A stretch of 64,000 nucleotides of DNA from Polaromonas sp. (GTDB lineage Bacteria; Pseudomonadota; Gammaproteobacteria; Burkholderiales; Burkholderiaceae_C), in NCBI GenBank assembly GCA_021731285.1, contig JAKFXR010000062.1:1-64000 (forward strand), written 5' to 3'. Positions 1-64,000 of the stretch are shown here, one piece after another. Both the position numbers and the translations under genes were made by a program. Position 1 is the first letter of the stretch. Each line of letters opens with the position of its first letter. The notes beneath the pieces were generated by a model. The model made no database searches. It saw nothing but the letters and a program-made list of their open reading frames with translations, and was not told where the DNA came from.

Positions 1-1
1 G

Positions 2-865
2 GGCAGCATTCTGCTGCTGGTTGCACTGGGCCTGGCCATCACCTATGGCCTGATGGGCGTCATCAACATGGCGCATGGCGAACTCATGATGATTGGCGCC
101 TACGCTACCTATGTGGTGCAGGGTCTGTTCCAGAAATACCTGCCCGGCTTTTTTGACTGGTATCTGCTGGCGGCGGTGCCGGTGGCCTTTGTGGCCTCGG
201 CGCTCATGGGTGCGGCGCTGGAGCGTGGCGTGATCCGTTTTCTTTATGGCCGCCCGCTGGAAACCCTGCTGGCCACCTGGGGCATCAGCCTCATGCTGCA
301 GCAACTGGTGCGCTCGGTGTTCGGCGCGCAAAACGTCGGTGTTGAAAACCCGGTGTGGATGAGTGGCGGCGTGCAGGTGCTGGGCAATCTGTCGCTGCCC
401 TACAACCGGCTGGTCATCATAGGCTTTGCGATTGCCGTGTTGCTGGGCATGGCCTGGTTGATCAGCAAGACGCGCCTGGGCCTGTTTGTGCGTGGCGTCA
501 CGCAAAACCGGCCGATTGCATCCTGCATGGGCGTCAATACAGCGCGGGTGGACACCTATGCTTTTGCGTTGGGCTCAGGCATCGCCGGTCTGGCAGGCTG
601 CGCGCTGAGTCAGGTCGGCAATGTGGGCCCGGACCTGGGCCAGGGCTACATCGTCGATGCCTTCATGGTGGTCGTGCTGGGCGGTGTGGGTCAACTGGCG
701 GGCACGGTGTATGCCGCCATGGGCCTGGGTATTCTGAATAAATTCCTCGAAGGCTGGACCGGCGCGGTGCTGGCCAAGATAGCGGTGCTGGTACTCATCA
801 TCATCTTCATCCAGAAGCGCCCGCAAGGCATTTTTGCGATGAAGGGCCGCTCGGCGGAGGCTTGA
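2..865 (+). CDS. urtB: Urea ABC transporter permease UrtB (5' partial)
   Basis: Inner-membrane permease of the high-affinity urea importer UrtABCDE, a branched-chain-amino-acid (LivH-type) permease. The reading frame is open from base 2, so the start lies left of the window; about 288 codons are visible. The visible part begins in a hydrophobic segment followed by NMAHGE, the loop typical of LivH/UrtB, and has several membrane segments. The C-terminal part has VVVLGGVGQLAG, typical of the family, and the end KRPQGIF is also family-typical. The next gene, urtC, starts 2 bases after the stop, so the two are co-transcribed. The UrtB assignment, rather than LivH, rests on the urtC-urtD-urtE order and the nearby ureD. 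Confidence 0.9.
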   Translation, partial: GSILLLVALGLAITYGLMGVINMAHGELMMIGAYATYVVQGLFQKYLPGFFDWYLLAAVPVAFVASALMGAALERGVIRFLYGRPLETLLATWGISLMLQQLVRSVFGAQNVGVENPVWMSGGVQVLGNLSLPYNRLVIIGFAIAVLLGMAWLISKTRLGLFVRGVTQNRPIASCMGVNTARVDTYAFALGSGIAGLAGCALSQVGNVGPDLGQGYIVDAFMVVVLGGVGQLAGTVYAAMGLGILNKFLEGWTGAVLAKIAVLVLIIIFIQKRPQGIFAMKGRSAEA

Positions 866-867
866 TC

Positions 868-1986
868 ATGAACATACCCGCTCACTCTGTGACTCTTCCA
901 GGCAAAGGCCCCCTGTTCACCCGTGCCGGCCTGAGCGCCTTTATCGCCGCGCTGCTGCTGGTCTGCATTCTGGCCCCTGCACTCAACCTGTTGGTGCCCG
1001 AGAGCAGCATGTTCCACATGAGTACCTACGCGGTGGCGCTGCTCGGAAAAATCATGTGCTACGCGATTGTGGCGCTGGCCATGGACCTGATCTGGGGTTA
1101 CACCGGCATCCTGTCGCTGGGGCACGGCCTGTTTTTCGCGCTGGGTGGTTATGCCATGGGCATGTACCTGATGCGCCAGATCGGCCGTGATGGCAACTAC
1201 AAAAGCGACTTGCCCGACTTCATGGTGTTTCTGGACTGGAAAGAACTGCCCTGGCACTGGACCTTCAGCGACAGTTTTGTCGCCACCTTGTTTCTGATTG
1301 TGCTGGTTCCCGGTTTGGTGGCTTTTGTGTTTGGCTACTTTGCCTTCCGCTCACGCATCAAGGGCGTTTATTTCTCCATCATCACCCAGGCCATGACTTT
1401 TGCCGCGATGCTGCTGTTCTTCCGCAACGAGACGGGCTTTGGCGGAAACAACGGCTTCACCGACTTCAAGCGCATTCTTGACACGCCGATTGCCACGCCC
1501 AACATGCGCATGTTGCTGTTCGTGATCACGGGGCTGACGCTGCTGGGTTTTTTGCTGTTTGCAAAATGGCTGGTACGCAGCAAGTTTGGCCGGGTGCTGC
1601 AGGCCATACGCGATGCCGAAACGCGGGTGATGTTTTCCGGCTACTCGCCACTGGGTTACAAGCTGACGATCTGGACCATCTCTGCCGTGATGTGCGGCAT
1701 TGCTGGCGCCCTGTATGTGCCGCAGGTCGGCATCATCAACCCCAGCGAGATGAGCCCTGCCAACTCGATTGAAATGGCGATCTGGGCGGCGGTGGGTGGC
1801 CGGGCCACGCTGGTGGGCCCCATCGCCGGCGCCTTCATCGTCAACGGGGCGAAAAGCTGGTTGACCGTGGCCTATCCCGAGTACTGGCTGTACTTCCTGG
1901 GCCTGTTGTTCATTGCCGTCACGCTGTTTCTGCCCAATGGTGTGGTGGGGCTGGTGAAAGCACTCCGCAAGGGCAAGGCACCATGA
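868..1986 (+). CDS. urtC: Urea ABC transporter permease UrtC
   Basis: Second permease (LivM-type) of the urea importer. About 372 residues with multiple hydrophobic segments; MDLIWGYTGILSLGHG and the motif AIRDAETR are typical of UrtC/LivM. A TTG codon 6 bases upstream is in frame and overlaps the urtB stop, but the ATG at 868 is the more likely start. The gene ends with a 4-bp ATGA overlap with urtD, which indicates translational coupling. The length is normal for UrtC, which has longer loops than LivM. Confidence 0.92.
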   Translation: MNIPAHSVTLPGKGPLFTRAGLSAFIAALLLVCILAPALNLLVPESSMFHMSTYAVALLGKIMCYAIVALAMDLIWGYTGILSLGHGLFFALGGYAMGMYLMRQIGRDGNYKSDLPDFMVFLDWKELPWHWTFSDSFVATLFLIVLVPGLVAFVFGYFAFRSRIKGVYFSIITQAMTFAAMLLFFRNETGFGGNNGFTDFKRILDTPIATPNMRMLLFVITGLTLLGFLLFAKWLVRSKFGRVLQAIRDAETRVMFSGYSPLGYKLTIWTISAVMCGIAGALYVPQVGIINPSEMSPANSIEMAIWAAVGGRATLVGPIAGAFIVNGAKSWLTVAYPEYWLYFLGLLFIAVTLFLPNGVVGLVKALRKGKAP

Positions 1987-2864
1987 CCCCCGACCTTCTT
2001 GAGCAAGGTGCCCGCCGTGTTGAGCAGCGCCGTGCGGCATTGGAGGCCAGCAAGGCCAATACGGAATCCGGCGGGCGCAATGCGGGCATCGGCCGCATCG
2101 CCACGCCCGGTGAAGTGGACGTCACTCATGGGCGCATCCTTTACCTGGAAGACGTGAGCGTCAGCTTCGACGGCTTCAAGGCGATCAACAAGCTCTCGCT
2201 GGACATCGCGCCGGGCGAGCTGCGTTGCATCATCGGGCCCAACGGTGCCGGCAAAACGACCATGATGGACATCATCACGGGAAAAACGCGGCCTGATGAG
2301 GGAACGGTTTTCTTTGGCAGCACGATAGACCTGCTGCGTCACACCGAGCCGCAGATCGCGCAGCTGGGCATAGGACGCAAGTTTCAAAAGCCCACGGTGT
2401 TCGAGCAGTTGACCGTGTTTGAAAACCTGGAACTCGCCCTCAAGACCAACAAGGGTGTGAAGTCGTCCATGTTTTTCCGGCTGGACTCGGCGCAAAGCGA
2501 CCGCCTGGCCGAGATCCTGGTGACCATCCACCTGGCCGACAGCGTGGGCCGCATGGCCGGCAACCTCAGCCACGGGCAGAAGCAGTGGCTGGAGATTGGC
2601 ATGCTGCTGATGCAGGACCCCAAGCTGTTGTTGCTCGATGAGCCGGTGGCTGGCATGACCGATGAAGAAACCGCGCGCACGGCTGAGTTGTTTCTCACAC
2701 TCAAGGGCAAGCATTCGCTGATGGTGGTTGAGCACGACATGAGTTTCATCAAGACGATTTCGGAGATCGTCACTGTGCTGTGTGACGGGTCGGTGCTGGC
2801 GCAGGGCACGCTGGACCAGGTGCAGGCGGATGAGCGGGTGATTGAGGTTTATCTTGGACGTTGA
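1983..2864 (+). CDS. urtD: Urea ABC transporter ATP-binding protein UrtD
   Basis: Cytoplasmic ATPase of the urea importer (LivG-type). Walker A GPNGAGKTT lies near residue 83, the signature reads LSHGQKQ, and Walker B is LLLLDEP followed by VAGM. The protein is 293 residues, with about 45 residues before the ATPase core, as is common in UrtD of Burkholderiales. The signature LSHGQ instead of LSGGQ is usual for this subfamily. The start overlaps the urtC stop by 4 bp. Unlike the upstream spacing, 601 bases separate it from urtE because a large palindromic repeat sits in the gap. Confidence 0.93.
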   Translation: MTPDLLEQGARRVEQRRAALEASKANTESGGRNAGIGRIATPGEVDVTHGRILYLEDVSVSFDGFKAINKLSLDIAPGELRCIIGPNGAGKTTMMDIITGKTRPDEGTVFFGSTIDLLRHTEPQIAQLGIGRKFQKPTVFEQLTVFENLELALKTNKGVKSSMFFRLDSAQSDRLAEILVTIHLADSVGRMAGNLSHGQKQWLEIGMLLMQDPKLLLLDEPVAGMTDEETARTAELFLTLKGKHSLMVVEHDMSFIKTISEIVTVLCDGSVLAQGTLDQVQADERVIEVYLGR

Positions 2865-2907
2865 ACTTGCAGAAGCCATTGCCAGCATGTACGTTGGCAG
2901 CACTTCA

Positions 2908-3434
2908 TGCAAGCCGGGTCTCGCCCCGGCGGGCGACTTACTTTTCTTTGTCTCGCCAAAGAAACCTAAGGAAAAGAAAGGCGACCCGATGCTCCGGGTC
3001 CCCTTCGCTGCGCTACGGGGCAACCTGCGGTGCTCGCCGAAAACGGGGTCGAGCTCGAACTCGCCTACGGCTCAGACAATCGCTCGCCCTGATCCGTTGT
3101 CGGCTGCGCTCCTCGGCCCGGACCGACGGGTTTTGGGAGAAGACAAATTCGAGGAGCAAGGACGCGCTTTGCGCGTCCTTGCCGGAGCCCGCCTCCGTTC
3201 CCGGTCTCCCACCCCTTCTGTATGCGCCGAGGAGCGCAGGTTCAGCCGGATCAGGGCGGGCGATTGTTTGAGCGTAGCGAGTTCGAGCCCGACCCCGGCT
3301 GGACCGAGCACCGCAGGTTGCCCCCGCAGCGAAAGCGAAGGGGGACGCAGACAGCAGGGTCGCCTTTTCTTTGCTTACTTTCTTTTGGCGAAGCAAAAGA
3401 AAGTGAGTTGCCGCCGGGCAACCCCCGGCTTGCA
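2908..3434. repeat. 527-bp imperfect palindromic repeat between urtD and urtE
   Basis: The 601-base urtD-urtE gap (2865-3465) is almost filled by an imperfect inverted repeat. The outer arms begin TGCAAGCCGGG at 2908 and end CCCGGCTTGCA at 3434. Inner arm blocks such as GCAACCTGCGGTGCTCG (about 3020) recur in reverse complement near 3305, and the block around 3085-3115 (CGCCCTGATCCG, TGCGCTCCTCGG) recurs near 3230-3265. The dyad centre is a perfect 11-bp hairpin, CAAGGACGCGC/GCGCGTCCTTG, at 3157-3181. Open frames across both strands here are by-products of the repeat. I recall similar sequences in many Burkholderiales genomes. No transposase is present. Confidence 0.85.
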
Positions 3435-3465
3435 ACGCCAACCACGGGCGTAACGGGGAAACCAA

Positions 3466-4158
3466 ATGCTGAACGTCAAAAACATCAACCAATACTACGG
3501 CGGCTCCCACATCCTGCGCGACGTGAGCCTGGAAGCGCATCTGGGCAAGGTGACCGTGCTGCTGGGCCGCAACGGCGTAGGCAAAACCACCTTGCTCAAG
3601 TCCCTCATGGGCCTGGTGCCGATCAAGACCGGCACGATCGAGTTTGACGGCAGGCAGATCCAGGCGGCGACGCCCTACGACCGTGCCAGGGCCGGGATAG
3701 GCTTTGTGCCGCAAGGCCGGGAAATATTCGCCCGGCTGACGGTGGAAGAAAATCTGCGCATGGGGCTGGCCTATAAAAGCGCCAGCACGCCCGTGCCAAG
3801 CGAGTTGTACGAGCTGTTTCCGGTGCTCAAACAAATGCTGCACCGGCGCGGTGGTGACCTGTCTGGCGGGCAGCAACAACAATTGGCGATTGCGCGCGCG
3901 CTCGCAGCCAAACCCAAGTTGCTGATTCTGGACGAACCGACAGAAGGCATCCAGCCCAGCATCATCAAGGACATAGGTCGCGTGATTCGCATGCTCGCCG
4001 ACCGCGGTGACATGGCGATTCTTCTGGTTGAGCAGTACTACGATTTTGCGGAGGAACTCGCTGACGACTACCTGGTGATGGAGCGCGGGGAGTTCATTGC
4101 GCGAGGGCGCGGGCCTGACATGCAGGCCAACAAGGTACGCGAGCTGGTGGCGATCTAG
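3466..4158 (+). CDS. urtE: Urea ABC transporter ATP-binding protein UrtE
   Basis: Second ATPase of the urea importer (LivF-type), 230 residues. Walker A is GRNGVGKTT near residue 36, the signature is LSGGQQQQ, and Walker B is LLILDEPTEGI. The motif NQYYGGSHILR near the N terminus is characteristic of UrtE. The ATG at 3466 follows a weak purine-rich stretch (GGGGAAACC). It is separated from urtD by the palindrome, so it either depends on read-through across a large potential RNA hairpin or has its own promoter. It overlaps the convergent M48 protease gene by 4 bases. Confidence 0.93.
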   Translation: MLNVKNINQYYGGSHILRDVSLEAHLGKVTVLLGRNGVGKTTLLKSLMGLVPIKTGTIEFDGRQIQAATPYDRARAGIGFVPQGREIFARLTVEENLRMGLAYKSASTPVPSELYELFPVLKQMLHRRGGDLSGGQQQQLAIARALAAKPKLLILDEPTEGIQPSIIKDIGRVIRMLADRGDMAILLVEQYYDFAEELADDYLVMERGEFIARGRGPDMQANKVRELVAI

Positions 4159-4967
4159 CGCCGCGCCGCCTGGTACAGCGGCATCACCGTGGGCAACAAG
4201 GCCTGGATTTGCTGCACCCGGCTGCTGTCCGTAGGGTGGCTGCTCAGAAAGGCAGGCGTTGTGCCGCCGCTGGTGGCAGCATCCATTTTTTGCCACAAAC
4301 TCACGCCTGCCTGCGGGTTGTAGCCAGCGCGGGCCATCAATTCAAGTCCTATACGATCAGCCTCGGTTTCCTGTCCGCGGCTAAAGCGCGTGGCCACCAG
4401 CGCTTCGTATGCCGTTCCGGTCAGTTCTGCCGCGCCCCCGCCCAGACCCAGCAACTGGGTGCCCAGGCCAATGGCTGTCTGTGCTGCCGCGGCCTGGGAT
4501 ACACGCTCGCGGGAATGTTCACGCAGTGCGTGGGCGATTTCGTGGCCCATCACCACGGCAATTTCATCGTCGGTCAGGCCGAGCTTGCGCACCAGGCCGG
4601 TGTAGAACATGATTTTTCCACCCGGCATGCAAAAGGCGTTGAGCTGATCGCTGTCGATGAGGTTGACTTCCCAGGCCCACCTGGGCGCGTCACCGCGAAA
4701 CACGGCGGTCTGGGGCTGGATACGCGCCGCTACGGCGCGTACACGTGCCAGCATGGCGGCATCGGTATTGAGCGCGCCTTTGGCGGCGGCTTCGCTGCGA
4801 AGCTTGGCATAGGCCTGGGCCGCCATCTGGTCAAGTTCTGCAGAGGACACCAGCAAGAGCTGTGACCGCGACGCGCCTACCGCGCCGCTGTCCGTTGTGC
4901 TGGAGCAGGCAGTCAAGCCCATGGCCACAGCCAGGCTGATCAACAGGGAGGACAAGCAGATTTTCAT
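4155..4967 (-). CDS. M48 family zinc metalloprotease, predicted lipoprotein
   Basis: Peptidase family M48 (LoiP/BepA/Oma1 type), predicted periplasmic and lipid-anchored. About 270 residues from the ATG at 4967; that start gives a signal peptide ending in the lipobox LTAC, with Cys at residue 19 as the acylation site. The zinc motif HEIAHALREH is near residue 142. The third ligand is likely Glu in GQETEADRIG, and a conserved PAFLSSHP motif lies near the C terminus. A longer in-frame start upstream would bury the signal peptide and was rejected. Expected role: envelope protein quality control. It is convergent with urtE and monocistronic. Confidence 0.88.
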   Translation of the reverse strand: MKICLSSLLISLAVAMGLTACSSTTDSGAVGASRSQLLLVSSAELDQMAAQAYAKLRSEAAAKGALNTDAAMLARVRAVAARIQPQTAVFRGDAPRWAWEVNLIDSDQLNAFCMPGGKIMFYTGLVRKLGLTDDEIAVVMGHEIAHALREHSRERVSQAAAAQTAIGLGTQLLGLGGGAAELTGTAYEALVATRFSRGQETEADRIGLELMARAGYNPQAGVSLWQKMDAATSGGTTPAFLSSHPTDSSRVQQIQALLPTVMPLYQAARR

Positions 4968-5195
4968 GGGTGTTCCAGATTCAAAGGGACGGCCGGCGCA
5001 AGCCGCAACCCATTGTGATGGAGACATGAAAAATGACGGTAGGACAGCTGTTGGACCGCATGTAGGCAGCTTGCCCGGATCAAGCGGCGTGCTCTGCTGC
5101 TTTTGCCCTACAACGGCTCGAGCCCTTTTTACGGCCGAATGCGGGCGCTTGTGTCTAGGATGAAAACTTACCCACTTTTATCGATTGGACACAGC

Positions 5196-5621
5196 ATGAG
5201 CATCCTTGGAAAAATATTCGACAAGATCTTTCGCCGGAGCGAAGCAGCCACCCCGGGTAGCGACAAGGCGTTGTCTCCAGAGGCCGCCGCCGCCGCGGCA
5301 GAAGAATCAGCAGCCGCCTCCCGCGCAGCAGCTTCTGCGGCGGTCGGCGCCGCAAGCTTGTCGCAGGTGGATGTCGAGCAAGTGCTGGATGGCCTGGCTG
5401 CCCAAAATTCGCAAAAACTCAACTGGAAGACATCGATTGTCGACTTGATGAAGCTGCTTGACATGGACAGCAGCCTGGGCGAGCGCAAGCAGCTGGCGGG
5501 AGAGCTCGGTTACACCGGCGACACCAGCGACAGCGCCTCCATGAACATCTGGCTGCACCGGCAGGTGATGAACAAACTCGCTGCCAACGGCGGCAAAGTT
5601 CCCGCTGACCTGAAAGACTGA
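5196..5621 (+). CDS. DUF3597 domain protein
   Basis: Protein of 141 residues starting MSILGKIFDKIF, the N terminus typical of DUF3597. A long Ala-rich low-complexity linker (about residues 20-55) precedes a compact C-terminal domain with LNWKTSIVDLMKLLDMDSS and ARKQLA-like helices, ending near WLHRQVMNKLAANGG. The function of DUF3597 is not known to me; the fold is small and helical. The start at 5196 was chosen over an upstream in-frame ATG because the homologous region begins there. It stands alone, 60 bases before the kinase gene and on the same strand. Confidence 0.8.
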   Translation: MSILGKIFDKIFRRSEAATPGSDKALSPEAAAAAAEESAAASRAAASAAVGAASLSQVDVEQVLDGLAAQNSQKLNWKTSIVDLMKLLDMDSSLGERKQLAGELGYTGDTSDSASMNIWLHRQVMNKLAANGGKVPADLKD

Positions 5622-5681
5622 GGAGCCCGGCTGCGCCCGGAATGATTCCGGGGTGCAGCCGGAATCCCTTATCCTCGCGGG

Positions 5682-8600
5682 ATGGCTGTGTTCTCCCGCG
5701 CGTTTTTCGTTCGCATGGCGCTGTGTCTGGCATTGGCGCCTGGTTGGGTGGTGCCCGCCATGGCCTCTGCAAAACCGGTTCAGGCCCATGCCGGTCAACT
5801 GGATCTTACGCAATGGGATTTCGAACGCGACGGAACGGCCTCGCTTGCGGGTGACTGGCTGTTTCGCTGGCGTAGTTTCGATGATCCGCTGATCGCGCAA
5901 GCCGACGACGGGAAGGCCGCCGGCGGCCTGTTGATCCCGGTGCCGGGTTCCTGGCATGGGCTGGCGATTGCAGGCGTGCCGGCGGGATCGGACGGTTATG
6001 GCACCTACCGCCTGCAGGTGAAGTGCGACAGCCGCCTCACCGGGCTGGCTTTGGCGCTGCCCACCCAGCACAGCGCCATGCGGCTTTTTGTGAACGGAAG
6101 GGAGCTCGCCAGCCAGGGGAGTCCGGGTGCTACCGCTTCGTCGTCCCGGCCTGCCGTGTCACAGCAGTACGTTGCCCTTGCGGGGGTGTCCTGCCCTCTC
6201 AACATCGTGGTTCACGTGTCCAACTTCGACCACCGGCGCGGCGGATTGGTACGGGGCATGCAACTGGGCACCCAGCAGCAGATGTTGCAGCGCCGGGAGT
6301 TCGGACTGATCCGGGACATGCTGGCGCTGGGTGGGGTGGGCCTGATGAGCATTCTGCCCATCCTGTTTTTCTTCTGGCGCCGCACGGAAAAGGCGCCGCT
6401 GTATTTCGGGCTGTATTGCCTGTCCACATCTGTGGTGATCGGCATGTCGGGGGAACGCGTGCTGTTGCCCTTGCTCGCGCCTTTGGGCTGGGACGTCTAC
6501 CTGCGCCTGATGTTTCTGGGTTTTTTCGGCGGGCTGGTGATGTTTCCCCGTTTTGTGCATGCGCTGTACCCCGCCGAGTTCGGCCGCAGGCCCAGGCAAC
6601 TGGTGGATGGATTGGGCCTGGCCGGTGGTTTGCTGGTGTTGCTGACCCCGGCGCGGATTTTTACCCAAACGGTTCCGCTGCTGATAGCGGGCGCAGTCAT
6701 TCTGACGGTGTACCTGGTTTATGTGCTGACCAGGGCGGCGCTCAGGCGTCGCGGCGGCAGCCCGGTGATTTTGCTGGGGGGCTTTGCGGTGCTGGCTGTG
6801 GTGATCACCCATGACATGCTTTATTTTCGCAATCTGCTGTCGACTTATTGGACGCCGTTCGGCCTGCTGGCGTTCGCACTTGCCCCGGGCGTGACATTGG
6901 CCAGGCGGGTATCGCGCGCCCTGGCTGCCGAAGAGCTCAGGACCATCGAACAACGCGAGCGGACTAATTTGCTGGTCAGGGCCACCAAAGCCGGATTGCT
7001 GGACTGGGATGCCATCGCCAACGTCACGACTTACTCGGACAGGTACAAGGAAATGCTGGGTTATCCGGCGGGCGCGGCGGATCTGCCTGAGTTCAATACG
7101 CTGGTGCATCCCGAGGACAGTGCGCGCGTTCGCCAGAGTTTTCTCGACGAACTTCGGGATCGCAGCGTGCGCAGTGGTACGCGACATCACAAGCCCCGGA
7201 GTTACCGCCTGCGCCGGGCAGATGGGGATTTTGCGTGGGTTCACGCAGAAGGTATTGCGCTGATCGGGGACGACGGCCGCACCTTGCGCTTCATCTGCTC
7301 CTTCATCGACATCACCGAAAGCAAGCGCCACGAAATCGAAATGTCCAACCAGGCCAAATTCATTGCCGACCTGTTTGACACGGTCCCCATGGGTCTGGCA
7401 TTGCGTGGCCCGGACAAACGCTATCTCGTAGTGAACAAGACCTGGGAGTTGTATCTGGGCGCCAAGCGGGAGGACGTCATTGGCAAAACTCTGGAACAGG
7501 CTGTGCCTCCTGAAGAGGTGGAGCTCGTGGAGGCGCTCGACCGGGAAGTTCTGGCCCTGGGTCCAGGCGCGACCATCGGGCCGCATGAAAACACTTTCCG
7601 CGGCAGGCGCTATGCGCAGACCCGTACCGCCATGGCCGACTCAGAAGGCCGACTCATCGGCATTCTTGTGGCCAGTGTTGATATCCACGAAAAATATCTG
7701 GCGGAACAGGCGCTGGCTGTGGAGCGGGATCGCCTGCAATTGCTGGTGCGCTCGACCAAGGCAGGTTTCGGCGACTGGGATGCGCGCAGCGACACGGTGA
7801 GCTACACCGCGCGTTTCAAGGAAATGCTGGGTTACCCGGGCGACAGTGACACGGCCTCCTGGCCCAGCATTTTCGAAATGATGCATCCGGAAGATCGCGA
7901 AGCTGCCCACGAGCAGTTCCGCAAGATGATCAGGCGCAAGAGCAGCTCCGAGCCGGAGCAGGAGCCGGGTGAACCCATGTCCTACCGGTTGCGCCGCGCC
8001 GATGGCAGCTACATCTGGATCCACGCCGAAGGTATTTCGCAGGTTGATGAGCAGGGCCGCACCAGGCGATTCATCACTTCGTACCTCGATGTCACTGCAT
8101 TCCATGAGCAGGAAGAGGCATTGCGTGCACAGATCGAGCTGACACGGACCGAGCAGCGCCGCCTGGATCTTGTGGTACGTGGCGCGCGAGTCGGCATTGT
8201 TGATTGGGATGGAAGAACGCACGAAACGTATTACTCACCGCGTTTCCGCGAAATCCGGGGTTATGCGCCCGACGCGGACACTTCGGATTGGCCAGATTAT
8301 TTCAAGGTGATGATTCATCCCGAAGACCAGGGGCGGGTCATTCGGCGTTGGGTGCCTTTCATCAGAGGCCAAGGTCCGGAGGGTCCGCATGGCGAGTTCT
8401 ATTCGCCCGAAGAGTACCGCCTGTTGCGCACAGACGGCAGCTATGCGTGGGTGCAGGTGAGTGGAATAGCGGTACGCGATGAAACCGGATTCGTGTTGCG
8501 CTGGATCGCGGCCATCATTGATGTCAGCGAGCGTCGGGCCCAGGAGCAGGCCCTGCATGCATCCCACGACCAGATCGCGGCGCAGGCGGCGCAACTGGAG

Positions 8601-10100
8601 CGTCAAAACGAGACACTGATCGAGAACGTCAGGTTGCGCGAGGAAGTCGAGCGGATCGCGCGGCACGATATCAAGACACCCCTGAACAGCATCATCGCCG
8701 TGCCCCGCCTGTTGCGGGAAGAGCGGCGTCTGACGAAAGAAGCAGATGAGTTGCTCGGAATCGTTGAACGCGCGGGTTATCGCATTTTGAGCATGGTCAA
8801 CCTTTCGCTCGACCTGTACAAGATGGAGCAGGGCAGCTACATCTTCCGCCCTGATGCGGTGGATCTGGTGGACCTGATCGACAAGGTGGCGGTGGACATC
8901 CGCAGCCACGCAGAGTCCAAGAACGTCAGCCTGCGTCTGGTGTCTCGCGATGGCCAGGCTTTCGCCTGGGCAGAGGAGTTGCTGTGTTATTCGCTGATTG
9001 CCAACCTGCTGAAAAATGCAGTGGAGGCGTCGCCAGAAGGTGCCACGGTCAGTGTTTCCCTTGAAGCGCTGGCGGGTACGGACAAGGTGGTTTTGCATAT
9101 TCACAACCTGGGGGTGGTGCCTGCTTCCATCCGCGACAGTTTCTTCACAAAATACGCCACTGCCGGCAAAGCCAGTGGCACGGGCCTCGGGACTTATTCG
9201 GCGCGGCTCATGGCGCGTACCCAGGACGGTGACGTCACCATGAAGACTTCGCAAGCTGAAGGCACCACCATTTCAGTGACCCTGCGGTCAGCGCCTGCAG
9301 GAAAAATCCCCACCACGGCCAGACACGCCAGTGAGCGACGCGACCATCGCTTGATGCCTTTGGTGAGCCTTCCCGCCCTGAAGGTGTTGCTGGTGGACGA
9401 CGATGAGTACAACCTGCTGATCGTCCGGCGCTTCCTGCCTTCCCCGCCGCTGCAGGTCAGTACGGCCTTCAACGGCCGTGTGGCGCTGGAGATGGCGCTG
9501 GAACTGACGCCGGATGTGGTGTTCATGGACCTGGACATGCCCATCATGGGTGGGCTGGAAGCCATCGGCAAGCTGCGCCGGCAGGAAGTTGCGGCCGGGT
9601 GCCGGCGCTCCTATGCCGTCGTCCTGTCGTCGCATGAGGACGACGAGACCCGGGACCGCTGCGTGGCTGCAGGCTTTGACCACTACCTGACCAAACCCGT
9701 GACGCGCGACCTCATCCAGAAGACCTTGCTTGATTTTGTGGCCCGGTCCCTTGGCGACAGCGCAAACGGGCTGGAGGTGGATACCGGTCCCGCAACGGTG
9801 GTGATCGATCCGGAGATATTCGACCTGATGGACAGCTTCCTGCTGTCGCGCCGGCAACTGCTGGATGCGATGGATGAGGCCATCGCATCGGGAGATCGCG
9901 ATGCTTTTGGCCGCATGGCGCACCAGCTCGCAGGAAGTTTTGCGCTCTACGGTTTCCAGTGGGCGTCAGACCTTGGCAAACAGCTTGAAACGGCTTCTCC
10001 AAGCATCGATCGCGCTCTCGCTGCTGTGCAGGTGCAAGCGCTGCGCCAGCACTTGCAGTCGGTCCGTCTGGTGGCGGGAGCTGGGGAGCAAAAGAGCTGA
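5682..10100 (+). CDS. Hybrid histidine kinase: 7TMR-DISM, four PAS, HisKA, HATPase, receiver, Hpt
   Basis: A 1472-residue membrane sensor. Order: signal peptide (1-28); periplasmic 7TMR-DISM-type extracellular domain (about 35-190); seven hydrophobic segments (about 200-415); PAS1 (about 427-550), PAS2 (557-680), PAS3 (682-815) and PAS4 (825-960); a coiled coil; HisKA with phospho-acceptor H995 in ARHDIKTPLN; a HATPase with N-box N1112 (NLLKNAVEA) and GTGLGTYSA; a receiver starting LLVDDDE near 1237 with phospho-acceptor D1283; and a C-terminal Hpt with H1414 in HQLAGS. PAS1, 3 and 4 resemble each other (DWD and EMLGY/EIRGY blocks). The module is a complete internal phosphorelay. The next gene encodes a lone receiver. 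The ligand is unknown; its place between urt and ureD hints at nitrogen but proves nothing. Confidence 0.93.
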   Translation: MAVFSRAFFVRMALCLALAPGWVVPAMASAKPVQAHAGQLDLTQWDFERDGTASLAGDWLFRWRSFDDPLIAQADDGKAAGGLLIPVPGSWHGLAIAGVPAGSDGYGTYRLQVKCDSRLTGLALALPTQHSAMRLFVNGRELASQGSPGATASSSRPAVSQQYVALAGVSCPLNIVVHVSNFDHRRGGLVRGMQLGTQQQMLQRREFGLIRDMLALGGVGLMSILPILFFFWRRTEKAPLYFGLYCLSTSVVIGMSGERVLLPLLAPLGWDVYLRLMFLGFFGGLVMFPRFVHALYPAEFGRRPRQLVDGLGLAGGLLVLLTPARIFTQTVPLLIAGAVILTVYLVYVLTRAALRRRGGSPVILLGGFAVLAVVITHDMLYFRNLLSTYWTPFGLLAFALAPGVTLARRVSRALAAEELRTIEQRERTNLLVRATKAGLLDWDAIANVTTYSDRYKEMLGYPAGAADLPEFNTLVHPEDSARVRQSFLDELRDRSVRSGTRHHKPRSYRLRRADGDFAWVHAEGIALIGDDGRTLRFICSFIDITESKRHEIEMSNQAKFIADLFDTVPMGLALRGPDKRYLVVNKTWELYLGAKREDVIGKTLEQAVPPEEVELVEALDREVLALGPGATIGPHENTFRGRRYAQTRTAMADSEGRLIGILVASVDIHEKYLAEQALAVERDRLQLLVRSTKAGFGDWDARSDTVSYTARFKEMLGYPGDSDTASWPSIFEMMHPEDREAAHEQFRKMIRRKSSSEPEQEPGEPMSYRLRRADGSYIWIHAEGISQVDEQGRTRRFITSYLDVTAFHEQEEALRAQIELTRTEQRRLDLVVRGARVGIVDWDGRTHETYYSPRFREIRGYAPDADTSDWPDYFKVMIHPEDQGRVIRRWVPFIRGQGPEGPHGEFYSPEEYRLLRTDGSYAWVQVSGIAVRDETGFVLRWIAAIIDVSERRAQEQALHASHDQIAAQAAQLERQNETLIENVRLREEVERIARHDIKTPLNSIIAVPRLLREERRLTKEADELLGIVERAGYRILSMVNLSLDLYKMEQGSYIFRPDAVDLVDLIDKVAVDIRSHAESKNVSLRLVSRDGQAFAWAEELLCYSLIANLLKNAVEASPEGATVSVSLEALAGTDKVVLHIHNLGVVPASIRDSFFTKYATAGKASGTGLGTYSARLMARTQDGDVTMKTSQAEGTTISVTLRSAPAGKIPTTARHASERRDHRLMPLVSLPALKVLLVDDDEYNLLIVRRFLPSPPLQVSTAFNGRVALEMALELTPDVVFMDLDMPIMGGLEAIGKLRRQEVAAGCRRSYAVVLSSHEDDETRDRCVAAGFDHYLTKPVTRDLIQKTLLDFVARSLGDSANGLEVDTGPATVVIDPEIFDLMDSFLLSRRQLLDAMDEAIASGDRDAFGRMAHQLAGSFALYGFQWASDLGKQLETASPSIDRALAAVQVQALRQHLQSVRLVAGAGEQKS

Positions 10101-10158
10101 CGTTGGGTTCAGGCCATGCATGCTGCTGTACCATCCAAAAAAACTCAGGAGCGTTGAA

Positions 10159-10533
10159 GTGGATGTGAAAAAAAAGGTTCTGGTGGTCGATGACGATGAG
10201 ACCGTTGTCGCCTACCTTGTCGCCAGGCTGACCAGACATTACGACCTGGTGAGCACCACGGACCCCCGCAAAGCACTCTCGCTGGCCAGGTCAGAATGCC
10301 CCGACTTGATCCTGTGCGACATCGACATGCCGGGCATGAGCGGCGGCGATGTGGTTGCAGCGCTGGCGCTTGATCCGCAGACTTTTTCGATTCCCGTCAT
10401 GTACCTCACCGCCCTGGTGTCGCCGGAAGAAACCCGGGACATGGACGGCTACGTCGGTGGCAGGCCCGGCATCGCCAAGAAAGCACCGTTGTCGGAGTTG
10501 CTCAGCCGCATGGAAGGGCTGATCGCCAACTGA
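10159..10533 (+). CDS. Single-domain response regulator (CheY-like)
   Basis: Receiver-only protein of about 124 residues. It begins VDVKKKVLVVDDDE, has the phospho-acceptor Asp in LCDIDMPGMSGG (about residue 54) and an acidic cluster DDDE near residue 12. The start is the GTG at 10159, 7 bases after AGGAG; the frame is open further upstream but that part overlaps the kinase in another frame and is not conserved-looking. No output domain follows. It lies 58 bases after the hybrid kinase on the same strand and is the natural acceptor of that kinase's Hpt domain (inference). The loop SPEETRDMDGYVGGRPG before the usual Lys region is unusual. Confidence 0.85.
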   Translation: MDVKKKVLVVDDDETVVAYLVARLTRHYDLVSTTDPRKALSLARSECPDLILCDIDMPGMSGGDVVAALALDPQTFSIPVMYLTALVSPEETRDMDGYVGGRPGIAKKAPLSELLSRMEGLIAN

Positions 10534-10539
10534 CGGGGC

Positions 10540-11376
10540 TCAGGTAGACCAGATGCGCGGGGGAGGCGCTGTCTCGTTCCACAACTCGCGACGCCATACA
10601 TGCCACACCTGCTTGAGTAAATCCATCGCCGGTTCAACCAGCGGCGCGAGCACGCGTACCATCACCACGCGCGCATGCGGACTGGTGGCGCCTGCGGTGG
10701 TCTTCAAGGCGTGGGCCGACAGCACTTGCCGGGCCACATCCAGAGCGAGCTCGCGCCGTTGGCGATCCAGTCCGGTACCCGCAGCAAAAAACAGCGTGGC
10801 GATGCAGCGTTGCCCGGCCAGGCCCAGCGGGCTGTTCAGAAGCAGTTCATCTGCGGCACGCAGGCGGGCGTGTTCCAGCCAGATCCCGGGCATCTCGATG
10901 CGCTGGCAAAAGCTGCCCTGCTCAAAGGGCTGGCCTGCAGCAGGCAGGCCCAGTGCAGTCACGTCCCACCCCATCATTTCACTGTCGGCTGCCAGGTCCA
11001 GCGTCAAATGATTTTCGGCCAGGCAACCGCTGTAGCACAGCGCCTCCATGGGCAGCCATTCCATGCGTGCGCCAGTCGCAAGCCTGATGCTTGTACGCTG
11101 TACGGCGCTCTCGCCCAGTGACCGGTAAAAGCGTGTTGCGCCCGGTGTGGTGATCAGGCCGCGGCTGCCGGTCCCAGCGCTGATCTCAATCGTCAATGTG
11201 TCACCCCCCACCAGGCCACCGGGTGGATGAACCAGCACGTTGTGGCATGTTCCCGGGCCTTCCGGGTAAAGGCTTTGCAGGATGCGCAAGGGGCCGTCGT
11301 GCCGGAAACGGGCCACCGTTTTGGTGTCCTGCAAACTGTAGTCCAGTGAGAGTGTCGCGTTCCAGGGCATGGCCAA
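10540..11376 (-). CDS. ureD: Urease accessory protein UreD
   Basis: UreD (UreH) is a chaperone that binds apo-urease with UreF and UreG during nickel incorporation. 278 residues, with the motifs HPPGGLVGGD near residue 50, TTPGATRFYRS near 77 and WLPMEALCYSG near 107, which are diagnostic of UreD. It is transcribed opposite to urtBCDE and converges with the response regulator, 6 bases away. No ureA, ureB, ureC, ureE, ureF or ureG is in the window, which is unusual because ureD normally heads ureDABC. The reading frame looks intact. Confidence 0.93.
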   Translation of the reverse strand: MAMPWNATLSLDYSLQDTKTVARFRHDGPLRILQSLYPEGPGTCHNVLVHPPGGLVGGDTLTIEISAGTGSRGLITTPGATRFYRSLGESAVQRTSIRLATGARMEWLPMEALCYSGCLAENHLTLDLAADSEMMGWDVTALGLPAAGQPFEQGSFCQRIEMPGIWLEHARLRAADELLLNSPLGLAGQRCIATLFFAAGTGLDRQRRELALDVARQVLSAHALKTTAGATSPHARVVMVRVLAPLVEPAMDLLKQVWHVWRRELWNETAPPPRIWST

Positions 11377-11428
11377 GTCTACCGCGCACGGGTTTGTGTC
11401 AGCCGCTAGCCAGGAACAAATTCAATGC

Positions 11429-11460
11429 AAAAAAAAGCAGCCCGGGGGCTGCTTTTTTTT
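11429..11460. terminator. Bidirectional intrinsic terminator between rne and ureD
   Basis: Stem GCAGCCC/GGGCTGC at 11437-11452, flanked by a run of A on the left and eight T on the right, so it works in both directions. On the minus strand it lies 13 bases after the rne stop and ends the rne transcript ahead of ureD. Confidence 0.85.
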
Positions 11461-11472
11461 CCGGGTGCCGGC

Positions 11473-14400
11473 TTACTCTGTACGTTCACCTGCTTGTGGC
11501 GCGGTCTGTTCAAACGCCAGTTGTGTGTCGCGAAGATCGCGTTTGGTCTCGACCAGCATCAGCGGCGCATTGTCGGGCTGCGGCGCGGGAGGGCGCACGC
11601 GCGGCACGTGAACCGGCCTGGCTTCTGCGGCCATGGCAGCCTGGACCTCGGCAATTTTTGCAGCATCGGAGTTGACCCATTGCAAGCCTGAAGCGCTGGC
11701 CACCTGAGCGAGATCCTGCAGCGGCAGGTCGTAGGTCTGAACCTTGGGCAGCGCACGTGTTGCGCTTGCAGGTCCGACGGCCGCCGGCGCTGTGAAAACT
11801 GGCGGCGCAACTGGCGCAACCGGTGAGACCGGTGCGTCTGGTGCAAGGTAAGGCGCGACCGGAGCTGTTGGCGCTACAAATTCAGTAGCAAGAAGTGCTG
11901 GTCGTTCCTGGGCAAAAGGCGGATTTTGTTCAGGATTTTCAGTGCTGACCGGGGTTGCGCCTTCCTGAGCGGCGGCGGGTTGATCGCCACGCTCTCCACG
12001 CTCACGCCTGTCACGGCCGTAGCGGTCGCGGCTGCGGCGGTCGCGCGGCTGGCGGTCCTGTCCTTCTTCCTGTCCTTCGGCGCGCGGCTGGGCATCAGCA
12101 GAAGAAGAGGGCATGCCGTTGCCCGCTTCGCCCAGTCCTGCCACCACACCGGGGTGGGCGGCGTCAAAACTGTCGGCCTGGGCTGCTGCTTCCGGTGCGG
12201 CACCGCTGTCGCTGCGCTCGTCCCGACGCTCGTTGCGACGGCCATTGCCACGTTCGCGGCGTCCCTGTCCGTCTGCACGGGGCTCATTGCGACCGCCTTC
12301 CTGTGCCGGGCGTTCCTGGCGTTGGGGTGCGGCGCTGTCATTCATGGCCGCTGCCATGGCTGCCTGATTGGCCAGTGCCAGGTCCTGCTGTTCTGCATCA
12401 CGCACCGGTGTGCCGCGCTCACCCCCACGGTCGCCACCGCGCTCGCCGCGGCCACGGCGGCTGCGCTCGCCACGGCCCTCGTTGCCAGCCTGGCCCTCAG
12501 GGCGTTCTGCGCGTTCTGGCCGCGCTTCCTGGTTACGTCCATCATTGCGGGCTTCGCCGGCGGGCCGTTCCTGGCGGGCGCCATCGGCGTTGCGGTCGCG
12601 ACGCTCTCCGGTACGTCCTTCGCCGCGCTCAGTGCGTTCTCCGCGCTGGTCCGGCCGGCCTTCGCCGCGTCCTTCTGCAGGTCGTCCCTCGCCACGTCCG
12701 CCGCGTCCACCGCGCCGTCCATCACGTCCGCCGCGCTCATTGCGATCACCCCGGTCGCCGCGTGCATCGCGGCGTGGCTCGCCGCTGCGTTCTTCTTTCT
12801 TCGGTTCGCCGGCCGGTACGCTAGCAGGCGTCGGCTCTGCGCCGCCGAACAGGCCTTTGAGCCAGGCGAAAAAACCGCTTTCTGCAGGCGCCGCAGGCAC
12901 GGCACGGACGGGTGCCCGGACAGCAACCGGTGCAATTTCAGGTACAGGTTTGGGCATGGCAACCGGTGCCGGTGCGTCGGGCAACACGCCCTTGATCACA
13001 GGCTCCTGCTTGTTGTGCTTTTCCTGGCTGCGGCGGGTCACCGTGGTCGGGTCTTCCATCTCTTCGGCCATCTTGTAGCTGGCCTCGATGTTGTCCAGCC
13101 GCGGGTCGTCGTGTTTCAGGCGCTCAAGCTTGTAGTTCGGCGTTTCAAGTGTCTTGTTCGGCACGAGCAGCACATTGATGCGCTGCTTCATTTCGATCTT
13201 GGCGATTTCCGAACGCTTTTCGTTCAGCAGGAAAGACGCCACATCCACCGGGACCTGGCACAACACGGAGGCCGTGCTGTCTTTCATGGACTCTTCCTGG
13301 ATGATGCGCAGGATCTGCAATGCCGAGCTTTCGGTGTCGCGGATATGGCCGGAGCCGCCGCAACGCGGGCAGGGAATCGATGCGCCTTCCGACAGGGCAG
13401 GGCGCAGGCGCTGGCGGCTCATTTCCATGAGGCCGAACTTGCTGATGGTGCCGAACTGCACGCGCGCGCGGTCCTGGCGCAGCGCGTCGCGCAGGCGGTT
13501 TTCAACATCGCGGCGGTTGCGCGACTCTTCCATGTCGATGAAGTCGATGACGATCAAGCCACCCAGATCGCGCAAGCGCATCTGGCGCGCGACTTCGTCG
13601 GCAGCTTCGAGGTTGGTGCGGGTGGCGGTCTCTTCAATGTCGCCGCCCTTGATGGCGCGGGCCGAGTTGACGTCGACGGAAACCAGGGCTTCGGTGTGGT
13701 CAATCACGATGGCGCCGCCGGACGGCAACTGCACCGTGCGGGCGTAAGCCGACTCGATCTGGTGCTCGATCTGGAAGCGCGAGAACAGCGGCGCGTCGTC
13801 GCGGTAGCGTTTGACGCGGTGCTCGTGCTCGGGCATCACGTGGGCCATGAACTGGCGCGCCTGTTCGTAGACGTCGTCGGTGTCGAACAGGATGTCGCCG
13901 ATGTCGCTGTTGAAGTAGTCGCGAATGGCGCGGATCACGAGACTCGATTCCTGGTAAATCAGGAAGGCGCCCTTGCCCTCTTTGCCGGCGCCATCGATGG
14001 CGGTCCAGAGCTTGATCAGGTAGTTCAGGTCCCACTGCAGCTCGGCGGCGCTGCGGCCAATGCCGGCGGTGCGGGCGATGATGCTGGCGCCGGCCGGGTA
14101 CTCCAGCTGGTCCATGTTTTCCTTGAGCTCGGCCCGGTCGTCGCCCTCGATGCGGCGGCTCACGCCACCACCGCGCGGGTTGTTGGGCATCAGCACAACG
14201 TACCGGCCGGCCAGCGACACAAACGTGGTCAGGGCTGCGCCCTTGTTGCCGCGTTCTTCCTTTTCGACCTGGACCAGAATTTCCTGGCCTTCGCGGATCA
14301 CGTCCTGGATGCGGGCCTGGCTGACCGACACACCCTGGGCAAAGTATTGCTTGGAGATTTCCTTGAAGGGCAAAAAGCCGTGGCGGTCTTCGCCGTAGTC

Positions 14401-14574
14401 GACAAAGCAGGCTTCAAGCGATGGCTCGACGCGTGTGACGACGGCCTTGTAGATGTTGCCCTTGCGCTGTTCGCGCCCTTCAATTTCGATTTCGTAGTCG
14501 AGGAGTTTTTGTCCGTCGACGATGGCCAGGCGGCGTTCTTCCGACTGAGTGGCATTGACCAGCATGCGTTTCAT
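11473..14574 (-). CDS. rne: Ribonuclease E
   Basis: Essential endoribonuclease for mRNA decay and rRNA/tRNA maturation, and scaffold of the degradosome. 1033 residues. It begins [20 protein letters not shown] and has an S1 domain (about 35-125). The catalytic DNase I-like core has Asp at 301 (SVDVNSA) and 344 (IDFIDM), and the zinc-link [10 protein letters not shown] has Cys 402 and 405. From about 510 the protein is a disordered Arg/Gly/Glu-rich region (repeats such as [13 protein letters not shown]) followed by a Pro/Ala-rich tail to the conserved short C-terminal motifs. An AAGGA site precedes the ATG. Large plus-strand open frames over the low-complexity half are shadows. Confidence 0.96.
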
Positions 14575-15238
14575 GGGTTTTCCTTCGTTCTTCTGTTCTC
14601 AAACATCACTGCCCAAAAAATGGGCAAACGACGCCGGAGCAGACGTTGTGCGAACGTGGGGAATTGCCGGAGAGCCTTTGACGGCGCTACAGCGACCGGA
14701 AATAAAAACCGGTCAGCTGAGCAGTCTGGGCGTAGGCGCGTGGATGGGGTGGCTCGGGGTCTGAGAGAAGTTTGCTATATAAAAAATAGCAAATGGAGTC
14801 CGCAGGACAAGGGCCAACGGCTGATTCATGCCTGAAAGCAGGGCTGAAAAGCGCCGCCGGCATGTGTTCATCAGTGTTGTCAGTGTTGTCAAAGGGCTGC
14901 CCGTTCAAAGACCAGATTCACCTGGATCCGTACCCAGCCCGCGGGGCTGGACACATTTATTCCGTAGTTGTGTTCGCATAACGTCGACTCATCTGCACCG
15001 CATTTTTCCGCCGCGGGGTGCCTGGCACCATGCGCTTGCGGACATTTGCCGTCAGTGGCATCGACCTTCCAGCGAGGCTGTTGGCAGTGTGCTGATGGAT
15101 GTGTGGACTAAACTCCCAGACAAATCAACCACTTACAGCTTGTCGCTAGTGAAACACATTATAGGTGCAGGTTTGGGGAAAACACGGCGCCCGGGTAAAC
15201 CCCCGGCAGCGCCCGTTCTTTCCCGTGCGGCCCCTTCT
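14575..15238. promoter_or_regulatory. rne/rluC divergent intergenic region with rne leader hairpin
   Basis: 664 bases between divergent rne and rluC. A stem-loop TGCCCA-AAAAA-TGGGCA lies at 14610-14626, within the presumed rne 5' UTR about 36-52 bases before the start codon. RNase E autoregulates through 5' UTR hairpins in Escherichia coli, so this is a candidate for a similar element (inference). A second AT-rich hairpin, GCTATATAAAAAATAGC, is at about 14773-14789. A plus-strand frame through 14828-15238 continues into rluC, but its composition (His/Ser/Arg-rich, no family similarity I recognise) suggests it is untranslated. No convincing -35/-10 pair was found by eye. Confidence 0.5.
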
Positions 15239-16324
15239 ATGCCACCCCTCCAGGAGAGCGTCCTGTCCAGGCAGACGGCGCGGTCCGGTCCGGCCTTGCC
15301 TCAAGCGACATTTGTAACGGTAGACGCCGACTTTGCCGGCCAGCGCCTGGACAATTTCCTGATCCGCCAGCTCAAGGGAGTGCCCAAAACCCATGTGTAC
15401 CGCATCATTCGCAGCGGCGAAGTTCGCGTCAACAAGGGCAGGGCGCAGGCCGATACCCGCATTGAGGCGGGTGACATCATTCGTCTGCCGCCGGTGCGCA
15501 CCTCGGAGCGTGCCGATGAAAAAGCCCGGGTCATGGCAGTTGAAGTCGCCCGCCATGGCGCTGCTTCCAGCGTGGGGGGGTTCGCACCTTCGCGCGAATT
15601 CCCCATCCTGTTTGAAGACGAGCACCTGCTGGCCATCGACAAACCCGCGGGTGTCGCCGTGCACGGTGGTAGCGGTGTGGCTTTTGGCGTGATCGAGCAG
15701 TTGCGCATGGCGCGGCCTGAGGTGAAATTCCTGGAACTGGTGCACCGCCTGGACCGTGAGACCAGCGGTATCTTGCTGATTGCCAAAAAGCGCATGGCGC
15801 TGAAAAACCTCCAGGAACAGTTTCGGGAGCGCGAAACCGACAAGATTTATCTGGCGCTGGTCAGCGGTGCGTGGCCCGCCAACAAAAAGGTTCTGGACAA
15901 ACCACTTCAGAAATACTTGCTGCCCGACGGTGAACGCCGCGTGAGGGTGGTGAACAAGGAACATCCGGACGCCATGCGCTCCGTGACGCTGGTCAAGGTC
16001 AAGTCAGCGCTGGCATTGTCGGGCCGCAGCTTTTCCCTGCTCGAAGTCACCATCAAGACCGGCCGCACCCATCAGATCCGTGTGCATCTGGCCAGCGAAG
16101 GCCATCCGATTGCCGGTGACGACAAGTACGGCGACTTCGAACTCAATAAAACCCTGCAAAAAGAGGCTGCCGGCCTCAGCCTGAAACGCATGTTTCTTCA
16201 TGCCTGGCGGTTAAAGTTCACCCACCCTTCCAGCGGTAAACGCATTGAATTGCTGGCCGCGCTCCCCCCCGATCTTGAGAGTTTTTCCGCCAATGCCACG
16301 CCTGACCCTGGAGCCCCCGGTTAA
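15239..16324 (+). CDS. rluC: 23S rRNA pseudouridine synthase, RluC/RluD family
   Basis: Pseudouridine synthase modifying 23S rRNA uridines. An S4 RNA-binding domain (QRLDNFLIRQLKGVPKTHVY) is followed by the RluA-family catalytic domain with the signature HRLDRETSG, whose Asp is the nucleophile, then GRTHQIRVHL and DDKYGD. Divergent from rne, an order widely conserved in beta- and gammaproteobacteria, where the partner is RluC. The start is uncertain: the ATG at 15239 gives 361 residues, near the family length plus a short N-terminal extension. In-frame GTG 15149 and TTG 15296 are alternatives; none has a clear ribosome binding site. Confidence 0.9.
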   Translation: MPPLQESVLSRQTARSGPALPQATFVTVDADFAGQRLDNFLIRQLKGVPKTHVYRIIRSGEVRVNKGRAQADTRIEAGDIIRLPPVRTSERADEKARVMAVEVARHGAASSVGGFAPSREFPILFEDEHLLAIDKPAGVAVHGGSGVAFGVIEQLRMARPEVKFLELVHRLDRETSGILLIAKKRMALKNLQEQFRERETDKIYLALVSGAWPANKKVLDKPLQKYLLPDGERRVRVVNKEHPDAMRSVTLVKVKSALALSGRSFSLLEVTIKTGRTHQIRVHLASEGHPIAGDDKYGDFELNKTLQKEAAGLSLKRMFLHAWRLKFTHPSSGKRIELLAALPPDLESFSANATPDPGAPG

Positions 16325-16540
16325 CCGCTCATTTTCCGTTGGCTAAACCGATGAAGACCTACCTATTTATGCACGCACGAGTTTGCCATTTGAGCGACGG
16401 CGCTACGCCCCCGATTGCGCCGCCCTGGCGCGCGCTGGCAGCGTTGCTCCTCCTTGCGGACTGGAGTCCGCAGCGTCGTCTCGCCTCGCCATCCCACCCC
16501 ATGACGGCCCAATCGGGCGCGCCAAACCGGGGGGGCCAGG
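16325..16540. other. rluC-HAD intergenic stretch
   Basis: 216 bases, GC-rich, without a recognisable gene, terminator or promoter. A 70-codon open frame crosses it but resembles nothing I know and overlaps the start of the downstream phosphatase in another frame. Confidence 0.4.
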
Positions 16541-17191
16541 GTGAACTTTGACCTGATCGCTTTCGACTGGGACGGCACGCTGTTCGACTCCACAAAAATC
16601 ATCGTGCGCTGCATCCAGGCCGCAGTCCGTGACGTGGGCGGGACTGTGCCGACCGACGAGGCGGCGGGCTATGTGATCGGGCTCGGACTGATGCAGGCCC
16701 TGGCGCACGCCGCCCCGGATGTGCCGCAGGACAAATACCCTGAACTGGGTGCGCGTTATCGGCATCACTACATGGGTCACATCAACGACATCAGCCTGTT
16801 TGAGGGTGTGCTGCCCATGCTGGCCGAGCTCAAGGGCCGAGGGCATCTGCTGGCCGTGGCCACCGGCAAGAGCCGCCACGGGCTCAACGAGGCCCTGCAC
16901 GCGGTTGAGCTGAGGGGGCGATTTGACGGCTCGCGCACAGCCGATGAAACTGCCGGCAAGCCGCACCCGCGCATGTTGAACGAGCTGATGGAGGAGTTCC
17001 AGGTCACGCCGCAACGCACGCTGATGATCGGAGACACCACCCATGACCTGCAGATGGCGCTTAACGCGGGTTGTGCCAGCGTGGGGGTGAGCTACGGCGC
17101 CCATGAAAGCGCTGCCTTCAGCGCCCTCAAGCCCCGGTGCATTGCGCATTCGGTGCAGGAGCTGCGCGACTGGCTGCTGCAGAACGCCTAG
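16541..17191 (+). CDS. HAD-superfamily hydrolase (phosphoglycolate phosphatase-like, HAD-IA)
   Basis: 216 residues with the HAD motifs in order: motif I FDWDGTLFDS (nucleophile D9 and acid D11), motif II VATGKSR, a Lys in ETAGKPHPRML, and motif IV IGDTTHDLQMA. A helical cap sits between motifs I and II, as in the Gph/PgmB subfamily. The substrate cannot be told from sequence. The start is GTG at 16541, with GGGGCCAGG just before it. The Rieske gene starts 2 bases after the stop, so the two are likely co-transcribed. This HAD downstream of rluC is a common Burkholderiales arrangement. Confidence 0.9.
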   Translation: MNFDLIAFDWDGTLFDSTKIIVRCIQAAVRDVGGTVPTDEAAGYVIGLGLMQALAHAAPDVPQDKYPELGARYRHHYMGHINDISLFEGVLPMLAELKGRGHLLAVATGKSRHGLNEALHAVELRGRFDGSRTADETAGKPHPRMLNELMEEFQVTPQRTLMIGDTTHDLQMALNAGCASVGVSYGAHESAAFSALKPRCIAHSVQELRDWLLQNA

Positions 17192-17193
17192 TC

Positions 17194-17571
17194 ATGCCAG
17201 ACCCGGCCAACACTGCCATTCCCCTGTGCCGGGCCAGCGAGCTGGTCGATGGTGGCCAAGCCGTGCCTTTTGATGTCAATTACGCTGGCCAGACCTGCCG
17301 CGCCTTCGCCATCCGGTATGAAGGTCAGGCGCATGCTTACCTGAACCGCTGCAGCCATGTGGCGATGGAGCTGGACTGGCAGCCCAACCGGGTGTTCGAC
17401 GACAGTGGGCAATGGCTGCTCTGCGCCAGCCATGGCGCAGCCTACCAGCCTGCTACGGGTGAGTGCAGCGGCGGCCCCTGCCGCGGCGGACTTGTAAAAA
17501 TCGGACTTTCTGAACGGGATGGCCTTGTTTTCTGGCACTCCTCCTACAAACTTAAAACAATTGAGTTCTAA
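17194..17571 (+). CDS. Rieske [2Fe-2S] domain protein
   Basis: Small soluble Rieske-type protein of 125 residues. The cluster ligands are C53-S-H55 (NRCSHVAMELD) and C77-x-x-H80 (LLCASHGAAY). There is no membrane segment or oxygenase partner nearby, so it is probably a free-standing ferredoxin-like electron carrier. CSH replaces the more common CPH in the first ligand box. The ATG at 17194 was chosen because an upstream in-frame start would run into the HAD gene. It is 9 bases upstream of sppA, suggesting an operon HAD-Rieske-sppA. The biological partner is unknown. Confidence 0.88.
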   Translation: MPDPANTAIPLCRASELVDGGQAVPFDVNYAGQTCRAFAIRYEGQAHAYLNRCSHVAMELDWQPNRVFDDSGQWLLCASHGAAYQPATGECSGGPCRGGLVKIGLSERDGLVFWHSSYKLKTIEF

Positions 17572-17580
17572 ACTACGCCC

Positions 17581-18606
17581 ATGAACGATTCCAACAGTCC
17601 CGACCCGTCCGACAACCCGGATTTCAAGTCAACCCGGCCTCCTGTCCCTGACGCGTCGGTCAAGGGCGACCCCACCTCCCGTCCCGGTTGGGAACGGGTG
17701 ACGCTTGAAAAGCTGGCATTTGCCGCTTTGGCCGAGCAAAAAGCCGCGCGCAGGTGGAAAATGGTTGTACGTCTGTCCTGGCTCGCATTTTTTGTATTCC
17801 TGGTGTGGTTTGCCATGCATCGTGGCGCTCCCTCCAACAGCGTCAGCACCCCCCACACTGCGGTGGTCGAGATCAAGGGTGAAATTGCTGCCGGCGCCGA
17901 TGCCAGTGCCGAGTTCGTCAACGCTGCACTGAAAGCCGCATTCGAGGACGAAGGCGCCAAAGCGGTGGTGTTGCTGATCAATTCCCCCGGTGGCAGTCCG
18001 GTGCAGGCCGGCATGATGAACGACGAGATCGTCCGCCTCAAGACCAAACACAAAAAACCGGTGTATGCCGTTGTCGAAGAGACCTGCGCGTCGGCGGCTT
18101 ATTACATTGCCGCGTCCGCAGACCGCATCTACGTGGACAAGGCCAGCATTGTCGGCAGCATCGGTGTGTTGATGGATGGCTTCGGGTTTACCGGTGTGAT
18201 GGACAAGGTCGGCGTGGAGCGCCGGCTGATGACGGCAGGGGAGAACAAGGGGTTTCTGGATCCCTTCAGCCCCCAGACCGAAAAGCAGCGCGCTTTCGCG
18301 CAGGCCATGCTCAACCAGATTCATCAGCAGTTCATTGCGGTGGTCAAGGCGGGGCGCGGCAAGCGTCTGAAGGAAACACCCGAGATGTTCAGTGGCTTGT
18401 TCTGGACTGGTCAGCAGGCCATTGAGCTGGGGCTGGCCGACCAGCTGGGCACGCTGGAATTCGTCGCGCGGGAGGTCGTCAAGGCCGAGGAAATCATTGA
18501 CTACACCCGCCGTGAAAACGTCGCCGAGCGCCTGGCCAAAAAGTTTGGTGCAGCCATTGGCGGCGGCGCAATACAGGCCTTCAAGGCCATGCCCGTGATT
18601 CGTTAG
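17581..18606 (+). CDS. sppA: Signal peptide peptidase SppA-like, S49 family
   Basis: Membrane-bound serine protease that degrades cleaved signal peptides. 341 residues, the short single-domain form. One transmembrane helix at about 62-79 (LSWLAFFVFLVWFAM) follows a Pro/Ser/Asp-rich cytoplasmic start. In the S49 domain, INSPGGSP is conserved, the probable nucleophile is S171 in ETCASAAYYIA, and the general base is K187 in YVDKASIVGSIGV. It lies last in the HAD-Rieske-sppA run and is closed by an intrinsic terminator at 18628. Confidence 0.92.
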   Translation: MNDSNSPDPSDNPDFKSTRPPVPDASVKGDPTSRPGWERVTLEKLAFAALAEQKAARRWKMVVRLSWLAFFVFLVWFAMHRGAPSNSVSTPHTAVVEIKGEIAAGADASAEFVNAALKAAFEDEGAKAVVLLINSPGGSPVQAGMMNDEIVRLKTKHKKPVYAVVEETCASAAYYIAASADRIYVDKASIVGSIGVLMDGFGFTGVMDKVGVERRLMTAGENKGFLDPFSPQTEKQRAFAQAMLNQIHQQFIAVVKAGRGKRLKETPEMFSGLFWTGQQAIELGLADQLGTLEFVAREVVKAEEIIDYTRRENVAERLAKKFGAAIGGGAIQAFKAMPVIR

Positions 18607-18627
18607 TCAGGCGTCGCCTTTCATTGT

Positions 18628-18656
18628 AAAAAAGCCCGCATCATGCGGGCTTTTTT
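18628..18656. terminator. Bidirectional intrinsic terminator after sppA
   Basis: Stem GCCCGCA/TGCGGGC with loop TCA, preceded by an A run and followed by six T. It lies between convergent sppA and the RsmI-like gene and can serve both. Confidence 0.9.
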
Positions 18657-18669
18657 GCGCATGTTTTTC

Positions 18670-19440
18670 TTAACGCCCTATACAAAACACCGTGGGCAGA
18701 CCCAGCGGCGCCGCAGGCTTGTCCCTTTTCCATGCGCTGGCCAGTGCGCTGCGCGACCAGCCCTCGCTCATGGTCAGGCCGCAACTCAAGGCCAGCCGGG
18801 TGTTGCCCTGCAGCGTTTGCAGCAAGGCCTGCAGCAAGGCCGCATTGCGGTACGGCGTCTCAATGAAAATCTGGGTCTGCCCGGTTTTGAGCGCCATCGA
18901 TTCAAGCTCGCGGATACGCTGGTTTCGCTCGCTGCCATCCTGCGGCAGGTAACCGACGAATGCGAAGTTCTGGCCATTCAGGCCGCTGGCCGCAAGCGCC
19001 AGCATCAAGGACATGGGCCCGACCAGCGGCAGCACTTCCAGGCCCAGGTCATGCGCAGCCCGCACCACTGAGGAGCCGGGATCGGCAATTGCCGGCATGC
19101 CGGCTTCGCTGACCAATCCCATGTCGTGGCCGTCGATGGCCGGTTTGAGCAAGGGCCGCGCGTCGAAGTTGCCGCTGTGGTCGCCCTTTTTGTGGACCTC
19201 GCGTGGCAATTCCTGGATGTGCTGGGCTTGCACGGCGTTCTCCAGAGGCTGCACTTCATGAATGCGCTTGAGGTAGGCCCGCGTGCTTTTGGCGTTTTCG
19301 CAAATCCACCAGGACAGGGCGGCGGCCCTTCGCAGCGTGCCCAGGGGCATCACGTCCTGGATGGGAGCCTGGAGGTCACAGCCGAAATCCAGCGGCGCAG
19401 GCACCAGATAAAGCCGGCCTTTGCCCGGACGGTCCGTCAC
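18670..19440 (-). CDS. SAM-dependent methyltransferase, RsmI-like (tetrapyrrole methylase fold)
   Basis: 256 residues from GTG 19440. It belongs to the COG0313 (RsmI-like) family, with VSEAGMPAIADPGSS and LPLVGPMSLMLALAASGLNG, typical of the SAM-binding region, and FIETPYRNAALL. The N terminus GRLYLVPAPLDFG replaces the classic RsmI TLYVVATPIGNL, so it is probably a paralogue whose target may differ from C1402 of 16S rRNA. The GTG start overlaps the maf stop in a GTGA arrangement, so it is coupled to maf. A long upstream frame extending inside maf was rejected. Confidence 0.85.
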   Translation of the reverse strand: MTDRPGKGRLYLVPAPLDFGCDLQAPIQDVMPLGTLRRAAALSWWICENAKSTRAYLKRIHEVQPLENAVQAQHIQELPREVHKKGDHSGNFDARPLLKPAIDGHDMGLVSEAGMPAIADPGSSVVRAAHDLGLEVLPLVGPMSLMLALAASGLNGQNFAFVGYLPQDGSERNQRIRELESMALKTGQTQIFIETPYRNAALLQALLQTLQGNTRLALSCGLTMSEGWSRSALASAWKRDKPAAPLGLPTVFCIGR

Positions 19441-20084
19441 GACGGGACCCCCTGGCCCAGCAGCCGGATGCCAGCTGCCCGGATCATGCGGCAGGTACGC
19501 ATCAAAGGCAGTCCCACCAGCGCGGTCGGATCGTCGCTGGTGATGCTTTCCAGCAGGGCGATTCCCAGCCCTTCGCTCTTGGCGCTGCCGGCGCAATCGT
19601 AGGGCTGCTCGGCGTGCAGGTAGTTTTCAATGTCCTCGTCGGTCAGTGCCCGAAACCGGACACTGACCGACGCCAGATCGGTTTGCTCAAAGCCAGTCGC
19701 CAGGCAAACCACGGCCACTGCGGTCTGAAAGACCACGGTTTTGCCACGCATCTGGCGCAGCTGGGTGACCGCACGTTCATGGTTGCCTGGTTTGCCCAAA
19801 GGCAACCCGTCCAGGTCGGCGACCTGGTCAGAGCCAATAACGACAGACTCCGGAAAGTGTGTGGCCACTGACTTGGCTTTTTCCAGCGCCAGTCGCCGTG
19901 CCAGTTGCGCCGGGTTTTCTCCAGCCCGTGGGGTTTCATCCACATCAGGGGCGGCGATTTCAAAAGGTATTTGCAGCCGCTGCAGCAATTCACGGCGATA
20001 CGCCGAGGTGGAGCCCAGCACCAGGGTGCGTATGGCTGGAGCAGGAGCGCCGGAGCGGGCCGGGTGGGAAGCGTGGGAGGTCAT
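19437..20084 (-). CDS. Maf-like nucleotide pyrophosphatase (YceF type)
   Basis: 215 residues. Maf family house-cleaning nucleoside triphosphate pyrophosphatase. LVLGSTSAYRRELL near residue 21 is the N-terminal substrate loop, DVDETP and GSDQVADL are conserved, and SAKSEGLG lies near the C-terminal active-site region. The YceF subfamily, which hydrolyses 7-methyl-GTP, is favoured by its position next to yceD-rpmF-plsX. It is divergent from yceD, with 26 bases between start codons, so promoters must overlap. It is followed by the coupled RsmI-like methyltransferase. Confidence 0.92.
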   Translation of the reverse strand: MTSHASHPARSGAPAPAIRTLVLGSTSAYRRELLQRLQIPFEIAAPDVDETPRAGENPAQLARRLALEKAKSVATHFPESVVIGSDQVADLDGLPLGKPGNHERAVTQLRQMRGKTVVFQTAVAVVCLATGFEQTDLASVSVRFRALTDEDIENYLHAEQPYDCAGSAKSEGLGIALLESITSDDPTALVGLPLMRTCRMIRAAGIRLLGQGVPS

Positions 20085-20110
20085 GCTGCGATTCTCTTAC
20101 ACTGCTTGCC

Positions 20111-20653
20111 ATGTCGAAAAATCTGAATGCGCGGCGGCTCAACATGCAGGCTTTGGCCGCAGAAGGCGCCGCACTCGTTGAAATCACGCCGCTACCAAAT
20201 ATGGAGCGCCTGGCCCAGGAACTGCATGGGCTGGAGCCCGATTCGGCCATCAACTGGCGGGCCAGCGCCGAGTTGCGGCCGCGCTCGGGTGCAGACGATG
20301 ACGTCTGGCTCAGGCTGGAGGCCAAAGCCAGCTTGCCGCTGACCTGCCAGCGCTGCATGGCTGCCGTCGCTACCGCGGTGGAAATTGACCAGTGGTACCG
20401 ATTTGTGGCGACTGAGGACATCGCCATGGCCGAGGACGATCAGTCCGAGGAAGACTTGCTGGTCATGGAGCCGCAATTTGACCTGCTGGCCGTGCTGGAA
20501 GACGAATTGCTGATGGCCTTGCCGCTGGTGCCCATGCACGAGACCTGCCCGGTCAGCCCGGTCTTCAGCGCGGGCGAGGCCGAGCTCGCAAGTCAGGAAG
20601 ACGCGGAGCCCCACCCCTTTGCGGCCCTGGCCCAGCTCAAGAAGCCCAAATAG
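20111..20653 (+). CDS. yceD: YceD family protein (DUF177), 23S rRNA accumulation protein
   Basis: 180 residues from ATG 20111. DUF177, which in bacteria and chloroplasts is linked to 23S rRNA accumulation and is nearly always just upstream of rpmF, as here. It contains CQRCM near residue 80 (the metal-like CxxC pair of this family) and a second Cys near HETCPVSPVF. The acidic middle region AEDDQSEEDLL is typical. Reading frames extend upstream but overlap maf on the other strand. Confidence 0.9.
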   Translation: MSKNLNARRLNMQALAAEGAALVEITPLPNMERLAQELHGLEPDSAINWRASAELRPRSGADDDVWLRLEAKASLPLTCQRCMAAVATAVEIDQWYRFVATEDIAMAEDDQSEEDLLVMEPQFDLLAVLEDELLMALPLVPMHETCPVSPVFSAGEAELASQEDAEPHPFAALAQLKKPK

Positions 20654-20683
20654 CCGTGCCCGGTTGCAGTCGCAGAGTCGGCA

Positions 20684-20713
20684 CTGGAAATTGCCACCGT
20701 ATCGCGCTATAAT
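20684..20713 (+). promoter_or_regulatory. Candidate sigma-70 promoter for rpmF-plsX-fab
   Basis: A perfect -10 box TATAAT at 20708-20713. The best -35 candidate, CTGGAA at 20684-20689 with an 18-base spacer, is weak. Position between yceD and rpmF fits a promoter for the ribosomal protein gene. Confidence 0.55.
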
Positions 20714-20789
20714 CAAAGGCTTGGCGCCGCACCCCCGTGAAGGGGCTGCTGCGTAATTTACCCACCCTATACCCCCTCAGGAGCGGATC

Positions 20790-20972
20790 ATGGCCGTCCA
20801 GCAGAACAAAAAATCACCTTCCAAGCGCGGCATGCACCGTGCGCACAATGCCTTGACCGTTCCGGGCATTGCCGTTGAATCCACCACGGGTGAAACGCAC
20901 CTGCGTCATCACATCAGCCCCACCGGTTTTTACCGTGGCCGCAAAGTGCTGAAAACCAAATCTGAAGCGTAA
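20790..20972 (+). CDS. rpmF: 50S ribosomal protein L32
   Basis: 60 residues, starting [20 protein letters not shown], the hallmark of bL32 in betaproteobacteria. The zinc Cys residues of some L32 forms are absent, as expected for this lineage. AGGAG lies 6 bases before the ATG. It is preceded by a TATAAT box and followed by a hairpin terminator. Confidence 0.98.
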
Positions 20973-20990
20973 TTTCACGCTTTAACGACT

Positions 20991-21022
20991 GGCCCGCACT
21001 CATACTGCGGGCCTTTGTTTTG
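20991..21022 (+). terminator. Intrinsic terminator after rpmF
   Basis: Stem GGCCCGCA/TGCGGGCC with loop CTCATAC, then TTTGTTTTG. It probably attenuates rather than fully stops transcription, since plsX starts 36 bases on without an obvious promoter. Confidence 0.75.
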
Positions 21023-21057
21023 TTGCATCCCCATTTTTTGACTGCACCGGTCCTGCC

Positions 21058-22161
21058 ATGATCAGGATAGCCGTCGATGCCATGGGCGGGGATTTTGGCC
21101 CGTCAGTCACTGTGCCGGCCAGCCTGGCATTCCTGGAAAGCCATCCTGAAGCCGCTCTGGTGCTGGTAGGTCAACCTGCCGTGCTGGCTGCACAGCCACA
21201 GTTTTCTGCTCTCCAGTCTCATCCACGCTGCGAGGTGCTGGCCGCCACGGAGGTGGTGACCATGGACGATCCGATTGAGGTCGCCCTGCGCCGTAAAAAA
21301 GATTCGTCCATGCGCGTGGCCATCACCCAGGTCAAGGATGGTGTTGCCCAGGCCGCCGTTTCAGCAGGCAACACGGGCGCGCTCATGGCGATTGCGCGCT
21401 ACGTGCTCAAAACCCTCGAAGGCATCGATAGACCGGCCATTGCCACGCAGTTGCCGAACGCAGCAGGTGGGGCCACCACCGTGCTCGATCTGGGCGCCAA
21501 TATCGACTGCACCGAAGACCACCTCTTTCAGTTCGCGGTCATGGGCTCAGCTCTGGTTTCTGCCATCGCCAACAAGGCCAGCCCCAGCGTTGGACTGCTC
21601 AATATTGGCGAGGAAGCCATAAAAGGCAGCGAAGTCATTAAAAAAGCCGGCGAACTGCTTCGATCTGCATCCAACTCCGGCGATTTGAATTTTCACGGAA
21701 ATGTCGAAGGCAACGATATTTTCAAGGGCGTGGTGGATATCGTGGTTTGTGATGGGTTTGTCGGCAATGTCGCCCTCAAGGCCAGTGAGGGCTTGGCCAG
21801 CATGATAGGCGGTTTCATCAAGGCGGAGTTTTCCCGCAATATCTTGACAAAAATTGCAGCGATTGTTGCTTATCCAGTTCTAACTGCGTTTAAAAACCGG
21901 GTTGATCATAGACGCTACAACGGCGCGGCCCTGTTGGGCCTGCGCGGCCTGGTGTTCAAAAGCCATGGGTCTGCAGATATCTTCGCTTTCGAGAGGGCCC
22001 TGAATCGGGCTTATGATGCGGCTCGTAACAATTTGCTGGATCGGGTGAGAGAACGCATTGCCCATGCCGCGCCGCTGCTCGCCAAAGCCGCCACCGGCCA
22101 GGCGCCAGTTGCTTCAGAAACTGCCCAGTCTGGTGAGCCCACTCCTCTTATTCATCCATGA
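21058..22161 (+). CDS. plsX: Phosphate acyltransferase PlsX
   Basis: Converts acyl-ACP and phosphate to acyl-phosphate, the substrate of PlsY, in phospholipid synthesis; peripheral membrane enzyme. 367 residues. [13 protein letters not shown] at the start, [10 protein letters not shown] near residue 101, and the [11 protein letters not shown] region near the C terminus are PlsX signatures. The C-terminal 30 residues are a low-complexity Ala/Pro tail. It overlaps fabH by an ATGA. Confidence 0.96.
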
Positions 22162-23135
22162 GCCCTTATTCACGCATCACCGGGACTGGCAGCTTTCTGC
22201 CGCCGCGCCGCCTCAGCAATGCCGAACTGGCCGCCGAGCTCGCCGTCAACGGTGTCGAAACGTCCGACGAATGGATTGTTGAACGCACCGGTATCCACGC
22301 GCGGCACTTTGCTGCAGCTGATGTCTGCAGCAGCGACCTCGGGTTGGAGGCTGCGAAAAATGCCTTGCAGGCTGCCGGACTCGAGGCCAAAGACATCGAT
22401 CTGATCATTGTCGCGACATCCACGCCGGACATGATCTTCCCGTCGGCAGCCTGTATTTTGCAAAACAAGCTGGGTATCGCGGGTTGCCCGGCTTTTGACG
22501 TGCAGGCTGTTTGCAGCGGGTTTGTTTATGCGCTGACGGTTGCCGACGCGATGATCAAAACCGGGTCGGCCACCAAAGCATTGGTTATAGGTGCCGAGGT
22601 GTTCTCGCGCATCCTGGACTTCTCGGACAGGACGACCTGCGTCCTCTTCGGTGATGGTGCCGGCGCGGTGGTCCTCGAGGCATCACAGACGCCCGGCATT
22701 CTGGCCACCGACCTTCACGCTGACGGGAAATATGTCGATATTTTGTGTGTGCCGGGTACGGTCGCCGGAGGAAAAATCCTCGGCGATCCCCTGCTCAAGA
22801 TGGATGGTCAGGCCGTCTTCAAGCTGGCTGTTGGCGTGCTGGAAGATTCGGCGCGCGCCACACTGGCCAAGGCCGGTTTGCAGGACACCGACATTGACTG
22901 GTTGATCCCGCACCAGGCCAATATCCGCATCATGCGCAGCACCGCCAAGAAGCTGAAGTTGCCGCTGGACAAACTGATTGTCACCGTCGACCAGCATGGC
23001 AACACCTCGGCCGCGTCCATTCCGCTGGCGCTGGACGCAGGCGTGCGCAGCGGCAAGATCAAAAAGGGCGACACCTTGATGCTCGAAGGTGTGGGCGGTG
23101 GCTTCACCTGGGGTGCGGTACTCCTAAATTTATAG
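22158..23135 (+). CDS. fabH: 3-oxoacyl-ACP synthase III
   Basis: First condensation of type II fatty acid synthesis (acetyl-CoA plus malonyl-ACP). 325 residues. The catalytic triad is C119 (DVQAVCSGF), H252 (IPHQANIRI) and N282 (QHGNTSAAS), and [10 protein letters not shown] is near the end. It is translationally coupled to plsX. A short AT-poor repeat-like spacer separates it from fabD. Confidence 0.97.
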
Positions 23136-23178
23136 CTGCTTGCCCCTGTCCTTCAAGGGCTGGAGGCTGTTTTTCCCA
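23132..23178 (+). repeat. Short interspersed repeat-like spacer between fabH and fabD
   Basis: AGCTGCTTGCCC...CTTCAAGGGCTGGAGGCTGTTTTT begins in the fabH stop codon region. The same word order (AGC, AAGGGC, GGCTG or CTGCT, T-run) is seen at about 14782-14825 and 59065-59105. It looks like a member of a short Comamonadaceae intergenic repeat; function unknown. Confidence 0.45.
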
Positions 23179-23184
23179 ACACTC

Positions 23185-24135
23185 ATGAAACCATTTGCTT
23201 TTGTTTTTCCTGGTCAAGGCTCCCAGTCGGTGGGCATGCTGGATGCATGGGCGGGTCACCCCGCCGTGCAGGAAACCTTGCGCGAAGCGTCGGACGCGCT
23301 TGGCGAGGATCTTGAAAAGCTCATCCGTGAGGGCCCCAAGGAGGACCTGGGCCTGACCACCAACACGCAGCCGGTCATGCTGGTGGCAGGTGTTGCCGCT
23401 TACCGCGCCTGGATGGCCGAGACGGGTGTCGCGCCCTCAGTTGTTGCAGGGCATTCGCTCGGCGAGTACTCGGCGCTGGTGGCTGCTGGTGTGCTGAGTC
23501 TGGCTCAGGCGGTGCCCCTGGTGCGCTTTCGCGCGCAGGCCATGCAGGACGCGGTGCCCGTAGGCGCGGGCGCCATGGCGGCCATCCTCGGCATGCCGGC
23601 TTCCAGCGTTGTTGAAGGTTGCGCCGAAGCCGTGCGTACTTTTGGCCTGGGCACTGCCGAAGTGGTGGAGGCCGTCAACTTCAATGATCCACTCCAGACA
23701 GTGATTGCCGGCAGCAAGGCTGCCGTGGACAAAGCCTGCGAAATTCTCAAGGCAAGTGGTGCCAAGCGTGCCCTGCCACTGTCCGTGTCGGCGCCTTTTC
23801 ACTCGAGCCTGATGAAGCCGGCTGCTGACCGGCTCCAGGAAAAGCTGGCCAGTGTGAGTTTTGCCGCGCCGCAGATTCCGGTGATCAACAACATCGAGGT
23901 TGCAGTCGAGACTGACCCTGACCGCATTCGCGCTGCCTTGTACCAGCAGGCCTTTGGCCCGGTGCGGTGGGTCGAGTGTGTGCAGGCCATCAAGATGCGC
24001 GGCGTGACGGCCATTGTTGAATGTGGTCCCGGCAAGGTACTGGCGGGCATGGTCAAACGTATTGATGGGGAACTGACGGGCCTAGCCCTGTTCGACCCTG
24101 ACAGTCTGGCGCAAGCCAGGGGAGCACTTGCATGA
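23185..24135 (+). CDS. fabD: Malonyl-CoA:ACP transacylase
   Basis: Transfers malonyl from CoA to ACP. 316 residues from ATG 23185 (MKPFAFVFPGQGSQ); an in-frame TTG further upstream was rejected. The nucleophile is S91 in AGHSLGEYSAL, the catalytic His is H207 in SAPFHSSLMKPA, and GQGSQS near the start forms the oxyanion region. It overlaps fabG by ATGA. Confidence 0.97.
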   Translation: MKPFAFVFPGQGSQSVGMLDAWAGHPAVQETLREASDALGEDLEKLIREGPKEDLGLTTNTQPVMLVAGVAAYRAWMAETGVAPSVVAGHSLGEYSALVAAGVLSLAQAVPLVRFRAQAMQDAVPVGAGAMAAILGMPASSVVEGCAEAVRTFGLGTAEVVEAVNFNDPLQTVIAGSKAAVDKACEILKASGAKRALPLSVSAPFHSSLMKPAADRLQEKLASVSFAAPQIPVINNIEVAVETDPDRIRAALYQQAFGPVRWVECVQAIKMRGVTAIVECGPGKVLAGMVKRIDGELTGLALFDPDSLAQARGALA

Positions 24136-24878
24136 GCCATGGTCAATTCGAAGGGCAGGTCGCGCTGGTCACTGGTGCTTCCCGGGGTATAGGCGCCGCC
24201 ATTGCGCTGGAGCTGGCGCAGCGGGGCCTGAAGGTCATTGGCACTGCCACCACGGACGGGGGTGCCGCCAGGATCAGCGATATGCTGGCTGCGCATGCCG
24301 GTTGCGCCGGCAAAAACCTCAACGTCAACGACGCTGCGGCCGCCGAAGCGTTGATCGACAGCATGGTCAAGGAGTACGGCGGCTTGCATGTACTTGTCAA
24401 CAATGCCGGCATCACGCGCGACACGCTCGCCATGCGCATGAAGGACGACGACTGGGACGCGGTGCTGGACACCAACCTCAAGGCCGTTTTCCGCATGAGT
24501 CGGGCAGTGATGCGCACGATGATGAAGCAGCGTTATGGACGCATCGTCAACATCACCTCCGTGATTGGCGCTTCCGGCAACGCTGGCCAGGTCAACTACG
24601 CGGCGGCCAAAGCCGGGGTCGCCGGCATGACGCGTGCGCTGGCGCGTGAACTGGGCAGCCGCAACATCACCGTTAACTGCGTGGCACCCGGATTTATTGA
24701 AACCGACATGACGGCCGGTTTACCCGAAGAGCAGCAAAAAGCCTTGCTGGGGCAAATACCGCTGGGCCATCTGGGCAAACCGCAGGATATTGCGAACGCG
24801 GTGGCTTTTCTGGCCAGTCCGCAGGCGGCCTACATCACTGGACAGGAAATACACGTCAACGGCGGGATGTATATGTAA
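24132..24878 (+). CDS. fabG: 3-oxoacyl-ACP reductase
   Basis: NADPH-dependent reduction of 3-ketoacyl-ACP. 248 residues, short-chain dehydrogenase fold. The nucleotide motif TGASRGIG is at about 14-21, NNAG is near 90, and the catalytic S143, Y156 and K160 lie in ITSVIG and YAAAK. The C-terminal GQEIHVNGGMYM is typical of FabG. Coupled to fabD. Confidence 0.97.
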   Translation: MSHGQFEGQVALVTGASRGIGAAIALELAQRGLKVIGTATTDGGAARISDMLAAHAGCAGKNLNVNDAAAAEALIDSMVKEYGGLHVLVNNAGITRDTLAMRMKDDDWDAVLDTNLKAVFRMSRAVMRTMMKQRYGRIVNITSVIGASGNAGQVNYAAAKAGVAGMTRALARELGSRNITVNCVAPGFIETDMTAGLPEEQQKALLGQIPLGHLGKPQDIANAVAFLASPQAAYITGQEIHVNGGMYM

Positions 24879-24922
24879 ATCATCCGGCGGCAGCCAGCTG
24901 CTTGCTGTCACCAGTATCATGA

Positions 24923-25291
<369 letters not shown>

Positions 25292-25363
25292 AGACCCCGG
25301 TCTTTTTCCCTACCGCTTGAAGGGGCGCGTCTGGCCCCGCGGAAATTTCTTCAGGATTTGCGC

Positions 25364-26608
25364 ATGAGCCGTCGCCGTGTTGTCGTGACAGGTCTGGGTT
25401 GCATCAGCCCCGTGGGTAATACGGTGGCCGACTGCTGGACCCATTTGCTGGCTGGTCATTCCGGGATCGATCTGATCACGCAGTTTGATGCGAGCAGCTA
25501 TGCCTGCAAATTTGCCGGAGAGGTCAAGGACTTCAATATCGGGGATTACATTCCCGAAAAAGAAGCCCGGCATATGGACCGTTTCATTCATCTGGGACTG
25601 GCTGCAGCTTGTCAGGCGGTGGCCGACAGCGGTTTGCCCACGGGTGAGGCGCTTGGGGATGAACTGGCCACAAGGATTGGCTGCAACATCGGCTCGGGCA
25701 TTGGCGGTTTGCCATTGATCGAGCGTACCCGCGACGAACTGGTCAACCGCGGCCCGCGCCGTGTCTCCCCGTTTTTCGTTCCCGCTTCGATCATCAACAT
25801 GATTTCCGGCCATGTGTCGATCAAGTTCGGGTTCAAGGGCCCCAACATTGCCGTGGTGACAGCCTGCACCACAGGGCTGCACGCCATCGGCCTGTCGGCA
25901 CGCATGATTGAATACGGCGACGCCGACGTCATGATTGCCGGTGGTGCAGAGTCTACGGTGTCGCCGCTCGGCATCGGCGGTTTTACTGCTGCTCGCGCCA
26001 TGTCGACCCGCAATGAAGATCCCAAAACTGCGTCCCGTCCCTGGGACAAGGACCGCGATGGCTTTGTCCTCGGCGAAGGCGCGGGCGTGCTGGTCCTGGA
26101 GGAGTACGAACACGCGAAAGCACGTGGCGCAAGGATTTATGCAGAGCTGGCCGGCTTCGGCATGAGCGGCGATGCTTTTCATATCACCTCGCCCGATGTG
26201 GACGGACCGCGCCGGTCCATGGTCATGGCGCTCAAGAGCGCAGGGGTCAATGCGGACCAGGTGAACTATGTCAACGCCCACGGCACCTCGACACCTCTGG
26301 GGGACCTCAACGAAACCAATGCCATCAAGCTGGCATTTGGCGACCATGCCAAAAAACTGGTGGTCAACTCCACCAAATCCATGACCGGCCATTTGCTCGG
26401 TGGTGCCGGCGGCATTGAGTCCGTCTTCACCGTGCTGGCCGTGCATCATCAGAAAAGCCCGCCGACAACCAACATCTTCAACCAGGATCCGGAATGCGAC
26501 CTCGACTACTGCGCCAACACGGCGCGGGACCTCAAGATCGATGTCGCCGTCAAAAACAACTTTGGTTTTGGCGGTACCAACGGGACGCTGGTGTTCAAGC
26601 GGGCCTGA
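25364..26608 (+). CDS. fabF: 3-oxoacyl-ACP synthase II
   Basis: Elongating condensing enzyme. 414 residues from ATG 25364 (an in-frame TTG 6 bases earlier is less likely). The Cys-His-His triad is C168 (VTACTTG), H306 ([11 protein letters not shown]) and H343 ([12 protein letters not shown]). [10 protein letters not shown] is at the end. It follows acpP closely, the usual pairing. Confidence 0.97.
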
Positions 26609-26658
26609 CCCGCACACCGCACTGACTGTGGCCACCTGTAGCCAGTGCGGCCCTGACC

Positions 26659-27099
26659 GTGCATAACGCCCCACCGGTTGCTTATCCGCTGGGGCGTTCG
26701 CGTTTTCAGGGCGCGTTGTTGTTCGGCCTCTGGTTGTCGGGGGTGGGGGTCGTGGTGCTGGCGTGGCAGGCCTCACCTGATTCTGCATGGCGGCCATGGG
26801 TGGTATTTGCCACAGTGCTTGTGGCAGGTGGGGTCGCCGTGCGCGGATGGCGTCACGCGCCGGGCGGACAGTTGCGATGGGACGGACAGACATGGTTTTG
26901 GGAAAGCCGGGCTTGTCCCGACGGGGCCATGTACCGCAGCCTGTCTGTTGCACTTGATTTTCAGCGTGCCTTTCTGCTCAGGCTCGAGGACGAGGAACAG
27001 GGGTCTGTCTGGTTGTGGGCAGAGCGTCAAGGCATGCCCGAGCGCTGGATGGATTTACGCCGTGCGGTATATTCGCGGCGCAAGGCTTCCACACCATGA
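26659..27099 (+). CDS. Small membrane protein between fabF and rpoE
   Basis: 146 residues from GTG 26659, with two hydrophobic segments (about 18-37 and 45-62), then a Trp-rich soluble part (LRWDGQTWFW, SVWLWAERQGMPERWMDLRRAVYSR). The two-helix hairpin followed by a Trp-rich beta-like domain resembles YgfX/CptA-type proteins, but I cannot confirm that. A gene of this kind between fabF and rpoE is usual in Burkholderiales. It may be co-expressed with rpoE, 67 bases downstream. Confidence 0.65.
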   Translation: MHNAPPVAYPLGRSRFQGALLFGLWLSGVGVVVLAWQASPDSAWRPWVVFATVLVAGGVAVRGWRHAPGGQLRWDGQTWFWESRACPDGAMYRSLSVALDFQRAFLLRLEDEEQGSVWLWAERQGMPERWMDLRRAVYSRRKASTP

Positions 27100-27166
27100 G
27101 GCTGCCTGAACCTTTGTCTGCAGCAGCAGACTTTCCCGCAGATCCCAGCCCGCCACGCCCCCATTC

Positions 27167-27802
27167 ATGAGCGCAGACAACACTTTTGCAGAGCCGGCCG
27201 CAGCAAGCGACAGCGATGCCGTGCTGGTTCAGCGTACGGTTGCAGGCGACCAGAAAGCTTTTGAGTTGCTGGTCATCAAGTACCAGCGCCGAATTCAGCG
27301 CCTGATCGGGCGCATGGTCCGGGATGTGGATCTGGTGGAAGACATTGCCCAGGAAACGTTTATCCGCGCCTACCGCGCGCTGCCCCAGTTTCGGGGAGAA
27401 GCCCAGTTTTATACCTGGCTGTACCGGATTGCCGTCAACACTGCCAAAAAGGCGCTGATGGACCTCAAGCGCAATCCGACGGTGTCCGAAAATAACTTCA
27501 AATCGGACGATGACGATGAAACTTCCCCGATGGAAAACGAACTAACAAGTTCAGAAACGCCAGAGGCTGTGCTTGCCGGCAAGGAAATTGCGCAAATGGT
27601 CAACGCCGCCATGGATGCTTTGCCCGAGGAGTTGCGCCAGGCCATCACCCTGCGCGAAATTGAAGGCCTGAGCTACGAGGAAATCGCCGAGGCGATGAGT
27701 TGTCCGATTGGCACGGTCCGCTCACGGATTTTCCGTGCGCGGGAAGCAATTTCGGAGCGGATCAAGCCCCTGCTGGAAAATCAGTCCGGCAAGCGCTGGT
27801 AA
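27167..27802 (+). CDS. rpoE: RNA polymerase sigma factor RpoE (sigma-E, ECF)
   Basis: Extracytoplasmic-function sigma factor for envelope stress. 211 residues. Region 2 has DLVEDIAQETFIRAYRALPQFRG, split around residues 61-85, and region 4 has LREIEGLSYEEIAEAMSCPIGTVRSRI in the C-terminal third. It is held inactive by RseA, encoded next. The acidic linker DDDDETSP between regions is typical of RpoE of this lineage. The order rpoE-rseA-rseB-mucD marks it as the true sigma-E. Confidence 0.96.
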   Translation: MSADNTFAEPAAASDSDAVLVQRTVAGDQKAFELLVIKYQRRIQRLIGRMVRDVDLVEDIAQETFIRAYRALPQFRGEAQFYTWLYRIAVNTAKKALMDLKRNPTVSENNFKSDDDDETSPMENELTSSETPEAVLAGKEIAQMVNAAMDALPEELRQAITLREIEGLSYEEIAEAMSCPIGTVRSRIFRAREAISERIKPLLENQSGKRW

Positions 27803-27870
27803 TGTGAATGCGCAACCCTTGCAGAGACCAGAGTAAATTGATTGAAACCGGCAGGCAACTGCTCCCTGAC

Positions 27871-28479
27871 ATGAACTCAACAACCCAACATCCTGAACTC
27901 ATTTCAGCCCTGACCGATGGCCAACTGAGCCATGATGAGCTCGCGCATGCCATGGCGCTTTGCAAGGGCGATTCGAATGCCCTGGCGCAGTGGAATGCCT
28001 ACCACCTGGTTGGCGATGTTTTGCGGTCCCCCGGGCTTGTGGCGCAGGGCGCTGACCCGGCATTCCTTGACCGTCTGCGCAGCCGCCTGAGCCTGGAAGC
28101 CAGTCTTGACGTGGTTGCGCCGGGTGTGGTGGCCGGCCCGCAGGACACCTCTGCTTCCGGTGCCCCGCGGGAAGCCTCCAACGATGCAGCTTTTCGCTGG
28201 AAGCTGGTGGCCGGATTTGCTTCCGTCGCCGCCGTGGCGGCTGTGGCCTGGACAGCCGGGGCCGGTTTGCTGGCGCCGTCGGCTGCGCCGCAACTGGCGC
28301 AGTCGGGCGGCCCTCAGCCTGTGGTCGTGATGTCTGAACAGGGCGCGGTGCTTCGCGATGCCAGGATGCAGGAACTGCTGACAGCGCACAAGCAGTTTGG
28401 TGGCACGTCGGCCTTGCAAATGCCGTCAGGATTCCTGAGAAACGCCACCTTCGAAGCACCTCAGGGCGAGCGGCGCTGA
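27871..28479 (+). CDS. rseA: Anti-sigma-E factor RseA
   Basis: Inner-membrane anti-sigma factor. About 202 residues from ATG 27871. The N-terminal cytoplasmic domain has LISALTDGQLSHDE, the sigma-binding start of RseA. A single membrane helix lies near residues 115-140 (AGFASVAAVAAVAWTAGAG), then a short periplasmic domain. An in-frame start at 27808 would add 21 residues lacking family features. No strong ribosome binding site is visible, so translation may depend on rpoE. Confidence 0.88.
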   Translation: MNSTTQHPELISALTDGQLSHDELAHAMALCKGDSNALAQWNAYHLVGDVLRSPGLVAQGADPAFLDRLRSRLSLEASLDVVAPGVVAGPQDTSASGAPREASNDAAFRWKLVAGFASVAAVAAVAWTAGAGLLAPSAAPQLAQSGGPQPVVVMSEQGAVLRDARMQELLTAHKQFGGTSALQMPSGFLRNATFEAPQGERR

Positions 28480-28513
28480 AGCGCCGGCTTGACGACCACC
28501 TGCACCACACGCC

Positions 28514-29515
28514 ATGAAATTCTTCCGTCTCGCCACCCTTGCCTTGTGTGCTCTGGTTGTTGCCCAGCATGGCACCGGTCAGACGGTGGCACCCGCGCCG
28601 GCAGCATCCTCTGGTGAAGTGAAGAACATCAACGACTGGTTGATGCGCATGCACGAAGCTTCCAGAAATCGTTCCTACGTGGGCACTTTCGTGGTGTCAT
28701 CCGGCGGTGTGATGTCGAGCGCCAAAATCTGGCATGTCTGCGACGGTGTGCAGCAGATGGAACGGGTGGAAACGCTCACGGGCGCGCCACGTTCCATTTT
28801 CCGTCACAACGACCAGGTCGTTACCTTCATGCCGGAGCAGAAGGTTGTCCGGACGGAAAAACGCGAATCGCTGGGGCTCTTCCCCCAGTTGCTCAAAGCG
28901 GCGGACAGCCGGATTGCAGAATTCTACAAAGCCCGGCAGGAGGGCTCCGAGCGGGTGGCCGGGGTTGAGGCAGACATCATTGCACTGGTTCCAAAAGACG
29001 CGATGCGTTTCGGCTACCGCGTCTGGGCCGAGCAGAAGAATGGCCTGGTTGTCAAACTGCAGACTCTGGATATCGACGGCAAAGTGCTTGAGCAGGCGGC
29101 TTTTTCCGAGCTGCAATTCGATGCGCCCATCAAGATCGAAAAGCTCACCCAGATGATGGCCAAAACCGATGGCTACCGGGTTGAAACGCCGGGTCTCGTC
29201 AAGACCACGGCCGGTGCCGAAGGCTGGGTGCTCAAAACCCCGGTTTCCGGATTCAAGCCCATGAGTTGCTACAAGCGCCCGAACCCTGTTCAGGGCAAGA
29301 GCGATCCCATGCAGTGGATATTTTCCGACGGCCTGGCTTCCGTATCGCTTTTTGTCGAGCCTTTCGACAGCGTGCGGCACAAGGAGTCACGGTTGTCCAT
29401 GGGCGCCACCCATTCGCTGTCCCGGCGCCTTGACGGCTATTGGCTGACCGCGATGGGTGAGGTGCCTCTGGAGACCTTGCGCCTCTTTGCGGACGGTCTT
29501 GAACGCAAGAAGTAG
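28514..29515 (+). CDS. rseB: Sigma-E regulatory protein RseB (MucB)
   Basis: Periplasmic protein that binds RseA and shields it from DegS; senses lipopolysaccharide or mislocalised proteins. 333 residues with a signal peptide (1-22). It contains WLMRMHEASRNRSYVGTFVV near residue 45, followed by MucB/RseB N-terminal lipoprotein-like folds, and ends with the smaller C-terminal domain. Located between rseA and mucD. Confidence 0.93.
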   Translation: MKFFRLATLALCALVVAQHGTGQTVAPAPAASSGEVKNINDWLMRMHEASRNRSYVGTFVVSSGGVMSSAKIWHVCDGVQQMERVETLTGAPRSIFRHNDQVVTFMPEQKVVRTEKRESLGLFPQLLKAADSRIAEFYKARQEGSERVAGVEADIIALVPKDAMRFGYRVWAEQKNGLVVKLQTLDIDGKVLEQAAFSELQFDAPIKIEKLTQMMAKTDGYRVETPGLVKTTAGAEGWVLKTPVSGFKPMSCYKRPNPVQGKSDPMQWIFSDGLASVSLFVEPFDSVRHKESRLSMGATHSLSRRLDGYWLTAMGEVPLETLRLFADGLERKK

Positions 29516-29578
29516 CGACCCCATCTCTTGCGGCGCGAGCCTGCTGATTTTTCCTGATTGAACATTTGAAAGCCGAAG

Positions 29579-31033
29579 ATGCTTAACCTGAACCGCAAAC
29601 TCCGTCGTTTTTGCTTCGCCGCAGCCGGTGCGCTGGCACTGGTCCCGGCATTGACTCTGGTGTCGGCCCAGCCGGCCATGGCGCAAAGCCGCAACCTGCC
29701 CGACTTCACCGATCTGGTGGAGATGGTCGGGCCCTCCGTGGTCAATATCCGCACGCTGGAGAAAAGCAAGCCTGGGGCGGCAGGCAATGTGGACGAGCAG
29801 ATGCTGGAATTTTTCCGCCGCTTTGGCATTCCTGTTCCGCCCAACATGCCGCGCCAGCCACGACCCGACCGGCAGGAAGAGGAGCAGCCGCGCGGCGTGG
29901 GTTCGGGTTTTATCCTGACTTCCGATGGCCTCGTCATGACCAACGCCCATGTGGTTGAGGGCGCCGATGAGGTGCTCGTGACCTTGCCTGACAAGCGCGA
30001 ATTCAAGGCCAAAATTATCGGCACCGACAAACGCACCGACGTGGCGGTCGTCAAGATTGAGGCGACCGGCCTGCCGGCTGTGAAAATTGGCGACGCCAAC
30101 CGCATGCGGGTGGGCGAATGGGTGATGGCCATTGGCTCGCCTTTCGGCCTGGAGAACACCGTTACCGCAGGCATTGTCAGCGCCAAGCAGCGTGACACCG
30201 GCGACTACCTGCCATTCATCCAGACCGATGTCGCCATCAACCCCGGCAACTCTGGCGGCCCGCTCATCAACATGCGTGGAGAAGTCGTCGGTATCAACAG
30301 CCAGATTTACTCGCGCTCAGGCGGCTTTCAGGGCATTTCATTTGCCATCCCGATTGACGAAGCCACCCGCGTTGCCGACCAGTTGCGCAGCACAGGGCGT
30401 GTCACGCGCGGACGCATTGGCGTTCAGATTGACCAGGTCAGTAAGGACGTGGCCGAATCCATTGGTCTGGGCAAGGCGCAGGGTGCACTGGTGCGCGGCG
30501 TTGAGGCTGGCTCACCGGCGGAAAAGGCGGGCATTGAGGCTGGCGACATCATCACCCGCTTTGAGGGCAAGATCATCGACAAGGCCACAGATCTCCCGCG
30601 GATGGTGGGCAACGTCAAGCCTGGTACCAAGTCCATGGTGACCGTGTTCCGGCGCGGCGCCGCCCGCGATGTGAGCGTGACGATTGGTGAGGTAGAAGCC
30701 GAAAAACCCGTGCGCAAGGCCCAGGCGCCCGAGCCCAAGCCTCCTGTAGCCGGCCCTGCGCAGGTTCTGGGTCTGGTCGTCAGCGAGATCCCCGACACCC
30801 TGAAAAAGGAGCTCAAGCTCAAAGGCGGGGTCAAGGTGGATACCAGTGAAAGCTCCGCGGCGCGCGCCGGTCTGCGTGAGGGCGATGTGATTCTGGCCAT
30901 TGCCAACACCGAAATCGCCGGTGTCAGGGACTTCGAGGCGGCGCTTGCGAAAATCGACAAGAGCAAGCCGGTCAATGTGCTGTTTCGGCGTGGAGAGTGG
31001 ACGCAATACGCCCTGATTCGTACGCCCCGCTGA
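29579..31033 (+). CDS. mucD: Periplasmic serine protease DegP/MucD (Do family)
   Basis: 484-residue HtrA-family protease/chaperone. Signal peptide to about residue 35. The triad is H124 (TNAHVV), D154 (RTDVAVVK) and S225 (NPGNSGGPL). Two PDZ domains follow (about 265-370 and 390-480). Placed at the end of the rpoE operon as in Pseudomonas mucD. An intrinsic terminator follows. Confidence 0.96.
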   Translation: MLNLNRKLRRFCFAAAGALALVPALTLVSAQPAMAQSRNLPDFTDLVEMVGPSVVNIRTLEKSKPGAAGNVDEQMLEFFRRFGIPVPPNMPRQPRPDRQEEEQPRGVGSGFILTSDGLVMTNAHVVEGADEVLVTLPDKREFKAKIIGTDKRTDVAVVKIEATGLPAVKIGDANRMRVGEWVMAIGSPFGLENTVTAGIVSAKQRDTGDYLPFIQTDVAINPGNSGGPLINMRGEVVGINSQIYSRSGGFQGISFAIPIDEATRVADQLRSTGRVTRGRIGVQIDQVSKDVAESIGLGKAQGALVRGVEAGSPAEKAGIEAGDIITRFEGKIIDKATDLPRMVGNVKPGTKSMVTVFRRGAARDVSVTIGEVEAEKPVRKAQAPEPKPPVAGPAQVLGLVVSEIPDTLKKELKLKGGVKVDTSESSAARAGLREGDVILAIANTEIAGVRDFEAALAKIDKSKPVNVLFRRGEWTQYALIRTPR

Positions 31034-31076
31034 TCCTGCCCCTGGTGTGCCTGCCTGGAAGCAGGGCGCCCAAATG

Positions 31077-31110
31077 AACCCCCATATCCTGTCAAGGGTT
31101 GGGGGTTTTG
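31077..31110 (+). terminator. Intrinsic terminator after mucD
   Basis: Stem AACCCCC/GGGGGTT with a 17-base loop containing a smaller hairpin, followed by TTTTG. It lies 44 bases after the mucD stop. Confidence 0.65.
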
Positions 31111-31448
31111 CTTTAAATGAGCCTGGATATCAAGAATAAATAAATATTTTTCTGCGTCATCGGCTGTCAATATGTTTGCGTCTGCTAACTTTCCGTGTTT
31201 CCTTCATGACGGTTTTGGTAGAATGAGTCCGGAAATCTGATTGTTTAGGCATATCAAGGCCTCATAAAATCAGCTTCGACACGGAATACAGGCGATTCAC
31301 CGATGATCCACAGATCACCCACAAGTTGTCCAGAGGCTCTTCGTTAAAATTGTGAATAAGTTGTGGATAAAAGTCGTGTTGCTGCCTTGCAACGAGAAAA
31401 ATTTGGCAATTTCGAGGCTATGCGAAGTGGGCTTTTTGCCTACAATGA

Positions 31449-31517
31449 AGTTTCCAACTATCGCAGTTGCCATAGATTGTTGGTTCAGGGCGCGTCACAA
31501 GTGACGCGCCCTTTTTT
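31449..31517 (+). ncRNA. Candidate small RNA or lepA leader
   Basis: Hypothesis only. TACAAT at 31441-31446 could act as a -10 box and the strong terminator at 31488-31517 would end a transcript of roughly 65-70 nt. The -35 region is weak. A longer transcript from TAGAAT at 31219 (about 285 nt) is an alternative. No RNA family was recognised. Confidence 0.3.
31488..31517 (+). terminator. Strong intrinsic terminator upstream of lepA
   Basis: Perfect 11-bp stem GGGCGCGTCAC/GTGACGCGCCC directly followed by six T. It lies 65 bases before the lepA start and 370 bases after the mucD terminator, so it must end either a small RNA or a leader transcript. Confidence 0.85.
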
Positions 31518-31581
31518 ATGGTTTTTGCGAATTGAGTCCCATCTCTTCGCAGTATTTTCAAGCACTTAGGCGTTCCCCTTG

Positions 31582-33393
31582 ATGAATCACATCAGAAATT
31601 TTTCGATCATTGCGCACATTGATCACGGCAAATCCACGCTCGCCGATCGCATCATCCAGCGCTGCGGTGGTTTGCAGGACAGAGAGATGAGTGCGCAGGT
31701 TCTTGATTCGATGGATCTGGAAAAGGAGCGTGGGATAACCATCAAGGCGCAGACCGCTGCGCTCAAATACAAAGCACTCGACGGCCAGATTTACAACCTC
31801 AATCTGATCGACACGCCGGGTCACGTGGACTTCTCTTATGAAGTGAGCCGTTCGCTGTCGGCGTGTGAGGGCGCGCTGCTGGTGGTGGACGCGAGCCAGG
31901 GCGTTGAAGCGCAGACCGTCGCCAATTGCTACACCGCGCTCGACCTGGGCGTGACCGTGGTGCCGGTCCTCAACAAAATGGATTTGCCGAATGCAGATCC
32001 CGACAACGCCAAGCAGGAAATCGAAGACGTGATCGGCATCGACGCGACGGATGCGATTCCGTGCTCGGCCAAAACCGGCATGGGCATCGACGAAATCCTG
32101 GAAGCGGTGATTGCCAGGATGCCGGCGCCCCAGGGCAATCCTGACGGTCCGCTGCGCGCCATGATTGTCGACAGCTGGTACGACGCCTATGTGGGCGTGG
32201 TCATGCTGGTGCGTGTGGTCGATGGCCGGCTGGTCAAGGGCGAGCGCATCAAGCTGATGGCCAGCGGAGCCACCTACAACGCCGAGCAACTCGGCGTGTT
32301 CACGCCGCACACCGAGCAGCGCCCGGCGCTGGAAGCGGGCGAAGTCGGTTTCATCATTGCCGGCATCAAGGAACTGCAGGCGGCCCGCGTTGGCGACACC
32401 GTGACCCTGATCAAACCCGGCACCGGCGGCGCGGCGGCCACGGCCACCCAGGCCTTGCCGGGCTTCAAGGAAATCCAGCCGCAGGTGTTTGCCGGCCTGT
32501 ACCCGACCGAAGCCAGCGAGTACGACTCCCTGCGCGACGCCCTTGAAAAGCTCAAGCTCAACGATGCCTCGCTGCATTACGAGCCCGAAGTCAGCCAGGC
32601 GCTGGGCTTCGGTTTTCGTTGCGGCTTTCTGGGCCTGCTGCACATGGAGATCGTCCAGCAGCGGCTTGAGCGCGAATTTGACCAGGACCTGATCACCACC
32701 GCGCCCAGCGTCGTCTATGAAGTGCTGCAGGCTGACGGCAGCGTCATCAAGGTCGAAAATCCGTCCAAAATTCCGGATGCCGGCAGGATCAACGAGATCC
32801 GCGAACCCATTGTGACCGTGCATTTGTACATGCCGCAGGACTATGTGGGCGCCGTCATGACCCTGGCCGTTCTCAAGCGCGGCGTGCAGATGAACATGGC
32901 CTACCACGGCAAGCAGGTCATGCTGACCTACGAGATGCCCCTTGGCGAGATCGTGCTGGACTTCTTTGACAAGCTGAAATCGGTCTCGCGCGGTTATGCG
33001 TCCATGGACTATGAGTTCAAGGAGTTCCGTGCCTCCGACGTGGTCAAGGTCGATATTTTGCTCAACGGCGAGAAGGTCGACGCGCTGTCCATCATTGTTC
33101 ACCGCAGCCAGTCGGCCTACCGGGGCCGGGCGGTGGTGGGCAAGATGCGCGAGATCATTTCACGTCAGCAGTTCGACGTGGCGATCCAGGCGGCCATCGG
33201 GGCCAACATCATTGCGCGTGAGACAATCAAGGCGCTGCGCAAGAACGTGATTGCCAAGTGTTACGGCGGCGACATTTCACGCAAGAAGAAGCTTCTTGAA
33301 AAACAAAAAGCGGGTAAAAAACGCATGAAACAAATCGGTTCCGTCGAAGTGCCCCAGGAGGCCTTCCTGGCCATTTTGCAGGTAGAAGAGTAA
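31582..33393 (+). CDS. lepA: Elongation factor 4 (LepA)
   Basis: Ribosome-associated GTPase affecting translation under stress. 603 residues from ATG 31582 (a TTG directly before it is in frame). G1 [10 protein letters not shown]3 DTPGHVDF, G4 NKMDLPNAD. The LepA-specific C-terminal domain contains [13 protein letters not shown]. It overlaps lepB by one base, the conserved lepA-lepB pair. Confidence 0.97.
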
Positions 33394-34370
33394 TGCTGGG
33401 CTTCATGAGTACGCTGACCGCGCTGGTCCTGGCTGTGTTTGTCGGCTATGGCGGCGCCTGGTACTTCGGCATGGTGGAGGGCAACTTTTCGCTGCTGCTG
33501 TTTCTGGCGACCGTGGTCACCGGCATTTACTGGCTCGCCGAAAAGTTTTACTTCTGGCCACAGCGCCGCAAGGCCGCCGCGCGGCTTGAGCAGGAGGCGT
33601 TTGCGCGCCGGGCCGAGCTTGCCGGCCAGGGCATCACCCAGGTAGACGGCAACATCGAGGACGCGCGCAGCAAACTCATCATGCAGCCCTGGTGGCTGGA
33701 CTGGACGGCAGGGCTTTTCCCGGTCATCGTGATTGTTTTCCTCCTGCGCTCATTCCTGTTTGAGCCTTTCAAGATTCCTTCAGGCTCGATGATCCCGACC
33801 CTGCTGATCGGCGACCTGATCCTGGTCAACAAGTTTCACTATGGCGTGCGCCTGCCAGTGATCAACCGCAAGATCCTGGACAACAACAATCCCCAGCGCG
33901 GTGACGTGATGGTGTTTCGCTACCCGCCCAAGCCCAGCCTTGACTACATCAAGCGGGTGGTGGGCGTGCCGGGCGACGAGGTGGCCTACCTGAACAAGAA
34001 ACTCACCGTCAACGGCAAGCCGCTTCCCAGGGCCGCGCTGCCCGATTTTTTTGACGAAGACGCGCTGCGTTATGCCAAGCAATTCAGGGAAACCAGCGGC
34101 AACAAGACCTACCGGCTGCTCAATGACGAAGACCGCGCGCCGTTTATCAGCTCGCGTTATGACTTCCCTTTCAAGCAAAATTGTCGCTACAGTATCGAGG
34201 GCGTGGTTTGCAAGGTACCCGCAGGCCACTATTTCATGATGGGCGACAACCGCGACAACTCTGAAGACTCCCGGTACTGGGGGTTTGTCCCGGAGGCCAA
34301 CATCGTCGGCAAGGCCTTTTTTGTCTGGATGAATTTTGGTAACCTCAAGCGCATAGGTGGCATTGACTGA
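33393..34370 (+). CDS. lepB: Signal peptidase I
   Basis: Cleaves Sec signal peptides at the outer face of the inner membrane. 325 residues; two N-terminal helices (about 5-25 and 31-50) and a third near 107-122. The nucleophile is S132 in IPSGSMIPTL, the general base is K187 in DYIKRVVG, and GDNRDNSEDSRYWG is box E. Coupled to lepA and followed by the DUF4845 gene. Confidence 0.97.
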   Translation: MLGFMSTLTALVLAVFVGYGGAWYFGMVEGNFSLLLFLATVVTGIYWLAEKFYFWPQRRKAAARLEQEAFARRAELAGQGITQVDGNIEDARSKLIMQPWWLDWTAGLFPVIVIVFLLRSFLFEPFKIPSGSMIPTLLIGDLILVNKFHYGVRLPVINRKILDNNNPQRGDVMVFRYPPKPSLDYIKRVVGVPGDEVAYLNKKLTVNGKPLPRAALPDFFDEDALRYAKQFRETSGNKTYRLLNDEDRAPFISSRYDFPFKQNCRYSIEGVVCKVPAGHYFMMGDNRDNSEDSRYWGFVPEANIVGKAFFVWMNFGNLKRIGGID

Positions 34371-34416
34371 ACCGCCAGGCTACCCAAAGCGGCGGATACA
34401 CGGCAGGGAGACTCAC

Positions 34417-34779
34417 ATGGGAAAGCTGGAGAAACACATGAAAAATCGGCAACGCGGCATTTCACTCATCGGGTTAATTTTTGTGGGCGCTGTGCTCGCC
34501 TTCGCTGGCGTCATTGCGGCCCAGGCCTTTCCCACCCTGATTGAATACCAGGCCATCACCAAGGCCGCGGCCAAGGCCAAAGAGGGCAGCACTGTCGCTG
34601 AAGTGCGTGCCATTTTCGACAAGGCTGCCCAGATTGACGATTTCAAGGCGATCTCCGGCAAAGACCTCGTGGTAACCAAAGAGGGCGACAAGACCGTGGT
34701 TGCTTTTGCCTACAACAAGGAAATCCACATCGGCGGGCCTGCCTACCTGCTGCTCAAATACACCGGCCAAACCAAGTAA
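34417..34779 (+). CDS. DUF4845 protein with prepilin-like N terminus
   Basis: 120 residues from ATG 34417, preceded by AGGGAG at a good distance. The N terminus RQRGISLIGLIFVGAVLAF resembles a type IV prepilin (short basic leader, Gly, then a hydrophobic helix) but lacks the usual Glu at position 5. The rest is a small periplasmic domain. DUF4845 is conserved between lepB and rnc in betaproteobacteria and related groups; its role is not known to me. It is directly abutted by rnc. Confidence 0.85.
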   Translation: MGKLEKHMKNRQRGISLIGLIFVGAVLAFAGVIAAQAFPTLIEYQAITKAAAKAKEGSTVAEVRAIFDKAAQIDDFKAISGKDLVVTKEGDKTVVAFAYNKEIHIGGPAYLLLKYTGQTK

Positions 34780-35478
34780 GTGGGTGCGTCACCCCCTTTG
34801 AGCCCCGACTTGCGGGCCTTGCAACAGCGCCTGGAGCATGAGTTTTCCAATCCCCGCCTGCTGCAGCAGGCGCTGACGCACCGCAGCTTTTCCTCCGACC
34901 ACAACGAGCGGGTCGAGTTTCTCGGGGACTCCGTCCTTAACCTCGCGGTGGCAGGCCTGCTGTATGAGCGCCTCAGTGAGTTGCCCGAGGGCGACCTGTC
35001 CCGTGTGCGCGCCAACCTGGTCAAGCAGGACACGCTGCACAAGCTGGCGGTCGATCTGGGCTTGCCCGCACTGATCCGCCTGGGCGAGGGCGAGTCCAAA
35101 TCCGGCGGGCAAAAGCGGCCCTCCATCCTGGCTGATGCGCTGGAAGCCGTATTGGGCGCGGTCTACCTCGACGCCGGTTTTGACAAGGCGGCACAGCTGG
35201 TGCGCCGCCTTTTCAAAGACGTTGAAATCAACCCCCAGATGCAGGCCATCGGCAAGGACCCCAAGACCGAGTTGCAGGAATGGCTGCAGGGCCGCAAAAT
35301 GAACCTGCCTATTTACCGCGTTGTCGGCACCCTCGGGGCGGCCCACAAGCAGACCTTTGATGTCGAATGCGAAATCAGTGAGTTCGGGCGGGCCGAGCGC
35401 GGCATAGGCGGATCGCGGCGTGCAGGTGAGCAGGCTGCCGCGGCGGTCATGCTGGCTTACGTCAAAACGCTCGACTGA
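34780..35478 (+). CDS. rnc: Ribonuclease III
   Basis: Double-strand-specific RNase processing rRNA precursors. 232 residues from GTG 34780, directly after the upstream stop. Catalytic motif [12 protein letters not shown] (D50), second acidic site in [15 protein letters not shown], and a C-terminal double-stranded RNA-binding domain (about 160-230). A TTG at 34798 is an alternative start. Confidence 0.96.
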
Positions 35479-35533
35479 AGAACCCCGGCGCCTGCGCATG
35501 CAGCCGTCAACAGGCACCACGGCACCGAAATAC

Positions 35534-36550
35534 ATGACTTCAGGCAAGAAACCCCCCAAAAAATCCGCAGCAGCGGCAGAACCGACCGTGGTACCGCCGC
35601 AGGACGACGCGCTGGAGGCCATGCTGGCCAAAGCCATGACATCGCGGGCCAACAACGCTCCGCCGGCAGAAGGCCAGCGCTGCGGCCTGATCGCGATTGT
35701 TGGCAAGCCCAACGTCGGCAAATCCACGCTTCTCAATGCGCTGGTCGGGCAAAAAATCAGCATCACCTCGCGCAAGGCCCAAACCACGCGGCACCGCATC
35801 ACCGGCATGCGCACGATAGGACCGACCCAGTATGTGTTTGTCGACACGCCGGGCTTTCAGACGCGGCATGGCAATGCCCTGAACCGCTCGCTCAACAAAA
35901 CCGTGGTCGGCGCCGTCAACGACGTGGACCTGATTGTGTTTGTGGTCGAGGCCGGGCAGTTCAACCAGGCCGACGCCAAGGTGCTGTCACTGCTGCCCGC
36001 CAACACCCCGGCCATCCTGCTGGCCAACAAGTTTGACCTGATCCACCGCCGCGCCGACATCGCGCCCTGGCTCAAGGAGATGCAGGAGCGCCACAACTTT
36101 GCCGAGTTTGTGCCGATGTCGGCCAACAATGCCAAAGACGTGAACCGCCTGTTTGGCATTTGCGACAAATACCTGCCCGAGCAGCCCTGGATGTACGGCG
36201 CCGACGAGCTGACCGACCGCAGCGAGCGTTTCATGGCGGCCGAGATCGTGCGCGAAAAGCTGTTTCGCCTGACCGGCGACGAGTTGCCCTACACCTCGAC
36301 CGTCATCATCGACAAGTTCGAGCAGGAGGGCGAACTGCGCCGCATTGCCGCCACCATCGTGGTCGAGCGCGATGGCCACAAGGGCATGATCATTGGCGAG
36401 AAGGGCGAAAAACTCAAACGCATTGGCACCGAAGCGCGCCACGAGCTCGAAGCGCTTACGGGAGGCAAGGTGTTCATCGAGATCTGGGTCAAGGTCCGCT
36501 CCGGCTGGGCCGACGACGAGGCCAGAGTCAAAACATTCGGGTATGAATAG
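35534..36550 (+). CDS. era: GTPase Era
   Basis: GTPase needed for 16S rRNA maturation and 30S assembly. 338 residues from ATG 35534, or 350 from ATG 35498; the start is uncertain because neither has a clear ribosome binding site. The first 50 residues are a Lys/Ala/Pro-rich extension not in most Era proteins. G1 [10 protein letters not shown]3 DTPG, G4 NKFD; a KH domain with [18 protein letters not shown] is near the C terminus. Order rnc-era-recO is conserved. Confidence 0.95.
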
Positions 36551-36660
36551 AGCCCCCACGCTTGTCGCTTCGCGTGCCTTCGGCGGTGCGCTGCCCCTTG
36601 CAAGGAAAAAAGGGGCGCTGCGCCTGCGGACCGGCAAAGCCGGATCCGCGGCCCCGGCTG
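36551..36660. repeat. Intergenic repeat (copy 1), abutting the era stop
   Basis: Starts AGCCCCCACG right after the era TAG and contains GCAAAGCCGGATCCGCGGCC near the end. The same start word and the same GCAAAGCCGG core follow the leuB stop (57889-57977), and a relative follows the leuC stop. It includes G/C-rich hairpins such as GCCCCTT/AAGGGGC. Confidence 0.7.
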
Positions 36661-36713
36661 GTATTTTCTTCGCGTGGCCTTGAGCTGCCGGGCTTTTATC
36701 TGGCACTGTCCTC

Positions 36714-37463
36714 TTGGTCACGAAACGCATTACTGACGAGCCGGCGTATGTGCTGCACCGCTACGACTGGAGCGAGTCCAGCCTGATTCTGGAAGTCTTC
36801 ACACGCACTTATGGCCGCATTGCGCTGGTGGCGCGCGGGGCCAAAAAGCCCAGCTCCAACTTCCGGCCGGTGCTGCTGCCGCTGCAGCCGCTGCACATCG
36901 CTTTTGGCGGTGACGCCGAAATCCGCATGCTGCGCAGCGCCGAGTGGCAGGGCGGCCATGTCATGCCGACGGGCGACGCGCTGCTGTCGGGCTATTACAT
37001 CAACGAGCTCTTGATGCGCCTGCTGGCCCGGGACGACCCGCACCCGGTGCTGTTTGACGCCTATGCCGCCACCGTGCAGCTGCTCGCCAGCCAGAGCGCC
37101 GACACCCTGCAGGTGGCGTTGCGGGCCTTTGAGCTGCGCCTGCTGCGTGATATCGGCCTGCTGCCAACGCTGGACGCGCAGACCGCCACGCTGGCGCCGT
37201 TGGAGGAGGGCAGCCCTTACGTCCTGGTGGCCGAGTCGGGCTTGCGCGAGGCCCATGACGACGACCGGGCCAGCCTCCTGGGGGGCCAGTGGCTGGCGCT
37301 GCAGGCCTCCCTGGACGACGACGCCCCCTTTACCGACACCGTGCAGGCCTGCGTCAACCACCTCCCCGAGCTTAAATCCCTGCTGCGGGCGCTGCTGCAC
37401 TACCATTGCGATGTGAAGGTTCTCAAAACCCGGCAGATGATGATGGATCTGCAGGCCTTTTAA
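36714..37463 (+). CDS. recO: DNA repair protein RecO
   Basis: RecF-pathway mediator that loads RecA with RecR. 249 residues from TTG 36714; [24 protein letters not shown] at the N terminus (OB fold) matches family starts, and no ATG or GTG in frame is close. [13 protein letters not shown] is the conserved central motif. The zinc Cys of some RecO are absent. Coupled to pdxJ by a 15-base gap. Confidence 0.93.
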
Positions 37464-37478
37464 CCAACGGTTGCCCAC

Positions 37479-38285
37479 ATGTCACCTGTTCACGCTCCTG
37501 CCCCGCTACACCCCGCCGTTCTGTCGGTCAACGTCAACAAGGTTGCCTTGCTGCGCAATACCCGGCACCTGGACATTCCCAATGTGCTGCGCGCCGCCCA
37601 GCTTTGCCTGGAGGCCGGCGCGCAGGGCATCACCGTGCATCCGCGCCCTGACGGGCGGCATATTCGCAGCGACGATGTGTACGAGCTGTCCGCGCTGATG
37701 AAAGACTGGCCAGACCGCGAGTTCAACATTGAGGGCAACCCTTTCCAGAACCTGATGGAGTTTGTGCGCAACCTGTCGGCCCGCGGCCTGCCGCTGCACC
37801 AGTGCACCTTTGTGCCTGACAGCGAAGACCAGCTCACCAGCGACCACGGCTGGAGCTTTCCGGCCGATGCCGCGCGCCTGAAGCCCCTGATAGAAGAAGC
37901 GCACAACCGTGGCGTGCGGGTCAGCCTGTTCATGGACCCGGTGCCCGAGGCCATGGCTGCTGCCAAGGCGGTGGGTGCGGACCGGGTTGAGCTTTACACC
38001 GAGACCTATGCGCGGGCCTGGGGCACACCGCGCAAAGGCAAGGTGCTGGAGCAGTTTGCGGTGGCTGCCCGTGCGGCCACGGCTGCGCACCTGGGCATCA
38101 ATGCCGGCCACGACCTCAACCGCGACAACCTCGCCGAGTTTTTGCACCAGGTGCCCGGTGTTCTGGAAGTGTCCATTGGTCACGCGCTGATCGCCGACGC
38201 GCTGGAGCTGGGCTACGACGCCACCGTCAGGGACTACCTGCGCTGCATGGACCAGGCTTTTGCGCCGGATTTCAAGCCCGCATGA
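37479..38285 (+). CDS. pdxJ: Pyridoxine 5'-phosphate synthase
   Basis: Condenses 1-deoxyxylulose 5-phosphate with 3-amino-2-oxopropyl phosphate. 268 residues; [15 protein letters not shown] near residue 12, [12 protein letters not shown] near 48, [11 protein letters not shown] near 208 and VSIGHALI near 233 are all conserved. The extension at the N terminus is short. It overlaps acpS by 4 bases. Confidence 0.96.
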
Positions 38286-38713
38286 TTTACGGCGTGGGCA
38301 CCGATATCTGCGATATCCGGCGGGTGCGTGCCAGTTTCGAACGGCATGGCGAGCGGTTTGCCCAAAAAATCCTGAGCGACGCCGAGCTGGCCACCTGGAA
38401 GGCGCGCAGCGCCCGCTGGCCCGAGCGCGGCCTGCGTTACCTGGCCACCCGCTTTTCGGCCAAAGAGGCTTTCAGCAAGGCCGTGGGCATGGGTATGCGC
38501 CTGCCCATGAGCTGGCGCAACTGCGAAATTGCCAAAACCGCCAGCGGCAAACCCGAGATCGTGCTGCATGGCGCGCTCAAGGAATGGTTTGAGGCGCGTG
38601 GACTGAGGGCGCACGTCAGCGTCACCGACGAAACCGACTACGCCGCCAGTTTTGTGGTGGTCGAGCACAATCCGGCCGATAAAACCCATGCCGTCAATGC
38701 CGGTTCGCAATGA
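38282..38713 (+). CDS. acpS: Holo-ACP synthase
   Basis: Transfers phosphopantetheine from CoA to AcpP. 143 residues; [12 protein letters not shown] at the start and [15 protein letters not shown] in the middle are the two Mg/CoA-binding motifs. A typical AcpS with a slightly longer C terminus. The classical pdxJ-acpS pair. Confidence 0.95.
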
Positions 38714-38725
38714 AAATCTTCCCGC

Positions 38726-38819
38726 TTGTCATTGCGGACCTGATCCGCAATCCATGCCGCGCTGATTCGGCAATTGCGTTGTGCCTACATGGATCCCGGA
38801 TCGAGTCCGGGATGACAAG
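38726..38819. repeat. Palindromic intergenic repeat between acpS and nagZ
   Basis: Two facing hairpins: TTGTCATTGCGGACC...GATCCGCAATCCATG on the left and CATGGATCCCGGATC...TCCGGGATGACAAG on the right. The TGTCAT...ATGACA outer ends and the CATGG/CCATG inner ends are complementary. The wording matches a dispersed bacterial repeat I recall from several proteobacterial genomes. Confidence 0.7.
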
Positions 38820-38881
38820 ACCGGGCCAAACTTTCAACGAACACCAATGCAGCTAACCAGTTTTTTTAAACCAGAGTCCCC

Positions 38882-39940
38882 ATGAGCCAACACGCCCCCC
38901 TGATCATCGACATTGCCGGCCTTTCCCTGAGCAAAACCGACAAGCGCCGCCTCAAACACCCGCTGACCGGCGGCATCATCCTGTTTGCGCGCAACTGGGA
39001 AAACCGCGCCCAGCTCACTGCCCTGTGCAAGGACATCAAGAAAATACGCGCCGACCTGCTGATCTGCGTGGACCACGAAGGCGGCCGCGTGCAGCGCTTC
39101 AAAACCGATGGCTTCACCCACCTGCCGCCCATGCGCGCGCTGGGTGAGCTGTGGCTCAAAGACGCCATGGCCGCGACCAATGCCGCCACCGCCTGCGGCT
39201 ATGTGCTGGGCGCCGAGCTGCGCTCCTGCGGTGTGGACTTCAGCTTCACACCGGTGCTCGATCTGGACTTTGGCGAGAGCAGCGTGATCGGCGACCGCGC
39301 TTTTGCGCGCGACCCGCGTGTGGTCGGCCTGCTGGCCAAAAGCCTCATGCACGGCCTGCTGCAAAGCGGCATGGCCAACTGCGGCAAACATTTTCCCGGC
39401 CATGGTTTTGTGAAGGCCGACTCACACACCGACATCCCGGTGGACAAACGCAGCCTCAAGGCCATTCTGGCGGAGGACGCCGCGCCTTATGACTGGCTCA
39501 ACACCACGCTGACCAGCGTGATGCCGGCGCATGTGATCTACCCCAAGGTGGATGCGCGGCCGGCGGGCTTTTCGGAGAAATGGCTGACCTACATCCTGCG
39601 CGGGCAGCTTGGTTTTGGCGGCGCGATTTTCAGCGACGACCTGAGCATGGCCGGCGCCCGCATCATCGACGGCAAAGAGGTCAACTACACCGAGGCGGCG
39701 GTGGTCGCCTTGAACGCCGGCTGCGACATGGTCTTGCTCTGCAACCAGTCGGTGGACGGCGGCAAGGCGGTGGACGAGCTGCTGGACGGCATGGCCGAAG
39801 GTTTGCTCAAAGGCGCGTGGGAGGCCCTGGAGTCCAGCGAGCTGCGCCGGCTGGACTTGCTGCCTGCGACGCCAGCCATCGCCTGGGATGAGCTGATGGT
39901 GCACCCGGCCTATATGCACGCCATGGGCCTGATCCCCTGA
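38882..39940 (+). CDS. nagZ: Beta-N-acetylhexosaminidase NagZ
   Basis: Cytoplasmic glycosidase of peptidoglycan recycling (GH3). 352 residues. KHFPGHG (about 169-175), followed by DSHTD with the catalytic His H182, and the nucleophile Asp in IFSDDLSMAGA (about D252). Cuts GlcNAc from anhydro-muropeptides. It closes the lepA-to-nagZ block. Confidence 0.95.
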   Translation: MSQHAPLIIDIAGLSLSKTDKRRLKHPLTGGIILFARNWENRAQLTALCKDIKKIRADLLICVDHEGGRVQRFKTDGFTHLPPMRALGELWLKDAMAATNAATACGYVLGAELRSCGVDFSFTPVLDLDFGESSVIGDRAFARDPRVVGLLAKSLMHGLLQSGMANCGKHFPGHGFVKADSHTDIPVDKRSLKAILAEDAAPYDWLNTTLTSVMPAHVIYPKVDARPAGFSEKWLTYILRGQLGFGGAIFSDDLSMAGARIIDGKEVNYTEAAVVALNAGCDMVLLCNQSVDGGKAVDELLDGMAEGLLKGAWEALESSELRRLDLLPATPAIAWDELMVHPAYMHAMGLIP

Positions 39941-39978
39941 TTGGACGTCTGGGAGACCGACCTTCCGGGCGGAATATT

Positions 39979-39998
39979 GTATATGATGATAATATACA
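39979..39998 (+). promoter_or_regulatory. brnTA operator/promoter palindrome
   Basis: TGTATAT-GATGAT-ATATACA inverted repeat, 3 bases before the brnT ATG, with TATGAT inside as a possible -10. BrnTA is autoregulated by the BrnA-containing complex in known systems, so this is the likely operator. Transcripts starting here would have a very short or no leader. Confidence 0.65.
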
Positions 39999-40001
39999 TC
40001 A

Positions 40002-40304
40002 ATGATTGACCTGACCCGGATCGCCGGTTTCGACTGGGACAAAGGCAATGCCCGAAAAAATGAGAAGCACGGTGTGTCCACTGCAGAGGCGGAACAAATC
40101 TTCTTCAACGCGCCGCTGCTGTTTCTGGAAGATGTTGCGCATAGCCAAGGGGAGTCACGGCTTCATGCTTTGGGCAAAACGGACGAAGGGCGAACTCTGC
40201 ACATCACCTTCACTCTGCGGCAGTCTGAAACTTTGATCCGGGTTGTCTCAGCCCGGGACATGCACCGAAAGGAGCGAGCCATTTATGAACAAGCCGACGA
40301 ATAA
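40002..40304 (+). CDS. brnT: BrnT-family toxin (type II TA)
   Basis: 100 residues; DUF497/BrnT, a RelE-fold ribonuclease. GFDWDKGNARKNEKHGVS at about 9-26 and ITFTLRQSETLIRVVSARDMHRKERAIYE at the C terminus, split here as two blocks, are the family's hallmark (the final RxxxxxxERxxYE). It overlaps brnA by 20 bases. The AT-rich operator and isolated position suggest acquisition by transfer. Confidence 0.9.
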   Translation: MIDLTRIAGFDWDKGNARKNEKHGVSTAEAEQIFFNAPLLFLEDVAHSQGESRLHALGKTDEGRTLHITFTLRQSETLIRVVSARDMHRKERAIYEQADE

Positions 40305-40566
40305 AGCCATATCCAAGTTTGTGAGCGAAGCGCAGGAGCGTGCGTTCTGGGAGTCACGCGACCCCAAACACGACTCGGCCGAATACCTTGACTGGTCCAG
40401 GGCCCGCAAGGTTACTTTGCCGAATTTGAAGCCCACAACGAAAACAATCTCGTTGCGCCTTCCGCAGCATCTGCTGGACTCCATCAAAACCGCGGCAAAC
40501 GCACGCGATGTGCCTTACCAGTCGCTGATCAAGGTCTGGTTGCAGGAAAAGCTGCATAGCCACTGA
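40285..40566 (+). CDS. brnA: BrnA-family antitoxin
   Basis: 93 residues from ATG 40285, with AGGAG 10 bases before it. KTISLRLPQHLLDSIKTAANARDVPYQSLIK is the ribbon-helix-helix C-terminal domain that binds DNA (split around residues 55-85). The N-terminal half (SKFVSEAQERAFWESRD) is the toxin-binding part. Together with brnT it forms a complete system. Confidence 0.9.
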   Translation: MNKPTNKAISKFVSEAQERAFWESRDPKHDSAEYLDWSRARKVTLPNLKPTTKTISLRLPQHLLDSIKTAANARDVPYQSLIKVWLQEKLHSH

Positions 40567-40572
40567 GGCGCG

Positions 40573-41082
40573 TTAGCCAGGGGGTGCCCACGGCGCCTCA
40601 CCCCCCGCATCCACATGCGTCAAGTACAGCCGCAAGTCCAGCTCAAACTGGTGGTACTGCGGCTCCATGTAGGTGCACAGCTGATAGAAGGCCTTGTCGT
40701 GCGCCTTTTCCTTCAAATGCGCCAGCTCATGCACCGTGATCATGCGCAAAAACTCGATCGGCACCTCCTTGAACAGGCTGGCCACACGGATCTCGCGCTT
40801 GCTCTTGAGCTTGCTGCCCTGCACCCTTGACACCGTGGTGTGTGTGCCCAGAGCGTGGGCAATCACCTGCAGCTTGCTGTCATAGGCGACTTTGCTCAGT
40901 GCATCTGCATTGCGCAAGAACTCGTTCTTCAGAGCTATCACATAGCCATACAGCGCCTTGTCGGTGCGTATGTCGTGTGTGCTGGGGTACTTCTTTTGCA
41001 GCATGGTCCCCAGACGGTTCTGCGTGACCAGTTCTTGCACCTGGACTTGCAGGGTATCGGGGTAGCCCGTCAGGTAGTTCAT
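40573..41082 (-). CDS. YgjP-type metallopeptidase (DUF45)
   Basis: 169 residues from ATG 41082. HELAHLKEKAHDKAFY has zinc ligands H118 and H122 with Glu119, and H128 as a third. DUF45/YgjP fits; short, no signal peptide, so cytoplasmic. An in-frame TTG 12 bases upstream is an alternative start. It converges with brnA. Substrate unknown. Confidence 0.85.
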   Translation of the reverse strand: MNYLTGYPDTLQVQVQELVTQNRLGTMLQKKYPSTHDIRTDKALYGYVIALKNEFLRNADALSKVAYDSKLQVIAHALGTHTTVSRVQGSKLKSKREIRVASLFKEVPIEFLRMITVHELAHLKEKAHDKAFYQLCTYMEPQYHQFELDLRLYLTHVDAGGEAPWAPPG

Positions 41083-41183
41083 GGTGCTTGTCAATCGGGC
41101 ATGGGCAGCCTGCGATTTTAGTGGTGCGCGTCAAGAAGGCCGCCATTCACCGGCCTGAGACCGATTCTTGCTAAGCTGACTGT

Positions 41184-42413
41184 ATGGACCTTCCATTTGC
41201 ACCAGAACCTTCGGCCGCTGCCGGCGCGCCGCCGCCCCTGATCAACCTCGCGCTGCAGGGCGGCGGCTCGCACGGTGCTTTCACCTGGGGCGTGCTCGAT
41301 GCACTGCTCGACGACGGCCGGCTCGACATTGAAGGCATCAGCGGCACCAGCGCTGGCGCCATGAATGCCGTGGCCCTGGCGCACGGGTTTGCGCTGTCTG
41401 AAGGCAAAACCCGCATCCAGCGGCACGAGGCAGCACGCCAGGCGCTGGACAATTTCTGGAACGGCATTGTCGACATGGGCGCGCTCTCGTCATCCCTGTC
41501 CAAAATGCAGCGTGCACCGTTTGGCATTTTGTTTGGCCTCATGGGCACGGGCAACTCATCGACCAAGCTCTGGACGGACGCGATGACGCGCTACTGGTCC
41601 AGCTCCATGTCGCCCTACCAGAGCAACCCGTTTGACATCAACCCGCTCAAAGACTTTCTGGAAAAGCAGGTGGACTTTGACCGCCTGGCCGCCGCCCGCC
41701 AACCCGAAACGCCCAAAGTGTTTGTGGTCGCCACCCGGGTTGCCAGCGGCAAGGCCGAGGTGTTCTCGGGCAAGCGCCTGACGGCCAGCGCCGTCATGGC
41801 CTCGGCCTGCCTGCCCATGGTGTTTCAGGCGGTGGAGATCGATGGTGACCACTACTGGGACGGGGGCTACTCCGGCAACCCCGGCATTCACCCGCTGATC
41901 TACCGCTGCGACAGCCGCGACATTGTGCTGGTGCAGATCAACCCCATCCTCAGAAGCAAGCTGCCCACCACCTCGGCTGAAATTGCCAACCGCGTCAACG
42001 AGATCACCTTCAACGCCGCCCTGATTGCCGAAATGCGCGCCATCGACTTTGTCAAACGCCTGCTCGCAGAAGGCAAGCTGGAGGCCGCGCACTACAAAGA
42101 CGTGCTGATGCACCGCATAGACGGCGGCCAGGCGCTGGAAAAGTTTGAAGCGGCCACACGCGCATCGACAGAAAAGGGCCTGATCCATTCACTGCGCGAC
42201 CTGGGCATGTTGTGCGGCAAGGAGTGGCTGCAAAAACGCTTTACCTCCCTGGGCATCAAGAGCACCCTCAACATCACCCGCGACTACCTGGACGACCTGC
42301 GCATGCCGGTGGAAAAGGCTGAGCCGGCGCCTGCAGTCCCTGCGACTCTTGCAGCTGACCCAACAGCGCCGGCGCCACCGCCGGTGTTTCCGCCTGGGGC
42401 GGGGTTGCTGTAA
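41184..42413 (+). CDS. Patatin-like phospholipase
   Basis: 409 residues. Oxyanion motif QGGGSHGAF at 25-33, nucleophile S56 in GISGTSAGAM, and Asp at about 226 in YWDGGYSGNP complete the Ser-Asp dyad. A C-terminal region of about 90 residues (HSLRDLGMLCGKEW) and a Pro/Ala tail follow. No signal peptide. Likely acts on phospholipids or polyhydroxyalkanoate-associated lipids, but the substrate cannot be told. Confidence 0.9.
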   Translation: MDLPFAPEPSAAAGAPPPLINLALQGGGSHGAFTWGVLDALLDDGRLDIEGISGTSAGAMNAVALAHGFALSEGKTRIQRHEAARQALDNFWNGIVDMGALSSSLSKMQRAPFGILFGLMGTGNSSTKLWTDAMTRYWSSSMSPYQSNPFDINPLKDFLEKQVDFDRLAAARQPETPKVFVVATRVASGKAEVFSGKRLTASAVMASACLPMVFQAVEIDGDHYWDGGYSGNPGIHPLIYRCDSRDIVLVQINPILRSKLPTTSAEIANRVNEITFNAALIAEMRAIDFVKRLLAEGKLEAAHYKDVLMHRIDGGQALEKFEAATRASTEKGLIHSLRDLGMLCGKEWLQKRFTSLGIKSTLNITRDYLDDLRMPVEKAEPAPAVPATLAADPTAPAPPPVFPPGAGLL

Positions 42414-42675
42414 TTCTGGATCGCTATTTGCTATTAAATGAGTAGCAAACTATGTCCATCCTGAAAGGGCGGAGTGCCGATTTGCTTCAGAAGGGATGGT
42501 CAATTGGGCGCCGTGAGCCTGGGAGCTGCTTGCTATTGATCCAACCGGCTGCTCGCCCTTTAAATTCGGGAAGATTTTGCTATAAAAAATGTAGCGATTT
42601 TGCTGCGGCTATAGTGCGGGTACCGCATCCGCGCAGGCCTTCGTCGCCAGTTGTTTTTACGTTAATTACATCGAA
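42414..42675. repeat. AT-rich intergenic region with hairpins
   Basis: 262 bases. TTTGCTATTAAATGAGTAGCAAA (42428-42450) is an inverted repeat, and GCTATAAAAAATGTAGC (42579-42595) is a second. CTGCGGCTATAGTGCGGGTA begins a 22-base word at 42604-42625 that recurs at 45143-45164 with one mismatch. No gene was recognised. Confidence 0.5.
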
Positions 42676-43065
42676 ATGCTGAATCTCGGGCCTACCGTCA
42701 GTCTTCGCCAAGCGGCAACCCTTGGGGCTTTCATGGCTGCTTTTGCATTTGTTCCAATTTTCGTTGTACGAACTATGCTGATGGGTTTCGACTGGAAGTT
42801 TGCCTGTGCTGCCGCTGTAAGTCTGGTCGTCGCGTGGAGTGTCAAACTGGATTGGAATGCGTTGATGACAGCCATATTGCTTGGGGCCGGCTGGTATGGC
42901 GTCATAGTCAGCGCCCGTTTCTATTTCGGTTTCTCGGGCATGCCAACGGGCGTCTACGTTCCTCCATTTGGATGGGCAGGGGTCGGAGTCTGTTTGGTGA
43001 TCCTTCTTGTCACGGGGCACATAAGGGTGAAGGCTGCAAAGGACAAGCGTCGTGAAGAAATATAA
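42676..43065 (+). CDS. Hypothetical four-helix membrane protein
   Basis: 129 residues with four hydrophobic segments (about 14-33, 40-56, 64-82, 97-116) and a basic tail. I recognise no family. Its composition is less GC-biased than the neighbours (many codons ending in A or T). Its TAA stop lies inside the TAAC start of an attC-like element, as in integron cassettes. Confidence 0.6.
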   Translation: MLNLGPTVSLRQAATLGAFMAAFAFVPIFVVRTMLMGFDWKFACAAAVSLVVAWSVKLDWNALMTAILLGAGWYGVIVSARFYFGFSGMPTGVYVPPFGWAGVGVCLVILLVTGHIRVKAAKDKRREEI

Positions 43066-43117
43066 CTGGGCGCCCAAGCTGGACGCCTTCAGCGCCCCTC
43101 GGCTTCGGCGTTAGAAC
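43060..43117 (+). other. attC-like recombination site (candidate)
   Basis: Starts ATATAAC (43060-43066; consensus RYYYAAC, one mismatch) and ends GTTAGAA (consensus GTTRRRY, last base off). In between, CAAGCTGGACGCC on the left and TCGGCTTCGGCGTTAG on the right resemble the L'' and L' arms of attC (AAGC-G pairs with CGGCTT). It overlaps the stop of one ORF and ends 3 bases before the ATG of the next, the normal cassette geometry. No integrase in the window. Confidence 0.5.
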
Positions 43118-43119
43118 CC

Positions 43120-43428
43120 ATGCGCGTCCGACGAGTCGTTGCCACCTTCGCACTGGTCCTGGTTGGAGTTACCTTCGCAGCGTGGGCTTGGCTTCAATAC
43201 AGCAGCGCGAGCAACCATTTAGCGGTTCGTAGCGCATGTGAAGGCATTCCCACTGGCAGCGTCCTTGTCGACGCGCTTGATCGCTTTAAGTCACTAGGGG
43301 AATATGCGATCCACCACGAGAACGACGGCGTGACGATAGTTCGCGTTCCCGGTTCCGCCGCTTGCCGTTGCAAGATCATCGCCGACAACGGAAAAGTCCT
43401 CAATGTCCGAGCGATGTGTGCACACTGA
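43120..43428 (+). CDS. Hypothetical single-helix membrane-anchored protein
   Basis: 102 residues with an N-terminal helix (about 6-26) that is a signal peptide or anchor, then a small domain with Cys at ACEG and CRCK and near the end (MCAH). No family recognised. Starts 3 bases after the attC-like site. No second attC was seen after it. Confidence 0.55.
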   Translation: MRVRRVVATFALVLVGVTFAAWAWLQYSSASNHLAVRSACEGIPTGSVLVDALDRFKSLGEYAIHHENDGVTIVRVPGSAACRCKIIADNGKVLNVRAMCAH

Positions 43429-43518
43429 TCAGCTCTGCCATCTCGAACGCCAGGCCCGCAGTGGCATGCACTATGAACCCGAGGGCCAGCCTTTTTCGGG
43501 CAAGCCTCACAATTCAGA

Positions 43519-44205
43519 ATGGCCATGAACCAGTTCACCCTCTACTCCGGCCCGCTCAGCATGTTTGGTGCGAAGGTCGAAATCGCCGCGCGCGAGAAGG
43601 GCCTCCTGTTTGAGCTGGTGATGGTGCCGTTTGACTTTGACCTCGGCTACACGCCCAAACACCCCGAGGTGCTGCGCATCAACCCCAAACGCCAGGTGCC
43701 CGTCCTCGCGCATGGCGACGTTGAGCTTTTCGACTCCACGCAGCTGTTTGAGTACCTGGAGGACCGTTGGCCCGAGCCACCCCTTTGGCCCCGGTCTGTT
43801 GCTGCGCGAGCGGAAGCGCGCAAGCAGGAGCACTCGTCTGACGAAGTGTTCTTCCCCCACGTCATCCGCTTGATGGGCATGCGCGCCAACCCCGACCCTG
43901 TCGAGGCGCCGGAGTGGAAGAGCGCGAAGGCGGGCATTGAGGCCTATTACTTGCGGATGGAGCAACTGCTTGCCGACCGGGAATACATCGCCGGTCAGTA
44001 CAGCTACGCAGACATTGCTTTTTACATGGCGCAGTTCTTTGCCGCACGTCACACGGTTCCTCTAACGGCGGAGCATTCCAATCTCTTGGCATGGCGCGGC
44101 CGCATGATTGCCCGGCCACCCGTGAAGCTGGTCGTCGGCGCCATGGTGGACTACCTGCGCAGCCAGGGCAAAGTGGTGCCCGAGCTTGGCGCCCAAACCG
44201 CGTAG
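43519..44205 (+). CDS. Glutathione S-transferase family protein
   Basis: 228 residues. The N-terminal thioredoxin-like half has LYSGPLSMFGAKVEIAAREKG and INPKRQVPVL, with the conserved cis-Pro; ELFDSTQLFEYLEDRWP is the Ser/Glu that binds the gamma-glutamyl group. The C-terminal helical domain includes AGQYSYADIAFYMA. The class is not clear. In a run with the EamA transporter (23 bases on). Confidence 0.88.
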   Translation: MAMNQFTLYSGPLSMFGAKVEIAAREKGLLFELVMVPFDFDLGYTPKHPEVLRINPKRQVPVLAHGDVELFDSTQLFEYLEDRWPEPPLWPRSVAARAEARKQEHSSDEVFFPHVIRLMGMRANPDPVEAPEWKSAKAGIEAYYLRMEQLLADREYIAGQYSYADIAFYMAQFFAARHTVPLTAEHSNLLAWRGRMIARPPVKLVVGAMVDYLRSQGKVVPELGAQTA

Positions 44206-44227
44206 CCAGCCCTTGCCAGAGCATGCC

Positions 44228-45118
44228 ATGTCGCTTGCACGAACCATTGCCCTGACCTCACTGGCCATGATGGCGTTTGCGGGCAATTCAATTCTCTGCA
44301 GGCTCGCTCTCAAAGACACCAGCATTGACGCAGCCAGCTTTACTTCGATTCGATTGTTTTCCGGAGCGGTGACGCTTTGGCTGCTGGTGCGGATGAATGG
44401 CGGCACCCTTCCCGGCAGGGGAAATTGGCCGTCGGCATTGGCCTTGTTTGCTTATGCTGCGGGCTTTTCATTTGCCTATGTGAGCCTGCCCGCCGCAACG
44501 GGCGCGTTGTTGCTGTTTGGTGCGGTCCAGGCAACGATGATCGGCCGCGGCATCTGGACGGGAGAACGCCTGCGGCGACTGCAGCTTGCCGGACTTGTGC
44601 TTGCCCTCGCTGGCCTGGTTGGTCTGTTGTTGCCAGGCCTGACGGCACCGCCTCTGTATGGCTCTCTGTTGATGTTGGGAGCCGGGGTTGCGTGGGGCAT
44701 TTATTCTTTGCGCGGCAAGGGTGCAGGTGACCCCACGCGGGTGACGGCGGGGAATTTCCTGCGAGCGGTTCCCGTCGCGGGAGTATTAAGCGCAATTACC
44801 TACCAGGGCGCATCACTGGATGGCGCAGGAGTCATGTACGCAGTCGCGTCGGGCGCACTGGCTTCCGGAATAGGCTATGCCATCTGGTACACCGCATTGC
44901 CCGCGCTGCGGGCTGTCAATGCCGCGACTGTGCAACTCAGTGTTCCTGTTATTGCGGCCCTGGGCGGTATCATTTTTCTCGGTGAGGCCGTGACCCTGCG
45001 CTTTGTGTTGGCGTCCGTTGCCATACTCGGGGGAATCGGGCTGGTTATTCTGCAAAAAGAAGGTGCTGTCGACGCCCAGCAAATCGCACCGGCCGATACC
45101 GCTTCAGGGCGCGGCTGA
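44228..45118 (+). CDS. EamA/DMT-superfamily transporter
   Basis: 296 residues from ATG 44228 with about ten hydrophobic segments, an internal two-fold repeat, and GYAIWYTALPALRAVNAATVQLSVPVIAAL in the second half (split near residue 220), typical of EamA. Probably exports small metabolites. Close to the glutathione transferase gene. An upstream in-frame start overlapping that gene was rejected. Confidence 0.88.
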   Translation: MSLARTIALTSLAMMAFAGNSILCRLALKDTSIDAASFTSIRLFSGAVTLWLLVRMNGGTLPGRGNWPSALALFAYAAGFSFAYVSLPAATGALLLFGAVQATMIGRGIWTGERLRRLQLAGLVLALAGLVGLLLPGLTAPPLYGSLLMLGAGVAWGIYSLRGKGAGDPTRVTAGNFLRAVPVAGVLSAITYQGASLDGAGVMYAVASGALASGIGYAIWYTALPALRAVNAATVQLSVPVIAALGGIIFLGEAVTLRFVLASVAILGGIGLVILQKEGAVDAQQIAPADTASGRG

Positions 45119-45142
45119 GTTCGATCAGCAGCCCTCAAATGC

Positions 45143-45164
45143 TGAGGCTATAGTGCGGGTACCG
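45143..45164. repeat. Second copy of a 22-base direct repeat
   Basis: CTGAGGCTATAGTGCGGGTA starts here; the sequence matches 42604-42625 with one mismatch. It contains TATAGT (45149-45154), a possible -10 box. The two copies bracket the orphan ORFs, the glutathione transferase and the EamA gene. Confidence 0.6.
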
Positions 45165-45191
45165 AAAACCTCATGACTGACAGGAGAGCAC

Positions 45192-45653
45192 TTGCGGCTG
45201 CATCGAATTGACCCCCAGCTATCGCCAGCCGTGCAGGACGCGTGCAAACACCTTGCGGTTGCATCCGAGATGGTTCAGGCTAACCTGGACCTCTACAAGC
45301 GCAAGGGCTTTGTCTCGCCGTGGACGAGCTATCTGGCAGAAAAGGACGGGGATATCGTTGGAACCTGCGGGTTTGCAGGTCCTCCAGTGAATGGAGAAGC
45401 CGAAATCGCCTACTTCACGTTCCCCGGAAATGAAGGCAAGGGCATCGCCAGCGAGATGGCCGCCGCACTCATGCGCGAGGCGCGGAAAACTGCAACTGCG
45501 GAGGTCTTCATCGCACACACCTTGCCCGAGGAAGGGGCGTCGACCATGGTCCTGAAGCGGCTCGGCTTCGAGTGTGTGGGTGTCATTGAACATCCGGAAG
45601 ACGGTCCGGTCTGGAAGTGGCGCGAAGGGAAAAGGGCACATGATGAAGCCTGA
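45192..45653 (+). CDS. GNAT-family N-acetyltransferase
   Basis: 153 residues from TTG 45192, preceded by AGGAG 5 bases away. AEIAYFTFPGNEGKGIASEMAAAL contains the acetyl-CoA loop (NEGKGIA), and HTLPEEGASTMVLKRLGFE is the typical RimJ-type block. Substrate unknown. Confidence 0.85.
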   Translation: MRLHRIDPQLSPAVQDACKHLAVASEMVQANLDLYKRKGFVSPWTSYLAEKDGDIVGTCGFAGPPVNGEAEIAYFTFPGNEGKGIASEMAAALMREARKTATAEVFIAHTLPEEGASTMVLKRLGFECVGVIEHPEDGPVWKWREGKRAHDEA

Positions 45654-45669
45654 ACTTTCCACCTAAAGC

Positions 45670-46098
45670 ATGAACACGCCCACATCTCCACCCCATCGAC
45701 CCGCCGTAATCCTCGCTCCTGGCGAAGGCCGGCCCTACCCCATGGGCCGCATCTCTGCTGTGTTCAAGGCCGATGGTGCGGAAACCGCGGGCGGGTATTC
45801 GATCTCCGAGTGGTGGCTGGAGCCGCATACGCAAGGCCCGGGAGCGCATGCGCATCCCGAGGACGACACTTTTTATGTCCTCGAAGGTGTGATGAGTTTT
45901 TTCGTCAATGGCGCGTGGATAGACGCCGCGAAGGGATCGTTCGTGCTCGTGCCTGGCGGCTCTCCGCACGATTTTGAGAACCGCAGCGCCGTGCGTGCGG
46001 GCATTTTGAATTTCTCCGCGCCGGGCAACTTCGAGCAGCACATGCCTGACATTACCCAGTGGTTTGCCGAGCACCCGCCGGGCCGCGCCGGCAGCTGA
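45670..46098 (+). CDS. Cupin domain protein
   Basis: 142 residues. HTQGPGAHAHPEDDTFYVLEG has the metal ligands of cupin motif 1 (split near residues 54-74), and VPGGSPHDFENRS carries the motif 2 His. A single-domain beta-barrel, small-molecule dioxygenase or binding protein. Ends 3 bases before convergent lysS. Confidence 0.88.
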   Translation: MNTPTSPPHRPAVILAPGEGRPYPMGRISAVFKADGAETAGGYSISEWWLEPHTQGPGAHAHPEDDTFYVLEGVMSFFVNGAWIDAAKGSFVLVPGGSPHDFENRSAVRAGILNFSAPGNFEQHMPDITQWFAEHPPGRAGS

Positions 46099-46101
46099 GG
46101 A

Positions 46102-47661
46102 TTAACCCTCGCGCCTCAGCGCCGGGAAAAGAATTACGTCGCGAATGCTGGCGCTGTCGGTCAGCAGCATCATGAAGCGGTCTATGCCTATGCCGCAGCC
46201 GCCGGTGGGGGGCATGCCGTACTCCAGCGCGCGCACGTAGTCAGCGTCGTAGTGCATGGCCTCCTCGTCGCCGCCGTCCTTGGCGTCGGATTGCGCGTGA
46301 AAACGCGCAGCCTGGTCTTCGGCGTCGTTGAGCTCGCTGAAGCCGTTGCCAAACTCGCGGCCGGTGATGTAAAGCTCAAAACGCTCGGTCACTTCGGGGC
46401 GGGCGTCGTTGGCCCGGGCCAGCGGTGATATCTCGGTCGGGTGCTCCATGATGAAGGTGGGCTGCCACAGCTTTTCTTCCACCGTTTCTTCAAAATAAGT
46501 CACCTGCAGGCTGGGCAGGGAGCGCGCCTCCAGCTTGTCCTTGGCGCTGTGTTTGCCGAGTTTTTTCAGGGCGTCCAGCAGCCAGGCCGCATTGTCCACA
46601 TTGGCGCCGGCATCGGTGTGTTTGATGATGGCCTCGCGAATCGTCAGGCGCTCAAAGGGCTGGCTCAGGTCCACCGGCTTGCCCTGGTAAGTGAGCTGCG
46701 TGCCGCCCGCCACCTTCATCGCGACGTGGCGGATCAGGTCTTCGGTGTAGGTCATCAGGTCCTGGTAGTTCCACCACGCGGCGTAAAACTCCATCATCGT
46801 GAACTCGGGGTTGTGCCGCACGCTGATGCCTTCATTGCGAAAGCTGCGGTTGATCTCGAACACACGCTCAAAGCCGCCGACGATGAGGCGCTTCAGGTAC
46901 AGCTCGGGCGCAATGCGCAAAAACATCTGCTGGTCCAGCGCGTTGTGGTGCGTCACAAAAGGCTTGGCATTGGCGCCGCCCGGAATCGGGTGCAGCATGG
47001 GCGTTTCAACTTCCAGAAAGTTGTTGTCGACCATGAAGCTGCGCATGGTGGACACGGCCTTGCTGCGGGCCGCAAAACGCTTGCGCGCGGCTTCGTCGGT
47101 GATCAGGTCCACATAACGCTGGCGGTACTTCACTTCCTGGTCGGCCACGCCATGGAATTTGTCGGGCAGGGGGCGCAGGCTTTTGGTCACCAGGCGTATG
47201 CCGGTGGCGTGAATCGACAGCTCGCCGGTTTTGGTTTTGAACAGCGTACCGGTGGCAGCGATGATGTCGCCCAGGTCCCAGTGCTTGAAGGCGTTGTGCA
47301 CGTCTTCGCCCACGCCTTCGTTGTTGATGTAAACCTGGATGCGCCCGCCCGAGGGGCCAAAAGACGCGTCCTGCAGCGTGGCAAAGCTCGCCTTGCCCAT
47401 CACGCGCTTGAGCATCATGCGGCCGGCCACGTCCACCGTCACGGCCAGCGGCTCCAGCTCTTCCTTGGTTTTGCCGTCGTAGGCGGCAAACAGGGCCTCG
47501 GCGCGGTGCGTCGGCTGGATGTCGTTGGGAAAAGCCACACCCTTGCCGTCGGCCTGCTGCTGGCGCATGGCCTTGAGCTTGTCGCGGCGCTCGGCCATGA
47601 GCTGGTTCTCGTCTGCTGCGGGCGCGGTTGCCGGGGAAGGGTGTGTGTGGTTGTTGGACAT
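46102..47661 (-). CDS. lysS: Lysyl-tRNA synthetase (class II)
   Basis: 519 residues from ATG 47661. N-terminal OB-fold anticodon-binding domain ([17 protein letters not shown]), motif 2 [20 protein letters not shown], motif 3 [14 protein letters not shown] near the C terminus. The longer in-frame region before the ATG reaches into the next gene and was rejected. It runs in the same direction as the LON-domain gene. Confidence 0.97.
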
Positions 47662-47783
47662 GCGGAAAAGTTCTCGGGAAAAAACAGCAGCGGGCCGGCC
47701 GCGCCAGGGGCGAAGGCGGAAATGCAGCAAACCGCTGATTTTAGGCTGCGTTGCCGGGCTGCCAGCGCCGGGCCGCGCCGGTC

Positions 47784-48440
47784 TTACATGGCGATGCCGG
47801 TACGCCCCAGGATGTCGCTGACCAGCTCCAGCCGGACCAGCGGGTTGTCCAGTGCCATCAGGCGCTGCTTCAGGTCCAGCGGCATGGGCAGCAGCTCGCA
47901 CCAGCGGTTGGCCACCCAGCCGCAGTCGTCGAGGCGGTAGGGCGGCAGCAGCGGCATCTGCTCGCCGGGCAGGGTGCGCTCCTGCAGGGTCTTGATGAGC
48001 TTGCCCAGGGCGGCCGCTGCAGGCTGCAGGTCGGCGGGCACGCTGACGGGCTGGTCGTCGCCAAGGCGCACGACGTCGGCAATCCACAGGCCGTGGCGAA
48101 GCTTTTCGCGGCTGGAGATTTCAAAGCGCTGCGCGCCTGTGCAGCGGATCACCATCAGGCCAGGCTGCGGCACCGCAAATTCCTCGATCGTGGCCAGCGT
48201 GCCCACGGTGTTGAACACTTCATTGGCAAAACCGTCGCCGCTGGGGCCGTCCCCGGGTTTGCGCACTTCAGAGCCCTGGGTCAGAGTGACCACGCCAAAC
48301 GGCGCGCCTGTCTTGTGGCACTTGCCGATCATGTCGAGGTAACGGACTTCAAAGATCCGGAGGGAGAGCAGGCCTCCGGGGTAGAGGACCGCTTCCAGCG
48401 GAAACAGCGGGAGTGAGGAAAGCGTGAGGACGTCGGGCAT
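47784..48440 (-). CDS. LON substrate-binding domain protein
   Basis: 218 residues. [29 protein letters not shown] matches the N-terminal domain of Lon protease (split near residues 10-38), without ATPase or protease. Such stand-alone proteins are common in Burkholderiales. Role not known to me. It follows the small hypothetical gene by 219 bases. Confidence 0.88.
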
Positions 48441-48559
48441 CAGGTCAGGCCGTGAAAATGCGTTGCAGCTATCTTCCCATGATCGCGCAGGCTTGGGTTT
48501 TGTTTGTGGCCCTAAGTCTGTCCGGCGGGTAGGCTATTGCGGTTTGTGCGTGAAATCGG

Positions 48560-48588
48560 CCCTCCGCCCTTGTAGGGCGGGGGGTTTT
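48560..48588 (+). terminator. Possible plus-strand intrinsic terminator
   Basis: CCCTCCGCCC/GGGCGGGGGG stem (one mismatch) followed by TTTT, in the 219-base gap between the LON-domain gene and the small hypothetical. There is no plus-strand gene upstream that would need it, so it may be fortuitous. Confidence 0.4.
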
Positions 48589-48659
48589 AGCTATTAATAA
48601 AGGAGCGCTGAAGTAGTTGGCGATTTGGACCCCTCGAGACAGCGTCCGCGCCAGCTAAT

Positions 48660-48938
48660 TCACCAACCAATCTCCGAATCTGTTGCCTCTTGGCCCGCGC
48701 GTATCAGCGGCAGAGACTCAACTGCCCCTGCAGGCTCGACGCGAGACCTCAAGAACATCTCTGTTTCACGTCGCGAAGAGAAGCCCTTTGAAAGGTAGTC
48801 GCCCCATCCCTGAGCATCGACTGCAGAGGGCGCTTCAATCACGAAGCAAGCTGGCCACTCGTAGTCTTGATCGTCCGGCTCCGCTGCCGCGTCCCGAAAC
48901 CAGGCGGAATAGAGGTAGCGGCCCTCAGTCTGCGGCAT
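48660..48938 (-). CDS. Small hypothetical protein downstream of accD
   Basis: 92 residues from ATG 48938, 13 bases after the accD stop. It reads MPQTEGRYLYSAWFRDAAAE and contains aromatic and acidic residues (DDQDYEWPACFVIEAPS). No family recognised. Likely real because of its length, normal codon use and its tight position after accD; it breaks the usual accD-folC order. Confidence 0.6.
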   Translation of the reverse strand: MPQTEGRYLYSAWFRDAAAEPDDQDYEWPACFVIEAPSAVDAQGWGDYLSKGFSSRRETEMFLRSRVEPAGAVESLPLIRAGQEATDSEIGW

Positions 48939-48951
48939 AACATCTGACTTG

Positions 48952-49824
48952 TCAGGCCACCGCGTCGGCCGGCTGGCGCAGCAGCATGGCCAGCGAATCG
49001 GCCACGGTTTTGCGCAATTCACGCCGGTCGCAGATGAAGTCCACCGCGCCTTTGGTCTGCAAAAACTCGGCGCGCTGAAAGCCTTCGGGCAGGGTCACGC
49101 GCACGGTGGACTCGATCACGCGGGGGCCGGCAAAACCGATCAGCGCTTTGGGCTCGGCAATCACGATGTCGCCCACAAAGGCAAAGCCCGCGCTCACGCC
49201 GCCCATGGTCGGGTCGGTCAGCACACTGATGTAAGGCAGGCCTTTTTTGGCCAGGCGGGTCAGCGAGGCATTGGTTTTGGCCATCTGCATCAGGCTCAGC
49301 AGGCCTTCCTGCATGCGTGCGCCGCCGGTCGCGGTAAAGCAAATGAAGGGCACTTTTTGCTCAATGGCGGCGTGTACGCCGCGCACAAAACGCTCGCCCA
49401 CCACGCTGCCCATGCTGCCGCCCATGAAGTCAAACTCAAAGCAGGCCACCACCACACCAATGCTGTGCACTGCGCCGCCCATAACGATGAGCGCATCGGT
49501 CTCGCCGGTGTTCTCCAGCGCTTCTTTCAGGCGCTCGGGGTACTTGCGGCTGTCCTTGAACTTCAGCGGGTCCACCGGCAGCACTTCCTGGCCGATTTCA
49601 TACCGCCCTTCGGGGTCCAGAAACGAGTCCAGCCGGGCCCGGGCGTCCATGCGGTGGTGGTGGCTGCACTGGGGGCAGACGTTCTGGTTTTTTTCCAGGT
49701 CGGTCTTGTACAGCACGGCCTCGCAGCTTGGGCACTTGACCCACAGGCCCTCGGGCACGCTGCGGCGCTCGGTCGGATCAGTGGGGGTGATTTTGGGGGG
49801 AAGGAGTTTTTCTAGCCAAGACAT
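48952..49824 (-). CDS. accD: Acetyl-CoA carboxylase carboxyltransferase subunit beta
   Basis: Makes malonyl-CoA with AccA. 290 residues; zinc finger C31-x-x-C34 and C50-x-x-C53 (CPSC and CPQC), and the crotonase-like core with [12 protein letters not shown] and [12 protein letters not shown]. Immediately follows trpA (40-base gap), as often in Burkholderiales; folC usually comes next but does not here. Confidence 0.97.
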
Positions 49825-49864
49825 GGGTCAGTCCTTTTGAGGGCAAAACCGGAAAGAAGGGGGA

Positions 49865-50694
49865 TTATGCGCGCTTCGCCGGGGCTGTCGATTCATCCAG
49901 CGCCTGGCGTATGCCGGCCAGAAAATCGCGCACGACCAGGGCGACCTTCTCGCGCGGTTGCCCGTCCAGCAACTGGATGATGCGGGTGCCAATAACCACT
50001 GCGTCAGCCACCCGGCTGATGGCCGTGGCGGTGGCCGCGTCGCGTATGCCAAAGCCCACGCCCACCGGCACGCGCACATGTTCGCGTATGCGCGGCAGCA
50101 TGGCCTCGACCGCGCCCAGGTCCAGCGCGCCGGAACCCGTCACGCCCTTGAGCGAGACGTAGTAGACATAACCACTGGCCACTTGCGCCACCTGCGCCAT
50201 GCGCGCGGCGGTGGAGGTGGGCGCCAGCAGAAAGATCAGGTCCATCTGGTGCGCGCGCAGGGTGGCGGCAAAGGCCTCGCATTCTTCGGGCGGGTAGTCC
50301 ACCACCAGAATGCCGTCCACACCGGCTGCCGATGCATCACGCACAAAGCTGTCCTTGCCGCGTTTGATGTCATAGGCTTCAATGGGGTTGGCGTAGCCCA
50401 TCAGCACCACCGGTGTGTTGCTGTCCTTTTGGCGAAACTGCTGCACCATCTGCAGCACCTGCACCAGGCCTATGCCCATGGCCAGGGCCTGGTCACCCGC
50501 CTTCTGGATGACGGGCCCGTCGGCGCTGGGGTCTGAAAAAGGCACACCCAGCTCGATCACGTCGGCGCCACCAGCCACCATGGCGTGCATCAACTCCGGT
50601 GTGATGTCTGCATAGGGGAAACCGGCGGTGACGAAGGGAATCAGGGCTTTGCGGTTTTGCGTTTTGAGCGCTTCGAACACAGGGGTAATGCGGC

Positions 50695-50698
<4 letters not shown>
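49865..50698 (-). CDS. trpA: Tryptophan synthase alpha subunit
   Basis: 277 residues. Catalytic E49 (VIELGVPF) and D60 (SDPSADGP), with GVGFGIRDA later in the barrel. Overlaps trpB by an ATGA, so it is translationally coupled. Confidence 0.97.
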
Positions 50699-51948
<1,250 letters not shown>

Positions 51949-52024
51949 GGTCTTGATCGGTTGAGGACAGAGCAGCTCATTCGCTGCGCTCATGTAGCCT
52001 GGTCTGTCCCGCAAGGGTTTTGAA

Positions 52025-52690
52025 CTATTCGTCGGCGGCGCGAACGGCTGCGACAAACTGATTGATCTTCTCGAAGCTCTTGATCCCCTTGGAGATCTCG
52101 ACGCCCGAGCTCACATCAACGGCCAGCGTTTTACAACGCGGCCGTACTTGCAAAATGCCATCGGTCACATTTGCAGGTGTGAGTCCACCAGACAAAACGA
52201 GGTGAGCGTTGACGCTTGGAGGAAGAAGTGACCAATTGAATGTTTTCCCGCCTCCGCCATAACCCTCGACATGAGCGTCGAGCAGTATGGCCTGGGCGGC
52301 TTTGAAGTCCTGCGCGTATTTTACGAGATCAAAGAGGGCTTCACCAGCCGGAGGGTCATTCAGCGGAATGCGGGCTGCGCGCATGAAGGGGCGGCCTGCC
52401 GCCAGACAGATTTCAGGCGTTTCGTCACCATGAAATTGCAGCACAGCGTTGGGTATCCGCGCGCAGGCAGCCGTGATGTCGGAAGCGGCCGCGTTCACAA
52501 ACAGCAGCACCGGCGTGACGAAGGGCGGAAGGCGGCTGGCCAGCTCAGCGGCGCGTTCAGCGCTGACATGACGCGGACTGGCCGCGTACATGACAAAACC
52601 CACTGCGTCAGCGCCCGCGCTCACGGCCGCGTCCACATCTTCCTCACGGGTGAGGCCGCAGATCTTGATACGCGTACGTTGGGTGGTCAT
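52025..52690 (-). CDS. trpF: Phosphoribosylanthranilate isomerase
   Basis: 221 residues. Catalytic Cys C11 (KICGLTRE), QFHGDE in the middle, and [10 protein letters not shown] near the end with the Asp. Starts with an ATGA overlap with the truA stop. Gap to trpB is 76 bases. Confidence 0.96.
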
Positions 52691-53469
52691 GGCAACCAAT
52701 CATAGGCGGATGTGCGATCCGGCAGGCCGTAGTGGGCTTCATAACGCGGGCCCAGGAAGTACAGGCCATCGGGCGAGAAGGTGGGCGCCGCCGCGTCGCG
52801 GTTGCGGGCAGCGATCACCTCGGCTATCCAGCCCGCGGCTTGCGTGCCCTGGCCAACGGCCACCAGGCAGCCCATGATGTTGCGGATCATGTGGTGCAGA
52901 AAGGCATTGGCCTCGAATTCAAAGCGCCAGTAGGGGCCCTGCCTGGACACGTCGATGCGGGCGATGGTTTTGACGGGCGATTTGGCCTGACACTGGGCCG
53001 CCCGGAAAGAGCTGAAGTCATGCTCGCCTATCAACTGGGCGGCGGCTGCACGGATGGCGGCCTCGTCCATGTCCCGGTACACCCAGCCCACGCGCCCGAC
53101 CTCGACACTCGGGCGTACCGGTGACTCCAGCAGCACATAGGCATAGCGCCGGCTGATGGCGCTGCCGCGGCAATGAAAGTCGTCCGGCACGTCGTGAGCC
53201 CACTGCACCGCTATGTCGCGCGGCAAAAATGCATTGACGCCGCGTACCCAGGAGGACAGGTCGCGCTTGAGCCCGGTGTCAAAGTGCACCACCTGCATCA
53301 GCGCATGCACGCCGGCGTCGGTGCGTCCGGCGCACAGGGTGCGAAGGGGTGATCCGGTGAATTTGACCAGCGCTTTTTCGAGCTGGTCCTGCACCGTGTT
53401 GCCCGACAACTGGCTTTGCCAGCCCTCGTAGCCGGTGCCGCTGTAACTGAGCCCAAGAGCAATCCTCAC
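52687..53469 (-). CDS. truA: tRNA pseudouridine(38-40) synthase
   Basis: 260 residues; nucleophile D51 in AGRTDAGVHA, and FLHHMIRNIMG in the C-terminal half. Coupled to trpF and 33 bases after the fimV stop. The fimV-truA-trpF-trpB-trpA-accD order is conserved. Confidence 0.97.
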   Translation of the reverse strand: MRIALGLSYSGTGYEGWQSQLSGNTVQDQLEKALVKFTGSPLRTLCAGRTDAGVHALMQVVHFDTGLKRDLSSWVRGVNAFLPRDIAVQWAHDVPDDFHCRGSAISRRYAYVLLESPVRPSVEVGRVGWVYRDMDEAAIRAAAAQLIGEHDFSSFRAAQCQAKSPVKTIARIDVSRQGPYWRFEFEANAFLHHMIRNIMGCLVAVGQGTQAAGWIAEVIAARNRDAAAPTFSPDGLYFLGPRYEAHYGLPDRTSAYDWLP

Positions 53470-53502
53470 GGGTGGCTCCGGGGAAGGAAAAACAGGGCCA
53501 GC

Positions 53503-56235
53503 TCAGGACAGCGCGTTGAGGAAGGCCTGGGCCTTGCCTTTGAGCGTGCCGCTCGATTGCGCCAGCACTTCTTCGGCGAGTGAGCGTGCGCCCTCGACGT
53601 CGCCGATGGCGCGAAACTCTTCAGCCAGCGAGAACTTGGTCTCCAGCGGGTCTTCTTCCTCCAGGCCCTGGAAGGCCGAGGAAGGAGTTTCCGTGAGGGG
53701 CTGCGCGGCCGTGGTGATCTTCTGGCTTTCGGTGGTCTGGCTGTCCAGGTCCAGCGACAGGGCGCCCAGGTCAAACTCAAGCATGCCGCTGGAGGTTTCC
53801 AGGGTGTTGGACTGGGTGGTGGGCACCGCGTCGTCGTCGTCCAGGGTGAAGTTCATGCCGCCGTCCAGCGCCGGCTCGGGTGCCGCGACTGGCGCGGGCG
53901 CAGGGGCTGGTGCGGCGGTGGCCACGGCGGGCATCGCCAGGGTGGCCGAACTGAAGTCCATGCTGTTGCCGGCGGCTGGCGCGGCAGTTGCCTGCATGGC
54001 GACGGTGGGTTCGGTGTAGGGTGCAGGGGCTGGCACCGGCGCGGGGGCGAGGGCAGCAGCAGCGGGCTCGTCGTCCAGGGAAAAGTCGAGGTCGAGATCA
54101 AAGTCGACGCCTGAAGTTTCAGGGGCCGGTTCGGGCGCTTGCGCCATGGTCTGCAGGGCCTGACCCACGGCGGCAGCTCCGGCGATGGCGGCGACGGCTG
54201 GCATCGAAGGTTGGCCGCCAGGCTGGTACATCGGGTTGGCGGGGTCCAGATCGCGGCCCATTTCGGCCATGTGGGCCCACTCGATGCCCTGGCCTTTGGT
54301 CAGATGGAAAGCTTCTGCGGCCACCGATTCAAACGACTTGGTGTCACGCCGCTTGGCGTAGATTTCCATGAGTTTGGCATGAATGGCAATGCGGCCCGGG
54401 CTGACGCGAATGGCTTCCTTGAGGATTTCTTCGGCCTGCAGGTCGCGGCCGTAGGCCAGGTACACGTCGGCCTCGGCCACCGGGTCCACATCGCCCGCGG
54501 CATCGAGCTGGCTGGGCGAATACACCATCGAGGAACCGGTGATATTGGACTCTGCAGTGTCCACCCGCTGGCCGCCGCTGGCGCCAAAGAAGGAGTCAGG
54601 TTGGAGGCGGCTTTCCAGAAATGAGCTGTCCACAGACACGGCGTTTTTTCGCTGGCGTGCGCGGTAAAAGCTCAAACCGCCCAACAGCAACAGCAGGCCC
54701 GCGCCGCCTGCAAGAATGAGCGGGTTGCCGAGCAACTCGTCGATGAGGCCAGGCTCCTCTGGGGGCGGGGCTGCCACTTTGGGGGCTGGCGTGCCTGTGC
54801 TGGCGCTGGCCTTGGGCGCGGCGACAGGCGCTGCACTGCTTGCGGGAGCCATGGCGGCGGGCGCAGCCGCTGTGGTGGCAACCGGGGCGCTGGCGGCAGC
54901 CATTGCTGCAACAGGAGCGGCCGCAGGGGCTGAGGCCGCCACGGCTGCTGCCGGCGCAGCGGTCAAAACAGCGGGCGTTGGCAGCACCACTGCAGGCGTG
55001 GGGCTGGCGACTGGAGCGGGTGCCGGGGTGGCGGTCGCAGCGGGTTTTGCTGCGGGAGGTGTGACTACCGCTGCCGCCGTTGGCGGCGTTGCTGCGGTCA
55101 GCTTGTTCAGGTCGGCGATGTTTTTGGACAGTTCGGCCACGCGGGCTGCGGCCTCTTTGCTCTGGCGGTCCTGGGCGATTTTTTCTTCCGCCGCCGACTT
55201 GCTCTTGAGTGCGCCTTTGGACAGCGTGAGCTTGTCAGGGGTGGCTGCCGCGGTGGCCTTGTCGTCGACCTTGGCCTGTACCTGGCCGGTGGCCTGGCGG
55301 TCGGCGCCGGCAATACGTGTGGTGGGTACACCTTCAGCGAGCTGGCGCCGGAAGTTGTTGAAGTCCTTGCTTTGGGCAACGATGGTCCGGCTGGCTTCAC
55401 TCGGGGAGACGGCTTCGGCCTGATCGGCGCCAGGCATTTCCAGCACGGTCCCGGCCTTGAGCCGGTTGATGTTGCCACCGATGAATGCGTCGGGGTTGCT
55501 GCGCAGCAGGGCCACCAGCATCTGGTCGAGCGACACGTTGGCGGGTTTGTTTTGTGCGGCAATCCTGCCGGCGGTGTCGCCGGCCTTGACGGTGACTGTC
55601 TGGCCGGTCGATGAGGGAGTCCGGTCGGCGCTGGCGGCCTGGGGTGCCGGTGCCCTGGTGACCGGGGCCGGCCGTGAGGGTGGGGGGCTGGAGGGGTAGA
55701 ACGGTTGCTGGGCAGCGACGACAGGCGGCAGGGCAACGGGCGGCGGCGCCTGGGGCGTGGGCGCCCGCGAGACCATGGGCGCGGTAGGCGCAGGCAGGGG
55801 CGCCGGAGCGGCCTGGCGCAGGTTGGGCGGGTCAAACAGCATCGTGTAGTCACGCACGATGCGACCCGACGACCATCGGGCTTCCACGATGAGGTCCACA
55901 AAAGGCTCGGTGATGGGCCTGTCGCTACGCAGACGCAGGAAGGACCGGCCATCCGCCCGGCGCTGCAGGGTGATCTGCACACCGGTCACGGCAGCGCTGT
56001 ATTCCAGTCCGGCGGCCTTGAAGGCATCCGCCCCGGCCACACTGGTGCTCAGGCTGGCGGCTTCTTCGGCATTGATCTCGGCAACTTCTATTTCTGCGCG
56101 AAGAGGTTCTCCCAAAGCCGACTGGACGGTCACGCGTCCCAATGCCAGTGCGTGGGCCTGCAGGCTGGCCAGGCTGCCCAGCAGTGCAATGGCGGCGGCC
56201 ACGGCACCGATACGCCATGGGCGGGGTTGATTCAT
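53503..56235 (-). CDS. fimV: FimV-type peptidoglycan-binding protein
   Basis: 910 residues from ATG 56235. Signal peptide to about residue 30, then the FimV N-terminal domain (ALGRVTVQSALGEPLRAEIEV, split), LysM-like domain near 210-270 (AGDTAGRIAAQN), a long Ala/Pro-rich stretch, a membrane helix near 520-540 (LILAGGAGLLLLLGGL), and the acidic cytoplasmic part with TPR-like repeats and the conserved C-terminal domain. Supports type IV pili and polar secretion systems in Pseudomonas. The low-complexity region explains many shadow frames. Confidence 0.93.
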   Translation of the reverse strand: MNQPRPWRIGAVAAAIALLGSLASLQAHALALGRVTVQSALGEPLRAEIEVAEINAEEAASLSTSVAGADAFKAAGLEYSAAVTGVQITLQRRADGRSFLRLRSDRPITEPFVDLIVEARWSSGRIVRDYTMLFDPPNLRQAAPAPLPAPTAPMVSRAPTPQAPPPVALPPVVAAQQPFYPSSPPPSRPAPVTRAPAPQAASADRTPSSTGQTVTVKAGDTAGRIAAQNKPANVSLDQMLVALLRSNPDAFIGGNINRLKAGTVLEMPGADQAEAVSPSEASRTIVAQSKDFNNFRRQLAEGVPTTRIAGADRQATGQVQAKVDDKATAAATPDKLTLSKGALKSKSAAEEKIAQDRQSKEAAARVAELSKNIADLNKLTAATPPTAAAVVTPPAAKPAATATPAPAPVASPTPAVVLPTPAVLTAAPAAAVAASAPAAAPVAAMAAASAPVATTAAAPAAMAPASSAAPVAAPKASASTGTPAPKVAAPPPEEPGLIDELLGNPLILAGGAGLLLLLGGLSFYRARQRKNAVSVDSSFLESRLQPDSFFGASGGQRVDTAESNITGSSMVYSPSQLDAAGDVDPVAEADVYLAYGRDLQAEEILKEAIRVSPGRIAIHAKLMEIYAKRRDTKSFESVAAEAFHLTKGQGIEWAHMAEMGRDLDPANPMYQPGGQPSMPAVAAIAGAAAVGQALQTMAQAPEPAPETSGVDFDLDLDFSLDDEPAAAALAPAPVPAPAPYTEPTVAMQATAAPAAGNSMDFSSATLAMPAVATAAPAPAPAPVAAPEPALDGGMNFTLDDDDAVPTTQSNTLETSSGMLEFDLGALSLDLDSQTTESQKITTAAQPLTETPSSAFQGLEEEDPLETKFSLAEEFRAIGDVEGARSLAEEVLAQSSGTLKGKAQAFLNALS

Positions 56236-56473
56236 GGGAATTGGAGCCACCGGCGCTCGGGCTGCATTAAATTTTATTCTGCTGGTCGGCACAAAAACCT
56301 CAACGCTAATTTTCGACAAACAACATTAACATCAAGGCATTAGGCTGACAAGCTAAGACGCCACTTAAGTTTTGACACCCTGCGTTAGCGTCGAGTTACA
56401 TCTTGGAGTTGTTGTCTGAGGGCAACGTCCAGACACAACTGCTTACTGATTGCGCGGCCTTGCCGCGCAGTCC
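56236..56473. other. asd-fimV intergenic region
   Basis: 238 bases; more AT-rich toward 56310-56400. Probably holds the fimV promoter but no convincing boxes are visible by eye. No gene. Confidence 0.4.
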
Positions 56474-57613
56474 TCAAGCCTGCAGAAGAATGCGCAGCAT
56501 GCGCCGCAGAGGTTCGGCCGCACCCCACAGCAACTGATCGCCAACGGTGAAGGCTCCGAGGTAATCGGGGCCCATCGCCAGTTTGCGCAGACGCCCGACC
56601 GGGATGGTCATGGTGCCTGTGACGGCAACAGGGGTCAGGTCGCGGATGGTGGCTTCGCGGTTGTTGGGAACCACTTTGACCCACGCGTTGTCGGCCGCGA
56701 TCATGGCCTCGATGTCTGCCAGAGGCACATCTTTTTTCAGCTTGAAAGTCAGGGCCTGGCTGTGGCAGCGCATGGCCCCGACCCGCACACAAAAGCCGTC
56801 GACCGGTGTTTCTGCGGTGCCGAAGCTTGCGCCCTGACCGAGGATCTTGTTGGTTTCGGCGCCGCCCTTCCATTCTTCCTTGCTCATGCCGTTGTCCAGG
56901 TCCTTGTCGATCCACGGGATCAGGGAGCCGCCCAGAGGCACGCCAAAGTTGGCGGTTTCCGTCGCGTTGAGGGACTGCTGCCTGGCCAGTATGCGACGGT
57001 CGATTTCCAGAATCGCAGACTTCGGATCGTCCAGCAAGGCCTTGACCTCGCTGTTGAGGGTGCCGAACTGGGTCAGCAACTCGCGCATGTGCTGCGCACC
57101 ACCGCCAGACGCAGCCTGGTAAGTCATGCTGGTCATCCACTCCACCAGACCGGCCTTGTAGAGCGCGCCCACGCCCATCAGCATGCAGCTGACGGTGCAG
57201 TTGCCACCAATCCAGTTCTTGCCCCCCTTGGCCAGCGCCTTCTGGATGACCGGCAGGTTGACCGGGTCCAGGATGATGATGGCGTCGTCTTTCATGCGCA
57301 GTGTGGAGGCCGCGTCAATCCAGTGACCGGTCCAGCCGGCGGCGCGCAGCTTGGGATAGACCTCGGAGGTGTAGTCACCGCCCTGGGCGGTGATGATGAC
57401 ATCGCATTTTTTGAGGGCTGCAATGTCGAACGCGTCTTTGAGCGTGGTCTCGTTTTTGGCCTGCGCCGGGGCCTTGCCGCCGGCGTTGGAAGTCGAAAAG
57501 AAAACCGGCTCGATCAGGTCGAAGTCGCCCTCGGCCTGCATGCGGTCGATCAGCACCGAGCCGACCATGCCGCGCCAGCCTACGAGTCCTGTGAGATTTC
57601 CTGCGAGTTTCAT
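56474..57613 (-). CDS. asd: Aspartate-semialdehyde dehydrogenase
   Basis: 379 residues. Branch to lysine, threonine and methionine. [13 protein letters not shown] near the start binds NADP; the catalytic Cys is C139 in GGNCTVSCM. Belongs to the longer gammaproteobacterial-type Asd. Follows leuB in the leucine block. Confidence 0.97.
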
Positions 57614-57687
57614 TGCACTGCCCTTTTCAAAAAATATGCTTTTTGGCCCGGCCCATCGGGCCGGCAGGGCACGACGAACCAGGCTTG

Positions 57688-57792
57688 CTAGCCTTTAATG
57701 GTTGTCGTTTTGGTGATCTGGGCAAAAACCGGCGCAGCGCCCATCGCGCGCGAAGCGGCGACGAGGCGGATGAGTGCGGGGTTTTTACGCAT
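57688..57792 (-). CDS. Possible 34-residue peptide
   Basis: [18 protein letters not shown] is followed by a hydrophobic segment ending FAQ, then ITKTTTIKG: looks like a short signal-peptide-like sequence. Codons are GC-biased. Upstream of asd, downstream of leuB. May be fortuitous; no family recognised. Confidence 0.3.
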
Positions 57793-57888
57793 GGGGCTAT
57801 TGTAACCAGGCCCAGACCCATCTTCGCTGGCAAATACCGCAGGCGATGAAAAACTGTCGGTTGATCACCACGAACATAAAGGCAAGTC

Positions 57889-57977
57889 GGGGCCGCGGAA
57901 CCGGCTTTGCCGGGCCGCAGGCGCAGCGGCCCCCTCGGGGGGAAGGGATCTACACGCAGTGAGCGACCGTGGGGGCT
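57889..57977. repeat. Intergenic repeat (copy 2), abutting the leuB stop
   Basis: On the minus strand it starts AGCCCCCACGGTCGC directly after the leuB TAG, then CACTGCGTG, then a CCCC/GGGG-rich hairpin, and GGCAAAGCCGGTTCCGCGGCC. It shares the first ten bases and the GCAAAGCCGG core with the copy after era. Confidence 0.75.
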
Positions 57978-59048
57978 CTATTTCAAGGCTTTGACGACGG
58001 CGTTGCCCATCTCCACTGTGCCCACTTTGGTCGTGCCTTCGCTGTAGATGTCCGGGGTACGCAGGCCTTGCGTCAACACCGCGTCCACGGCTTTTTCAAT
58101 GCGGGCAGCGGCTTCGGGCTGGTTCAGGCTGAAACGCAACATCATGGCTGCGCTGAGGATGGTGGCCAGCGGATTGGCCACACCCTTGCCGGCGATGTCT
58201 GGCGCGCTGCCATGGCTGGGTTCGTACAGGCCCTGGTTTTTGGTGTTCAGGCTGGCGGAAGGCAACATGCCGATGGAGCCGGTGAGCATGGCGGCGGCGT
58301 CGGACAGGATGTCGCCAAACATGTTGCCGGTCACCACGACGTCAAACTTCTTGGGCGCCTTGACCAGTTGCATGGCCGCGTTGTCTACATACATGTGGTC
58401 CAGCGCCACGTCGGGGTACTGAGTTCCAACTTCGGTGACGATGTCTTTCCAGAACTGGAAAGTCTCCAGCACATTGGCCTTGTCCACACTGGTCACGCGG
58501 CTGCCGCGTTTGCGTGCTGCCTGGAAGGCAACATGGGCAATACGCTCGATTTCAGGGCGCGAGTAGCGCATGGTGTCGAAGGCTTCCTCGGCGCCCGGGA
58601 AATGACCGTCCGGTGAAACGCGGCGGCCGCGCGGCTGGCCAAAGTAGATGTCACCGGTGAGCTCACGGATGATGAGGATGTCCAGCCCGGCCACCAGCTC
58701 GCGCTTGAGGCTGGAGGCGTCCACCAGTTGCGGGTAGCAGATGGCAGGACGGAAGTTGGCGAACAGGCCCATGTGCTTGCGCAGGCCAAGGATGGCCTGC
58801 TCGGGACGCAGCGGCCGGTCCAGCTTGTCGTACTTCCAGTCGCCGACGGCGCCGAACAGCACCGCATCAGAAGCTTGCGCGAGCTTGAGCGTCGCTTCAG
58901 GCAGTGGATGGCCATGGGCTTCGTAAGCCGCGCCGCCGACCAGCGCGGTCTCGGTTTCAAATGTCAGGTCCAGTGCTTTGAGGACCTTGACGGCCTCGGC
59001 GACGATTTCGGTGCCAATGCCGTCACCGGGAAGAATTGCGATTTTCAT
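57978..59048 (-). CDS. leuB: 3-isopropylmalate dehydrogenase
   Basis: 356 residues. Third enzyme of leucine synthesis. [12 protein letters not shown] at the start, the Arg-bearing [25 protein letters not shown] region, and [10 protein letters not shown] near the end. Follows leuD by 67 bases. Confidence 0.97.
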
Positions 59049-59057
59049 GGTGCTCTT

Positions 59058-59107
59058 TTTTTGATAGCGGGAGGAGTCCGCCCCTCAAGGGCCGACTGCT
59101 GCTTTTG
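59058..59107. repeat. Short repeat-like sequence between leuB and leuD
   Basis: A T-run and GATAGC, then GGAGGAGTCCGC, CTCAAGGGCC and CTGCTGCTTTTG. Similar word order occurs at about 14782-14825 (AGCAAATGGAGTCCGC, AAGGGCC) and 23132-23178. Confidence 0.45.
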
Positions 59108-59115
59108 TTGATGAA

Positions 59116-59766
59116 TCAGGCGACCAGGGTGTGTGCCAGCCAGGGCTTGGTAGCCAGGCGTTCGGCTTCAAAGGCCTTGATCTTGTCGCTCTGGCGCAGG
59201 GTCAGGCCGATGTCGTCGTAGCCGCCGAGCAGACAGAATTTCTTGAAAGCCTGGACCTCGAAGGGTATCTCTTCGCCCTGCGGTTTGATGACCACCTGGC
59301 GCTCCAGGTCAATCGTCAACTGGTAGCCGGGGAAAGCCAGCGCCTCGTCAAACAGCTTGCCGACCTGGGACTCGCTCAGGACGATGGGCAACAGGCCGTT
59401 CTTGAAACTGTTGTTGAAAAAGATGTCGGCATAACTGGGCGCGATGATGGCGCGAAAGCCGTACTGGTCCAGCGCCCAGGGCGCATGTTCGCGTGACGAG
59501 CCGCAGCCAAAGTTCTTCCGTGCCAGCAGGATGGACGCGCCTTTGTAGCGCGGCTGGTTGAGCACGAAGTCCGGGTTGGGCTTGCGGCTGGCCGGGTCCT
59601 GGCCCGGAAAGCCTGCGTCGAGATAACGCCAGGCATCGAACAGGTTGGGACCAAAGCCGGTCTTGCGGATGGACTTGAGGAACTGCTTGGGGATGATGGC
59701 GTCGGTGTCGACGTTCTCGCGGTCCATCGGAGCGACCAGACCTTTGTGGATGTTGAATTTCTGCAT
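59116..59766 (-). CDS. leuD: 3-isopropylmalate dehydratase small subunit
   Basis: 216 residues from ATG 59766. [14 protein letters not shown] near residue 18 and [15 protein letters not shown] near 90, both typical. Pairs with LeuC. An in-frame start 7 codons upstream is possible but unlikely. Confidence 0.96.
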
Positions 59767-59818
59767 ATTGATCTTTCTTTCGGTCAATCGAAGTGCTGCG
59801 CCTGCCGGTCTTTTTCAG

Positions 59819-59905
59819 TGGCCGCGTGGATCCGGCTTTGCCGGTCCACAGAGGCCGCCCCCTCAAGGGGGGATCCGGCTACACGCAGTGAGACGAGAAG
59901 GGGGG
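59819..59905. repeat. Intergenic repeat (copy 3), abutting the leuC stop
   Basis: Directly after the leuC TGA on the minus strand: CCCCCCTTCTCGTCTCACTG, then CGTGTAGCCGGATCC, a CCCC/GGGG hairpin and CCGGCAAAGCCGGATCC. Same layout as copy 2 (the CACTGCGTGTAG word is shared). Confidence 0.75.
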
Positions 59906-61327
59906 TCACGAAAACTTCCGGATGTCGACGAAGTGCCCGTGTACTGCAGCGGCCGCGGCCATCGCAGGGCTGACCAGGTGCGTACGGCCACCGGCCCCTT
60001 GCCGGCCTTCAAAGTTGCGGTTGGATGTCGATGCACAGCGCTCGCCGGGCTCGAGCCTGTCGGCGTTCATGGCCAGGCACATGGAGCAGCCCGGTTCGCG
60101 CCATTCAAACCCTGCGGCGACAAAAATCTTGTCCAGGCCTTCGCGCTCGGCCTGGTCCTTGACCAGACCTGAGCCGGGCACGACCATCGCCAGCTTGACG
60201 TTGCTGGCGACCTTCAGGCCGATTTTCTGAACGATGGCGGCGGCTTCGCGCATGTCTTCGATGCGGCTGTTGGTGCAGGATCCGATGAAGACCTTGTCGA
60301 CCATGATGTCGTTGATGGCCTTGCCCGGCTGCAGGCCCATGTAGGTCAGCGCGCGCTCAATCGCGTCGCGCTTGTTGGCGTCTTTTTCCTTGTCGGGGTC
60401 GGGCACGCGGTCGTCGATGGACAGCACCATCTCGGGCGAGGTGCCCCAGGTGACCTGCGGCCGTATCTGGCTGGCGTCGAGCTTGACCACGGTGTCGAAC
60501 TTTGCGTCGGCATCGGACTGTAGCGTGGTCCAGTACTTGACCGCCTGATCCCATTCGACGCCGGTGGGGGCCAATGGCCGGCCCTTGACGTAGGCGATTG
60601 TTTTTTCATCCACCGCGACCAGGCCCGCGCGGGCGCCCGCCTCGATGGCCATGTTGCACACCGTCATGCGCGCTTCCATGCTCAGGGCGCGTATGGCAGA
60701 ACCGCCAAATTCAATCGTGTAGCCGGTACCGCCAGCAGTGCCGATTTTGCCGATGATGGCCAGCACGATGTCCTTGCCGGTCAGGCCGGGCGCCAGCGTG
60801 CCGTCCACCTGGACCAGCATGTTTTTGGCTTTTTTGGCCAGCAGGGTTTGCGTGGCCATCACATGCTCGACCTCGCTGGTGCCAATGCCGTGGGCCAGTG
60901 CGCCAAAAGCGCCGTGGGTCGAGGTGTGCGAGTCGCCGCAGACCACCGTCATGCCGGGCAGGGTGGCGCCAGTCTCAGGCCCCATCACGTGCACGATGCC
61001 CTGGCGTTTGGACAGAAAGGGGAAGTAGGCTGCCGCGCCGAACTCGGCGATGTTGCTGTCCAGCGCGGTGATCTGCTCTTTGCTCACCAGGTCGGTGATG
61101 CCGTCGTAGCCCAGCTCCCAGCCGGTGGTGGGTGTGTTGTGGTCGGCGGTGGCGACGATGGAGCTGATGCGCCAGACCTTGCGGCCGGCCTCGCGCAGGC
61201 CTTCAAAAGCCTGGGGGCTGGTGACTTCGTGCACCAGATGCCGGTCGATGTAGAGGATGGCGGTGCCGTCTTCTTCGGTGTGGACGACGTGTTCGTCCCA
61301 GATCTTGTCGTAGAGGGTGCGTCCCAT
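59906..61327 (-). CDS. leuC: 3-isopropylmalate dehydratase large subunit
   Basis: 473 residues from ATG 61327, after an AAGGA site. [4Fe-4S] cysteines in IGSCTNSR and CSMCLAMN. Aconitase family. Longer in-frame upstream start rejected. Confidence 0.97.
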
Positions 61328-61352
61328 GTGTTTTCCTTGGTGGTCTTCGATT

Positions 61353-62294
61353 TTAAGTGGCTGAGAGTGGGTGCCCTGTGCCAGTGTGCGCGGTGAGGTG
61401 GTCGACCAGTAGCCGGGCGGTGACGGGCAGGCTGGAAAAGTCGCGTGCCACCAGTTCAATCTGCCGGGCGGCCCAGTCGTTGGTCAGGGCGACCGCTTCA
61501 AGCTCGCCCACGCCATGCATCAGCTCAAAAGCGCGCTCCGGCATCACACCCACACCCAGCCCGTTGTGAATCATGCGGCACATGGCGTCCAGCCCTGTCA
61601 CGTGGATGCGCAGCTTGATGGTGCGGCGCGCCGCAGCGGCAGCGTCGCGCATGGCCAGGTAGATGGAGCTGTTGGAGTGCAGGCCGACGTGGTCAAAATC
61701 CAGCGTGTCCTCAAAAGCAATGGCTTCCTGCGTGCGCAGCGGGTGGCCGCGCGGCACGATGAGCACCAGCCGGTCCTGCCGGTAGGGCAGGGTCTGCAGG
61801 TCGCCGCTGCCGTCGGCCGTGTTGCAGATACCCAGATCGGCAGCGCCTTCCTGCACGGCGCGGACGACCTCGGTGCTCAGGTGTTCTTCGAGGTCGATTT
61901 TGACCTCGGGGTGCTGGCGTATGAATTCGCCCAGGTCCTCCGGCAAAAACTGCACGATGGCCGAGATGCTGGCATGCATGCGCACATGGCCGCGCACACC
62001 GTCGGCGTACTCGCTGAGTTCGCCCTGCATTTTCTCGAGGCTGAACAGCACCGAGCGTGCATGGTGCAACAGGCTCTGGCCGGCCGGCGTGAGGTCCACA
62101 CCGCGGGTGTGGCGGTAGAGCAGGGGGGTGTCGAGCGCGGCTTCCAGATCGCTGAGCCGTTTGCTGACGGCCGAGGCGGCAATGAACTCGCGCTCAGCGG
62201 CCTTGCCAATGCTGCCAAGCTCGCACACCGCCACAAACAATTGCAGCGAGGTCAGGTCTATGCGGCGGGCGAAGTTGCGTTCCGAGCTTTTCAT
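61353..62294 (-). CDS. LysR-family transcriptional regulator
   Basis: About 313 residues from ATG 62294, or 336 from ATG 62363; start uncertain. [23 protein letters not shown] with [11 protein letters not shown], then the substrate-binding domain. 25 bases upstream of leuC on the same strand. Possibly regulates the leucine genes, or an unlinked pathway; only its location suggests it. Confidence 0.88.
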
Positions 62295-62488
62295 AAAGAG
62301 GTCAAAGCCATCGCGGTTAACGATGTTTCCGACATTTTGCAGCTTAAAAGATCTTTTTGTCATCGCTAAATGAGATGACTCCCTTGCCTGCTGGCTGGGT
62401 CGGCGGTGTTTCGCCCGGTGAATTGGGCCTTTTGGGGCCGTGGCCCTTGGCCGATGGACCTTTTTTACTATCTAAATAATAGCGATGG

Positions 62489-62881
62489 TCAGTCGATGAT
62501 GCGTTTCGGATCCAGCGCGCGGACACGCGGGTCGACGTTGTAGCCGCCGAACTCGGTGTAGCGCAGCAGGTGCCGGCCACAGCGGCTGCAGTGCCAGACA
62601 TCGCTGCGGTTGTACGGGAAAAACTGGATGGCCACCGGTGCATCGGGTGAGTCGTAACGCGTGCCTTGCGGGTGTTTTTCTTCCAGCGTGGCCTCCTCGC
62701 CCAAAGCCTCCAGCGCCGGGTCGCGCAGCGTGGCGACCTGGGTCATCTGCCCGGCCTCCCACCGGTACTCGGCCAGACTCTCCCAACCCGGACAGGCCCC
62801 GATGGCACAGCTGCAGGCTCTGGGCCCGGCAGCGGGGACGAGGATTGAACGCAACTCGGCAGCGGACGGAATGAATTTCAA
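62489..62881 (-). CDS. Hypothetical protein with zinc-ribbon-like Cys pairs
   Basis: 130 residues. C-terminal HCSRCGRHLLRYTEFGGY has a CxxC pair; N-terminal RACSCAIGAC has three Cys. Likely a small metal-binding protein. Not named by me. Between the LysR gene and gltA, 90 bases after the gltA stop. Confidence 0.7.
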   Translation of the reverse strand: MKFIPSAAELRSILVPAAGPRACSCAIGACPGWESLAEYRWEAGQMTQVATLRDPALEALGEEATLEEKHPQGTRYDSPDAPVAIQFFPYNRSDVWHCSRCGRHLLRYTEFGGYNVDPRVRALDPKRIID

Positions 62882-62910
62882 GGCGGCCTTCAGTTGGTGG
62901 CGGGCGGCAC

Positions 62911-62942
62911 AAAAAAGCCCGCCGGTGTTGCCACGGGCGGGC
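62911..62942 (-). terminator. Intrinsic terminator after gltA
   Basis: On the minus strand, a GCCCGCC/GGCGGGC stem with an 11-base loop, followed by TTTTTT. Lies 30 bases after the gltA stop. Confidence 0.88.
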
Positions 62943-62971
62943 TCTGCTGGTTCAGGAGGCGGGAGCCGGGA

Positions 62972-64000
62972 TCAACGGGCGCTCAGGGGCTTCACGTCGC
63001 GCTGGACGGACCCGTTGAACAGCTGGCGCGGACGGCCAATCTTGTACTCGGGGTCGCCAATCATCTCGTTGAGCTGGGCGATCCAGCCGACGGTGCGGGC
63101 CAGCGCGAAAATCGCGGTGAACAGCGGCACCGGAATGCCAATGGCGCGCTGCACGATGCCGGAGTAGAAGTCCACGTTGGGGTAGAGCTTGCGCGAGACG
63201 AAGTATTCGTCTTCCAGTGCGATCTTTTCCAGGGCCATGGCCAGCTTGAACAGCGGGTCGTTTTGCAGACCCATCTCGCTGAGCACTTCCTTGCAGGTTT
63301 CCTGCATCAGCTTGGCGCGCGGGTCGTAGTTCTTGTAAACACGGTGGCCAAAACCCATCAGCTTGACGCCAGAGTTCTTGTCCTTGACCTGCTTGATGAA
63401 TTCGCCGATTTTCTCGACGCCGCCGGCTTTCTGGATGTCGCCGAGCATGTTGAGCGCCGCTTCGTTGGCGCCACCATGTGCCGGGCCCCAGAGGCAGGCC
63501 ACACCAGCGGCAATGGCCGCGAAAGGGTTGGTGCCGGAAGATCCGCACAGGCGAACGGTGGAGGTGGAGGCGTTTTGCTCGTGGTCGGCGTGCAGGATGA
63601 AGATGCGGTCCAGCGCGCGCTCCAGCACCGGGTTGACCTTGTATTCTTCGCAAGGCGTGGCAAACATCATGTGCAGGAAGTTGCCCGCGTAGCTCAGGTT
63701 GTTCTTGGGGTACATGTAGGGCTGGCCCACGGTGTACTTGTAAGCCATGGCCACCAGCGTCGGCATCTTGGCGATCAGACGGATCGCGGCGATCTCGCGG
63801 TGCTCGGGGTTGTTGATGTCGGTGCTGTCATGGTAGAAGGCCGACAGGGCGCCGACCAGGCCGGTCATGATGGCCATCGGGTGCGCATCGCGGCGGAAGC
63901 CACGCAGGAAAAACTGCATCTGCTCGTTGACCATGGTGTGGTTGGTCACGCGGCCGACGAAATCCTTCTTCTGGTCGCCGTTGGGCAGTTCACCGTACAG
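62972..64000 (-). CDS. gltA: Citrate synthase (5' partial)
   Basis: First enzyme of the TCA cycle, type II hexameric form. About 343 codons are visible; the frame is open to the right edge, so the start is outside. [12 protein letters not shown] (active-site His), [14 protein letters not shown] (second His) and NVDFYSGIV (catalytic Asp) are all present. Closed by a strong terminator. Confidence 0.97.

Follow-up and report, generated by a model that had tools for sequence, protein, structure and literature searches.

The initiator DnaA binds 9-mer boxes of the TTATNCACA type, and DnaA-ATP assembles on boxes in tandem. Clusters of such boxes mark the promoters of Bacillus subtilis sda and Escherichia coli nrdAB, and a replication origin is expected to carry a DnaA-trio or a similar unwinding element beside its boxes. 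DnaA boxes are also described for mioC, and in E. coli datA and the DARS loci keep conserved relative distances to oriC (PMC4585315). On the side of RNA regulators, loop 1 of the Chlamydia small RNA IhtA is described as occluding the AUG of hctA within the sequence CAUGGCG (PMC4355289). The locus described here occupies the gap of about 550 bp between mucD/degP and lepA in the window, the whole stretch of 64,000 nucleotides analysed, and holds a box array, a palindrome, a promoter-like element and a short terminated unit (Table 1).

The initial annotation had drawn attention to two pairs of DnaA-box-like motifs in this gap, and its description largely stands. Both reverse motifs match TTATNCACA exactly (31351-31359 and 31362-31370, the starts having been given one base too low), the forward motifs at 31304 and 31315 carry one and two mismatches, and the 11-bp phasing is found within the reverse set and within the forward set. 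A third forward motif at 31326 had been missed, so that the forward set consists of three motifs in exact 11-bp steps. The surroundings are AT-rich as stated (44% GC at 31298-31400 against 61% for the window), and the two GATC sites are present at 31305 and 31313. Motifs with at most one mismatch are not enriched in the window as a whole (18 found, 18.7 expected), and a same-strand exact pair no more than 12 bp apart arises in none of 300 dinucleotide shuffles of the window. The proposed scan of the whole genome, performed on an assembly of 4.0 Mb that is 87.6% complete, gives a divided answer: exact TTATNCACA sites are not in genome-wide excess (19 against 20 for the reversed pattern), but the pair is the sole one with less than 188 bp between its members. 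The only other exact sites within 200 bp of each other in this genome are C104:11930 and 12118, beside an ORF that by eye resembles hemE. A further exact box (C21:39683) lies about 11 bp behind the stop codon of an ORF, perhaps hda, whose 277-aa product matches a DnaA domain.

Table 1. Positions of the genes and predicted elements around the mucD/degP–lepA gap
Feature	Position	Strand	Basis
mucD/degP, Do-family serine endopeptidase, upstream gene	29579..31033	+	NCBIfam TIGR02037, 492 bits, cut-off 416
Separate terminator-like hairpin, 3' of mucD/degP	31076..31111	+	sequence
F1, DnaA-like forward motif, TGATCCACA, 1 mismatch	31304..31312	+	sequence; kept in close relatives
F2, DnaA-like forward motif, TCACCCACA, 2 mismatches, 11 bp past F1	31315..31323	+	sequence; kept in close relatives
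F3, DnaA-like forward motif, TTGTCCAGA, 2 mismatches, 11 bp past F2	31326..31334	+	sequence and alignment
R2, reverse DnaA box, TTATTCACA, exact	31351..31359	-	sequence and conservation
R1, reverse DnaA box, TTATCCACA, exact, 11 bp from R2	31362..31370	-	sequence and conservation
Palindrome GTTGC-N6-GCAAC, putative operator	31378..31393	.	conservation
Weak -35-like element, TATGCG (TGTACG in many relatives)	31419..31424	+	alignment, inferred
-10 element TACAAT, inferred promoter of the small RNA	31441..31446	+	near-invariant in relatives
Small RNA gene	31450..31517	+	5' end predicted by the -10 element, 3' end by the terminator
Conserved RNA loop GCAGTTGCCAT, reverse complement of the H1-like gene start ATGGCAACTGC	31463..31473	+	alignment
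Intrinsic terminator ending the small RNA, with a perfect stem and a T run	31487..31518	+	sequence
lepA (elongation factor 4), downstream gene	31582..33393	+	NCBIfam TIGR01393, 966 bits, cut-off 534

With the gap as query, blastn gives matches in 129 of the 200 family genomes. Of these matches, many span 31298-31517 and others cover only about 31430-31517. The alignment of the 30 best loci resolves into two blocks, one comprising the box array and the palindrome, the other TTTTTGCCTACAATGAAG followed by an RNA-like unit. Folded alone, this unit reaches -28.8 kcal/mol, with a z-score of -5.1. A covariance model recovers the RNA in 171 of the 200 family genomes, in a single copy each except for G021, which has two. 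We extended the covariance search to the order, with filters able to lose weak matches: all 12 same-family genomes score at least 71 bits, and in other families weak matches appear in 36 of 387 genomes, the best at 29.6 bits. A LepA motif lies near the match in 11 of the 12 same-family loci, as against none of the 18 other-family loci fetched. Within the sample, the RNA unit is restricted to one family, which we take to be Comamonadaceae together with the Rubrivivax/Roseateles group from the carrier genera among the matches listed. These genera, read from 80 of the 119 matches listed, include Polaromonas, Acidovorax, Variovorax, Rhodoferax, Limnohabitans, Delftia, Comamonas, Ramlibacter, Rubrivivax, Roseateles and Ideonella, along with one MAG labelled Alphaproteobacteria. 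The lepA gene of the window is closest, among the matches listed, to that of a Polaromonas MAG (89.6%).

The terminator stem of the RNA is near-perfect across the alignment, with 99.3% of cells paired. Hairpin 1 lacks covariation support, and its outer helix has only 39% paired cells on alignment A1, because the alignment misplaces this helix in one clade. The loop sequence GCAGTTGCCA of the RNA is found within 60 nt of the -10 element in 84 of 90 loci. An ATG overlapping the -10 element raised the possibility of a small peptide, which we rejected since the frame differs among the six relatives translated. Rfam returns nine matches for the region itself, all below gathering scores and taken as chance (AsrC, RefA9, a snoRNA and a miRNA among them), and none for 10 related loci. 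Membership in the RF02278 family was likewise rejected, the score being 17.8 bits where the family requires 50; a copy of this "toxic small RNA" that does exceed the cut-off is present elsewhere in the same genome (C9:12444-12507, 60.5 bits). The published Burkholderia small RNA ncS35 belongs to a different locus, as far as its description goes (PMC5760752); Table 1 of PMC5688073 lists RNAs by position, with no adjacent genes to match against this locus, and the main text of a Bordetella small-RNA paper (PMC3110155) makes no mention of lepA or dnaA. In the titles and abstract beginnings of the open-access papers listed we found neither this RNA nor a DnaA-controlled small RNA of Comamonadaceae. 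In five RNA-negative family loci (L295, L293, L296, L303 and L306), the 420 bp upstream of lepA when read by eye still contain an element resembling TACAAT or TAAAAT, together with a terminator and a hairpin unlike that of the RNA, as if the unit at this position had diverged or been replaced.

Conservation of the reverse pair gives stronger support for DnaA sites than the chance statistics do. Our comparison covered 90 RNA-bearing loci, made up of the 30 top blastn matches and 60 taken from lower in the list. A tandem reverse pair with at most three mismatches in all is present in 82 of them and in none of the 90 flank controls or 90 shuffle controls; in 76 loci the pair has zero to two mismatches to the DnaA consensus over both boxes. 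A second set, which overlaps the first, consists of 119 listed loci, of which 3 were too short and were left out; 112 of the remaining 116 have the pair, at -92 to -88 from the -10 element. After removal of duplicates between the sets, the pair is found in 184 of 196 distinct loci. The eight RNA-positive loci of the first set that lack it indicate that the RNA is able to exist without the boxes, and in three of these eight (L073, L077 and L081) the promoter lies 7–20 bp behind the upstream reading frame.

The forward motifs, whose preservation in relatives the initial annotation had proposed as a check, fare less uniformly: their sequence is kept in close relatives but only partially in the wider family. 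The 25-mer GATCCACAGATCNCCCACAAGTTGT that spans them occurs with at most one mismatch in 26 of the 30 closest loci, and with at most two in 107 of the 196 distinct loci. Measured against the DnaA consensus, the forward motifs of relatives are poor, with no more than 8 of 90 loci within one mismatch at any single position. The reverse pair is accordingly a cluster of TTATNCACA-type 9-mers that is conserved and closer than chance allows, and the forward motifs share in this only as conserved sequence in close relatives. Taken together, the motifs form a real and conserved cluster of probable DnaA binding sites.

The boxes and the RNA are tied to each other in position. Over 167 distinct loci, the start of the reverse pair lies at about -90 relative to the -10 element of the RNA, with a standard deviation of 1.0 bp, and 166 of the 167 fall at -92 to -88. 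In the same 167 loci the distance from terminator to LepA has a standard deviation of 28.1 bp. (The number is what remains of the 196 distinct loci after subtraction of 12 without the pair, 16 without a recognised LepA and 1 without a recognised terminator.) The boxes thus stand at a constant distance from the promoter, as expected of a DnaA-regulated promoter, the promoter itself being read from sequence. The palindrome is about as conserved as the boxes, with GTTG-N6-9-CAAC present in 103 of 116 loci of the second set, and the stretch from the palindrome to the promoter is hardly conserved. The pair in a strict pattern, CAACA followed by two TTATNNACA at an 11-bp distance, occurs in 61 of the 200 family genomes, with none for the reversed control, and in none of the 387 other-family genomes. 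In 59 of the 61 genomes its location was checked, and there it lies at the RNA and nowhere else. No reverse pair is found within 600 bp upstream of lepA in 15 RNA-negative family genomes or in 15 other-family genomes. The RNA sometimes occurs without the boxes and no pair is seen without the RNA, which is expected if the boxes are the input of the RNA.

The reading that we favor, and regard as reasonably probable, is that the box pair, forward motifs and palindrome form the control region of a gene for a small RNA of about 65 nt, and that this gene is DnaA-regulated. DnaA, probably as DnaA-ATP, would assemble head-to-tail on the phased boxes and would raise or lower the activity of the TACAAT promoter from about 80–100 bp upstream, perhaps together with a protein bound to the palindrome. 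As the -35 element of this promoter is weak, RNA output may follow the level or state of DnaA. DnaA binding and transcription at the locus, like the repression considered further below, are predictions made from sequence.

A datA- or DARS-like locus, where the array titrates DnaA or alters its nucleotide state and the RNA is only a neighbor, would account for the two motif sets, each stepped by 11 bp, that face each other. The position on the chromosome also recalls DARS2: in 14 finished genomes the locus lies at 0.15–0.41 of the chromosome from dnaA, with a median of 0.26 and 10 of the 14 within 0.20–0.30, which would fit a DARS2-like midpoint, a likeness that concerns the distance of this one locus from dnaA. 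We nevertheless regard this explanation as unlikely, because it leaves unexplained why the spacing to the RNA promoter is fixed to within a standard deviation of 1 bp, and because the strict pattern is not seen away from the RNA and no pair precedes lepA in the 15 RNA-negative genomes. datA, DARS1 and DARS2 are not known to serve as the control region for an RNA gene.

Control of lepA by DnaA, another suggestion of the initial annotation, could be only indirect, since what lies between the boxes and lepA is a complete short RNA unit that carries a terminator. In such a scheme the short RNA would be an attenuated lepA leader and DnaA would set transcription into it, which is conceivable because some relatives keep a different short terminated unit before lepA. 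LepA is recognised within 450 bp in 108 of the 119 loci of the second set, 6 of the others being cut and 5 unrecognised. Runs of at least six T within about 110 bp of lepA are present in 7 of 15 RNA-negative and 7 of 15 other-family genomes, several of nine sequences inspected by eye show a hairpin and a T-rich tail behind it, and in L101 the lepA start directly follows a T run. An attenuator is nonetheless improbable in view of the near-perfect terminator stem, for which we see by eye no conserved antiterminator, and of the loose terminator-to-LepA distance. Moreover, the most conserved part of the RNA is the short loop of a hairpin, as in trans-acting RNAs.

That the boxes are bound by some other protein with a liking for such sequence, the palindrome being its main operator, would agree with the palindrome being about as conserved as the boxes, but the tandem 11-bp form of the reverse pair and its closeness to the DnaA consensus in 76 of 90 loci make this very improbable. 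As the initial annotation had noted, no dnaA is nearby; dnaA and dnaN are located on contig C42. The gap between them contains box-like sites and an TAGTAGTAG element, known in the literature as the DnaA-trio. The element is found at dnaA-dnaN in this genome and in 3 of 10 relatives, and none is seen by eye in 31298-31450. GC skew in the finished congener G099, sampled in 20 windows of 20 kb, rises from -0.077 immediately before dnaA through -0.016 immediately behind it to +0.074 at a distance of 0.2 Mb past the gene, and is positive in both windows beside the locus (+0.015 and +0.066), most other windows being near zero; the locus has neither a skew switch nor an adjacent dnaA. The idea of an unlinked or second replication origin, suggested by convergent box-like sets in AT-rich DNA, is therefore hardly credible against an origin-like element with a box at dnaA-dnaN on another contig and a skew switch at dnaA in G099.

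Returning to a DnaA-regulated small RNA, we looked at possible targets. The RNA loop GCAGUUGCCA(U) has its complement in AUGGCAACUGC, the sequence with which histone-H1-like (HC2) and SWIB protein genes begin. The H1-like start sequence ATGGCAACTGC occurs 23 times in three genomes, 3 times inside the RNA itself and 20 times outside, compared with 3 occurrences of the reversed pattern. Six of the 20 outside sites are starts of K/A-rich proteins with a ribosome-binding site and correspond between genomes, two are starts of pilC-like genes, and most others fall within or between other frames. In the proteins of the genome under study, Pfam recognises HC2 (gene at C35:30142, 57.9 bits, cut-off 40) and SWIB (gene at C26:40686, 90.8 bits, cut-off 25), with the HC2-like tail of the SWIB protein below the cut-off; a third protein matches T2SSF. 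The loop complement is carried by the pilC-like start at C3:61400 and by that of the congener G099, and the starts in G164 and G114 differ. Duplex energies amount to -26.3 and -31.2 for the H1-like sites of this genome, -26.6 for pilC and -23.0 to -31.2 for the sites of relatives, against a median of -16.6 and a best value of -27.9 over 91 background starts, figures that are descriptive only because the H1-like sites were picked for complementarity.

As a test of synonymous choice we took K/A-rich genes whose product begins MATA; their start is exact more often where the RNA is present, a contrast that relatedness among the genomes inflates. An exact ATGGCAACTGC start is found in 25 of 26 such genes from 15 RNA-positive genomes and in 9 of 18 from 11 RNA-negative genomes, and a drifted start is found in 1 of the 15 and 7 of the 11 genomes, respectively; the corresponding P values (Fisher, 5e-4 per gene; 0.003 per genome) come from a test conceived after the match was seen and are too small, since clustering of the RNA-negative genomes greatly reduces the number of independent events behind the co-absence as well as the codon test. 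In a lepA tree built from 600 nt, 12 of 15 RNA-negative genomes fall into one group, with about four changes overall; the tree was made without G080 and two of the three outgroups, where the motif was not found, the remaining outgroup falls inside, and 8 of 27 inner forks are weak. The codon test took 80 of 97 hits from RNA-positive genomes (28 of the 29 exact hits and 52 of the 68 inexact ones, the 16 omitted mostly having 11–12 bases from AGGA to ATG) and 32 of 61 from RNA-negative genomes (every one of the 9 exact hits listed and 23 of the 44 inexact ones listed, with 8 further hits, four each in G089 and G117, outside the listing). Half of the RNA-negative K/A-rich starts are still exact, so that part of the match is owed to shared ancestry or to codon bias at the N-terminus. 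As in IhtA, the loop is complementary to an H1-like start codon, and our tentative proposal is that it pairs with the start codons of HC2 and SWIB mRNAs and blocks their translation, which would link nucleoid-protein synthesis to replication.

Covering of these start codons by the small RNA is the weaker step of the proposed mechanism. The full chain, in which DnaA across a large betaproteobacterial group directly sets the amount of an RNA that blocks translation of H1-like and SWIB proteins, and in some species of pilC, and thereby tunes DNA packing to replication, by a start-codon occlusion that would have evolved independently of IhtA, is a speculative scheme that we consider somewhat unlikely to hold in its entirety. 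Promoters under DnaA control, small RNAs and the occlusion of start codons all have precedents of their own; we did not find their combination in the titles and abstract beginnings of the open-access papers listed. The locus suggests that these bacteria tie the making of an RNA, and perhaps that of histone-like DNA-packing proteins, to DNA replication. If the target reading is true, bacterial histone-like proteins would receive a cell-cycle input. At the minimum, the locus represents a widely conserved RNA-like unit with no Rfam match, and accounts for a cluster that could be mistaken for a stray origin.

Compared with known systems, the locus resembles B. subtilis sda and E. coli nrdAB and mioC in having DnaA boxes clustered in or upstream of a promoter; those genes encode proteins, whereas the controlled unit here is a small RNA whose dependence on DnaA is predicted. 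E. coli datA, DARS1 and DARS2 are described as non-coding DnaA-box clusters away from oriC (PMC4585315), as is the array in question. The double-hairpin "toxic" RNAs of RF02278, reported from Betaproteobacteria (PMC5688073), are also very short, have two hairpins and come from related bacteria, but the RNA described here differs in scoring far below the gathering score of that family. IhtA is the nearest known analogue of the proposed start-codon occlusion: both RNAs carry a hairpin whose loop is complementary to the start region of an mRNA for a histone-like protein, and both end in an intrinsic terminator hairpin (PMC4355289). The target of IhtA is hctA, in place of the HC2-type and SWIB genes proposed here, and its control is given as not known in the same source, whereas DnaA boxes lie upstream of the present RNA. 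EcpR1 of Rhizobiales is likewise described as a conserved trans-acting small RNA with a conserved loop and a tie to replication (PMC4414408). EcpR1 represses the dnaA and gcrA mRNAs according to that account; in the arrangement proposed here the order is reversed, with DnaA upstream and the RNA arm standing downstream of the initiator.
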